This document shows positions 1 through 41,873 of a stretch of 41,873 nucleotides of DNA, piece after piece. The stretch spans positions 1-41,873 of the forward strand of contig JAJYLV010000011.1 in NCBI GenBank assembly GCA_021787445.1, written 5' to 3'. Below the pieces are notes generated by a model that searched no databases, had not been told where the DNA came from, and saw only the letters and a list, made by a program, of their open reading frames with translations. The position numbers and the translations under genes were made by a program. The stretch comes from Chloroflexota bacterium. GTDB lineage: Bacteria > Chloroflexota > Limnocylindria > P2-11E. Each line of letters opens with the position of its first letter. Within the stretch, counting starts at the first letter, position 1.

Positions 1-846
1 TTCTTCTGTCTGTCGCTCCGCCGCGGTCACGACATTCCTCAGCAGTAGCGCCGTCGTTACGGCTCCGACCCCGCCGGGGACGGGGCTGAGCGCGGCGGCC
101 ACGGCACTGACGGTCTCGGCGTCGACGTCACCGGTCAAACCCTGAGGGGTCACGTTGATGCCGGCGTCGATGACCGTCGCGCCGGGTTTGACCATCTCGC
201 CGGTCAGGAACCCGGCCCTCCCGACGCCGACCACGACGACGTCGGCCATGCAGGTGAACCGATCGATGCCGAGCGTCTGGCGGTGCGCGATCGTCACCGT
301 CGCGTCTTCCTTCAACAGGAGGTAGGCGACGGGGCGGCCGATGACCGTGCTCCGCCCGATGACGACGGCGTGGCGGCCGCGCGTCGGGACGTCGTAGAAG
401 CGCAGGAGCTCGATGACCGCCTCGGCCGTCGACGGCACGAAGCGCGGCCGCCCCTCGGCGAGCCACCCGACGCTGACGGGGTGCATCCCCTCGACGTCCT
501 TCTCGACGGCGATGTGGTCGACGATGTGCCCCTCGTCGAGCGCTCCCGGAAGCGGGGTCATGAGGATGATCCCGTGGACGGTCGCATCCGCGGCGAGCGC
601 GTCGAGGTCCCGCCGCAGCTCCTTCTCCTCGGTCTCGCGCGGGAGCGTGACCGTTCGGACGTGGATCCCCTCGGAGCGGCCGGTGCGCGCCAGCCGCTCG
701 GCGTACGTCAGCGCCGCCGGATCCGCTCCGACCGAGACCACCGCGAGGGCCGGCTGGACGCCTCGCGTAGCGAGCGCGCCGACGCGCTCGCGCGTCACGG
801 CGCGGAGGTGCTCCGCGACGGGCCGTCCATGGAGGAGGCGTGCCAT
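1..846 (-). CDS. folD: FolD, methylene-THF dehydrogenase/cyclohydrolase (3' end off window)
   Basis: Bifunctional cytosolic enzyme that oxidises 5,10-methylene-THF to methenyl-THF with NADP and hydrolyses it to 10-formyl-THF. Reading the minus strand from ATG at 846 gives an uninterrupted frame to base 1: N-terminal MARLLHGRPVAEHLR, the family stretch MTPLPGALDE, the nucleotide-binding stretch VIGRSTVIGRPVA and the C-terminal signature PVPGGVGAVTTALL. About 282 codons are present against a usual 280 to 290, so only a few C-terminal residues are missing. It starts 2 bases after the cyclodeaminase stop, so the two are co-transcribed. It has no stop inside the window. Confidence 0.93.
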   Translation of the reverse strand, partial: MARLLHGRPVAEHLRAVTRERVGALATRGVQPALAVVSVGADPAALTYAERLARTGRSEGIHVRTVTLPRETEEKELRRDLDALAADATVHGIILMTPLPGALDEGHIVDHIAVEKDVEGMHPVSVGWLAEGRPRFVPSTAEAVIELLRFYDVPTRGRHAVVIGRSTVIGRPVAYLLLKEDATVTIAHRQTLGIDRFTCMADVVVVGVGRAGFLTGEMVKPGATVIDAGINVTPQGLTGDVDAETVSAVAAALSPVPGGVGAVTTALLLRNVVTAAERQTEE

Positions 847-848
847 CG

Positions 849-1472
849 CTAGCGGGCGACCCGCGACTCGACGAACTGAAGGATCCGCGCGCGCTGCTCC
901 TCCGATCCGTCGATCGCGTGGTCGAGCTCCTCGGAGAGGGCCTTCACCTGTCCGGCGTCCTCGAGCGCCGCGAGGTTGATCATCACGTTGAGCGCGGCGC
1001 CTCGCAGCGCCGTCTCCGCCATGAGAGCTCCGACGCCGACGTCGCTCACGGTCGCGGACGAGGCGAGCGTCGTCGTCTGCTCGCACGCGTGAAGGAGCCG
1101 GCGTGCCGTTTTCGCGAGCTCGAGCGGGACACGCGCCGCGCCGAGCAGCCCGGTCTGGAGGCGCGCCTTGCGTGCCGCCTTCTCCTCGTCGCTCGAGCGC
1201 GGCATCTTCATCGCCTCGGCCACGCGCGCGAAGGCGGCGGTGTCGTCATCGACGAGGCGGAGGAAGTCGGCGTGGAGGCCCTCGAGCTCCTCGATGCGCA
1301 CGGTGAGATCCTCGCGTGCCTTCTTGGCCGAGATGCGAAGGACCATCGCGCACAGCGCGGCGCCGAGGGCGCCCGCGTACGCGGCCGCGCTCCCGCCGCC
1401 GGGGACGGGGCGGTCCGAGGCGAGGTCGTCGCTGAACGCGCGCAGGCTGCGATCGATCAGGCGGTCGGTCAT
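849..1472 (-). CDS. Cyclodeaminase/cyclohydrolase family protein (FTCD C-terminal type)
   Basis: A 207-residue stand-alone homologue of the cyclodeaminase half of formiminotransferase-cyclodeaminase, which converts 5-formimino-THF to methenyl-THF in the cytoplasm. The family signature is at the N-terminus: after SLRAFSDDLAS comes PVPGGGSAAAYAGALGAAL, where the Gly-rich turn contacts folate. The rest is helical, as expected for the fold. It is followed 2 bases later by folD, which would take methenyl-THF onward, so the pair forms a small one-carbon unit. No formiminotransferase half is visible. Some stand-alone members are methenyl-THF cyclohydrolases in other pathways, so the exact substrate is open. 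Confidence 0.88.
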   Translation of the reverse strand: MTDRLIDRSLRAFSDDLASDRPVPGGGSAAAYAGALGAALCAMVLRISAKKAREDLTVRIEELEGLHADFLRLVDDDTAAFARVAEAMKMPRSSDEEKAARKARLQTGLLGAARVPLELAKTARRLLHACEQTTTLASSATVSDVGVGALMAETALRGAALNVMINLAALEDAGQVKALSEELDHAIDGSEEQRARILQFVESRVAR

Positions 1473-1496
1473 GGAGCCGCCCCAGTATCATTGATG

Positions 1497-1511
1497 CGCC
1501 GGCGACCGGCG
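1497..1511. other. Small GC hairpin in metE-like leader
   Basis: CGCCGG and CCGGCG pair around a 3-base CGA loop. It lies in the 80-base divergent gap between the cyclodeaminase and the first MetE-like gene. A -10-like TATCAT sits at 1486-1491 on the plus strand. No function is evident, and no S-box or cobalamin riboswitch is recognisable. Confidence 0.3.
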
Positions 1512-1552
1512 GAGACCCGCTTGGTGTGCCTTCCGGCCCGAGCGAGGTTCGC

Positions 1553-2527
1553 ATGAAGACCACCGTCATCGGCGCGTTCCCCAAGATCTCGGACGACCAG
1601 GCGGGTCAGGAGCTTCGCCGCGCCCTGCATCGTTTCGATCGCCGTGAGATCGACGCGAATGCCCTCGACGAGGTGTACGACGCGACGACGCGGCGCGCGA
1701 TGGCCGAGCTCGAGGCGGCCGGCGTCGACGTCATCAACGACGGCGAGATCCGGTGGGACGACCTCTTCTCCGTGTTCGCGCGTGCGTGGGGCGGCGTCGC
1801 GCGCGGTCCGCTCGAGCGCTTCTACGACAACAACACGTACTTCCGGCAGCCGGTCATCTCGAAGCCCATCACGACCCACGGCCGGACGCTCGCGAGCGAC
1901 TTCAAGCTCGCGCGTGCCGCCGCGAGGGCGGAGCTCAAGGCGGCGGTGTGCGGGCCGCTGTCCTTCGCGACGCTCACGGCGGAGGACCGCGCGTACAAGA
2001 CGCTCGAGGAGCGCACGCTCGCCGTGGCCGACGCGCTCGCCGCGGAGATCCGCGGCCTCGGCGCCGCGGGGGCGCGGCTCGTCGACGTCGAGGACCCCGC
2101 CGTCGTCGCTCGTCCCGACCTCATCGGCCTCGCGCGCGCGGCGTACGAGCGCCTCGCGGCATCCGGAGTGCCGCTCGCGCTCCACGCCTACTTCTTCCCG
2201 GCGGATGCGGTCCTGGGCGAGCTCGCGACGTTCCCGGTGCAGCAGGTCGGGGTCGACCTGCGGAGCCGCGAGACGCAGGCGCTCGCCGCGCTCGGAAAGC
2301 TCCAGGGGAAGACGGTCGTCCTCGGCGCCGTCGACGCGCGGAACACGCGCCTCGAGACCGCCGATGAGGTGGCGCGGACCGTGGATGCCGCCGTCCGCGC
2401 CCTCGACGCGGACCACGTCTGGGTGGCGCCGACTACCGGGCTCGAATACCTGCCGCACGACGTCGCGGCGAAGAAGCTCGCGGTGCTCGTCGAGGGGACG
2501 CGCGCCGCAGTGGGGGTGGCGGCGTGA
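1553..2527 (+). CDS. MetE-like TIM-barrel protein lacking the zinc site
   Basis: A 324-residue homologue of the cobalamin-independent methionine synthase barrel. The ATG at 1553 (GAGGTTCGC before it) is preferred over the in-frame GTG/ATG region at 1526 because conservation begins at MKTTVIGAFP. The four zinc ligands that bind homocysteine in the family are not conserved: the His-x-Cys site reads LALHAYFF (Tyr213 where Cys is expected), and the last Cys site reads VAPTTGLEYL (Thr295). It therefore resembles the catalytically silent N-terminal half of MetE. It overlaps the next gene by 4 bases (GTGA). It may bind folate or another methyl donor for its partner; that is inference. Confidence 0.82.
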   Translation: MKTTVIGAFPKISDDQAGQELRRALHRFDRREIDANALDEVYDATTRRAMAELEAAGVDVINDGEIRWDDLFSVFARAWGGVARGPLERFYDNNTYFRQPVISKPITTHGRTLASDFKLARAAARAELKAAVCGPLSFATLTAEDRAYKTLEERTLAVADALAAEIRGLGAAGARLVDVEDPAVVARPDLIGLARAAYERLAASGVPLALHAYFFPADAVLGELATFPVQQVGVDLRSRETQALAALGKLQGKTVVLGAVDARNTRLETADEVARTVDAAVRALDADHVWVAPTTGLEYLPHDVAAKKLAVLVEGTRAAVGVAA

Positions 2528-3507
2528 GCGGGGTCCTTCTCACGACGACGGTCGGCTCCTTCGGGAAGCCGGAGTACCTGCAGAAGGCGCGGAACGCTTT
2601 CTCGCGCGGCAAGCTGTCGCGCGACGAGCTCACCGCGCTCGAGCGCCAGGCGACGAAGGAGTGGATCCGACGACAGGAGGACATCGGCCTCGACATCCTC
2701 GTCGACGGCGAGATGTACCGCGGCGACATGGTCGCGTATTTCGCCGACCTCATCGAGGGGTACCGCGAGGGCGGCCTCGTACGCTCGTACGGCAACCGCT
2801 ACTACCACAAGCCGATCATCGCTTCGACGGTGTCGCGGCCGAAGCCGATGACGGTCGACTGGTTCCGTTACGCGCAGGCGCTCACCGATCGTCCGGTGAA
2901 GGGGATGCTCACCGGCCCCTACACGATGCTCGACTGGTCCTTCAACGAGGCGTACCGCACGCGGCGCGACGCCGCGCTCGCTCTCGCGGAGGTCGTCCGT
3001 CAGGAGGCCGAGGACCTCGAGAAGGCGGGGGCGAAGTACATCCAGATCGACGAGCCGGCGATCCACGCGCGCCCCGAGGAGATCGGCATCGCCATCGAGG
3101 CGATGGGCATCGTGACGCAGAACCTCAAGGCCAAGACGATCTCGCACATCTGCTACGGCGACTTCGCCGCGATCTACCCGCAGGTCCTGGGGCTGCCCGT
3201 CGACCAGCTCGACCTCGCGATGTCGAACTACGAGTACCGCTGGCTCGACCTGTTCGACACGCACCCGTTCACGAAGGAGCTCGCCATCGGGATCGTCGAC
3301 GTGCACAAGCACGAGCTCGAGAGCGTCGACGAAGCGGCGGCGGGGATCCGCAAGGGGCTGCGGTACGTCACCGCCGACAAGCTGTACCCGCACCCCGACT
3401 GCGGTCTCAAGACGCGCACGGTCGAGGAGACGATCGACAAGTGCCGCGTCGTCGTCGAGGCGGCGAAGAAGGTGCGCGCGGAGCTGAAGGAGAAGGTCCC
3501 GGCCTAG
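2524..3507 (+). CDS. Core methionine synthase-like (MetE C-terminal type) with complete zinc site
   Basis: A 327-residue cytosolic barrel of the MetE C-terminal family, expected to transfer a methyl group to homocysteine or a related thiol. All probable zinc ligands are visible: His208 and Cys210 (TISHICYGDF), Glu237 (MSNYEYRW) and Cys293 (YPHPDCGLKTR). VDGEMYRGDM and IQIDEPAI are further family motifs. Start GTG at 2524 overlaps the upstream TGA. Full-length MetE is about 750 residues; here the N-terminal half is absent and a zinc-less paralogue is encoded next door. Methyl donor (methyl-THF, a corrinoid protein or other) cannot be told from sequence. Confidence 0.85.
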   Translation: MSGVLLTTTVGSFGKPEYLQKARNAFSRGKLSRDELTALERQATKEWIRRQEDIGLDILVDGEMYRGDMVAYFADLIEGYREGGLVRSYGNRYYHKPIIASTVSRPKPMTVDWFRYAQALTDRPVKGMLTGPYTMLDWSFNEAYRTRRDAALALAEVVRQEAEDLEKAGAKYIQIDEPAIHARPEEIGIAIEAMGIVTQNLKAKTISHICYGDFAAIYPQVLGLPVDQLDLAMSNYEYRWLDLFDTHPFTKELAIGIVDVHKHELESVDEAAAGIRKGLRYVTADKLYPHPDCGLKTRTVEETIDKCRVVVEAAKKVRAELKEKVPA

Positions 3508-3516
3508 CGGCCGTTC

Positions 3517-4665
3517 CTAGCGGCCGTAGAGCTCGAGCACCTCGCGGCGGAAGGGCACGTTCGCCTTCTCGCGCAGCTTCTCGAACTCCTCGAAGTCCCA
3601 CTCGCCGACGAACGTCACGGCGACGCCCGTCTGGCCCATGCGTCCGGTGCGACCGACGCGGTGGGTGAACGTATCGGTGTCCTCCGGCAGGTCGAAGTTC
3701 ACGACATGCGATATGTCATCGATGTGGAGCCCCCGCGCGGCGACGTTGGTCGCGACGACGATGGGGATCTCGCCCGATCGGAACCGTTCCAGCGTGCGCT
3801 CGCGTTCGCGCTGCGAGAGGTCGCCGTGGAGCGCCTCGACCTTGCGGCCCCGCCGCTGGAGCGCTCGCACCAGCTCGTCGACGCCGCGCTTGGTGTGACG
3901 GAACACGAGGACCTGGTCGAACTCCGCCCGCCCGAGCAGCTCCTCGAGCGCGCGGACCTTGTCCTGTTCGAGGACCTCGACCCACAGCTGCTCGACGGTG
4001 TCGACCGTCTGCCTCTCGGGGTCGATCGCGATCGAGACGGCGTCGCGGGTGAAGCGGCCGGCGAGGTCGCGCACCTCCCACGGCAGCGTCGCGCTGAAGA
4101 GCGCCGTCTGCCGCCGCTCCGGTACGCGCCGCAGCAGCCGCCGCACGTCGGGGACGAATCCCATGTCGAGGAGGCGGTCGGCCTCGTCGAGGATGACGAT
4201 CTCGATGCCGCGGAGGTCGAGCGTGCCGCGCTCGATGTGGTCGAGGAGGCGGCCCGGCGTGCCGACGACGACGCCGACGCCGCGGCGGAGCGCGCGGTCC
4301 TGGGGGTTGTACGAAACGCCGCCGTAGATCGCGAGCTCGTGCGCGCTGCGGTACTTCCCGAGCGCGCCGAACTCGCGCGTCACCTGGACCGCGAGCTCGC
4401 GGGTCGGAACAACGACGAGCGCCTGGGGCCTCTTCGCTCCGGCCTCGATGCGGCCGAGGATGGGGATGGCGAACGCGGCCGTCTTGCCGGTGCCGGTCTG
4501 GGCCTGGGCGAGCAGGTCCCGGCCGCTCTCGAGGATGGGGATGGCCTGCTCCTGGACGGGGGTGGGGGTCATCCAGCCGAGGTCGTCGATCGCGCGAATG
4601 ACGTCGGGGTGGATACGCAGGTCGTCGAAGGGCGAGCGAGTGACGCTCCGTTCGGCTATCGCCAG
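3517..4665 (-). CDS. DEAD-box ATP-dependent RNA helicase
   Basis: Cytosolic RNA helicase with the full motif set: Q motif (FDDL then GWMTPTPVQ), motif I AQTGTGKT, Ia PTRELA, Ib TPGRL, II DEAD, III SAT, V ARGLHID, VI HRVGRTGR. The first ATG (4572) would cut the Q motif. I extend to a CTG at 4665, which has AAGGAG 6 bases upstream and gives 382 residues starting MAIAERSVTRSPFDD. It ends just after VLELYGR, so it is a minimal core without the long tail of DeaD or RhlE. It lies downstream of deoC on the same strand across an 88-base structured gap, and converges with the MetE-like gene. Confidence 0.93.
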   Translation of the reverse strand: MAIAERSVTRSPFDDLRIHPDVIRAIDDLGWMTPTPVQEQAIPILESGRDLLAQAQTGTGKTAAFAIPILGRIEAGAKRPQALVVVPTRELAVQVTREFGALGKYRSAHELAIYGGVSYNPQDRALRRGVGVVVGTPGRLLDHIERGTLDLRGIEIVILDEADRLLDMGFVPDVRRLLRRVPERRQTALFSATLPWEVRDLAGRFTRDAVSIAIDPERQTVDTVEQLWVEVLEQDKVRALEELLGRAEFDQVLVFRHTKRGVDELVRALQRRGRKVEALHGDLSQRERERTLERFRSGEIPIVVATNVAARGLHIDDISHVVNFDLPEDTDTFTHRVGRTGRMGQTGVAVTFVGEWDFEEFEKLREKANVPFRREVLELYGR

Positions 4666-4680
4666 GGAGGTCTCCTTATA

Positions 4681-4741
4681 TGACGAACGGGCCTGGATCC
4701 ATCGGATCCGGCCCGCCCCGCCGAAAGATCGATGTTCGTCA
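4681..4741 (-). promoter_or_regulatory. Structured leader/terminator between deoC and helicase
   Basis: TGACGAAC (4681-4688) and GTTCGTCA (4734-4741) form a perfect 8-bp outer inverted repeat. Inside, 4688-4715 is a strong hairpin in which CGGGCC/GGCCCG and GGATCC/GGATCC pair around an ATC loop with one bulged T. On the minus strand the hairpin is followed by TTCGTCATATAAGGAG, a weak U-run followed by the helicase ribosome-binding site. It could terminate deoC transcripts or be a regulatory 5' leader of the helicase mRNA. Confidence 0.5.
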
Positions 4742-4753
4742 GCCGAAAGTGTA

Positions 4754-5473
4754 TCAGGTCTCGCCGCGGCGCTCGCGCAGCTCCTGAAGGATCGTCGCGG
4801 TCGACGACGTCCCGAGGCGGTCGGCCCCGGCGGCGATCATCGCGAGCGCCTCGTCGAGCGTACGGATGCCGCCGGCGGCCTTCACTCCCACGCCCGCTCC
4901 GACGATCGAGCGCAGGAGGCGGACGTCCTCGACGGTCGCGCCCTCCGGGCCGAATCCGGTCGAGGTCTTGACGAAGTCCGCGCCCGCGGCGACCGCGATC
5001 TGCGCCGCGATCGCCTTCTGGGCGTCGTCGAGGTACGCGCACTCGAGGATCACCTTCACGGTCGCCTCGCTCGCGTGCCCGACGCCGACGACGGAGGCGA
5101 TCTCGCGCTCGACCGTCGCGTAGTCGCGCTCGATGAGCGCGCCGATGTTGATGACCATGTCGAGCTCGGCCGCGCCGTCCTTGAGCGCCTGGAGCGAGGT
5201 GCCGACCTTGACCTCCGGCGCCTGCCCGCCGTGCGGGAACCCGACGACGGTGGAGGTCCGGACGCCGGAGTCCTTGAGGAGCCGCACGCAGTCCGGGACG
5301 TAGAACGGCTTCACGCACACGCTCGCGATGCGCTCGCGGCGGGCGACCGTGCAGCCCTCGACGACGTCGCGCTCCGTCTGGGTCGGCTTGAGGACGGCGT
5401 GGTCGATCATCGCCGCGAGCTCGGGAACGGAGGGGAGCGGTACGGCCTCCCTCTCCAGGTCCTGAAGGTCCAC
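4754..5473 (-). CDS. deoC: Deoxyribose-phosphate aldolase
   Basis: Class I aldolase that cleaves 2-deoxyribose-5-phosphate to acetaldehyde and glyceraldehyde-3-phosphate in deoxynucleoside salvage. At 239 residues it has the usual length. The catalytic residues are recognisable: Asp in ELDMVINIG, the Schiff-base Lys in FVKTSTGFG and the second Lys in VGVKAAGGIRT. The phosphate-binding end GTSSTATIL is intact. Start is GTG at 5473 with AGGAGG a few bases upstream. It is divergent from the site-2 protease gene with only 35 bases between starts. No other nucleoside-catabolism gene is nearby. Confidence 0.95.
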   Translation of the reverse strand: MDLQDLEREAVPLPSVPELAAMIDHAVLKPTQTERDVVEGCTVARRERIASVCVKPFYVPDCVRLLKDSGVRTSTVVGFPHGGQAPEVKVGTSLQALKDGAAELDMVINIGALIERDYATVEREIASVVGVGHASEATVKVILECAYLDDAQKAIAAQIAVAAGADFVKTSTGFGPEGATVEDVRLLRSIVGAGVGVKAAGGIRTLDEALAMIAAGADRLGTSSTATILQELRERRGET

Positions 5474-5495
5474 GGTCGCCTCCTATTCTCGCTGT

Positions 5496-5501
5496 TACCC
5501 T
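5496..5501 (+). promoter_or_regulatory. Candidate -10 box 7 bases before the S2P start
   Basis: TACCCT lies 7 bases before the ATG at 5509, and there is no Shine-Dalgarno. Transcription would begin at or beside the start codon, giving a leaderless mRNA. It is one of six such cases in the window. Confidence 0.35.
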
Positions 5502-5508
5502 CCTCGGC

Positions 5509-6660
5509 ATGCCAGGGTCGATCGCCATCGCCCGCGTCTTCGGTATCGACATCCGTATCCACCTGTCGTGGTTCCTCATCTTCGGCCTCCTGCTCTTCAC
5601 GCTGTCCGATCCCACCGGTGGGTTGTTCCGGAGCCTGCGGCCGACGTGGTCGGACCAGAAGCTCGTCATCGTCTCGGCGGTCACGGCGCTCCTCTTCTTC
5701 GCCTCCGTCCTGAGCCACGAGCTCGCGCACGCGCTCGTCGCCCGCGCCTTCCGTATGCCCGTCTCGTCGATCACGCTCTTCCTGCTCGGCGGCGTCGCGA
5801 ACCTCGCGAAGGAGCCGCCGAGCGCACGCGCCGAGTTCCTCATGGCGGCGGCGGGGCCGGCGACGAGCCTCGTCCTCGGCGGCATCGGCATCGCGATCGC
5901 GGGGTTCGGCAGCGGCGTCGTGACCGAGTTCTCCGCCCTCGATCCCGTCCTCGTCATCGCGAACTACCTCGGCTACATCAACGTGGCGCTCGCGATCTTC
6001 AACATGATCCCCGGGTTCCCGCTCGACGGCGGGCGCGTGCTCCGCTCGATCGTCTGGGGCATCGCGCACGATCGCGCGCGCGCGACCGGCGTCGCCGCGC
6101 GCGGCGGCCAGCTCGTCGCAGGTCTGCTGCTCCTCTTTGGGATCTGGCGGATCTTCGCCGAGAACGACGCGTTCGGCGGGGTCTGGATGGGCATGATCGC
6201 GTACTTCCTCTACAACGCCGCGTCGAGCAGCCTCGAGCAGGAGCGCGTCGCGAGCGCCGTCAGCGGCGCGACGGTCGGGCCGCTCATGGCGCAGCAGTTC
6301 CTCTCCGTGCACCCGCGGACGCCCCTCGCGGAGCTCGTGTACGGACACCTCGTGCCGCACAACGCGCGCGCCGTCGCCGTCGTCGACGGCGACCGCCTCA
6401 CCGGGCTCGTCACCATCGCCGACCTCCAGAAGGTCGATCAGGCGGCGTGGCCGCAGACGCCCGTCGAGGAGGTCATGACCCCCGCCGCTCAGCTGCCTGC
6501 GGTGTCGCCGACGACGAAGCTCATGGGCGCGATCGAGGCCTTCGCCGCGAGCGCGCTCCCGGTGCTCCCGGTGATGGACGCCGGCAGGCTCGTGGGGATG
6601 CTCGACCGTGAAGCGGTCGCGAGCTACATCCGGATGCGCGAGTCGCTGGGGCTCCGCTGA
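5509..6660 (+). CDS. Site-2 protease (M50 family) with C-terminal CBS pair
   Basis: A 383-residue membrane zinc protease of the SpoIVFB-like group. The zinc site is SHELAH (His70, Glu71, His74), and the third ligand Asp173 is in FPLDGGR. Six or so hydrophobic segments cover residues 15 to 230. Residues about 250 to 375 form two CBS repeats (VMTPAAQLPAV, LPVMDAGRLVGML), which usually bind adenosyl nucleotides and gate activity. The family cleaves membrane-bound regulators; no anti-sigma factor substrate is encoded nearby. Its TGA overlaps the next ATG by one base, so it is coupled to the YetF-like gene. Confidence 0.92.
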   Translation: MPGSIAIARVFGIDIRIHLSWFLIFGLLLFTLSDPTGGLFRSLRPTWSDQKLVIVSAVTALLFFASVLSHELAHALVARAFRMPVSSITLFLLGGVANLAKEPPSARAEFLMAAAGPATSLVLGGIGIAIAGFGSGVVTEFSALDPVLVIANYLGYINVALAIFNMIPGFPLDGGRVLRSIVWGIAHDRARATGVAARGGQLVAGLLLLFGIWRIFAENDAFGGVWMGMIAYFLYNAASSSLEQERVASAVSGATVGPLMAQQFLSVHPRTPLAELVYGHLVPHNARAVAVVDGDRLTGLVTIADLQKVDQAAWPQTPVEEVMTPAAQLPAVSPTTKLMGAIEAFAASALPVLPVMDAGRLVGMLDREAVASYIRMRESLGLR

Positions 6661-7169
6661 TGTTCGTCTTCGGCGTCGCGTGGTGGGAGCTCATCGTCCG
6701 TGCCGTCGTCGTCTACGTCGTGTTCTTCGCGGCGCTGCGGATCCTCGGGAAGCGCCAGCTCGGGCAGCTCGCGATCCACGATCTCGTGTTCCTGCTCCTC
6801 GTCTCCAACGCCGTGCAGCCGGCGATCACCGGGCCGGACACCTCTCTCGCGGGCGGCATCGTCATCGTCGCCACGCTCGGCGCCCTCAACCTCGTCGTCG
6901 GACGCCTCGAGATGTTCCGCTTCTTCCAGCGCCTCCTCCTTTCGAGCCCGACCGTCGTCATCCAGCACGGCAAGTACCTAGAGGACGCCCTCCGCCACGA
7001 GCAGGTCGAGCGCGACCTCGTCGAGGCGTCGATCCGCGAGCACGGCCTCGAGAACGTGAGCGAGGTCGAGCTCGGAGTCCTCGAGGTCGACGGCACGATC
7101 AGCATCGTTCCCAGCGGGGGGAGGACCTTCCGCACGCGCCACCGCGTGCGGGCGATCAAGCGGCCCTAG
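6660..7169 (+). CDS. DUF421/YetF-like membrane protein
   Basis: A 169-residue protein with about three N-terminal transmembrane helices (residues 8 to 80, including the family stretch RILGKRQLGQLAIHDLVFLLL). A soluble C-terminal DUF421 domain follows, with TVVIQHGKYLEDALRHEQV and a closing immunoglobulin-like strand region ending FRTRHRVRAIKRP. Function in the family is poorly known; Bacillus members are linked to spore germination or membrane stress. It is translationally coupled to the site-2 protease. Its TAG overlaps the TAG of the convergent mogA by the tetranucleotide CTAG. Confidence 0.88.
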   Translation: MFVFGVAWWELIVRAVVVYVVFFAALRILGKRQLGQLAIHDLVFLLLVSNAVQPAITGPDTSLAGGIVIVATLGALNLVVGRLEMFRFFQRLLLSSPTVVIQHGKYLEDALRHEQVERDLVEASIREHGLENVSEVELGVLEVDGTISIVPSGGRTFRTRHRVRAIKRP

Positions 7170-7678
7170 ACGCTCCGGCCCCTCGCGTGGCCGCCCTCGC
7201 CGCTCTCGCCGGCGAGCAGCTCGACGGCGTGCGAGAGCACCGGCAGGAGCACGTCGAGCGACTCGCGCACCGCGCGCGGGGACCCCGGCAGGTTGACGAC
7301 GAGCGTCGCCCCGGCGGCGCCCGCGATGCCGCGCGACAGCATCCCGTGCGGTGTCTTCGCGAGCGACGTGGCGCGCAGCGCCTCGGCGATCCCCGGCACC
7401 TCGCGGTCGATGACGCGGCGCGTCGCCTCGGGCGTGACGTCGTTCGGCGAGAGGCCGGTCCCGCCCGTCGTCAGCACCACGTTGGCTCCGAGGACGATGG
7501 CCTCGCGGATGGCGAGCGCGATCTTGCCGGCGTCGTCGGGGACGAGCGCGCTCGAGACGACGGCGATGCCCGCGCTCTCGAGCACCTCGCGCATCGCGGG
7601 ACCGCTCTCGTCGGGCCGCTGCCCGCGCGCGCCCTTCGTGCTCGCGGTGATGACAGCGGCGCGGATGGGCGTCGTCAC
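7166..7678 (-). CDS. mogA: Molybdopterin adenylyltransferase MogA/MoaB
   Basis: A 170-residue cytosolic enzyme that adenylates molybdopterin before molybdate insertion. Diagnostic motifs are VLTTGGTGLSPNDVTPEAT (MPT and ATP binding, with the conserved Asp) and VVNLPGSPRAVRESL. The GTG start at 7678 overlaps the moaC TGA. It is the last gene of moeA-moaC-mogA, all read leftward. MogA and MoaB are hard to separate by sequence, so the symbol is the functional one. The C-terminal tail ESGEGGHARGRSV is disordered. Confidence 0.92.
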   Translation of the reverse strand: MTTPIRAAVITASTKGARGQRPDESGPAMREVLESAGIAVVSSALVPDDAGKIALAIREAIVLGANVVLTTGGTGLSPNDVTPEATRRVIDREVPGIAEALRATSLAKTPHGMLSRGIAGAAGATLVVNLPGSPRAVRESLDVLLPVLSHAVELLAGESGEGGHARGRSV

Positions 7679-8145
7679 TCGAGGCGGATGTGCCCGCTCT
7701 TGCCGCCGGCCTTCTCGACGAGGCGCACATCCGTGAGGCGCGCGCCGCGCTCGACGGCTTTCAGCATGTCGTAGAGGGTGAGGCCCGCGACGGCGGCGGC
7801 GGTCAGCGCTTCCATCTCGACGCCGGTCTGCGCCGTCGTCGCCGCTCTCGCCTCGATCGCGATGCCTTCGTCCTCGACGGTGAGGTCGACGCCGACGTGC
7901 GAGAGGGGCAGCGGGTGCGTCAGCGGGATGAGCTCGCTCGTCCTCTTCGCGGCCATGATCCCCGCGACGCGCGCGACGGCGAGGACGTCGCCCTTGGGGG
8001 TCTTCCCCTCGCGGATGAGCTCGATCGTCGGGCCGGAGAGGCGCAGGTAGGCGCGCGCGACCGCGTAGCGCTCCGTCGTCGGCTTCGCGCCGACGTCGAC
8101 CATCCGCGCGGCGCCTCTGTCGTCGAGGTGGGTGAGCTTCTTCAA
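7675..8145 (-). CDS. moaC: Cyclic pyranopterin monophosphate synthase MoaC
   Basis: MoaC turns the cyclic intermediate made by MoaA from GTP into cPMP, the first stable molybdenum cofactor precursor. Reading from TTG at 8145 gives 156 residues starting (M)KKLTHLDDRGAARMVDVG. That start overlaps the moeA TGA as TTGA, and no ATG exists near the family N-terminus. Active-site stretches KRTSELIPLTHPLPLSH, TGVEMEALTA and DMLKAVERGA are intact; Thr replaces the more usual Cys in LCHPL. No moaA, moaE or moaD is in the window. The longer open frame running past 8145 is a shadow of moeA. Confidence 0.93.
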   Translation of the reverse strand: MKKLTHLDDRGAARMVDVGAKPTTERYAVARAYLRLSGPTIELIREGKTPKGDVLAVARVAGIMAAKRTSELIPLTHPLPLSHVGVDLTVEDEGIAIEARAATTAQTGVEMEALTAAAVAGLTLYDMLKAVERGARLTDVRLVEKAGGKSGHIRLE

Positions 8146-9449
8146 TGGTCCTCGGGAAGGTCGGTGAGGATGACCTCGACGCTCTCGCCGGCGGCGATGC
8201 GGCTCGGTCCCGCGGGCGCGTCGACGAGGCAGTTCGCGAGCGACATCGAGCGCAGGATGCCCGAGCCCTGCGGCCCCGTCAGCCCGACGGTCCCTGCGGT
8301 GGGGTCGTAGATGGCGCGCGCGAAGAAGCGCAGGAAGCCGGGCTTGTCGAGGGGGTCGAGCAGCGTCGCGCGCGCGCGCGGCCGCTGCAGCTTTGTGCGC
8401 CCGGACATCCGAAGGAGCGCGGGGCGGACGAACAGCTCGAAGGTGAGGAGCGCGGAGACGGGGTTCCCCGGGAGGCCGAAGAGGGGGACGACGCGGCCGT
8501 CGCCGCGCAGCTGGGCGAACGCGAGCGGGCGCCCGGGGCGGATGGCGATGGCCCACACGTCGAGCGTCCCGAGCTCGCTCACGACGGGCTTGACCCAGTC
8601 GTGGTCGCCGACGGAGACGCCGCCGCTCGTGACGATGGCGTCCGCGGACATCGCGTCGTGGAGCGCGGCACGGAGCGCTTCCGGCGTGTCGCGCACGATC
8701 GAGCGCAGCTGAGGCTCGCACGACGATGCGAGGATCGCCGACGCGACGGAGTAGCGGTTCGCGTCCCGGATCTTCCCCGGTCCAGGGGACTCCGTGACCT
8801 CGACGACCTCGTCGCCCGTCGAGAGTACGGCGACACGCGGCCGCCCGACGACGCTGGGGCGGGGGATGCCGAGCGACGCGAGGAGCCCGATCTCCGCCGG
8901 ACGCAGGAGGCTGCCTGCGCGCAGGACCGTCGTGCCGCGCGCGAGGTCCTCGCCGGCCTGGCGCACCGAGAGGCCGGTGGGCGTCGCGACGGTGACGGTG
9001 ACGACGTCGTCGGCGTTGTCGGTGTCCTCGACGCGCACGACGGTATCCGCGCCGTCGGGCATCGGAGCGCCGGTCATGATGCGCATCGCTTCGCCGCGCG
9101 CGACCGCGCGCTCCGGCACGCCGCCCGCGGCGACGGCGCCGACGACGCGCAGGCGGACCGGCGCGCTCGCGACGTCCTCGCCGCGGACGGCGTAGCCGTC
9201 CATCGCGGAGTTGCGGAACGGCGGGACGTCGCGGTCGGCGACGACGTCGACGGCTAGCGTCCGCCCGAGCGCGTCGAGGAGCGGCATCTCGCGTGGGGGC
9301 AGGGGGTGAACGCGCGCGAGGATCCGCTCGAGCGCCTCGTCGACGGTGAGGAGGCGCTCGGCCGCGCGGGCCGACGTCGGACTGATCCGCACGACGCACA
9401 CGCTACCGCAGCGAAGACGCGCGCCCTGAACAGCGCCTGCCGCCGACAC
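8142..9449 (-). CDS. moeA: Molybdopterin molybdotransferase MoeA
   Basis: A 435-residue enzyme that inserts molybdate into adenylated molybdopterin. Domain order is typical: PPFRNSAMDGYAVRGED, MTGAPMPDGADTVVRVED, the MogA-like domain with VLSTGDEVVE, TSGGVSVGDHDWVKPV and GLPGNPVSALLTFELFVRP, then a C-terminal beta domain ending AGESVEVILTDLPEDH. Start is GTG at 9449, supported by AGGAGAGG 7 bases upstream; this leaves about 25 residues before the usual LTVDEAL start. It is first in the moeA-moaC-mogA unit and divergent from the TIM-barrel gene. Confidence 0.94.
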   Translation of the reverse strand: MSAAGAVQGARLRCGSVCVVRISPTSARAAERLLTVDEALERILARVHPLPPREMPLLDALGRTLAVDVVADRDVPPFRNSAMDGYAVRGEDVASAPVRLRVVGAVAAGGVPERAVARGEAMRIMTGAPMPDGADTVVRVEDTDNADDVVTVTVATPTGLSVRQAGEDLARGTTVLRAGSLLRPAEIGLLASLGIPRPSVVGRPRVAVLSTGDEVVEVTESPGPGKIRDANRYSVASAILASSCEPQLRSIVRDTPEALRAALHDAMSADAIVTSGGVSVGDHDWVKPVVSELGTLDVWAIAIRPGRPLAFAQLRGDGRVVPLFGLPGNPVSALLTFELFVRPALLRMSGRTKLQRPRARATLLDPLDKPGFLRFFARAIYDPTAGTVGLTGPQGSGILRSMSLANCLVDAPAGPSRIAAGESVEVILTDLPEDH

Positions 9450-9506
9450 ATCTCGACCTCTCCTGGGGCCGCGGGCGTCATGAGTGTCAATGTGCGCGTT
9501 GTTGAG

Positions 9507-9533
9507 CCGAACGCCTTGTCGTCGGACCGAACG
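9507..9533. repeat. Two direct CCGAACG repeats in divergent promoter region
   Basis: CCGAACG occurs at 9507-9513 and 9527-9533, 20 bases apart (two helical turns), in the 124-base gap between moeA and the TIM-barrel gene. The spacing would suit binding of a dimer on one DNA face. No regulator can be assigned. Confidence 0.25.
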
Positions 9534-9573
9534 ATGCGATGCTCCCTGCTACCAGGCAACAGGAGGCCGACCA

Positions 9574-10602
9574 CTGCGAGCGAGGGGCATCGGCTACGAC
9601 ACAGGCTTCAGCTACGGCGGAGCGGACCGTCGGCCGTTCGACGAGACGCTCGTCCGACGCGAGCTGCAGATCATCCGCGACGCCCTGCACTGCAACGCGG
9701 TACGTCTGTTCGGCAACGACCTCGATCGGCTGGAGAGGGCGGCCGGCTATGCCGCTGACCTGGGGCTCGAGATCTGGCTCACCCCCTGGCCGTACCAGCT
9801 GAACGCGGATGAGATGCTGGCCATGTTCGGGGATGCCGCGGCGCGCGCGGAGCGACTGCGGCGTCGAGGAGCCGAGGTCGTCATGGTCACGGGCGCGGAG
9901 ATCAGCCTCTTCGACCGCGGGTTCCTCCCGGGGGACGACCTCGAGCAGCGCACGCGCGGACTGATCGAGCGACGACCCGAAGCGCTGCAGGCGCTGCGGT
10001 CGGTCCCCGAGCGACTGAGCACGTTCCTGGCGACCGCCGCCGCGCTGGTCCGTGAGCGCTTCGCCGGCAGGGTCACGTACTCCGCGGTCCCCTACGAGAC
10101 GGTGGACTGGACGCCCTTCGACATCGTCTCGCTCGACCTGCACCGCTCCAAGGAGATCGCGCCCGGCTACCGGGAGGCGGTGCACAGGCTGGTGGCGCAG
10201 GGCAAGCCGTTCGCGAACACCGAATTCGGCTGCACGACCTATCGCGGCGCCTCCGGCCACGGCGCGCGGGGGAGCGAGATCCTCGAGTTCGAGGGCTCGG
10301 TCCCGATACGCGTGAAGGACGGATACGTGCGTGATGAAGGCGAGCAGGCGGCGTACCTGCGCGAGCTGCTCGACATCTTCGTCGAGGAGCGCGTCGACGC
10401 CGCCTTCGTCTGCACCTTCGTCATGTACGGATATACGCATCGCGCCGATCCGCGTCGCGATCTCGACATGGGCAGCTGGGGCATCGTGAAGCCCCTCGAC
10501 GGCCGGCGGGGCGACACGTATCCGGACATGCCCTGGGAGCCGAAGCAGGCCTTCTGGGCGGTCGCCGAGCGCTACGGCCGTCTCGCGGGTCAGAGGACCT
10601 AG
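9574..10602 (+). CDS. Glycoside hydrolase-like TIM-barrel protein, function unknown
   Basis: A 342-residue cytosolic protein with no signal peptide. Start is assigned to CTG at 9574, 7 bases after AGGAGG (9561-9566); the family-like sequence begins RARGIGYDTGFSYG. The alternation of strands and helices (NAVRLFGND, LEIWLTPWP, EVVMVTGAEIS, FDIVSLDLHR, FANTEFGC, AAFVCTFVMYGYTH) fits a (beta/alpha)8 barrel. Glu109 in TGAEIS and Glu217 in NTEFGC end strands as the acid/base and nucleophile do in clan A glycosidases. I do not recognise the family or substrate. It is between moeA and malic enzyme and shares a CTAG stop overlap with the latter. Confidence 0.72.
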   Translation: MRARGIGYDTGFSYGGADRRPFDETLVRRELQIIRDALHCNAVRLFGNDLDRLERAAGYAADLGLEIWLTPWPYQLNADEMLAMFGDAAARAERLRRRGAEVVMVTGAEISLFDRGFLPGDDLEQRTRGLIERRPEALQALRSVPERLSTFLATAAALVRERFAGRVTYSAVPYETVDWTPFDIVSLDLHRSKEIAPGYREAVHRLVAQGKPFANTEFGCTTYRGASGHGARGSEILEFEGSVPIRVKDGYVRDEGEQAAYLRELLDIFVEERVDAAFVCTFVMYGYTHRADPRRDLDMGSWGIVKPLDGRRGDTYPDMPWEPKQAFWAVAERYGRLAGQRT

Positions 10603-12008
10603 CGGGTCAGGCCGCTCGCGCGCGCCTTCTCGGTGACGGCCGCCGCGACGGCGGGGACGACCTGAGGATCGAAGGGCGAAGGCAGGATGTACTCCGCGGA
10701 GCGGAGCCCCGGGCTCACGACCGCGGCGAGCGCGTCGGCGGCGGCCAGCTCGACGTCGTCCGTCACGCCGATCGCGTGCGCGTCGAGGAGGCCGCGGAAG
10801 ACGCCCGGGAAAGCGAGCACGTTGTTCACCTGGTTGGGGTGGTCGCTGCGGCCCGTCGCGACCACGTCGGCCTCGGGCTCCACGAGGAACGGGTCGATCT
10901 CCGGGACCGGGTTGGCGAGCGCGAAGACGATGCGCGGGCGGGCCATGGTGCGGACCGCCTCGAGCGAGAGGAGCCCGGGTCCCGAGACGCCGATGAAGGC
11001 GTGCGCGCCGGCGAGCGCGTCCGCGAGCGAGCCGTCCCGCGTCGTCCCGAGCTCGGAGACGAGCATCCGCTTCTCCTGCGTGAGGTCCGTCCGCTCCGGG
11101 CCGACGATGCCGCGGCGGTCGCACACCAGGACCGACGCGACTCCGGCGCGGTGGAGCAGCCGCGCGGTGCCGATGCCCGCGGCGCCGGCGCCGAGGATGA
11201 CGACCGTCGTCTCGGAGAGCGGCAGGCCGACGACCGCGGCGGCGTTGCGCAGCGCGGCGAGGACGACGATCGCGGTGCCGTGCTGATCGTCGTGGAAGAC
11301 GGGGATATCCACGCGCGCGCGGAGCTGGCGCTCGACCTCGAAGCAGGCCGGCGCGGCGATGTCCTCGAGGTTGATCCCGCCGAAGGTGGGCGCGAGGTGC
11401 GCGACCGTGCCGACGATCTCCTCGACGGTCCGCGCGTCGATGACGAGGGGGAACGCCGAGATGCCGGCGAGGTCGCGGAAGAGCAGCGACTTGCCCTCCA
11501 TGACGGGGAGCGCGCCGAGGGGGCCGATGTCGCCGAGCCCGAGCACGGCCGAGCCGTTCGACACGATGGCGACGGCGTTGCCGCGCATCGTCAGCGTCCA
11601 CGCCTTCGCCGGGTCCTGCGCGATCGCCGACGAGACGCGCGCGACCGCCGGCGTGTACACGAGCGAGAGGTCGTCCTTATTGCGCACGCTGATGCGGCCG
11701 CGGACCTCGATCTTGCCGCCTTCGTGCAGGCGGAACGCGGCGTCGGACACGCTCAGCACCTCGATCCCGTCGAGGCCGTGGATCGCGCTGGCGAGCCGCG
11801 CGGCGCTCTGCTCGTCGGGCATGTCGACGGTGACGTCGCGCACGTGCACGGTGGGCGTCGCCTCGACGAGGTCGATCACCCCGAGGCTGCCGCCCTGCTC
11901 TCCGATCACGCGCGCGACCTCGGCGAAGCGTCCGGGGCGGTTGTCGACGCCGAGCCGCAGGACGATGCGATGCGCCGACGTCAGGACGGGAGCGGGACGG
12001 GTGGCCAC
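10599..12008 (-). CDS. Malic enzyme with N-terminal ACT domain
   Basis: A 469-residue oxidative decarboxylase converting malate to pyruvate with NAD(P). Residues about 12 to 88 form an ACT regulatory domain (HRIVLRLGVDNRPGRFAEVA), implying allosteric control by a small molecule. The malic domain has SLVYTPAVARV, GNAVAIVSNGSAVLGLGDIG and VFHDDQHGTAIV. The Rossmann domain has VVILGAGAAGIGTARLL and FALANPVPEIDP. It starts at GTG 12008; a TAGACT lies 9 bases upstream, so the mRNA may be leaderless. Bacterial ACT-malic enzymes of this length are usual in Gram-positives and Chloroflexota. Confidence 0.94.
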   Translation of the reverse strand: MATRPAPVLTSAHRIVLRLGVDNRPGRFAEVARVIGEQGGSLGVIDLVEATPTVHVRDVTVDMPDEQSAARLASAIHGLDGIEVLSVSDAAFRLHEGGKIEVRGRISVRNKDDLSLVYTPAVARVSSAIAQDPAKAWTLTMRGNAVAIVSNGSAVLGLGDIGPLGALPVMEGKSLLFRDLAGISAFPLVIDARTVEEIVGTVAHLAPTFGGINLEDIAAPACFEVERQLRARVDIPVFHDDQHGTAIVVLAALRNAAAVVGLPLSETTVVILGAGAAGIGTARLLHRAGVASVLVCDRRGIVGPERTDLTQEKRMLVSELGTTRDGSLADALAGAHAFIGVSGPGLLSLEAVRTMARPRIVFALANPVPEIDPFLVEPEADVVATGRSDHPNQVNNVLAFPGVFRGLLDAHAIGVTDDVELAAADALAAVVSPGLRSAEYILPSPFDPQVVPAVAAAVTEKARASGLTR

Positions 12009-12017
12009 CGGCGATCG

Positions 12018-12023
12018 AGTCTA
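12018..12023 (-). promoter_or_regulatory. Candidate -10 box for malic enzyme
   Basis: TAGACT on the minus strand ends 9 bases before the GTG start at 12008, in the 16-base gap after wtpC. There is no Shine-Dalgarno, which suggests a leaderless transcript. Confidence 0.35.
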
Positions 12024-12024
12024 T

Positions 12025-13083
12025 TCAGGCGGACCGGACGATGCGGAGGGCGTCGGGAGGCAGCGTCACCGCGATACGCGTGCCGGGAGCGAGCGAGAGC
12101 TGGCGCGCGACGCGCGGCAGCGTGATCGCGGTGATGGCCAGAGGTGCGGCGATCTCGACGCGCGTGACGTCGCCCTGCGCGTGCACCGCGACGACGTCGC
12201 CGTCGAACGTGTTCTCCGCCCGGCCCTCGGACGGGGGCGAGAGCACCACGTCGCTCGGGCGGTAGCACGCGACCGTATCTCCATCGATCGGCGGCGGACG
12301 AAGGACGCGCAGCGTGCGGCCCGGCGGGCCGACGACGGCGTTCCCCGCCTCGAGGCGGAGAGGCCCCAGTGTGCGGAGTCCCAGGAAGCGCGCCACGGCG
12401 AGCTCGACCGGCCGGTCGAGGACGTCGGCGGAGGTCCCCATCTGGCGGATGCGCCCGCCCATGAGGACGGCGACGTCGTCGCCGATGAGCGTCGCCTCCG
12501 ACTGGTCGTGGGTGACGTACACGGCGGGGATCCCCAGCCCGTGGAGGAGCTCGCGCAATCCCGACCGCAGGTCGTCGCGCGTCGGCGTGTCGAGGGCGCT
12601 GAGCGGCTCGTCGAGGAGGAGAAGCCGCGGGCCGATCGCGAGGGCGCGCGCGACGGCGACGCGCTGCCGCTCGCCTCCCGAGAGCGTGCCGGGCTTGCGA
12701 TCGGCGAGGTGCGCGATGCCGACGCGCTCGAGGACGCCGCGGACGGCGGCCGGGTCGTCCTTCCCGCTCGCGCGCGGACCGAAGCGCACGTTCTCGGCGA
12801 CGGAGAGGTGGGGGAAGAGCGCGTAGCTCTGGAAGACGACGCCGATGCGGCGCTCCTCCGGGGGACGGTGCGTGATCTCGCTCCCGCCGAGCGCGATGCG
12901 CCCGGCGATCGGCCGGCGGAAGCCGGCGATGCTGTCGAGCATGACGGTCTTGCCCGCGCCCGAGGGGCCGAGGACGACGAGGACACGGCCGGCGGGCACG
13001 GTGAGGTCGACGTCGGCGAGGTGGAAGGCGCCCGCCTGCACGTGCAGGGCGTGGATCTCGAGGCCGGGGGCGGGGAAGGCCAT
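12025..13083 (-). CDS. wtpC: Tungstate/molybdate ABC transporter ATP-binding protein
   Basis: A 352-residue cytoplasmic ATPase of the molybdate/tungstate/sulfate importer group. Walker A is GPSGAGKT (residues 39-46), followed by the Q-loop FQSYALFPHLSV, the signature LSGGERQRVAVARAL, Walker B LLLLDEPLSALD and the switch VTHDQSEA. The C-terminal 110 residues form a TOBE-type regulatory region that can bind oxyanion. ATG at 13083 is 2 bases after the permease stop; longer upstream frame is a shadow of the permease gene. It is the last gene of wtpABC. Confidence 0.93.
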   Translation of the reverse strand: MAFPAPGLEIHALHVQAGAFHLADVDLTVPAGRVLVVLGPSGAGKTVMLDSIAGFRRPIAGRIALGGSEITHRPPEERRIGVVFQSYALFPHLSVAENVRFGPRASGKDDPAAVRGVLERVGIAHLADRKPGTLSGGERQRVAVARALAIGPRLLLLDEPLSALDTPTRDDLRSGLRELLHGLGIPAVYVTHDQSEATLIGDDVAVLMGGRIRQMGTSADVLDRPVELAVARFLGLRTLGPLRLEAGNAVVGPPGRTLRVLRPPPIDGDTVACYRPSDVVLSPPSEGRAENTFDGDVVAVHAQGDVTRVEIAAPLAITAITLPRVARQLSLAPGTRIAVTLPPDALRIVRSA

Positions 13084-13085
13084 CG

Positions 13086-13871
13086 CTAGCGCGCGAAGCG
13101 GCCGGTAGCGGCGACGCGCACGACGACGAACGTCGACAGCGCGACGAGCAGCAGGAGGAGCGCCGCACCGGCCGATCGGTCGAGCCCGTTCTGCAGGTAC
13201 TCCTCGTACACCTTCACCGGCGCGGTCATCGGGAAGTACGCGAGGATGACGACCGCGCCGAACTCGCTGATCGAGCGCGCGTAGGCGAGCACCGCGCCGG
13301 TGAAGATGCCGCGCGCGGCGAGCGGGAGGGTGACCCGGCGGAAGGCGTGCCACGGCGTCGCGCCGAGGCTGCGCGCGGCGTGATCGAGCTGCGGATCGAG
13401 GCCCTCGATCGCGTCACGCACGCTGTTGACGGCGAAGGGCACGCTCACGAAGAGCATGGCGGCGACGATGCCCCACTCCGTCCCGTAGAAGCTGACGCCG
13501 AGCTGCTGGAGCGGCGCGCCGACCCACCCGTTGCGGCCGAGGGCGAGGAGGAGCGCGATGCCCGCGACCGTGTGGGGCACAGCGAGCGGCAGGTCGACCA
13601 CCGCCTGCAGGACGCTGCGCCCGCGGAAGGCACGCCGCGCGAGGACGTACGCGAGGGGGACGCCGAGGAGCACGGCGAGCGCGGCCGAGATGACCGCGTC
13701 CTTGAGGGTGAGGGCGATCGAAGCGCGCACGTCCGGCTGCGCCGCCTCGGCCGCGAGCGCGGCCGGCGTCGTCGCGACGCCGAGCCGCAGGAGCGGGACG
13801 AGGATGAACGCGAGGAGGAGGCCAGCGAGGGCCCACGTCGCCGCGGGAAAGACGCCGCGGCGCCACCTCAC
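13086..13871 (-). CDS. wtpB: Tungstate/molybdate ABC transporter permease
   Basis: A 261-residue inner-membrane permease with about six transmembrane helices. The EAA loop that contacts the ATPase is visible as EGLDPQLDHAARSLGATPWHAFRRVTLPLAARG. The stretch LPLAVPHTVAGIALLLALG is typical of ModB/WtpB proteins. The GTG start at 13871 overlaps the wtpA TGA (GTGA), and the protein begins VRWRRGVFPAATWALAG. Two dimer-forming copies are expected with two WtpC subunits. Confidence 0.93.
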   Translation of the reverse strand: MRWRRGVFPAATWALAGLLLAFILVPLLRLGVATTPAALAAEAAQPDVRASIALTLKDAVISAALAVLLGVPLAYVLARRAFRGRSVLQAVVDLPLAVPHTVAGIALLLALGRNGWVGAPLQQLGVSFYGTEWGIVAAMLFVSVPFAVNSVRDAIEGLDPQLDHAARSLGATPWHAFRRVTLPLAARGIFTGAVLAYARSISEFGAVVILAYFPMTAPVKVYEEYLQNGLDRSAGAALLLLLVALSTFVVVRVAATGRFAR

Positions 13872-14881
13872 GGCCACTGCTTGACGAGAGGACGCAGCGC
13901 CTCGGGCGTCTTGTCGAGCGGCTGCGCCAGCGCCGGAGAGAGGACGACGAACCCGGCCTTCGAGAAGGCGTCGCGTCCGTCGGGCCCGAGCGCGAACGCG
14001 GCCCAGCGCAGGGCCCACTCGCGCTGCGGCGCGTCGTCGGGGACGGTGAGCGCGTACACGATCGGCTTCCCGGCGATGTCGCCGTTCGCGGTGTGGACGG
14101 TCACCGTGTGGTACGTCGACGCCTTCGCCGCGTCGGAGAGGTCGATCTCGGGCGGCAGGTCGAGGTACTGGAAGCCGTGCTGCTTGGCGTCGGAGCGGTA
14201 GATCGCGAGGTAGTCGATCTCGCCCGCCTGCAGGGCGCCGATGAGCTCGGTCTCGGTGTCGCGCATGTACGTCGTCGGCGCGTTCTTCAGGACCGCGTCA
14301 CTGAGGCCGGGATCGTGGTAGTAGGCGTCCGCCAGCTTCAGCATCTGAAGGATCCAGTAGCCGGAGGGGTCCGTGTCCGGGTTCGACCGCCCGATGCGGA
14401 CGCCCGGCCGGCTCATCACCGTGTACCAGTTCCGGGAGGTGATCTCGCTCGCGCCCTTGCTCTTCCCGGTGTAGACGAAGGTGATGGCGTTGGAGACGAA
14501 GCCGACGTACCAGTCCGTGTACTTCTTCTTCCCCTGGATGAGGTACTGGGGGATCACCGTGTAGTCGGCGACGCCGACGACGTCGGCCCTCTGACCGAGG
14601 TCAGTGATCTGCTTCACCATCTTCACGCTGCCGCCGAACTGCGCCTGGACGGTGACGTTCGGATACTTCTTCATGAATGCGGCGTCGATGTCCTTGAACG
14701 GGTTGACGAGCGTGCCGGCGGCGAGGATCGAGAGCGTCACGGGCGAGGAGCTCGCGGCGCTCGCGTTCGCCGCTCCCGGCGCGGCCGACCCGCTCGACAC
14801 GGAGGGCACCCCTCCTCCGCCACACGCGCTGACCAGGACCGCGCCCGTCGCCAGGACCGCCGCCGGCCAGGCACTCCGCAT
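13868..14881 (-). CDS. wtpA: Tungstate/molybdate-binding lipoprotein
   Basis: A 337-residue extracytoplasmic binding protein. The signal peptide ends in lipobox LVSAC with Cys20 as the lipidated residue, followed by a Gly/Ser/Ala linker. Core family stretches are SILAAGTLVNPFKDIDAAF, SVKMVKQITDLGQRADVVG and ADYTVIPQYL, which match WtpA better than classical ModA. The nearby molybdenum genes support molybdate or tungstate as ligand; sequence alone cannot separate the two. ATG at 14881 has AGAGGGTG upstream and lies 1 base past the regulator stop. Confidence 0.9.
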   Translation of the reverse strand: MRSAWPAAVLATGAVLVSACGGGGVPSVSSGSAAPGAANASAASSSPVTLSILAAGTLVNPFKDIDAAFMKKYPNVTVQAQFGGSVKMVKQITDLGQRADVVGVADYTVIPQYLIQGKKKYTDWYVGFVSNAITFVYTGKSKGASEITSRNWYTVMSRPGVRIGRSNPDTDPSGYWILQMLKLADAYYHDPGLSDAVLKNAPTTYMRDTETELIGALQAGEIDYLAIYRSDAKQHGFQYLDLPPEIDLSDAAKASTYHTVTVHTANGDIAGKPIVYALTVPDDAPQREWALRWAAFALGPDGRDAFSKAGFVVLSPALAQPLDKTPEALRPLVKQWP

Positions 14882-14882
14882 G

Positions 14883-15350
14883 TCACCCTCTCTTCCGCAG
14901 TCTCTTCCGCAGGTGTCTCTGCTCCCGCAGCTCGACCATGACGTTCGTCGCCTTGACGACCGCGACGACCTCGTCGCCCGCCCGCAGCCCGAGGTCGTCG
15001 ACCGCCTCGCGCGTGACGAGGCTGACGATGCGGTGCGGTCCCGCCAGCACCTCGACGACCGCCGCGACCTTGTCGCGTTCGACCCTCGTCACGACGCCCT
15101 CGAAGCGGTTGCGCGCCGAGCGCGTCACCCTCGCGCGGTCCGCCCTGCTCCGGCGCCGGCGCAGCCGCTCGACCTCGGCGAGCGCGATCGTCCGCTGGCC
15201 GCCGGCGCTGCGCACCGAGCGGAGCTGCCCTTCCGCCTCCCACCGGCGGAGGGTCGCGACGGAGACGTCGAGGAGCTCGGCCGCCTCGCCGATGCGCAGC
15301 GCAGCCTGCTCCGGATCGCTATCTTTCCGCCGCATATGGACCGAGATCAT
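14883..15350 (-). CDS. MerR-type HTH regulator with C-terminal Mop (TOBE) molybdate-binding domain
   Basis: A 155-residue DNA-binding protein. Residues about 17 to 63 are a MerR/excisionase helix-turn-helix (LRIGEAAELLDVSVATLRRWEAEG). Residues about 80 to 150 are a Mop/TOBE fold (NRFEGVVTRVERDKVAAVVEV, VVAVVKATNVMVE), which binds molybdate or tungstate. It is placed directly before wtpA, 1 base apart, so it probably senses the oxyanion and controls the transporter. Start may be ATG 15350 or ATG 15335 (MRRKDSDP); TATGAT lies 10 bases before the latter. It does the job of ModE with a different DNA-binding domain. Confidence 0.88.
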   Translation of the reverse strand: MISVHMRRKDSDPEQAALRIGEAAELLDVSVATLRRWEAEGQLRSVRSAGGQRTIALAEVERLRRRRSRADRARVTRSARNRFEGVVTRVERDKVAAVVEVLAGPHRIVSLVTREAVDDLGLRAGDEVVAVVKATNVMVELREQRHLRKRLRKRG

Positions 15351-15361
15351 ATAGCTATCCG
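15312..15361. promoter_or_regulatory. Imperfect inverted repeat at the regulator start, candidate operator
   Basis: CGGATCGCTAT (15312-15322, plus) and CGGATAGCTAT (15361-15351, minus) match at 10 of 11 positions in inverted orientation. They flank the start region of the MerR/Mop gene. The second arm contains the palindrome ATAGCTAT (15351-15358). The location fits autoregulation by the MerR/Mop protein. One arm lies inside coding sequence, which weakens the case. Confidence 0.4.
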
Positions 15362-15462
15362 TACGCCGTTGTCATCGGTGCGCTCGCTCGCTGTCTCGTC
15401 GTGCTCGGTCACGTCCACTCTTGCGCTTCGCCTACAAGCTCGCGTGCGTCGCGACGGGCTGA

Positions 15463-15482
15463 GCGCCGCTCTCAGGCGGCGC
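15463..15482 (-). other. 7-bp GC hairpin spanning the MOT1 stop codon
   Basis: GCGCCGC and GCGGCGC pair around a 6-base loop that contains the TGA of the MOT1 gene. There is no U-run after it, so it may slow decay or terminate weakly. The remaining bases 15351-15462 hold no gene that I can support. Confidence 0.3.
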
Positions 15483-16635
15483 GCGTCTCGCCGAAGACGA
15501 GCTCGGGGAGGCGCGCGAGGTACTCCGCCGGCGTGCGTCCCTTGAGACGGGGGAGCCAGCCGCGATGCACCGCGGCGCGGACGGCGGCGGCGATGGCGAA
15601 GCCGGCGAAGAAAGCGAGACCGATGTTCGTCGCGACCGCGAGGACGGCCATCGCGGTGGCGATCCAGCCCTGCCAGCCGAAGAGGCCGCGCGCCGACGAC
15701 AGGAGCTCGAGGGCGACGAGGAGGAGGAGCGAGCCGAGGAGCGGCATGGGGAACGCCGCGAGCGCCGAGCCGAGGCCGGGCGCGAAGAAGATCCCCAGCG
15801 CGAGCGCGAGCGACCCTTCGATCACGTTCTTCCACTGCGTGCGCGCGCCGTAGAAGTACTGCGCGGCGAGGCCGCCGGCCCCGTGGCAGAGCGGCGCGCC
15901 GGAGAGGAGCGCGGCGGCGACGTTCATCGCGCCGGTGCTGAGCGCGAGCCTCCGCTCGGCGATCGGCCGCTCCGGGAAGTAGCGCGCGCCGAGCGACGCC
16001 GTCGCGATGATCGCGTTCGCGAGCGTGAGCGGGAGCTGAGCGATACCGCCGCGCAGCATCCCGTCGAGCACGTCCGCGCCGCGTGGGAGGGAGAGCGTCG
16101 GGAGCGCCGGGACGAGCGCGAGCCCGACGACGTCGCGCGGCATGAGCACGACGGCCGCGGCGATCGTGAGCGCGATCCCGAGAAGGCGATAGCGCAGCGT
16201 CACCGCGAGGAGCGCGAGCGCGACCACCGCGAGCGGGACGCTTCGCGCCAGAAGGAGGACCGCCTGCAGCCCGAGCGTGAACGCGAGGCCCAGCTGGACG
16301 CCCCTCGCGATGAAGGCCGGGACGGTGCGGCGCAGCCACGCGAGGAGCGGCGTCGCCGCGACGACGAGCCAGAAGAGGCCCATGCCCAGCGCCGCGCCGT
16401 AGACCTGCCCCGCCGGCCAGCGCTCGGCGATCGCCGCCGCGGCGACGGCCTTCTGCGGCTGGACGGGGACGGGAAGGCGATAGGCGATGCCGCTGAGGAG
16501 CGTCGCCAGCCCGAACGTGACGAAGAGCCCGGCCGGATCGACGTGCGCGACGATCACCAGGCCGGCGGCGAGCGGGAGCAGCGTTCCGACGTCGCCGAAC
16601 GCTCCGACGAGGTCGCCGAGCCTCGGACGCGGCAT
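15472..16635 (-). CDS. MOT1-type molybdate permease (SulP-related)
   Basis: A 387-residue membrane protein with ten or more hydrophobic segments. It carries the two signatures of the MOT1 molybdate transporter family: GAFGDVGTLLPLAAGL near the N-terminus and PVPVQPQKAVAAAAIA, with the second copy of the oxyanion region reading GAPLCHGAGGLAAQYFYGAR. Older annotations call these putative sulfate or benzoate permeases. The neighbouring wtpABC and Mop regulator make molybdate the likely substrate. It begins at ATG 16635, 18 bases after sodX, with TAGCCT 8 bases upstream on the same strand. Confidence 0.88.
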   Translation of the reverse strand: MPRPRLGDLVGAFGDVGTLLPLAAGLVIVAHVDPAGLFVTFGLATLLSGIAYRLPVPVQPQKAVAAAAIAERWPAGQVYGAALGMGLFWLVVAATPLLAWLRRTVPAFIARGVQLGLAFTLGLQAVLLLARSVPLAVVALALLAVTLRYRLLGIALTIAAAVVLMPRDVVGLALVPALPTLSLPRGADVLDGMLRGGIAQLPLTLANAIIATASLGARYFPERPIAERRLALSTGAMNVAAALLSGAPLCHGAGGLAAQYFYGARTQWKNVIEGSLALALGIFFAPGLGSALAAFPMPLLGSLLLLVALELLSSARGLFGWQGWIATAMAVLAVATNIGLAFFAGFAIAAAVRAAVHRGWLPRLKGRTPAEYLARLPELVFGETRAA

Positions 16636-16643
16636 GCTGCGGA

Positions 16644-16649
16644 AGGCTA
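16644..16649 (-). promoter_or_regulatory. Candidate -10 box for the MOT1 gene
   Basis: TAGCCT on the minus strand ends 8 bases before the ATG at 16635, in the short gap after sodX. It would give a leaderless transcript separate from sodN-sodX. Confidence 0.3.
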
Positions 16650-16653
16650 GGAC

Positions 16654-16911
16654 TTAGCAGCGGAGGACGACGCGGCCGAGCACGGCGGAGCGCTCGACGA
16701 GGAGGCTCTCGTGCCCGGGCATGTCGCTGGCGAGGACGACGTCGTCGCCCTCGACGGCGGCGACGCGCTTCACGACGAGGCGGTCGTCGCGCGGGTCCTC
16801 CGCGACGACGACGGTCCCGGCGCGGAGCGGGAGGCGGAGGTATACGAGCGTGTCGCCGTGCCGCAGCGACGGCTCCATGCTGTGCCCCGCCACCCGCACG
16901 CGGCCGAGCAC
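16654..16911 (-). CDS. sodX: Nickel-type SOD maturation protease
   Basis: An 85-residue S26/S24-type peptidase expected to remove the leader of pro-NiSOD so that the mature N-terminal His can bind nickel. The catalytic Ser11 is in AGHSMEPSL and Lys48 is in VVKRV. It has no transmembrane anchor, unlike signal peptidase I. GTG at 16911 lies 1 base past the sodN stop, so the two are an operon. The pairing with sodN fixes the assignment. Confidence 0.92.
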   Translation of the reverse strand: MLGRVRVAGHSMEPSLRHGDTLVYLRLPLRAGTVVVAEDPRDDRLVVKRVAAVEGDDVVLASDMPGHESLLVERSAVLGRVVLRC

Positions 16912-16912
16912 G

Positions 16913-17341
16913 CTACGCCGCCTTCTTCGCCGAAGAGGGGACGCGCGTCTTCTCGGGGCCGCCGGTCTTCCGCCACATCTCGTCGACCTTGTCGATCATG
17001 TCGAGGAGCTTCTGGCCCTCGGCCATGTCGACGGACGCCTTCACGGCGGAGACCTGCTTCGCGGCCTTCCAGAAGATCTCGTGGAGCTCCGGGAACTTCT
17101 CTAGGTGCTCCGGCTTGAAGTAGTCGTGCCACAGCACGTCGAGGTGATGCTTCACCAGCTCGGCGCGCTCTTCCTTGATGGCGATCGCGCGCTCCTTGAA
17201 GACCGGGTCGTTCGAGGCCTTGTACTTCTCCATGATCTTGTAGCAGGACTCGGCTTCGATCCGCGCCTGCGCCGGGTCGTAGACCCCGCACGGCAGGTCG
17301 CAGTGGGCGTATGCCGTTCGCGGACGTCCGAAGATGCGCAT
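16913..17341 (-). CDS. sodN: Nickel superoxide dismutase precursor
   Basis: A 142-residue precursor of the homohexameric NiSOD, which converts superoxide to oxygen and peroxide. The nickel hook HCDLPCGVYDP begins at residue 13 (His13, Cys14, Cys18), after the short leader MRIFGRPRTAYA that SodX should cut. A four-helix body with the usual KASNDPVFKERAI and HHLDVLWHDYFKP stretches follows, and a Lys/Ala-rich tail. Start ATG 17341 is chosen because AAGGAGG lies 9 bases upstream; a longer in-frame extension to 17398 lacks support. No Tat or Sec signal, so the enzyme is cytoplasmic. Confidence 0.95.
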   Translation of the reverse strand: MRIFGRPRTAYAHCDLPCGVYDPAQARIEAESCYKIMEKYKASNDPVFKERAIAIKEERAELVKHHLDVLWHDYFKPEHLEKFPELHEIFWKAAKQVSAVKASVDMAEGQKLLDMIDKVDEMWRKTGGPEKTRVPSSAKKAA

Positions 17342-17368
17342 GGTGGCTCGCCTCCTTGAGCGTTCTTC

Positions 17369-17379
17369 TGTTCCGAACA
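17369..17379. promoter_or_regulatory. Palindrome TGTTCCGAACA upstream of sodN
   Basis: An 11-base palindrome (odd centre) in the divergent gap between sodN and the CitE-like gene. It sits where sodN transcription would start if TACAAC (minus strand, 17386-17381) is the -10 box, a good place for a repressor. It does not match the Nur box or Fur box known to me. Confidence 0.3.
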
Positions 17380-17399
17380 CGTTGTACCCCCTCCGCACC

Positions 17400-17405
17400 T
17401 AGGAT
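17400..17405 (+). promoter_or_regulatory. Candidate -10 box for the CitE-like gene
   Basis: TAGGAT ends 6 bases before the GTG at 17412. No Shine-Dalgarno is present, so a leaderless mRNA is likely. Confidence 0.4.
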
Positions 17406-17411
17406 GCCTGC

Positions 17412-18275
17412 GTGCTCCCGCTCCCCGCCGAGGATCTGCGACGTGCCCCGCCGCGAAGCTGGCTCTTCGTCCCGGCGCTGCGGTCGCCGGAGTGGATCCC
17501 CAAAGCCGTCGCCTCGGGCGCCGACGCGCTCATCGTCGACCTCGAGGACGCGACGGCCCCCGACGAGAAGGACCGCGCGCGCGACGTCGTCCGCGGCCTC
17601 GGGCTGACGCGCGGTCAGCGCTCCCCGGTGATGGTCGTTCGCGTCAACTCGGCCCCGCGCGAGAGGCACGAGGCCGACCTCCGCGCCGCGGTCGACAGCG
17701 GTGCGTCGGCCGTCCTCCTGCCGAAGATAGAGGAGGTGGACGAGGTGCGCGCCGCGGGGTGGACCGGCCTCGCGGTCGTCGTGATGATCGAGACCGCCAA
17801 GGGCCTCCTTCGCGCCGCGGAGATCGCGATGGCGCACGATCACCTCGTCGCGCTCGCGTTCGGGAGCTTCGACCTCAGTGCGGCGATCGGCGCCGCCCCC
17901 TCGCGCGAGGGAACAGAGCTCCTCTACGCGCGTTCGCACATCGCGACGGCCGCGGCCGCCGCGGGGGCGTTCGCCGTGGACACGCCCTGGGTGGACATCG
18001 CGGACGTCGATGGGCTCGCGCGCGAGGCGGCCGCCGCGCGGCGCCTCGGCTTCGCCGGGAAGCTCGCCATCCATCCGTCGCACGTCGCGGCGATCAACGC
18101 GGCGTTCAGCCCGTCCGACGACGAGGTCGCCGACGCCGAGGCGCTCCTCGCCGCGTTCGACGCGGCGGTCGCGGCGGGGGAGGGTGTCGCGACGTACAAG
18201 GGCCGCATGATCGACCGTCCGCTCGCGCTCGCGGCGCGGCGCGTCCTCGCGCGCGCCGGGCTCGCGCAGCGCTAG
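17412..18275 (+). CDS. HpcH/HpaI aldolase / citrate lyase beta-like (CitE-like)
   Basis: A 287-residue magnesium-dependent C-C lyase of the CitE/malyl-CoA lyase family. Family stretches are PRSWLFVPALRSPEWIPKA, ADALIVDLEDATAPDEKDRA, VRVNSAPRERHEADL, VVMIETAKGLL (metal-binding Glu), AFGSFDLSAAIG (metal-binding Asp) and GKLAIHPSHVAAIN. Likely substrates are malyl-CoA, methylmalyl-CoA or citramalyl-CoA. The MaoC-like hydratase 17 bases downstream supports a hydratase/lyase pair on branched acyl-CoAs, as in mesaconyl/methylmalyl-CoA chemistry; that is inference. It starts at GTG 17412. Confidence 0.9.
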   Translation: MLPLPAEDLRRAPPRSWLFVPALRSPEWIPKAVASGADALIVDLEDATAPDEKDRARDVVRGLGLTRGQRSPVMVVRVNSAPRERHEADLRAAVDSGASAVLLPKIEEVDEVRAAGWTGLAVVVMIETAKGLLRAAEIAMAHDHLVALAFGSFDLSAAIGAAPSREGTELLYARSHIATAAAAAGAFAVDTPWVDIADVDGLAREAAAARRLGFAGKLAIHPSHVAAINAAFSPSDDEVADAEALLAAFDAAVAAGEGVATYKGRMIDRPLALAARRVLARAGLAQR

Positions 18276-18276
18276 G

Positions 18277-18282
18277 TAGCAT
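18277..18282 (+). promoter_or_regulatory. Candidate -10 box for the MaoC gene
   Basis: TAGCAT ends 9 bases before the ATG at 18292, just after the CitE-like stop. It could drive the MaoC-methyltransferase pair independently. Confidence 0.3.
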
Positions 18283-18291
18283 TCGTCCGCG

Positions 18292-18786
18292 ATGACAGCG
18301 CCGCGCGGCCGCGTCTTCGAGGACTACACCGTCGGCACCGTGTTCGACCACCCCGTCGGTCGAACGATCACCGAGACCGACAACGTGTGGTTCACGAATA
18401 TCACGATGAACATGAACCCCGTGCACTTCGACGTGCACTACTCGTCGCAGACGGAGTTCAAGAAGCCGCTCGTGAACTCCTGCTTCACGCTCGCGCTCGT
18501 GACGGGCCTCAGCGTCGTCGACGTCGACCACGCCTTCGCGAACCTCGGCTGGGACGAGGTCCGGCTGCCCGCGCCGGTCTTCGTCGGCGACACGATCTAC
18601 GCGCGGAGCGAGGTCGTCGAGACCCGCGCGTCGCGCTCGCGGCCGGGGGCGGGGATCGTGAAGCTGCGGACGATGGGATTCAAGCAGGACGGCACGGTCG
18701 TCATCACGTTCACGCGGACGGTGATGGTCTACCGGCGCGGCCACGTTCCCGAGATCCCGCTCCCCACGCCGGCGGCGACGCCGTGA
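18292..18786 (+). CDS. MaoC-like (R)-specific acyl-CoA hydratase
   Basis: A 164-residue single hot-dog-fold hydratase. The catalytic motif region reads RTITETDNVWFTNITMNMNP followed by VHFD, giving the Asp and His pair of the family, and VFVGDTIYARSEV is the usual second-half strand. Members hydrate enoyl-CoA or mesaconyl-CoA. The upstream CitE-like lyase points to a malyl-CoA or methylmalyl-CoA type substrate. Its stop codon overlaps a GTG that can start the methyltransferase frame (GTGA at 18783-18786). Confidence 0.9.
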   Translation: MTAPRGRVFEDYTVGTVFDHPVGRTITETDNVWFTNITMNMNPVHFDVHYSSQTEFKKPLVNSCFTLALVTGLSVVDVDHAFANLGWDEVRLPAPVFVGDTIYARSEVVETRASRSRPGAGIVKLRTMGFKQDGTVVITFTRTVMVYRRGHVPEIPLPTPAATP

Positions 18787-19550
18787 GCGGGCGTGCCGAC
18801 CGTGGCCACCAGGTCCGCAGAACACGTGTCGGTCGCGTCATGGTCGTGACCCGGCACCCGCGCGCGGGGCGCGAGGTCCGCGCGTTCGGCGGGGCGGGGC
18901 TCTTCCGCGGAAAGGACGTGCTCGACGTCGGGACCGGGAACGGGCGGCTCGCGTTCGACGTCGCCGCGTACGCGCGTCGCGTCCTCGGGATCGACCCGAG
19001 CGACGAGAGCGTTCGCGCGGCCCGCGCGCGGGCGGAGACGGAGGGCATCCACAACGTCGAGTTCCGCGTCGGCGACGCCGCCGCGCTCGACGTCGGTCGC
19101 GAGCGCTTCGACCTCGCGCTCTTCTCCTGGTCCCTCTGATGAGTGCGCGTCAGGGGCATGGTCGATGCCCTTCGGTCGGCGCACCGGGCGGTGAGGCGGG
19201 GCGGGCTCGTCATCGACGCCCGGCCTGACCCGTCGCGGCAGCCGCGCATCGTCGCCGCCGGACGCGTCCGCGCCCAAGTCCGTCAGTCACCGAGCGCGGA
19301 TCTGCGTGACGAGAGCGCCGACAGCGCCGTCGCGAAGCTCGTCCGCGAAGGTCTCTACCGCGTCGTCCGCTCCGGCCACGTGTGGCACTCGGTGCGGTTC
19401 GCCGACCTCGCCGACCTCGACGCCTACCTCGCCGACAGCTCTCGCTACGCCGCGTACGGGAAGGAGATGCGTCCGAAGCTCCTGCCATTCCGGCGCGGCC
19501 CCCTCGACATGCGCCGCGCCATCGGCTTCGACGTCCTCGAGCGCCTTTAG
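18783..19550 (+). CDS. Class I SAM methyltransferase with two tandem in-frame UGA codons; candidate selenoprotein
   Basis: One continuous frame of 256 codons is crossed by UGA-UGA at codons 119 and 120 (19137-19142). Before them lie SAM motif I (DVLDVGTGNGRLAFDV), motif II (RVLGIDPSDES) and FDLALFSWSL. After them, in the same frame, lie MVDALRSAHRAVRRGGLVID and an intact C-terminal half ending DVLERL at TAG 19550. Both halves together make a normal-sized methyltransferase. The UGAs fall in the loop after strand 4, next to the substrate pocket. A SECIS-like hairpin follows at once (19143-19184). Start may be GTG 18783 or ATG 18840. Alternatives are a recent nonsense-mutated pseudogene or two separate polypeptides with restart at GTG 19143. 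Substrate unknown. Confidence 0.7.
19143..19184 (+). promoter_or_regulatory. SECIS-like hairpin directly after tandem UGA
   Basis: The outer stem is GTGCGC (19143-19148) with GCGCAC (19179-19184). The inner stem is AGGGGCAT (19152-19159) with ATGCCCTT (19165-19172), all paired with one G-U. The apical loop is GGTCG (19160-19164). The loop begins 17 nt after the second UGA and 20 nt after the first, inside the bacterial range, and contains the GGUC found in the E. coli fdhF SECIS loop. The stem lies within coding sequence, as bacterial SECIS elements do. Confidence 0.6.
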
Positions 19551-19567
19551 AGCACCGCGGCCGGAGG

Positions 19568-19584
19568 CTCCGTAGGCGACGGAG
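19568..19584 (+). terminator. Hairpin after the methyltransferase
   Basis: CTCCGT and ACGGAG pair around a 5-base loop, 18 bases past the TAG at 19550. The following GGCTTGCTTGG is only weakly U-rich, so termination is uncertain. Confidence 0.35.
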
Positions 19585-19591
19585 GGCTTGC

Positions 19592-19608
19592 TTGGCACGC
19601 GTTCTGCT
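19592..19608 (+). promoter_or_regulatory. Sigma-54-type promoter before the gas vesicle operon
   Basis: TTGGCACG-CGTT-CTGCT matches the consensus YTGGCACG-N4-TTGCW at every position except one T to C. The essential GG (19594-19595) and GC (19606-19607) are separated by exactly 10 bases. Transcription would start near 19619, about 40 bases before the gvpF ATG. No convincing sigma-70 box competes with it. Confidence 0.5.
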
Positions 19609-19658
19609 ACCGCACGGCGCTAGCGTGTCTCGTGCAGGGAACTGAGCGGGAGGGACGC

Positions 19659-20474
19659 ATGGCTGTTGAGCACGGCGCTGCCGTGGCGGATGACGCTGCG
19701 CCTCGTGAGGCGGTAGGCGTCTACGTGTACTCGATCGTCGAGAGCTCCGACCCGCGGACGTTCGGAAAGATCGGCATCGGCGGCCGCGGCGACGACGTCT
19801 ACACCGTGCACTACCGCGAGCTCGCCGCCGTCGTCAGCCACACGCCGCTCGTCGTGTACGACCCCACACGCGAGAACGCCCTGGCGCACGAGCACGTCAA
19901 CGAGGTGCTCATCGAGGCGGGCTTCACGCCGGTCCCGATGAGCTTCGGGACGATCTTCAAGACCGAGAAGGATGCGCTCGAGTTCCTGAAGGACACGTAC
20001 GACGCTCTCCGCGACGTCCTCGAGCGGATGAAGAACAAGCTCGAGTACGGGCTCAAGGTGAACTGGGATCGCGACGCCGTCCTCCGCGAGATCGAGGCGT
20101 CCAACGAGGAGATCGCGCGGCTGAAGGCGGAGATAACGAGCGATCAGCAGCGATCGACGTACTTCGCGCGGATGCAGCTGGGGCGGCTGGTCGAGCAGGC
20201 GCTGTCGGAGCGCTCGGACCAGTACGTGCGCGACATCTACGACGAGCTGCGCGACGCCGCCATCGCCTCGCGCTCGAACAAGGTCATCGGCGACAAGATG
20301 ATCATGAACGCGGCGTTCCTCGTCGCGCGCGATCAGGCGGAGGACTTCGACCGCAAGGTCCAGGAGGTCGCGAAGCGGCACGAGGGCAAGCTCGCGTTCC
20401 GCTACACCGGCCCCTGGCCCCCGTACAACTTCGTCACCATCCGTCTGCAGCTCGAACGGTCAGCGGGCGTCTAG
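19659..20474 (+). CDS. gvpF: Gas vesicle protein GvpF/GvpL (first copy)
   Basis: A 271-residue accessory gas vesicle protein of the GvpF/L family, needed in small amounts for nucleation of the vesicle shell. The family pattern is clear: VGVYVYSIVESSD, VHYRELAAVVSHTPL, AHEHVNEVLIEAG, VPMSFGTIFKTEK, an internal coiled-coil segment (about residues 130 to 175) and the C-terminal AFRYTGPWPPYNFVTIRL. ATG 19659 is chosen over GTG 19632 because GGGAGGG lies just before it. It opens a gvp run in which genes overlap or nearly so. Confidence 0.93.
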   Translation: MAVEHGAAVADDAAPREAVGVYVYSIVESSDPRTFGKIGIGGRGDDVYTVHYRELAAVVSHTPLVVYDPTRENALAHEHVNEVLIEAGFTPVPMSFGTIFKTEKDALEFLKDTYDALRDVLERMKNKLEYGLKVNWDRDAVLREIEASNEEIARLKAEITSDQQRSTYFARMQLGRLVEQALSERSDQYVRDIYDELRDAAIASRSNKVIGDKMIMNAAFLVARDQAEDFDRKVQEVAKRHEGKLAFRYTGPWPPYNFVTIRLQLERSAGV

Positions 20475-20797
20475 TGCTCTTCAAGCTTCTCACCCTCCCC
20501 ATCTCGCTGCCGGCGTCCGGCATCCGCTTCTGTCTCGAGAAGGTCGCGGAGGTCGCGGAGCACGAGCTGAACAGCGAGGAGCCGATCACAGAGGAGCTCC
20601 TCGAGATGCAGATCGCGCTCGAGGAGGGCCGGATGGACGAGCGCGCGTACGCCGCGCGCGAGACGGTCCTGCTCGCGCGGCTGCGTGAGGTCCGCGAGCG
20701 CCGGCGCGAGCTCGCGCGGGAGCAGGTCGAGGAGCGGGCCGTCGAAGAGGGCGACGGGTCGCGCGTCGTCATCGAGATACCCGAGGAGCTCCGGTGA
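20474..20797 (+). CDS. gvpG: Gas vesicle protein GvpG
   Basis: A 107-residue helical protein of the GvpG family, typically encoded between gvpF and gvpL and required for vesicle assembly. The N-terminal signature LFKLLTLPISLPASGIRF and the conserved middle EEPITEELLEMQIALEEGRMD are present. An Arg/Glu-rich coiled coil follows. The family start is unambiguous: GTG at 20474 overlaps the gvpF stop by one base. Confidence 0.92.
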   Translation: MLFKLLTLPISLPASGIRFCLEKVAEVAEHELNSEEPITEELLEMQIALEEGRMDERAYAARETVLLARLREVRERRRELAREQVEERAVEEGDGSRVVIEIPEELR

Positions 20798-21573
20798 GCG
20801 ACACCCTCGTCTACCTCTACGCGATCACCGGACCGGATGGCTCCCGCGTGCGTACGGCCGACGCCATCGAGGGGCGCGCCGTCCGCGCCCTCGAGGAGTC
20901 CGAGCTCGTCGCGCTCGTCTCCGACGTTCCCGCGAGCGGCTTCGAGCAGGCCGCGCTCGACGAGAACGTGCGGGATCCGCAGTGGCTGACGCCGCGCGCG
21001 GCCGCGCACCAGGCGGTGAACGCCGCGGCGCACGATCAGACCAAGGCCTCGCTCCCGGTCCCGTTCGGCACGATCTTCCGCGAGGACGAGCGCGTCCTCG
21101 AGATGCTGCGCGAGCGCGCGGCCGAGCTGAAGGCGCGTCTTGTGTCCGTCCGCGGTCGCGGCGAGTGGGTCATCGGGCTGTACCGCGACACCGTCCAGGC
21201 CGCCGAGCACCTCTCGCGCGTGGGCGAGGCGGTCGCGGGACGCGAGGCCGTCGCCGCCAGCGCGGGCCGCCGCTACCTCGAGGCGCGCAAGGACGAGACT
21301 GCGAGGCGCGAGCGGCTCCGGCGGCTGGACGAGGACGCGTCGGAGGCTTCGCACGCGGCCGTCGGACGCGTGAGCAAGCGCGCGTTCGAGGAGCCCGTCG
21401 TCCAGGACGCGGGAGACCTCGTCGCGCGCGCGACGTACCTCGTCCGCGGCGAGGACGAGGAGCGGCTGCGGGCGGCCGTGGAGCGCTTCAACGGTGAGTG
21501 GCACGACCGCGGCTACGAGCTCCGCGCGACCGGCCCGTGGCCGGTGTACCGGTCGAGCGGGGTGTCGCGATGA
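20794..21573 (+). CDS. gvpL: Gas vesicle protein GvpL/GvpF (second copy)
   Basis: A 259-residue GvpF/L paralogue with LVYLYAITGPDG at the N-terminus, SELVALVSDVPAS, LPVPFGTIFREDERVLEML and the C-terminal ELRATGPWPVYRSSG. It is clearly distinct from the copy at 19659, and bacteria usually carry such a pair. GTG at 20794 overlaps the gvpG TGA by four bases. The central helical region is Arg/Glu-rich. The pair with gvpG between them is the common bacterial gvpF-G-L order. Confidence 0.92.
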   Translation: MSDTLVYLYAITGPDGSRVRTADAIEGRAVRALEESELVALVSDVPASGFEQAALDENVRDPQWLTPRAAAHQAVNAAAHDQTKASLPVPFGTIFREDERVLEMLRERAAELKARLVSVRGRGEWVIGLYRDTVQAAEHLSRVGEAVAGREAVAASAGRRYLEARKDETARRERLRRLDEDASEASHAAVGRVSKRAFEEPVVQDAGDLVARATYLVRGEDEERLRAAVERFNGEWHDRGYELRATGPWPVYRSSGVSR

Positions 21574-22052
21574 CGAAGGGCACCGACGTGACGCTCCTCG
21601 ACGTCGTCGACCGCCTCATCGACACGGGGGTGAACCTCACGGGCGAGGCGACGATCTCCGTCGCCGACGTCGACCTCATCTACCTCGGCCTCGACCTCGC
21701 CGTCGGGTCCGTCGAGAAGATGCGCGCGAAGAAGCACGGGCCGGGCGCGATGAGCGCGGAGATGCACCGCGGCGTGCCCGTCGGGCTCCCCCAGCGCGTC
21801 AACGTGGATCCGAGCGACGTCGAGCGGTCGCTCGCGAAGCTCGTGCTCACGATCGTCGAGCTCATCCGTCAGCTGCTCGAGCGTCAGGCGATCCGGCGGA
21901 TGGACTCGGGGAGCCTCACCGACGCCGAGGTGGACCGCATCGGGACCGCGCTCATGCGCCTGGAGGAGAAAGTGGTGGAGATGGCGGGGATCTTCCGCCT
22001 CGAGAAGGACGACCTGCAGCTCGGGCTCGGACCGCTGGGGGATCTCCTCTGA
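21570..22052 (+). CDS. gvpK: GvpJ-GvpK fusion protein
   Basis: A 160-residue protein joining two gas vesicle families. Residues about 5 to 50 are a GvpA/GvpJ-like segment (TLLDVVDRLIDTGVNLTGEA, SVADVDLIYLGLDLAVGSVEKM). Residues about 70 to 155 are a complete GvpK domain (NVDPSDVERSLAKLVLTIVE, DAEVDRIGTALMRLEEKV, FRLEKDDLQLGLGPLG). There is no stop or frameshift between them; a short Gly/Pro linker at about 50 to 70 joins the parts. ATG at 21570 overlaps the gvpL TGA. The two are usually adjacent separate genes, so fixed stoichiometry is implied. Confidence 0.85.
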   Translation: MTKGTDVTLLDVVDRLIDTGVNLTGEATISVADVDLIYLGLDLAVGSVEKMRAKKHGPGAMSAEMHRGVPVGLPQRVNVDPSDVERSLAKLVLTIVELIRQLLERQAIRRMDSGSLTDAEVDRIGTALMRLEEKVVEMAGIFRLEKDDLQLGLGPLGDLL

Positions 22053-22405
22053 TGGCGATGGATCGGCGGACCTTCCAGCAGCCCGCGACGAGCATCATCG
22101 ACATCCTCGACCGCGTCCTCGACAAGGGGCTCGTCATCGCGGGCGACATCAGCGTGTCGCTCGCGAACGTCGAGCTCCTCACCATCCGCATCCGCCTCCT
22201 TGTGTGCTCCATCGACAAGGCCGAGGAGATCGGACTGAACTGGTGGCGCTACGACCGCAACCTCGTCGCCCCCGCGGTGGGGACCGCCGTCGCGGGCGAC
22301 GGCGCCGCCGCGCTCGAAGAGCGCGTCGCGACCCTCGAGCGTCAGCTCGCCAGCGCACCTGCGCCCGCCCGCAAGAGCACCGCGAAGCGCATCCGGAACA
22401 GGTAG
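22052..22405 (+). CDS. gvpJ: Gas vesicle protein of the GvpJ/GvpM/GvpS type
   Basis: A 117-residue GvpA-family minor protein. The core [20 protein letters not shown] is followed by ISVSLANVELLTIRIRLLV, and then CSIDKAEEIGLNWW, where the paired Trp residues are typical of GvpJ/M rather than the main shell protein. The C-terminal 40 residues are Ala/Arg-rich and contain a short coiled segment. ATG 22052 overlaps the previous TGA by one base. J, M and S are hard to tell apart. Confidence 0.88.
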   Translation: MAMDRRTFQQPATSIIDILDRVLDKGLVIAGDISVSLANVELLTIRIRLLVCSIDKAEEIGLNWWRYDRNLVAPAVGTAVAGDGAAALEERVATLERQLASAPAPARKSTAKRIRNR

Positions 22406-22414
22406 GAGGGACCA

Positions 22415-22717
22415 ATGCCCGTCGAACGAGCAGCCGGTGGCACCAGTCTCATCGACGTCCTGGACCGCGTCCTCGACAAAGGCATCGTCATCGACGCCTG
22501 GGTCCGCGTCTCCCTCGTCGGGATCGACCTGATCACCGTCGAGGCCCGTGTCGTCGTCGCCTCGATCGACACGTACCTGCGCTACGCCGAGGCCCTCGGC
22601 ATCACCACGCCCGTCGCGCGGCCCGCGGCGCCGCCGCCGCAGCAGCGCGAGGAGCTGTCGCAGGGCTTCGAGATGCCGATCACGCCGACGACGCGGCGAG
22701 CATCCCTGGAGCGGTAG
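22415..22717 (+). CDS. gvpA: Gas vesicle structural protein GvpA
   Basis: A 100-residue main shell protein. Residues 11 to 66 match the classical GvpA nearly residue for residue ([56 protein letters not shown]). A 30-residue Pro/Gln/Glu-rich tail follows, longer than the tail of cyanobacterial GvpA. AGGAGGG lies just upstream of ATG 22415. Unusually it is the last gvp gene rather than the first, and it is the only clear gvpA. No stem-loop follows to separate it from the kinase gene. Confidence 0.94.
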
Positions 22718-22733
22718 CGGCGTAGCCGCGGCG

Positions 22734-24809
22734 ATGACCGACCTCTTCGATCTGCTCGAGCAGACGCCGAGGCGCGCGCCGTCGGGCCTTGCGGAGACGC
22801 TCGTCCCGATGCTCGACGACCTCGCGCGCGCGTTCGGCTGCGACCGCGGGTTCATCGGGGTGTACGACGAGCAGCGCCGATCCCTCCACGGCGTCTCGGG
22901 GCACGCGGTGCGCCCCGAGCTCGTCGACTCGATGGACATCCGCCTCGACGGCGACGCGCCCGTCATCGCGGCCGCGCTCTCGACCGGCAGGCCGCAGCGC
23001 GTCGACGACGTCGCGCACGACGCCCGGCTCGGCGAGCCGCTGCGTGAGCTCCTCCTCGAGGCGGCGTTCCAGCGCACCGTGCTCGTGCCGGTCAGCGGCC
23101 CGAGCGGCGACCCCGTCGGCGTCGTCGTCCTCTCGCGCCGCGCGCCGTTCAGCGACCAGGAGCTGCGGGGGCTCGTCGCGGTCACGAACCGCGCGCGCGA
23201 CGTCATCGCGAGCGTCCGCGACGCGGCCGAGATGCGCGACACGGGCGAGGCGCACGCGGTCGAGAAGCAGTGGCTGTGGTGGATGGTCAACGCGGTCGAC
23301 GACCCCGCCGTCGTCACCGACGAGAACAACGAGATCATGCTGCGGAACGTCCGAGCCGACCTCCTCTTCCGGGCGCACGACGACGACAGCGAGGGGCGCC
23401 GCCACGCGGTGTGGATGAACAACTTCCTGTTCACGGCCGCTCTCTCGTCATGGAAGCTCGAGCCGTCAGGCCGCGCGACGACCGGACGAGAGGTCACTCT
23501 CGTCGACCCCATCGAGGGCAGCGAGATCGTCTATGAGGTGATCGCGCGCGCGGCGACCAACTACCGCGACGGGAGCCGCGGCACGGTCGCCGTCCTCAAG
23601 GACGTGACGCAGCTCCGCCACGTCAACGAGGAGCTGGCGCACGGCCGCGAACAGCTGCACAGCGCGGGCGAGGCGATCCGCGTCGAGCGCGACCGCCTCG
23701 AGCTCATCCTCCGCAGCGTCCCCAACCCCATCGTCGTCCTCGGCAGCGAGGACGAGCCGATCACGATGAACGCGGCGGGCATCCGTCTCTTCGGCGCCGA
23801 CCGCGACCGGCCCACTCCCGTCTCCGACCGGCGGCGGCAGGTCGCGCTCGCGAACGAGACGCGCCTGACGTCCTTCATCACGCAGATGCGCCTCGAGCCG
23901 GGCGAACGCAAGGCCGGCGAGCTCGCGCTCACCGACCCCGAGACGGAGGACCCGCTCGAGATGTCGGTCGCGGCGACCGAGATCCGGGATCCGCGCGGCG
24001 CCGTCGCCGGGGTCGTCGCGGTCCTCCAGGACATCGGCCGGCTGCGCGAGCTCGAGCGCCGGCGCGTCGAGCAGGTCCTCTTCGACTCCGAGAAGCTGGC
24101 GGCGACCGGCCGGCTCGCGGCGTCGATCGCCCACGAGCTGAACAACCCGCTCGAGGCGATCCAGAACTCGCTCTACGTGCTCGTCGAGCACACCCCCGAG
24201 AACGATCCCGACCGGCCCTTCCTCGAGATCGCGCGCAAGGAGACCGGGCGCATGTCGCGGATCCTCCGCGAGATGCTCGGCTTCTACCGGCCGGCCCTCG
24301 AGATGGGGTCGACCGACGTCGCCGCGCTCATCGACGAGGCGGAAGCGCTCCTCGCCAAGCGCCTCCGGGATCGGAAGGTGACGATCGAGAAGCGCTTCGA
24401 CCAGCACCTGCCGGCGATCCGCGCCTCCGCCGACCAGCTGAAGCAGGTGCTCCTCAATCTCTTCCTCAACGCGGCCGACGCGATGCCCGACGGCGGGACC
24501 GTCACGGTGACGACGACGCTCGTCGGCGGCGCGCGCATCGGGATGCCGACGGCCCGGAGCGTGCAGATCCAGGTGCGCGACACCGGGATGGGCATCCGCG
24601 AAGAGGACCTCGCGCACGTCTTCGAGCCGTTCTTCTCGACGAAGGGCGGGCGCTCGAGCGGGCTCGGGCTCTGGGTGTCGTCGGGCATCGTCCAGGCCCA
24701 CGGCGGCACCCTTCAGGTCCGCAGCATCTACGACCGCGGCACGACCTTCAGCATCGTGCTCCCCGTCGAGGGGCCGCCGCCGAAGGACGCGAAGGACGGC
24801 GGGCAGTGA
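22734..24809 (+). CDS. GAF-PAS-PAS sensor histidine kinase
   Basis: A 691-residue soluble histidine kinase. A GAF domain covers about residues 15 to 165. Two PAS-like domains follow, at about 180 to 300 and 325 to 445. The dimerisation and phosphoacceptor box is SIAHELNNPLEAIQNSLYVL with His467, and the ATPase domain has NLFLNAADAMPDGG, DTGMGIREED and GLGLWVSSGIVQAHGG. The HELNNP form is typical of NtrB-like kinases. No transmembrane segment, so the signal is intracellular. ATG 22734 is 16 bases after gvpA, and it overlaps the next kinase by GTGA. Confidence 0.92.
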   Translation: MTDLFDLLEQTPRRAPSGLAETLVPMLDDLARAFGCDRGFIGVYDEQRRSLHGVSGHAVRPELVDSMDIRLDGDAPVIAAALSTGRPQRVDDVAHDARLGEPLRELLLEAAFQRTVLVPVSGPSGDPVGVVVLSRRAPFSDQELRGLVAVTNRARDVIASVRDAAEMRDTGEAHAVEKQWLWWMVNAVDDPAVVTDENNEIMLRNVRADLLFRAHDDDSEGRRHAVWMNNFLFTAALSSWKLEPSGRATTGREVTLVDPIEGSEIVYEVIARAATNYRDGSRGTVAVLKDVTQLRHVNEELAHGREQLHSAGEAIRVERDRLELILRSVPNPIVVLGSEDEPITMNAAGIRLFGADRDRPTPVSDRRRQVALANETRLTSFITQMRLEPGERKAGELALTDPETEDPLEMSVAATEIRDPRGAVAGVVAVLQDIGRLRELERRRVEQVLFDSEKLAATGRLAASIAHELNNPLEAIQNSLYVLVEHTPENDPDRPFLEIARKETGRMSRILREMLGFYRPALEMGSTDVAALIDEAEALLAKRLRDRKVTIEKRFDQHLPAIRASADQLKQVLLNLFLNAADAMPDGGTVTVTTTLVGGARIGMPTARSVQIQVRDTGMGIREEDLAHVFEPFFSTKGGRSSGLGLWVSSGIVQAHGGTLQVRSIYDRGTTFSIVLPVEGPPPKDAKDGGQ

Positions 24810-26101
24810 GCGACGTCGGCCCGGCGAGGATCCTCGTCGCCGACGACGAGGAGAACGTCGCGATCACGATCCGGGCGATCCTCCAGATGGACCGGCACGA
24901 GGTCGACGTCGCGCACAGCGCCGAGGAGGCGATCGAGCGCCTGCGATCGACGGACTACGACGTCGTCCTCACCGATCTGCGGCTCGGAGATCTCGGCGGA
25001 CAGGATGTGCTCGCGGCGCTGCGACGCTACCGGCCGCGCAGCGTCGGCGTGATGCTCACCGGATACGCCTCGCTCGAGAGCGCGATCGGCGCGCTGCGCG
25101 AGGGGGCATACGACTACCTCATCAAGCCGAGCGATCCCGAGGAGCTGCGCGCGACCGTCGCGCGCGCGATCGAGAGGCGTCAGCTCGGCCGTGAGCTCGA
25201 GGAGCGCGTCCGCGAGCTCGAGGAGGCGAACGCGCACATCGCGGAGCTCAACGCCGACCTCGAGCAGCGTGTCGAAGACGCGACGGCGGAGCTGCGCTCC
25301 GCGGTCGTGCGCCTCCAGGAGCTCGACGACCTCAAGTCGCAGTTCCTGTCCATCGCGTCGCACGAGCTGCGCACGCCGATCACCGCGGTGTCGGGCTTCG
25401 CCCAGCTCGCGCTCCGTGGCGTGCGCGAGCGCCTCGCGGGTGCGGCGCTCGAGGACGAGGCGTGGTCGAACGAGCTCCAGCGGCTGACACGCCAGCTGAC
25501 GATCATCCAGGATCAGTCCGCCAGGCTGGGCCGGCTGGTGCGCGAGCTGCTCGACGTCTCGCGCATCCAATCCGGACAGCTCGAGTTCGCCTTCGCGGAG
25601 TGCGACCTCGCGGAGATCACCCGAAGCGCGATGGAGCAGGCGCAGATGACGTCGCCGAAGCATCACTTCGAGGTCGAGTGCGGTGGTCCGACGACGATCG
25701 TCGGCGACCGCGACCATCTCGAACAGGTCGTTGCGAACCTCCTCGACAACGCCGTGAAGTACTCGCCGGACGGCGGCCGGGTGTCCATCCGCATCGCCGG
25801 CGAGCCGGACGAGGTGCGCTGGACGGTCGAGGACCGCGGGATCGGCATCCCGAGCGAGCAGATCTCTCGCATCTTCGATCTCTTCTTCCGGACGCGCGAG
25901 GCGGAGACGCGCCGGACGCCGGGGATGGGGCTCGGCCTCTTCATCACCCGCGGGATCGTCGAGCGGCACGGCGGGCGCATCTGGGCCGAGAGCCAGGAGG
26001 GAAAGGGGACGCGCGTCCACGTGGCGCTGCCCGTGCGCAGGCCGGCCGCCGCGGGAGCGCCTGCGGTGAGCGCGCGGAGCGCGCAGGCGATCGCGGGTTA
26101 G
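24806..26101 (+). CDS. Hybrid response regulator-histidine kinase
   Basis: A 431-residue protein with an N-terminal receiver (ILVADDEENVAITIRAIL, phosphoacceptor Asp57 in VVLTDLRLGD, Lys in YLIKPSD). A coiled coil (about 130 to 175) leads to a HisKA domain (SIASHELRTPITAVSGFAQL, His186) and an ATPase domain (NLLDNAVKYSPDGG, DRGIGIPSEQ, GLGLFITRGIVERHGG). Start is GTG at 24806 within the upstream stop. It could receive phosphate from the GAF-PAS kinase and pass it on. It ends in a TTAG overlap with the convergent response regulator. Confidence 0.92.
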   Translation: MSDVGPARILVADDEENVAITIRAILQMDRHEVDVAHSAEEAIERLRSTDYDVVLTDLRLGDLGGQDVLAALRRYRPRSVGVMLTGYASLESAIGALREGAYDYLIKPSDPEELRATVARAIERRQLGRELEERVRELEEANAHIAELNADLEQRVEDATAELRSAVVRLQELDDLKSQFLSIASHELRTPITAVSGFAQLALRGVRERLAGAALEDEAWSNELQRLTRQLTIIQDQSARLGRLVRELLDVSRIQSGQLEFAFAECDLAEITRSAMEQAQMTSPKHHFEVECGGPTTIVGDRDHLEQVVANLLDNAVKYSPDGGRVSIRIAGEPDEVRWTVEDRGIGIPSEQISRIFDLFFRTREAETRRTPGMGLGLFITRGIVERHGGRIWAESQEGKGTRVHVALPVRRPAAAGAPAVSARSAQAIAG

Positions 26102-26475
26102 ACGTCCCTCCGCGGGACCTGCTCCGCGACGACGGAGAGCAGGTGCTGGATGTCGAACGGCTTCACGACGTACGCGGCGGCGCCGATCTCACTCGACCAC
26201 GCCTCCCCGTCGCGAGCGGCGCACAGGCCGACGATCGGAGCGTGCGGCCCCGGCGATCCGGCATAGGCGGTCGCGAACGCCGTCCCGTCGCCGTCGGGCA
26301 TGAGCTTGTCGAGGAGGATGACGTCGGGGTGGCCGTTCCGGGCCTTGTCCAGCGCGTCGTGTCCGCCGTGCGCCTCGTCGACCCGGTAGCCCGCGTCGGA
26401 CAGGAGATCCACCAGAAGCTGCCGGATCGCGTCGTCGTCGTCGACGACGAGGACGCGCGGCGAGCCTCCACCCAT
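26098..26475 (-). CDS. Single-domain response regulator
   Basis: A 125-residue CheY/Spo0F-like receiver without output domain. It has VLVVDDDDAI, phosphoacceptor Asp56 in ILLDKLMPDGDG and Lys105 in YVVKPFD. The conserved Thr/Ser after strand 4 is replaced by Cys85 (IVGLCAARDG), which may alter signalling or make it redox-sensitive. It lies on the opposite strand, convergent with the hybrid kinase. GATAAT 9 bases before ATG 26475 suggests a leaderless mRNA. It is a plausible partner of the neighbouring kinases. Confidence 0.9.
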   Translation of the reverse strand: MGGGSPRVLVVDDDDAIRQLLVDLLSDAGYRVDEAHGGHDALDKARNGHPDVILLDKLMPDGDGTAFATAYAGSPGPHAPIVGLCAARDGEAWSSEIGAAAYVVKPFDIQHLLSVVAEQVPRRDV

Positions 26476-26484
26476 CGGGCCGAC

Positions 26485-26490
26485 ATTATC
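26485..26490 (-). promoter_or_regulatory. Candidate -10 box for the response regulator
   Basis: GATAAT on the minus strand ends 9 bases before the ATG at 26475 in an otherwise GC-rich 89-base gap. No Shine-Dalgarno is seen. Confidence 0.4.
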
Positions 26491-26564
26491 CGTTGGCGCG
26501 CCCAGACGTCAGGCAAGCGAGCGCGCGGCGCGCACCCTACCATCGACCGTCGGGAGGCAGCTGT

Positions 26565-27758
26565 GTGAGCGCGGCCCAGGACGACCTCGCGCTGCCTCGT
26601 GGGTTCCGCGACATCCTTCCCACGGAGGCCCGCGAGCTACACGCGATAGAGCGCACGCTCATGGAAGCGTTCGAGAGGCACGGCTACGTGCCGCTCGAGC
26701 CGCCGAGCGTCGAGTTCGCGCGCGCCGCGAGCGCGGTCGACGAGCGCCGCATGATGCGCTTCCTCGATCAGGGGAACCTTCTCGCGCTGCGTCCGGACAT
26801 CACGACGGCCCTCGCGCGCGTCGTCGCGCAGCGGTACCGCGAGGCGAAGGGTGCGCTGCGCCTCTCGTACTTCACGACCGTCTTCCGTCAGGACCGCTCC
26901 ATGCGAGGGTCGGAGCGGGAGTACGACCAGGCGGGCGTCGAGCTCATCGGCCCGACCGGAACGCTCGCGGATGCCGAGATCCTCGCTCTCCTCTGCGACG
27001 CGCTCGGGTCGTGCGGGCTGCGCTCGTTCAGCATCGAGGTCGGGCACATGGCGACCGTCCGCGCGCTCTTCGCCGGCCTCCCGCCCGCCGCGCTCGACGT
27101 CGTCCTGGAGGCGCTGCGCCGCTCGGATCTCGTGGGCGCGTTCCGCGCCGCGGCCGGTGCCGGCATGGGTCCGGAGCGGATCGAGCGCGCACGACGCGCG
27201 CTCGCGGTCCGCGGGCGCGGCATCGAGACCGTCGACGACGTGCCCGGCGTCACGGACCTCCGCGAGACGATCCACCTGGCGCGGGAGCTGTTCGCTGGCG
27301 GCGAGCTCTGGGGCGTCCCGGACCTCGGCGTCATCCCCTCGCTCCCGTACTACACGGGCATCGTGTTCGAGGTCGTCTCGCCCCACGTCGGCGCCCCCAT
27401 CGCGACGGGCGGCCGCTACGACGGCCTTCTCGCGCGCTACGGCGCCGACCGCGCGGCGACGGGATTCGGCATCGCGGTGCCGCTCCTCCACCAGGCGCTC
27501 GTCGCGGACGGGTGGAAGGTGAGCTTCGACGCGCCGCTCGTCTCGCTGGAGGGAGGAGATGACCGCACGCGGTCGCGTGTCGCGGCGGCGCTCAGAGCGA
27601 GAGGGTTCGGCGTCGCCCTTGGGCGCGTAGCCGAAAGCGCCGGCCGCGCCGTCGTCTCGGCGCAGGTCATCGACGCCGAGCACGTTCGCGTCGAGGGCCG
27701 GGACCTCCACCTCGACGCCGCCGCTCAGCTCTTCTCGGACGCGGCGGTGAAAAGGTGA
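26565..27758 (+). CDS. hisZ: HisZ, ATP phosphoribosyltransferase regulatory subunit
   Basis: A 397-residue histidyl-tRNA synthetase paralogue that activates the short HisG and carries its histidine feedback site. Motifs shared with HisRS are LPRGFRDILPTEARELHAIE, TTVFRQDRSMRGSEREYDQAG and ATGGRYDGLLARYG. Start GTG 26565 is chosen because GGGAGG lies 8 bases upstream; the frame extends to 26493 without support. Its C-terminal 80 residues resemble a reduced anticodon-binding domain. It opens the his operon and overlaps hisG by GTGA. Confidence 0.93.
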   Translation: MSAAQDDLALPRGFRDILPTEARELHAIERTLMEAFERHGYVPLEPPSVEFARAASAVDERRMMRFLDQGNLLALRPDITTALARVVAQRYREAKGALRLSYFTTVFRQDRSMRGSEREYDQAGVELIGPTGTLADAEILALLCDALGSCGLRSFSIEVGHMATVRALFAGLPPAALDVVLEALRRSDLVGAFRAAAGAGMGPERIERARRALAVRGRGIETVDDVPGVTDLRETIHLARELFAGGELWGVPDLGVIPSLPYYTGIVFEVVSPHVGAPIATGGRYDGLLARYGADRAATGFGIAVPLLHQALVADGWKVSFDAPLVSLEGGDDRTRSRVAAALRARGFGVALGRVAESAGRAVVSAQVIDAEHVRVEGRDLHLDAAAQLFSDAAVKR

Positions 27759-28429
27759 CACAAGACGTGTCGACGCCCACGCACGATGTGCAGGCTTTGC
27801 GCATCGCCCTGGCGCAGGGGACGATGTTCGAGGAGATCGTCGGCGCTCTCCGCGGCGTGGGCCTTCCGACGGACGGACTGACCGGTCACCGGCGGCTCGT
27901 CGTTAGGGTGACCGGCGTCGAGTACGTCCTGTGCCGGCCGTCCGACGTCCCCACCTACGTCGCGCACGGCGCGGCCGACCTCGGCATCGTCGGCCGCGAC
28001 GTCCTCCTCGAGGCCGAGGAGGACGTGCTCGAGCTCGTCGACCTCGCCTTCGGCGTGTGCCGCTTCGTCGTGGCCGGACCGAAGGGATCGCTCGATCGCT
28101 CGCTCGCGGAGTACCAGCATCTCGGGTCGCTCGAGGTCGCGACCAAGTACCCGCGCGTCGCCCAGCGCCACTTCGACGAGCGCGGCATCCAGGTCGAGCT
28201 CGTCAAGCTGAGCGGCGCGGTCGAGCTCGCGCCCCAGGTCGGCCTGTCCGACTGGATCGTCGACCTCGTGAGCACGGGGCGGACGCTGCGCGAGAACGAC
28301 CTCGCCATCGTCGAGGAGATCACGACGTGCAGCGCGCGGCTCATCGCGAACCGCGCGTCGTACGCGCGCGACCGGGAGCGGATCGCCGACCTCGTCGATC
28401 GCTTCGCGAAGTGGGTCGCGTCGCGGTGA
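27755..28429 (+). CDS. hisG: ATP phosphoribosyltransferase, short form
   Basis: A 224-residue HisG(S) that joins ATP and PRPP in the first step of histidine synthesis. It lacks the C-terminal regulatory domain of long HisG, which agrees with hisZ being upstream. Visible motifs are AHGAADLGIVGRDVLLE, LEVATKYPRVAQRHF and the PRPP-binding loop DLVSTGRTLRENDLAIVEEI. It begins with GTG inside the hisZ stop and ends in a GTGA overlap with hisD. The N-terminal 15 residues look non-conserved, so an internal start is possible. Confidence 0.94.
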   Translation: MTQDVSTPTHDVQALRIALAQGTMFEEIVGALRGVGLPTDGLTGHRRLVVRVTGVEYVLCRPSDVPTYVAHGAADLGIVGRDVLLEAEEDVLELVDLAFGVCRFVVAGPKGSLDRSLAEYQHLGSLEVATKYPRVAQRHFDERGIQVELVKLSGAVELAPQVGLSDWIVDLVSTGRTLRENDLAIVEEITTCSARLIANRASYARDRERIADLVDRFAKWVASR

Positions 28430-29661
28430 AGGTCGGGCGGCTGGCCGACTTCCGGCGGCGCTCGCTGCGCCAGCGGCGGGCGGTGCTCGATCCGCGCGTC
28501 GTCGGCCACGCGCGCCGCGCCATCGCCGCGGTGCGCCGCCGGGGGGACGCGGCCGTCCTCGCGGAGGTGCGTCGCTTCGACTTCGCCGGCGCGCGCGCGC
28601 GGGACCTGTGGGCGGGGCGGCGCGAGCTGCGCGCGGCGGCGCGCGCGTGTCCGCCTGACCTGCGGCGCGCCATCGACCGCGCGTACACCGACATCCTCGC
28701 CGCGCACCGCGCGCAGCGGCCGCGCGCGATGGTGCATGCCGGCCGCGCGTTCCGCGTCGAGCTCGCGCCCGAGCCCCTCGACCGCGTCGGGGGGTGCGTC
28801 CCGCGCGGGACCGTCGGGTATCCCTCGACGGCGCTGATGATCGGAGCTCCCGCGGCCGTCGCCGGCGTCCGCGAGCTCGTCATCGCGTCACCGATGCCGC
28901 GCGACGGCTCGCTCGACCCCGTCCTCTCGTACGCCGCGCTCGTCGCCGGCGCGACCGGTGTCTACCGCGCCGGCGGGGCGGCGGCGGTCGGCGCGCTCGC
29001 GTACGGCACCGAGCTCTGTCCGCGCGCCGACACGATCGTCGGGCCGGGCAATGCCTTCACCACGGCCGCGAAGTGGCTCGTCTCGGCCGAGGTCGGCATC
29101 GACTCGCTCGCCGGTCCGAGCGAGCTCGTCGTCGTCGCGTCCGCCGACGCCGACGCGGCGGCCATCGCGCTCGACCTGGAGGCGCAGGCCGAGCACGGCG
29201 GCGGGCCGTACGCCGCGCTCCTCAGCACCAGCCTGCCCTTGCTCCGGACCGTGGCGCGTGCCCTCGAGGGGATCGGCGTCCCGCGAGGGACGATCGGGCT
29301 GTATCAGGCGCCGTCGCTGCGGCTCGCCGTCGCGGCCGCCTCCGAGGCGGCGCCGGAGCACCTCAGCTTCCAGGGCCGCGAGGCCGAGAGGGCCGCGACG
29401 GCCGCCCGCAGGGCGGGAGCGATCTTCGTCGGATCGCGCACCGCGACCGCGTTCGGCGACTACGTCGCGGGATCGAACCACGTCCTGCCCACGGGCGGTA
29501 CGGCCCGCTGGGCGTCGGCGCTGCGCGTCGAGGACATGGTCCGCTGGACGACGCGCGTGCGCGCGACCGCGCCGCTGCGCGCGGCCGCCTTCTGGGGCGC
29601 CGAGGTGGCACGCTATGAGGGCATGAGATTCCACGCCGCGTCCATGGAGCTGCGAGGATGA
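28426..29661 (+). CDS. hisD: Histidinol dehydrogenase
   Basis: A 411-residue zinc enzyme that oxidises histidinol to histidine in two NAD-linked steps. Zinc and catalytic residues are visible: QAEHGG (Gln, His), APEHL (catalytic Glu-His), FGDYVAGSNHVLPTGG (Asp) and the C-terminal His in MRFHAASMEL. The NAD region YRAGGAAAVGALAYGTE and TIVGPGNAF are intact. GTG 28426 overlaps hisG, and the protein starts VKVGRLADF. The frame continuing upstream to 27931 is a shadow inside hisG. Confidence 0.95.
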   Translation: MKVGRLADFRRRSLRQRRAVLDPRVVGHARRAIAAVRRRGDAAVLAEVRRFDFAGARARDLWAGRRELRAAARACPPDLRRAIDRAYTDILAAHRAQRPRAMVHAGRAFRVELAPEPLDRVGGCVPRGTVGYPSTALMIGAPAAVAGVRELVIASPMPRDGSLDPVLSYAALVAGATGVYRAGGAAAVGALAYGTELCPRADTIVGPGNAFTTAAKWLVSAEVGIDSLAGPSELVVVASADADAAAIALDLEAQAEHGGGPYAALLSTSLPLLRTVARALEGIGVPRGTIGLYQAPSLRLAVAAASEAAPEHLSFQGREAERAATAARRAGAIFVGSRTATAFGDYVAGSNHVLPTGGTARWASALRVEDMVRWTTRVRATAPLRAAAFWGAEVARYEGMRFHAASMELRG

Positions 29662-30740
29662 GCCCCATCCTTCCCGAGCCGCGTCCGGACCTCACGGGCT
29701 TCGCGCCGTACCGCACCCAGCAGATGAAGGCGGAGGTGCGGCTCCAGGCCAACGAGTGGGCCGATCCCAACCCGGCCGCGCGCTACCTCTCCGCGGAGGA
29801 GCTGGAAGCGCTCCTCCTCAATCGCTACCCCGGCGCGGCGTCCGAGCTGCACGCCGCGCTGGCCGAGCGCTACGGGGTCGCGCCGGACCAGATCGTCATC
29901 GGGAACGGGAGCAACGAGGTGCTCCTCTACACGTTCCTGCTCTTCGGCGGCCACGGCCGGAAGACGCTGCTCTTCCAGCCGACGTACTCGATGCACGCGC
30001 GCCTCACGCAGACCGCGGGCGGCACCGTCGCCGACGAGCTCATCGGCCTGCCGTACGCGCTCCCCGTCGAGCGCGCGCTCGCGGCCGCCCGGCGGCACCG
30101 TCCGGAGATCGTCGTCATCTGTTCGCCGAACAACCCCAGCGGCACGCTCATCGGCGAGGAGGTGATCCTCTCGGTCGCGCGCGCCCTTCCGCGGTCGCTC
30201 GTCCTCGTCGACGAGGCGTACGCGGACTTCGCGGGCTTCACGGTCGTGCCGCGGATCGCCGGCCAACCGAACCTCGTCGTGACGAAGACCTTCTCGAAAG
30301 CGCGCGCCGCCGCCGGCCTGCGCCTGGGGATCCTCCTCGCGCACCCCGAGGTCGCGGCGATGTACCGCGCCGTACAGCTGCCGTACAACGTGAACGCGAT
30401 CACGGCGGCCGTCGGCGCGAAGATCGCGCGCGACGAGGCGCAGGTGCGCCGGCGCGTCGAGCGCAACCGCACCGAGCGCGACCGCGTGTACGCGGCGCTG
30501 CGTCGCGTCGCGTCCATCGAGGCGTTCCCCTCGGAGACGAACTTCGTCCTCTTCCGGCTGAAGAGCGGAGCGACGGAGGACGTGCACGCGCGCTTCCTGG
30601 GCGAGAGCGTCCTCCTGCGCGACCTCTCGACATGGCCGGGCTGCGCGGGGTGCCTGCGCGTGAGCATCGGCACGCCGGAGGAGAACGACCGCTTCATCGC
30701 GGCGCTCGCGGCGGTGTTCGGCGCGGCGGTCGCGGCGTGA
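29658..30740 (+). CDS. hisC: Histidinol-phosphate aminotransferase
   Basis: A 360-residue PLP enzyme converting imidazole-acetol phosphate to histidinol phosphate. Family features are LQANEWADPNP, IVIGNGSNEVL, VICSPNNPSGTLIG, LVLVDEAYADFAG and the PLP lysine Lys214 in VTKTFSKARAAAGLRLG. ATGA overlap with hisD and GTGA overlap with hisB place it in the operon. Length and motif order are standard. Confidence 0.95.
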   Translation: MSPILPEPRPDLTGFAPYRTQQMKAEVRLQANEWADPNPAARYLSAEELEALLLNRYPGAASELHAALAERYGVAPDQIVIGNGSNEVLLYTFLLFGGHGRKTLLFQPTYSMHARLTQTAGGTVADELIGLPYALPVERALAAARRHRPEIVVICSPNNPSGTLIGEEVILSVARALPRSLVLVDEAYADFAGFTVVPRIAGQPNLVVTKTFSKARAAAGLRLGILLAHPEVAAMYRAVQLPYNVNAITAAVGAKIARDEAQVRRRVERNRTERDRVYAALRRVASIEAFPSETNFVLFRLKSGATEDVHARFLGESVLLRDLSTWPGCAGCLRVSIGTPEENDRFIAALAAVFGAAVAA

Positions 30741-31333
30741 GCCCCGCCATCCGGCGCGGCCTCTACAAGCGGAAGACGAAGGAGACGGACATCCGCGTCA
30801 CGCTCCGCCTCGACGGCAAGGGCCGCACCGATGTCACGACGGGGATCCCCTTCCTCGACCACATGCTCGACCTCTTCGCGACGCACGGGCTCATCGACCT
30901 CGGCGTCCGCGCGCGCGGCGACCTCGAGGTCGACCAGCACCACACCGTCGAGGATCTCGGCCTCGCGCTCGGATCCGCGCTCGACGCCGCGCTCAAGGAC
31001 CGCAAGGGCATCGTGCGCTTCGCGTCGCTGGCCGTCCCGATGGACGAGTGTCTCGTCACCGTCGCCGTCGACCTCGGCGGGCGGCCCGCGTTCGCCTACG
31101 ATCTCACGCCGAGCGAGCGGATCGTCGGCGAGTTCGACACGACGCTGATGCCGCACTTCCTCGAGTCGTTCGCGCGGACGGGCCGTCTGGCGCTCCACGT
31201 CGCGCAGCTGCGCACGGGGAACCCGCACCACCTCCTCGAGGCCACGATGAAGGGGCTGGGCCGCACCGTCGATGCGGCCGCGCAGCGGGATCCCCGCCGC
31301 AGAGGCGTGCCCTCCAGCAAGGGCGCGCTCTGA
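30737..31333 (+). CDS. hisB: Imidazoleglycerol-phosphate dehydratase (monofunctional)
   Basis: A 198-residue manganese enzyme that dehydrates imidazole-glycerol phosphate. The two His-rich metal motifs are present: [13 protein letters not shown] and [14 protein letters not shown], then [13 protein letters not shown] and [15 protein letters not shown]. There is no HAD phosphatase domain, unlike E. coli HisB, so histidinol-phosphatase must come from another gene. GTG 30737 overlaps hisC and its stop overlaps hisH by one base. Confidence 0.95.
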
Positions 31334-31929
31334 TGATCGCCATCGCGGACTATGGGGTGGGGAACCTCGCGAGCGTGCGCAAGGCGTTCCACGCCGTCGG
31401 CCACGACGCGGAGCTCGTCCGCGATCCGGAGAGGCTGCGCGCCGCGGGCGCGATCGTCCTCCCAGGCGTCGGCCACTTCGGCCACTGCTCGCGCGAGTTC
31501 CACCGCTACCAGCTCGGCCCGGCGATCACCGACGCGCGCGAGCGCGGCGTTCCCCTGCTCGGCATCTGCGTCGGGATGCAGCTCTTCTTCGAGGGGAGCG
31601 AGGAGGCGGACGACGCGCCGGGCCTCGGCTTCATCGCGGGCCGCGTCAAGAAGATGCGCGACGTGCCGCGCCTCCCGCAGATCGGCTGGAACGAGGTGCG
31701 CGTCCGCGCGGCGCATCCGTGGCTCGCCGCCGCGGACGACTGGTACTACTTCGTCCACAGCTACGCCGCCGGACCCGATGCCGACCTCGTCATCGGCACG
31801 GTCGACTACGGCGGCGAGAGGGCCGCGATCGTCGGCGGCGCGGGACTCCTCGGCGTCCAGTTCCACCCCGAGAAGTCCGGCGCAGCCGGGCTGAGGCTTC
31901 TCGAGACCTTCGCCGAGGCCGTCGCGTGA
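31333..31929 (+). CDS. hisH: Imidazole glycerol phosphate synthase, glutaminase subunit
   Basis: A 198-residue class I amidotransferase that feeds ammonia to HisF. It has [25 protein letters not shown], the nucleophile Cys in [23 protein letters not shown] and the catalytic His-Glu in [10 protein letters not shown]. The start ATG overlaps the hisB stop. In most operons hisA follows, but here hisF comes next with a GTGA overlap and no remnant of hisA between. Confidence 0.95.
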
Positions 31930-32705
31930 CCCTGGCCAAGCGCGTCATCCCGTGCCTCGACGTGAAGGACGGACGCGTCGTGAAGGGGACGCGCTTCGTC
32001 GACCTGCGCGACGCCGGCGATCCCGTCGAGCTCGCGCGCCGCTACGACGAGCAGGGTGCCGACGAGCTGTGCTTCCTCGACATCACGGCGTCCGCCGAGC
32101 GCCGCCGCACGGTCGTCGACCTCGCCTCGCGCGTCGCCGACGAGCTCTTCATCCCGTTCACCGTCGGCGGCGGCATCCGCGACGCCGACGAGGCCGGCGA
32201 GATCCTCCGCGTGGGTGCGGACAAGGTCGCGCTCAACAGCGCGGCGGTGCGCGATCCCGCCGTCATCTCCGCCGTGGCCGGCCGCTTCGGCTCGCAGGCG
32301 ATGGTCCTCGCCATCGACGCGCGCAGGGTCGATGGGGGCTGGGAGGTCGTCATCGACGGCGGCCGCACGCCGACGGGGCGCGACGCGGTCGAGTGGGCGA
32401 AGGAGGGCTGCGCACGGGGCGCGGGCGAGATCCTCCTGACGAGCATGGAGACCGACGGGACCAAGCTCGGCTTCGACCTCGCGCTGACGGATGCCGTCGC
32501 GTCGGCCGTCGGCGTCCCCGTCATCGCCTCGGGCGGAGCGTCGGGCCCGCCCGACTTCGTCGCGCTCTTCGAGCGGACGGCGGCGGACGCCGGGCTCGCG
32601 GCGTCGATCTTCCACTTCGCCGAGGCGACGGTCGGCGACGTGAAGGCCGCCCTTGCCGCCGCCGGCGTGCCGGTGCGCCCGGCGGAGGCGTTCGTCCGGC
32701 GATGA
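31926..32705 (+). CDS. hisF: Imidazole glycerol phosphate synthase, cyclase subunit
   Basis: A 259-residue TIM barrel that forms IGP and AICAR from PRFAR and ammonia. Catalytic Asp residues are in [17 protein letters not shown] and [10 protein letters not shown]. The phosphate-binding loops are TVGGGIR and IASGGASGP, and [11 protein letters not shown] is typical of HisF rather than HisA. So it is a genuine HisF, and the absent HisA step is not hidden in a misnamed paralogue, although dual function cannot be ruled out. Confidence 0.95.
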
Positions 32706-33322
32706 AGGTCAACTGGGACGAGAAGGGCCTCGCGCCGGCGATCGTGCAGGACGCGTCGACCGGCAGCGTCCTGATGCTCGGGTGGATGGACCAGGAGGCG
32801 CTCGACGCCACGGAGCGGACGGCCGACGTCCACTTCCACAGCCGCTCTCGGGGGAAGCTCTGGCGCAAGGGCGAGACGAGCGGGAACACGCTGCACGTCG
32901 TCTCGATCGCCGCGGACTGCGACGGCGACGCGCTCCTGGTCCGCGCGCACCCGTCCGGGCCGGTGTGTCACACGGGAAGCGCGACGTGCTGGGGCGACGA
33001 CCCGGCGCCGACCCTCGCGCGCACGCTGAGCGAGCTCGCCGCGCTCCTCGCGGAGCGCAAGCGGGACCTCCCCGAAGGCTCGTATACCGCGACGCTGCTG
33101 CGTGCCGGCCGCGGCGCGATCGCGCAGAAGGTGGGGGAGGAGGCGCTCGAGGTCGCGCTCGCGGCCGTGAGCGAGACGCGCGAGCGGACGGTCTTCGAGA
33201 TGACCGACCTCCTCTACATGCTCCTCGTCCTCGCCATCGAGATGGACCTGCGGCCCGAGGAGCTCACGGCCTCGCTCGCGGAGAAGAAGAAAGCGTCACA
33301 GGGGCGCCCGCTCCCGCCGTAG
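32702..33322 (+). CDS. hisI: Bifunctional phosphoribosyl-AMP cyclohydrolase / phosphoribosyl-ATP pyrophosphatase
   Basis: A 206-residue HisIE fusion catalysing steps two and three. The HisI part (1 to about 112) has [33 protein letters not shown] and the metal sites [10 protein letters not shown] and CHTGSATCW. The HisE part (about 118 to 195) has [33 protein letters not shown] and [13 protein letters not shown]. It is the last gene of the operon; its 3' end overlaps the convergent HAD gene by 27 bases. Confidence 0.95.
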
Positions 33323-34153
33323 CAGCGAGGGCAGGTCGGCCAGCGAGCGGATGAAGAGGCGCGCGCCCGCGGCACGGTAGGCAGGCTCGTCCTCCGCGGG
33401 GCACAGCACCACCGCCGTCCCCGGGGTCGTGCTCCCCGCGCGCGTCGCGTTCCAGCGCACGACCATCTCGAGGTCGGCCATCGTGTCGCCCACCGCGACG
33501 AACGCGCTCGGCCGCAGCATGCGCACGACCTTCGCGAGCGGCGCCGGATCCGGCTTCTTCCCGTCCTCCATCGTCGCGACCGCGGCGTCGACGGGGAGAG
33601 GGATGCGCGGCCGGATCGGCTCCCAGTCCACGATCGACCGGCCGGTGACGACGCCGACCTTGTCGATGCCCAGCTCGAGCAGCTCCGCGAGGAGTCCGGC
33701 CTCGAGGAGCACGGTCTCCGTCTCCGCGAGGCCGCGCTCCTGCTCGACGCGCGCGGGCACGCCGTAGCGGGTGACCGCTGTGAGCGTGCCGTTGTAGATC
33801 TCCTCGAACACGCCGCGTATCCCCTCCCAGCGCGCGCGGTCGATGGACACCTCGCGCCGCGCCGCGGCCTCGGCGTCGCCGGCGGCGCGCCGGCGCGCCG
33901 CCGTCGTCGCTCCGGGCGCGGCCGCGAGCCACTCGTAGAGCGCGTACGAGAGGTCCCAGTCGTCGTTCCACCGCCCGGTGCGCTTCCACAGGCGCACCAT
34001 CGCGCGGTCGACCGCCGGCCCGTCGTCCGTGAGGCCGAGCTGGTGCACGAGGAGCCACTGGACGGCGCGCGCGACGCCCTCGATGTACGACGAGTCCGTC
34101 TCCACGAGGACGCCGTCGACGTCGAACACGATCGCGTCCGGGCGGCGCGTCAC
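33296..34153 (-). CDS. HAD-superfamily phosphatase
   Basis: A 285-residue subfamily IA HAD hydrolase. Motif I is AIVFDVDGVLVETDSSY with the nucleophile and acid Asp pair, motif II Thr is in GVVTGRSIVD, motif III Lys is in EDGKKPDPAP and motif IV is VAVGDTMADLEM. A helical cap lies at about residues 20 to 140. Start GTG 34153 is the first possible codon before the conserved core; the frame continuing upstream is a shadow. Convergent overlap with hisIE and the lack of a HolPase in the operon suggest histidinol-phosphate as substrate, but this is inference. Confidence 0.85.
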   Translation of the reverse strand: MTRRPDAIVFDVDGVLVETDSSYIEGVARAVQWLLVHQLGLTDDGPAVDRAMVRLWKRTGRWNDDWDLSYALYEWLAAAPGATTAARRRAAGDAEAAARREVSIDRARWEGIRGVFEEIYNGTLTAVTRYGVPARVEQERGLAETETVLLEAGLLAELLELGIDKVGVVTGRSIVDWEPIRPRIPLPVDAAVATMEDGKKPDPAPLAKVVRMLRPSAFVAVGDTMADLEMVVRWNATRAGSTTPGTAVVLCPAEDEPAYRAAGARLFIRSLADLPSLLRRERAPL

Positions 34154-34222
34154 ACCGCGATGATGCCCGGAGTACGCTCTCCGCGCGGCATGACGGAGCC
34201 CGAACAGGGGGAGACCGCGTAG

Positions 34223-35737
34223 GTGCGCTTCGGCTTTCTCATCGACCAGCGGCGCTGCATCGGCTGCCACGCGTGCACCGTCGCCTGCAAGCAGGAGCAG
34301 GACGTGCCTCTCGGCGTGTTCCGAACCTGGGTCAAGTACATCGAGAAGGGCGTCTTCCCGAACACGCGGCGCCACTTCACCGTCCTGCGCTGCAACCACT
34401 GCGAGGACGCGCCGTGCGTCGCGATCTGTCCGACGACGGCGCTCTTCCGCCGCGACGACGGCATCGTCGACTTCGACGCGAGCCGCTGCATCGGCTGCAA
34501 GTCGTGCATGCAGGCCTGCCCCTACGACGCGCTCTACATCGATCCGCGCGAGCACACCGCGATGAAGTGCAACTTCTGCGCGCATCGGATCGACCGGGGG
34601 CTCAAGCCGGCGTGCGAGGTCGTGTGCCCCGAGACGGCGATCGTCTCGGGCGACCTCGACGATCCGGAGAGCGCCATCAGCAGGCTCGTCGCGCGCGAGC
34701 CCGTCCACGTGCGGAAGCCCGAGCAGGGGACGCGGCCGAAGCTCTTCTACATCGACGCCGACGAGCTCACGCTCAGCCCGACCCTCGCGTCGCGGCCGAA
34801 CGTGACGATGTGGGGCCAGCTCGCCGCGCCGCCGCCCGCCCAAGTGGCGCCGCAGGGCATCGCCTTCGGCGCGGACACGGCGCGCGACGTGTACGACGTC
34901 TCGCACCCGGCGCCGTGGGGCTGGCGCGTGTCCTCGTACCTCTGGACGAAGTCGGTCGCGTCGGGAGCGCTCGGCGTGGCCGCGCCCCTCGCGCTGCTGC
35001 GCGGGCAGAGCGCGGCCTTCGGGCTCGCCGCCGCGCTCGTCGCGATCGCCTTCGCCGTCCTGACGGCGCTCCTCCTCGTCGTCGATCTGAAGCGGCCGGA
35101 GCGCTTCTGGTACATCCTCCTGCGGCCGAACCCGCGCTCGTGGCTCGTCTGGGGCGCGTACATCCTCACGGCGTTCGGCGCGCTCGCGCTCGCGTGGGGC
35201 GCGGCCGCCCTTCTCGGCCTCTCGACCGCGCTCGTGCCGCTGGCCGTGCTCGGCGTCGCCTTCGCGGCGGCGGCCGCCGGGTACAGCGGGTTCCTCTTCG
35301 GCCAGGCGGAGGGCCGCGACTTCTGGCAGTCGCCGCTCCTTCCGCTCCACCTCGTCGTTCAGGGCGCGGCCGCGGGCGCCGCGGCGCTCGCCATCGTCGC
35401 CGAGGCCATCGATCCCGGCGCGGTCGCGACGCTGGCGGCGGTCCTCGCGGGCGCCGTCGTCGTCCACGCCCTCCTCGTCGCCGCCGAGCTCGCGACGCCG
35501 CACGCGAGCAGCGACGTGCGCCTCGCCGCGCACGCGATGACCCACGGCGCGCGCGCCGGCGCCTTCTGGCTGGGCGCGGTCGCCGTCGGGATCGCCATTC
35601 CGCTCGTCGCGCTCGCGGTCGGCGCCGCTCGGCCGAGCGGCGTCGTGGCCGTCGCCGCTTCGGTCGCCGCGCTCGTCGGCCTGCTCGTCTACGAGGACTG
35701 CTGGATCCGCGCCGGGCAGGCGGTCCCCCTCAGCTGA
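34223..35737 (+). CDS. Fused DmsB-like 4[4Fe-4S] ferredoxin and NrfD-like membrane anchor
   Basis: A 504-residue fusion. Residues 1 to about 160 contain four Cys clusters for four [4Fe-4S] centres: CIGCHACTVAC (from Cys12), CNHCEDAPCVAIC, CIGCKSCMQAC and CNFC with CEVVC. After a linker, residues about 230 to 500 hold some eight transmembrane helices of the NrfD/DmsC/PsrC quinone-interacting type. It would pass electrons between the molybdenum subunit encoded next and the quinone pool. GTG 34223 has GGGGGAG upstream. Fusion of the B and C subunits in one chain is less usual than separate genes. Confidence 0.9.
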   Translation: MRFGFLIDQRRCIGCHACTVACKQEQDVPLGVFRTWVKYIEKGVFPNTRRHFTVLRCNHCEDAPCVAICPTTALFRRDDGIVDFDASRCIGCKSCMQACPYDALYIDPREHTAMKCNFCAHRIDRGLKPACEVVCPETAIVSGDLDDPESAISRLVAREPVHVRKPEQGTRPKLFYIDADELTLSPTLASRPNVTMWGQLAAPPPAQVAPQGIAFGADTARDVYDVSHPAPWGWRVSSYLWTKSVASGALGVAAPLALLRGQSAAFGLAAALVAIAFAVLTALLLVVDLKRPERFWYILLRPNPRSWLVWGAYILTAFGALALAWGAAALLGLSTALVPLAVLGVAFAAAAAGYSGFLFGQAEGRDFWQSPLLPLHLVVQGAAAGAAALAIVAEAIDPGAVATLAAVLAGAVVVHALLVAAELATPHASSDVRLAAHAMTHGARAGAFWLGAVAVGIAIPLVALAVGAARPSGVVAVAASVAALVGLLVYEDCWIRAGQAVPLS

Positions 35738-38589
35738 TGGACACCCAGGAGGAGAAGATGGTCCGCGCGCACGCAGAGCTCCCCACCGCGCCGCCGCCCG
35801 AGAGCTGGGACGAATGGGTCGAGCTCGAGGGACGCGCGTGGCCCCGACGCATCGAGCACCGGTACATGCTCGTTCCCACCCTCTGCTTCAACTGCGAGGC
35901 GGGTTGCGGTCAGCTCGCGTACGTCGACAAGGACACTCTCGAGATCCGCAAGATCGAGGGGAACCCGACGCACCCCGCGAGCCGCGGACGCCTTTGCGCG
36001 AAGGGGCCGGCCACGCTCAACCAGCTGAGCGACCCCGAGCGCGTCCTCTATCCGCTGCGGCGCGTCGGCGCGCGCGGGGAGGGGAAGTGGGAGCGCGTCT
36101 CGTGGGACGCCGTGCTCGACGACCTCGCCGGCCGCATGCGGCGCGCGATCGTCGCGGGCCGCCGCGACGCGATCATGTACCACGTCGGCCGCCCCGGCGA
36201 GGACGGCTACGTCGACCGCGTCCTGTGGGCCTGGGGCACCGACTCGCACAACAGCCACACCAACATCTGCTCCGCAGGGGCTCGGACGGGCTACGCGGTG
36301 TGGATGGGCTTCGACCGGCCCTCGCCCGACTACGCCAACGCGCGCTTCATCCTCCTCATCAGCTCACACCTCGAGTCGGGGCACTACTTCAACCCGCACG
36401 CGCAGCGGATCATCGACGCCAAGCTCAAGGGCTGCCGCGTCGCGGTCATGGACCCGCGCCTCTCGAACACGGCATCGATGGCGGACGTGTGGATGCCCAC
36501 GTGGCCGGGCAGCGAGGCCGCCGTCCTCCTCGCGATGGCGCGCGTCATCGTCGCCGAGGACCTCTGGGACGGGGAGTTCGTGCGGCGCTGGACGAACTGG
36601 GAGGAGTTCCTGCGCGAGCGGCGGCCCGACCTCCCCGCCGGGTTCGCGTCGTTCCGGCAGGCTTTCCTCGACCTCTACGCCGAGCACACGCCGGAGCGCG
36701 CCGAGCAGGAGAGCGGGCTCGCGGCGGCGACGATCGTGGACGTCGCCCGCGAGATCGGCCGCGCGGGCTCGGCCTTCAGCGCGCACAACTGGCGCGCCGC
36801 CGGCGCGGGCAACCTCGGCGGCTGGCAGGTCGCCCGCGCGCTCTTCCTGCTCAACGTCCTCACCGGCAGCGTCGGAGCGCCGGGCGGGACCTCGCCCAAC
36901 CTGTGGGACAAGTTCGTTCCCGCGCCGTACATCCGGCCCAAGCCGCGCGAGGTGTGGAACGAGCTGCTGTGGCCGCCGGAGTACCCGCTCGCGCACAACG
37001 AGATGAGCTTCCTCCTGCCGCACTTCCTCAAGGAGGGTCGCGGCACGCTCGACGTCTACTTCACGCGTGTCTACAACCCGGTGTGGACGAACCCCGACGG
37101 CTTCAGCTGGATCGAGGTCCTGCGCGACGAGTCGCTCATCGGGCTCCACGCGGCGCTCACGCCGGTGTGGAACGAGACGACGTGGCTCGCCGACTACGTT
37201 CTCCCGATGGGCCTGGGGCCCGAGCGCCACGACACCGTCTCGTACGAGACCCACGCCGGGCGCTGGCTCGGATTCCGGCAGCCCGTGCGCCGCGTCGCGA
37301 TGGAGCGGATGGGAAGGCCGGTGCGCTTCACCTACGAGGCGAACCCCGGCGAGGTCTGGGAGGAGGACGAGTTCTGGATCGAGCTCTCCTGGCGGGTCGA
37401 TCCCGACGGGTCGCTCGGGATCCGGCAGTGGTTCGAGTCGCCCTACCGCCCGGGCGAGAAGCTCACCGTCCACGAGTACTACCGCTGGATCTTCGAGAAC
37501 AGCGTCCCCGGCCTGCCGGAAAAGGCGCGCGCCGAGGGCCTCGAGCCCTTCGACTACATGCGCAAGTACGGCGTGGTCGAGATCGGATCGGCCGTTCACC
37601 GCGCGCACGAGCGCCCCCTCGGGCCCGAGGAGCTCGCGGGCGCCGACGTCCCCGGCGCCGGCGGACCCGTGACCAAGGCGGTCGAGTACTTCCCCGGCCC
37701 GGGCGTGCTCGTCGAGCCGACGCCCGAGGGCGTCGCGGCGAGACAGGTCATCGGCGCCGTCGTCGACGGCGTCGCCCGGCAGGGCTTCCCGACGCCGTCG
37801 GGAAAGCTGGAGTTCTACTCGTCGACGCTGCGCGACTGGGGCTGGGACGAGTACGCGACGCCGTCGTACACGCCGGGGCACGTGCCGATGTCGGCGGTCG
37901 ATCCCGCCGCGGGCCGCTTCCTGCTCCTGCCGACGTTCCGCCTCCCGACGCTCGTCCACACCCGGAGCGGCAACGCCAAGTGGCTGAACGAGATCAGCCA
38001 CACCAACCCGCTGTGGATCCATCCGAGCGACGCCGAGCGCGTCGGCGTCGAGCTGGGCGACCTCGTCCGGATCACGACCGAGATCGGCTACTTCGTCGAC
38101 CGGGTGTGGCCGACGGAGGCGATCCGTCCGGGCATCGTCGCCTGCTCGCACCACATGGGCCGCTGGCGCCTCCAGGACGGGACGGGCACCGACCGCTGGG
38201 CGTCATCGCTCGTCCGGATCGAGCGCGACGATCGCGGCTGGACGATGCGCCAGGAGAAGGGCATCGCGCCGTGGCGGAGCGCGGACCCCGATTCGTCGCT
38301 CGTGTGGTGGAACGAGGCTGGCGTGCACCAGAACCTCACCTTCCCCGTCCACCCCGACCCGGTGAGCGGCAGCCACTGCTGGCACCAGCTCGTCACCGTC
38401 CGCCGCGCCGCGCCCGACGACCGCTACGGCGACGTCTTCGTCGACACGGCCAAGAGCGCCGCGGTCTACAAGGAGTGGCTCGCGCTGACGCGGCCCGGCC
38501 CCGGACCGGGGGGACTGCGCCGCCCGAGCTGGATGCTGCGTCCCGTCAAGCCCGCGCTCGGTGCGTACGTGAAGCGCCCGCGCGCCTAG
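35737..38589 (+). CDS. Molybdopterin oxidoreductase catalytic subunit (DMSO reductase superfamily)
   Basis: A 950-residue bis-MGD enzyme. The N-terminal [4Fe-4S] site is LCFNCEAGCGQL (Cys50, Cys53, Cys57) plus Cys87 in GRLCAKG. Cys178 in HTNICSAGARTG sits where the metal ligand is found, as in polysulfide/thiosulfate/arsenate-type reductases. The C-terminal MGD-binding domain has LPTFRLPTLVHTRSGNAKWL, NPLWIHPSDAERVG and ACSHHMGRWR. No twin-arginine signal is visible. It overlaps the ferredoxin-NrfD gene by one base. Candidate substrates are sulfur or arsenic oxyanions or an organic acid; sequence alone cannot decide. Confidence 0.9.
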   Translation: MDTQEEKMVRAHAELPTAPPPESWDEWVELEGRAWPRRIEHRYMLVPTLCFNCEAGCGQLAYVDKDTLEIRKIEGNPTHPASRGRLCAKGPATLNQLSDPERVLYPLRRVGARGEGKWERVSWDAVLDDLAGRMRRAIVAGRRDAIMYHVGRPGEDGYVDRVLWAWGTDSHNSHTNICSAGARTGYAVWMGFDRPSPDYANARFILLISSHLESGHYFNPHAQRIIDAKLKGCRVAVMDPRLSNTASMADVWMPTWPGSEAAVLLAMARVIVAEDLWDGEFVRRWTNWEEFLRERRPDLPAGFASFRQAFLDLYAEHTPERAEQESGLAAATIVDVAREIGRAGSAFSAHNWRAAGAGNLGGWQVARALFLLNVLTGSVGAPGGTSPNLWDKFVPAPYIRPKPREVWNELLWPPEYPLAHNEMSFLLPHFLKEGRGTLDVYFTRVYNPVWTNPDGFSWIEVLRDESLIGLHAALTPVWNETTWLADYVLPMGLGPERHDTVSYETHAGRWLGFRQPVRRVAMERMGRPVRFTYEANPGEVWEEDEFWIELSWRVDPDGSLGIRQWFESPYRPGEKLTVHEYYRWIFENSVPGLPEKARAEGLEPFDYMRKYGVVEIGSAVHRAHERPLGPEELAGADVPGAGGPVTKAVEYFPGPGVLVEPTPEGVAARQVIGAVVDGVARQGFPTPSGKLEFYSSTLRDWGWDEYATPSYTPGHVPMSAVDPAAGRFLLLPTFRLPTLVHTRSGNAKWLNEISHTNPLWIHPSDAERVGVELGDLVRITTEIGYFVDRVWPTEAIRPGIVACSHHMGRWRLQDGTGTDRWASSLVRIERDDRGWTMRQEKGIAPWRSADPDSSLVWWNEAGVHQNLTFPVHPDPVSGSHCWHQLVTVRRAAPDDRYGDVFVDTAKSAAVYKEWLALTRPGPGPGGLRRPSWMLRPVKPALGAYVKRPRA

Positions 38590-40811
38590 CGCCGGCGCAT
38601 CGCCTCGAACACCTTCTCCGAGGTGATGGGCGTGCTCCACACGCGCGCGCCGACGGCGTCGCGGACGGCGTTGGCGACGGCGGGGCCGACCGCGGAGTTC
38701 GCGAGCTCGCCGACGGACTTCGCGCCGAACGGGCCGGGGCCGTAGTCCTCGGTCAGGAGGACGACCCGCAGCGTCGGGACGTCGGGCATCGTCGGGAGCT
38801 TGTAGCTGTCCAGGTTCGCCGTGATGACGCGGCCGTCCTCGATCCGCAGGTCCTCCATGACGGTCTGGCCGAGGCCGAAGGCGAAGGCGCCCTCGAGCTG
38901 CCCGCGGTGCGCGACCGGGTTGATGACCGTCCCGACGTCGGCGACGAGCACGGCGTCGGTGATGCGGAACTGCCCGGTCTCGCGGTCGACCGCGACGCTG
39001 AGGCCGTACGCGCACACGCTGTAGCGCGACTGCGTCTGGTCGAACATCCCCGGGACGCGCAGGTGACGCTCCGCGGCCAGGCGGAGGGCCTCGTCGAGGT
39101 CCGGTGAGAGCTTCTCGAGCTCGGCCCTGAGCTTGCGCGCACCGTCGATGGCCGCGCCGCCCGCCACCGGCGTGAAGCGGCTTCCGCCCACGCCGGGGTC
39201 GTGCCGCGTCTCGGCCGTCGTGCCTCTCCTCGCCTTGACGCGCTCGACGGGCAGCCCGAGCTCGGCCGCGACGACGCGCTGCAGCATCGTGTGGGCGCCG
39301 CCGCCTTGGTCGGGCGCGCCCGTGATCACGTACACGCATCCGTCCGGCCCGACCTCGACCTCGAGCTCGGTCTTCCCGCGGCCGACGTGGCGGACGCAGT
39401 ACCCGATCCCGCGGCCGACGAGCGTGGAGCTCTGCGGCGCGTCGGGGCCGTCGAGCGCGCTCGCGCCGACGCTCGCGCTCGGAAGGGGCTCGTTCCACTT
39501 CATCTCCCGCCCGAGGGTCTCCAGGACCTCGCGCGCGAGGTGGTCGTGCCACTCGTGTCCGGTGATGTCGATCTCGCCCGGCTGGATCGCGTTGCGCAGG
39601 CGGATCTCGAGCGGGTCGATGCCCATCTCGCGAGCGATCTCGTCGATGTGCGAGTCCGCGGCGAAAGCGCTCTGCGGCTGCCCCGGGGAGCGCACGTGGC
39701 CGGCCGGCTCGTTGTTGGTGTAGACGGTCACGACCTCGACGCGCGCCGCGGGGACGCGGTACCCCGCGAGGAGGAGGCCGGCGTCGCCGGGGATGAGGCC
39801 CGCCTGCGGCTTCCCCGCGGCGTACGCGCCGCCGTCGAGGAGGACGTGAGCCTGGTGCGCGAGGATCCGCCCCTCGGCGTCGACCGCCGTCCGCAGGCGG
39901 AGCGTTCCGGGGTGCCGCGGGTTCGTCACCTGGAAGTCGTCGCTCAGCGAGAGGAGCGACCGGACGGGGCGCCTCGTCTTCTTGGCGAGGAAGTAGAGCG
40001 CCGGCTCGTCGATGGAGAGCCCCTTCCCGCCGAAGTCGCCGCCGATGTACCCGGCGTCGACGACGATCGTCTCCTCGGGGATGCCGAGCGCCTTCGAGAG
40101 CTGCATCCGCAAGGTGAAGGGCGCCTTGTTCGTCGTGACGACGTGGACGACGCCGTCCTTCTCGATCCACACGATCGTCCCGCGCGGCTCGAGGTAGCCC
40201 TGGTGGTTGCGCGCGTACTCGAAGGTGTGCTCGAAGACGCGCGCCGCCGCCGCGAAGCCCGCCGCGACGTCGCCGTGCTCGTGGATGACGACGCCCTGCT
40301 GGTTCGGATGCGTCGTCTTCGGCGGCTCGCCGCCGCCGAGGTACAGATACGACGCCCGCTCGGGGTGGAGGATGGGCGCCTCCGGCGAGAGCGCCGCCTC
40401 GAGCGTGAAGACCGGCGGGAGCTCCTCGTACTCGACCTCGATGGCGCGCGCCGCCTCCTCGGCGAGCTCGCGCGTGTCCGCGGCGACGGCCGCGACGCGC
40501 TCGCCCATGAAGCGCACGCGATCGTGCGCGAGGATCGGCCAGTCCTGGAGGCGGCGGCCGAAGCGCACCGGCGCCGTGTCCTTGCCGCTGATGACGGCGC
40601 GGACGCCCCTCATCCGGAGCGCGCGCTTCGCGTCGACGCGGACGACGCGCGCGTGCGGATAGGGGGATCCGACGAAGGCCGCCCACAGCGCGCCCGCGAT
40701 CGGGACGTCCATCGCGTAGCGCGCGTGGCCGGTGACCTTCTCACGACCCTCGACGCGCTCCTCGGGCGTCGGGAGGTACGGGATCGCCGGGTGCGTCTCC
40801 ACCGCGCTCAT
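38586..40811 (-). CDS. Molybdenum hydroxylase large subunit (xanthine dehydrogenase family)
   Basis: A 741-residue molybdopterin-binding subunit of the XDH/CoxL/aldehyde oxidase family. It has KVTGHARYAMDV, the cofactor loop AGYIGGDFGGKG, HVRSPGQPQSAFAADSHIDEIA, GAPDQGGGAHTMLQ and the base Glu in KSVGELANSAVGPAVANAV. The CO dehydrogenase active-site motif AYxCSFR is absent, so this is a form II or other hydroxylase rather than aerobic CODH. ATG 40811 overlaps the CoxG-like stop. Its stop forms a CTAG overlap with the convergent oxidoreductase. The substrate is likely a heterocycle, purine or aldehyde. Confidence 0.92.
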   Translation of the reverse strand: MSAVETHPAIPYLPTPEERVEGREKVTGHARYAMDVPIAGALWAAFVGSPYPHARVVRVDAKRALRMRGVRAVISGKDTAPVRFGRRLQDWPILAHDRVRFMGERVAAVAADTRELAEEAARAIEVEYEELPPVFTLEAALSPEAPILHPERASYLYLGGGEPPKTTHPNQQGVVIHEHGDVAAGFAAAARVFEHTFEYARNHQGYLEPRGTIVWIEKDGVVHVVTTNKAPFTLRMQLSKALGIPEETIVVDAGYIGGDFGGKGLSIDEPALYFLAKKTRRPVRSLLSLSDDFQVTNPRHPGTLRLRTAVDAEGRILAHQAHVLLDGGAYAAGKPQAGLIPGDAGLLLAGYRVPAARVEVVTVYTNNEPAGHVRSPGQPQSAFAADSHIDEIAREMGIDPLEIRLRNAIQPGEIDITGHEWHDHLAREVLETLGREMKWNEPLPSASVGASALDGPDAPQSSTLVGRGIGYCVRHVGRGKTELEVEVGPDGCVYVITGAPDQGGGAHTMLQRVVAAELGLPVERVKARRGTTAETRHDPGVGGSRFTPVAGGAAIDGARKLRAELEKLSPDLDEALRLAAERHLRVPGMFDQTQSRYSVCAYGLSVAVDRETGQFRITDAVLVADVGTVINPVAHRGQLEGAFAFGLGQTVMEDLRIEDGRVITANLDSYKLPTMPDVPTLRVVLLTEDYGPGPFGAKSVGELANSAVGPAVANAVRDAVGARVWSTPITSEKVFEAMRRR

Positions 40812-41260
40812 GACGCCTCCCCCAGAGTGCGCTCGAGGCACCGAGCGAACTCGGCGACCACCTGATCCGCCTTGCGCTTCACGATCGGCTGGCCGAGGTC
40901 GCCGATGCGGCCGGCGAGCGTCGCCTCCGTCACCATGCGCAGCTCGCTCCCCGCGCCGTTGTCCGTCAGCGTCATCCGCAGGTCCGCGCGCAGGGTCCCG
41001 CCGATGCCCTTGTCCGCGGCCTCGAGGCGCATCGCCGCCTCGCGGGCGGCCTCGTCGCGCTTGGTGACGACGACGTTGCCCTCGAGCTTCAGCTTCACCG
41101 GACCGACCGCGACGCGCACCGCGCCGCGGTACGTGTCGGGGCCCGACTCGGTGACGCTCTCGACGCCGGGGACGCACTTCGCGACCTCGGGAACGTCGAC
41201 GATGCGCGGCCACGCGACCGCGGCCGTGACGGGGAGCTTGACGACGTGCTCGAACCTCAC
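40808..41260 (-). CDS. CoxG-like SRPBCC-domain protein
   Basis: A 150-residue carbon monoxide dehydrogenase subunit G family protein. The N-terminus FEHVVKLPVTAAVAWPRIVD and VPEVAKCVPGVESV are typical, with a hydrophobic-pocket START-like fold and the C-terminal helix KADQVVAEFARCLERTL. CoxG-like proteins assist recruitment or quinone coupling of molybdenum hydroxylases. GTG 41260 overlaps the stop of the FAD subunit gene (GTGA); the longer frame to 41293 is inside that gene. Confidence 0.88.
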   Translation of the reverse strand: MRFEHVVKLPVTAAVAWPRIVDVPEVAKCVPGVESVTESGPDTYRGAVRVAVGPVKLKLEGNVVVTKRDEAAREAAMRLEAADKGIGGTLRADLRMTLTDNGAGSELRMVTEATLAGRIGDLGQPIVKRKADQVVAEFARCLERTLGEAS

Positions 41261-41873
41261 GACAGCAGCGAGCGCACCGCGCGCTCCGTCCACACCCGCG
41301 CCATCTCGCGCTTGTACTCGGCCGTGCCGCGGATGTCGTCGAGCGGGTCGATCTCGTCACGCACGAGGGCGGCCGCGGCGGTGAGGCGTCCGTCGTCGGC
41401 GCCTCCGGGCATCGTCGCGACGTCGCGCAGCGCCGCCTCGGTCTTCCGCGCGCGCAGCGCGGTGGGACCGACCGAGCCGAGCGCGATCCGCGCGTCCGCG
41501 AGCGCGCCGTTCCGCACGCGTCCGACCGCGGCGACGGACACGGTCGCGTAGTCGTCCTCGGTGCGCGGGAGGAACTTGACGTACGTCGCGCGCGTCCCCT
41601 CCGCGAGGGGCGGGACGCGCACGCCGGTGAGGATCTCGCCCGGCCCGATCGAGGTCTCGAAGAGTCCGACGAGGAGCTCCTCGACCGGCACGCGCCGCCG
41701 CGTGCCGCCGGCCTTCGCGAGCTCGACCTCCGCGCCGAGCGCGAGGAGCATCGGCGGCGGGTCCTGCGCCGGGTCGGCGTGCGCGAGGTTGCCGCCCACG
41801 GTCGCCTGGTCGCGGATGCGCACCGTCGCGACGTGCCCGAACGCCTCCGCGAGCGCGGGGCAGTGCGCGCGCA
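41257..41873 (-). CDS. Molybdenum hydroxylase FAD-binding subunit (5' end off window)
   Basis: The C-terminal 205 residues of a CoxM/XdhB-type flavoprotein that carries electrons from the iron-sulfur subunit. The FAD-binding stretch VRIRDQATVGGNLAHADPAQD is visible, followed by GPGEILTGVRVPPL and VKFLPRTEDDYATVSVAA, which are standard for the family. The frame is open to base 41873, so the start and the first FAD loop lie outside. Gene order M-G-L suggests the [2Fe-2S] small subunit is also outside the window. Confidence 0.92.
   Translation of the reverse strand, partial: RAHCPALAEAFGHVATVRIRDQATVGGNLAHADPAQDPPPMLLALGAEVELAKAGGTRRRVPVEELLVGLFETSIGPGEILTGVRVPPLAEGTRATYVKFLPRTEDDYATVSVAAVGRVRNGALADARIALGSVGPTALRARKTEAALRDVATMPGGADDGRLTAAAALVRDEIDPLDDIRGTAEYKREMARVWTERAVRSLLS

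Follow-up and report, generated by a model that had tools for sequence, protein, structure and literature searches.

Prokaryotic selenoproteins have been grouped into 119 families in a 2026 inventory, none of which is listed with an adjacent Sec-Sec motif (PMC13188914). Among the methyltransferases in that inventory, the motif given for MduS (NCBIfam NF045649), a methyltransferase domain-containing double selenoprotein, is CxxU, and that of the UXPK-star and arsenite methyltransferase selenoproteins is UxxG (PMC13188914). For the decoding signal, the nearest comparison is the SECIS element of E. coli fdhF, a short hairpin just past a single UGA with GGUC at its loop. For the fold, the nearest comparisons are TleD (5gm1), AtmM (6uv6) and Desulfobacterota proteins with an SLHHQ motif, which have the fold and the SAM site in common with the protein described below. 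MduS was described by Haft and Tolstoy in 2025. A literature search for tandem or adjacent selenocysteines found nothing relevant.

The locus considered here lies in a window of 41,873 nucleotides of Chloroflexota DNA, which is the whole stretch that was analysed (Table 1). A first-pass annotation had proposed that one frame carries both halves of a class I methyltransferase with UGA UGA between them, and translation bears this out: TGATGA at 19137-19142 stands in frame as codons 119-120, and the frame runs on to a TAG at 19548-19550. Homologues have both the upstream and the downstream half of the frame in common. The product scores 70.8 bits against Pfam Methyltransf_25 (PF13649; cut-off 27), its AlphaFold2 model, built on a 51-row alignment, is a single confident domain spanning both UGAs (pLDDT 91.6, pTM 0.87), and Foldseek matches this model to 1xxl (E 9e-15), with class I methyltransferases, mostly acting on small molecules, as its neighbours. 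Domain and fold alike thus place the protein among the class I SAM methyltransferases. Coding constraint persists from the UGAs to the stop codon. The downstream part keeps a GC3 of 0.89 against 0.92 upstream, as the first-pass annotation had remarked of its codon use, over 135 codons and the stop rather than the 136 codons given there; compared with the nearest relative, 42 downstream changes fall at third positions against 25 and 17 at the other two, an excess that gives the pattern of translated sequence. Since a standard gene caller halts at the first UGA and splits or truncates the gene, such a family is easily overlooked.

Table 1. Positions of the features at the methyltransferase locus, numbered from the first letter of the window
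Feature	Position	Strand	Remarks
SAM-dependent class I methyltransferase gene with two in-frame UGA codons	18783..19550	+	255 aa; GTG start, TAG stop
First UGA, codon 119, predicted selenocysteine	19137..19139	+	UGA in 97/102 relatives, Cys in the remaining 5
Second UGA, codon 120, predicted selenocysteine	19140..19142	+	UGA in 75/102 relatives, Cys (TGC/TGT) in the remaining 27
Predicted SECIS core: six-pair stem GGGCAU/AUGCCC with loop GGUCG (19160-19164)	19154..19170	+	overlaps the GMVDA codons
Full hairpin as drawn in the first-pass annotation	19143..19184	+	outer arms 19143-19148 and 19179-19184 not conserved
Upstream MaoC-like hydratase gene, context only	18292..18786	+	Pfam MaoC_dehydratas, 81 bits

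Far from being one odd gene, the window gene belongs to a much wider family. In a survey of 29 genomes at the level of the order, most best relatives contained one or two in-frame TGAs; a sample of 400 genomes of the phylum gave a match in 49, nearly all with in-frame TGAs; and a scan of named genomes located members in Chloroflexota, Actinomycetota, Acidobacteriota, Planctomycetota, Armatimonadota and Gemmatimonadota. The pair states of 102 distinct relatives are UGA-UGA in 71, UGA-Cys in 26, Cys-UGA in 4 and Cys-Cys in 1, although members were found in part with a profile that holds both positions as Cys, so that relatives with other residues there may be under-sampled. The in-frame UGAs therefore align with Sec or Cys in homologues, which agrees with the expectation of Cys at these positions, except that the Cys-Cys form turned out to be rare. 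At least 19 changes of pair state are required on a tree of 93 members, which means that Sec and Cys have been swapped repeatedly. When 51 members are aligned, no columns are invariant except the SAM-binding GxGxGR and the two residues of codons 119 and 120. As judged from these alignments, the exchange pattern fits selenocysteine, not stop, Trp or Gly, and indicates that each UGA is a sense codon for which Cys can be exchanged.

Three genomes carry two family copies each (G027, G114 and G092; loci L028/L051, L058/L093 and L083), and the copies of G114, one U-C and one U-U, sit on distant branches of the tree. The sole Cys-Cys member (L103, 3177-3878) lies on a contig labelled Thaumarchaeota and lacks the stem of the hairpin; it may serve as a natural control, though the contig may be mis-binned.

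Like MduS, the family combines a SAM methyltransferase domain with two selenocysteines, but MduS is described by a 338-position model with CxxU, whereas the window family has adjacent Sec-Sec after strand beta-4 in about 255 aa. Membership in MduS was rejected: among the matches listed, three family members, with UU as their motif, reach 26-37 bits where the cut-off is 380, and their matches cover the Rossmann core alone. UXPK-star (NF047649, methyltransferase/UXPK-star double selenoprotein) and the arsenite methyltransferase selenoproteins (NF008823, NF041536 and NF041537) are likewise SAM methyltransferases with Sec, and as candidates they fared no better, the window protein scoring 39.9 bits against a cut-off of 460 for NF047649, 38.2 against 263 for the ArsM model NF008823 and 32.2 against 510 for NF041537. 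Members with a listed score thus fall far below the cut-offs of the NCBIfam seleno-methyltransferase models, and among the matches listed no NCBIfam selenoprotein model reached its cut-off. The predicted selenoprotein family is without a name in the 2026 review table, in NCBIfam and in the literature searches, and its Sec arrangement is absent from them.

The hairpin behind the second UGA was first drawn as 42 nt with an outer and an inner stem. This stretch (19143-19184) does fold as drawn, at -22.3 kcal/mol with z = -2.9 against shuffles of the same 42 nt, while the fold of a longer 71-nt stretch is unremarkable for such GC-rich DNA (z = 0.1); because significance varies with the length chosen, the single-sequence fold was not relied on. 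Conservation separates the two stems. The outer 6-bp stem GUGCGC/GCGCAC is confined to this gene and its closest relatives, so it fails as a family feature and was rejected as a part of the SECIS, distant relatives being without it. The inner pairs, 19154-19159 with 19165-19170, are all six intact in 99/102 relatives and covary, at a fixed distance of 11 nt past the second codon across the family, and the functional element is accordingly taken to be the inner hairpin. At that distance, GGGCATGGTCGATGCCCT is invariant in the order-level relatives that reach the site, with its DNA unchanged at protein identities as low as 38%.

Compensatory change is visible pair by pair. The stem pair counts are G-C 97/A-U 4, G-C 79/A-U 22, G-C 99/A-U 2, A-U 90/G-C 11 and U-A 99/C-G 2, and pairing is found in 99.3% of cells, compared with 93.5% after shuffling (0/2000 shuffles reach the observed value) and 26-59% when the arms are slid out of register. 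Between the Gly/Ser codon, at its first base, and the Ala codon, at its third, the counts are 79 G-C, 22 A-U and 1 A-C; where Ser replaces Gly (GGC to AGC), the Ala codon shifts silently from GCC to GCT, and a change of Met to Val or Ala is accompanied by the matching change on the opposite arm. In one relative (L064) the stem-loop reads AGUGUC-GGC-GACACU. Codon choice follows the stem as well, the Asp codon within it being GAT in 21/21 close relatives; over the rest of these genes GAT accounts for 96/365 Asp codons (p = 3e-12) and GAC is dominant. These covariation tests ignore relatedness, although the compensatory changes turn up again on separate branches. The comparison as a whole indicates that the stem-loop is maintained as an RNA structure across the family.

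The hairpin also agrees with the published rules for bacterial SECIS elements (PMC13188914, Fig. 2), a check proposed at the outset. Its apical loop of 5 nt and upper stem of at least 6 bp lie within the ranges of 3-9 nt and 4-16 bp, a G stands within the first two loop positions (GGUCG), and the loop begins 20 nt after the first UGA and 17 nt after the second, within the span of 16-37 nt. The 21-nt core folds at -11.3 kcal/mol, below the threshold of -7.5, which is passed by 100/101 Sec-bearing relatives. Loops of 3 or 5 nt occur in the family, with GUC, GUU, GUG, CGUGC and similar sequences. A search of 19090-19240 against Rfam at a lax threshold gave no match. Compared with fdhF, the GGUC of the loop is indeed common to both, and the distance of 17 nt from the second UGA is as first given, but the fdhF spacing was counted as 18 nt and is hence similar rather than identical. 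The further differences are that fdhF has one UGA and the window gene two, with a conserved plain six-pair stem and a loop of 3 or 5 nt.

The genome that carries the window gene, a 2.5-Mb draft in 185 contigs with the window as contig 31, encodes the selenocysteine machinery that the first-pass annotation suggested looking for: SelA (439.6 bits), SelB (338 bits), SelD (344 bits) and a tRNA-Sec with anticodon UCA, with selB adjoining selA. The selD gene (L019, C80:18446-19369) has an in-frame TGA inside, and SelD is probably itself a selenoprotein. Among genomes with a UGA-bearing member, SelA was found in all except G022, G122 and G308, all of them drafts. In G122, which holds a UU member (L056), there is no selA match and a partial selB match contains two TAA codons; the gap reflects either the assembly or decaying machinery. 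Since selA is common in the phylum (321/400 sampled genomes, 80%), co-occurrence of the machinery is consistent with selenocysteine insertion, weak alone and not decisive.

Taken together, the Sec and Cys states of the relatives, the covarying hairpin and the Sec machinery bear out the proposal of adjacent selenocysteines, and the gene very probably encodes a class I SAM methyltransferase selenoprotein with adjacent Sec119-Sec120, as far as sequence comparison can tell. In the proposed decoding, SelB and Sec-tRNA would bind the single hairpin, the first UGA would be decoded 20 nt before the loop and, one translocation step later, the second would be decoded 17 nt before it. Single-Sec variants have the hairpin at an unchanged position, which gives a spacing of 20 nt in the UGA-Cys form and of 17 nt in the Cys-UGA form, so that each spacing alone is used in nature.

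An alternative is that one UGA is efficiently read as Sec and the other mostly terminates, leaving a 118- or 119-residue fragment as the main product and the full-length protein as a minor or selenium-regulated one. It has in its favour that a single hairpin serves two UGAs, since successive recoding would be expected to multiply inefficiency. The same natural variants, however, place the hairpin at a workable distance from each UGA singly, the second position is Sec in 75/102 relatives despite Cys being an easy alternative, and coding constraint runs on to the stop, so that this alternative appears very unlikely. A local or global code change, by which UGA would specify another amino acid without any selenium, could account for frames that are open through UGA in many genomes. 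It is more improbable still, since family members that lack a UGA have Cys in its place and never Trp or Gly, neighbouring Trp is encoded by TGG, both the Sec machinery and a covarying hairpin of SECIS type exist, and the MaoC-like gene just upstream stops at a TGA, which overlaps the methyltransferase start as GTGA and agrees with the earlier statement that other genes here use UGA as a stop. A pseudogene or an assembly error, to which a draft genome might lend itself, has a negligible chance of being correct, since the same tandem UGAs recur in scores of independent genomes, some of them single-contig, which excludes faulty assembly, and since downstream change is biased to third positions.

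Under double selenocysteine insertion, a tandem UGA served by one SECIS offers a test of how SelB and the hairpin are recycled over two consecutive codons of one mRNA, and natural controls are ready in its UU, UC and CU versions, in which the hairpin does not move. The ribosomal insertion of successive selenocysteines and the function of a Sec-Sec pair in a methyl-transferring enzyme thereby become testable.

In the AlphaFold2 model the pair comes directly after strand beta-4. At this place the alignment has His-His in distant relatives, SLHHQ in the Desulfobacterota proteins and Leu-Cys-His in TleD; in TleD, AtmM and the SLHHQ proteins the residues at this pair or close to it are Cys-His or His-His, in contrast to Sec-Sec in the window protein. 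Because SLHHQ and Leu-Cys-His sit there, the selenium atoms can be placed beside the methyl-transfer pocket, and model and alignment together suggest that Sec-Sec faces this pocket, which supports the closeness to the substrate pocket proposed earlier. In RebM a role has been ascribed to His140/His141, on which this placement does not draw. In the Desulfobacterota relatives (L135, L138, L141, L143, L167 and L173) SLHHQ replaces SLUU, and these proteins are likely a non-selenium sister family, as their sequences suggest. The chances are about even that the family as a whole is an undescribed, multi-phylum one of selenoenzymes in which one SECIS recodes two UGAs and Sec-Sec replaces the pocket-side His-His, creating a new soft-atom or nucleophilic site.

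Three roles for the pair may be considered. The first choice, held tentatively, is a soft acceptor, such as a metal or metalloid, that the two selenolates would bind and keep in position while SAM methylates it; the window protein contains no Cys apart from the UGA positions and hence cannot supply a third thiol ligand from its own chain. No gene neighbour is conserved across the family in the neighbourhoods of 56 relatives and the window, where recurrence is seen within close relatives only and the MaoC-like gene was not found as a recurrent neighbour, and the metalloid idea is therefore without support from context. The second choice, a rather doubtful one, is that one Sec takes over from His as the base or nucleophile in the methylation of an organic acceptor. 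Third, and unlikely, a Sec-Sec or Sec-Cys bond might turn the methyltransferase on and off as a redox switch, the pair itself being non-catalytic. The vicinal arrangement of the pair, the existence of U-C and C-U forms and the lack of a further Cys as partner would suit such a switch, but the pair occupies the site of the relatives' His-His by the pocket, which favours binding or catalysis.

Soil MAGs are among the nearest named relatives of this Chloroflexota genome, in which gas vesicle genes follow immediately 3' of the methyltransferase gene (window 19632-21573), encoding GvpL/GvpF, GvpG and a second GvpL/GvpF.
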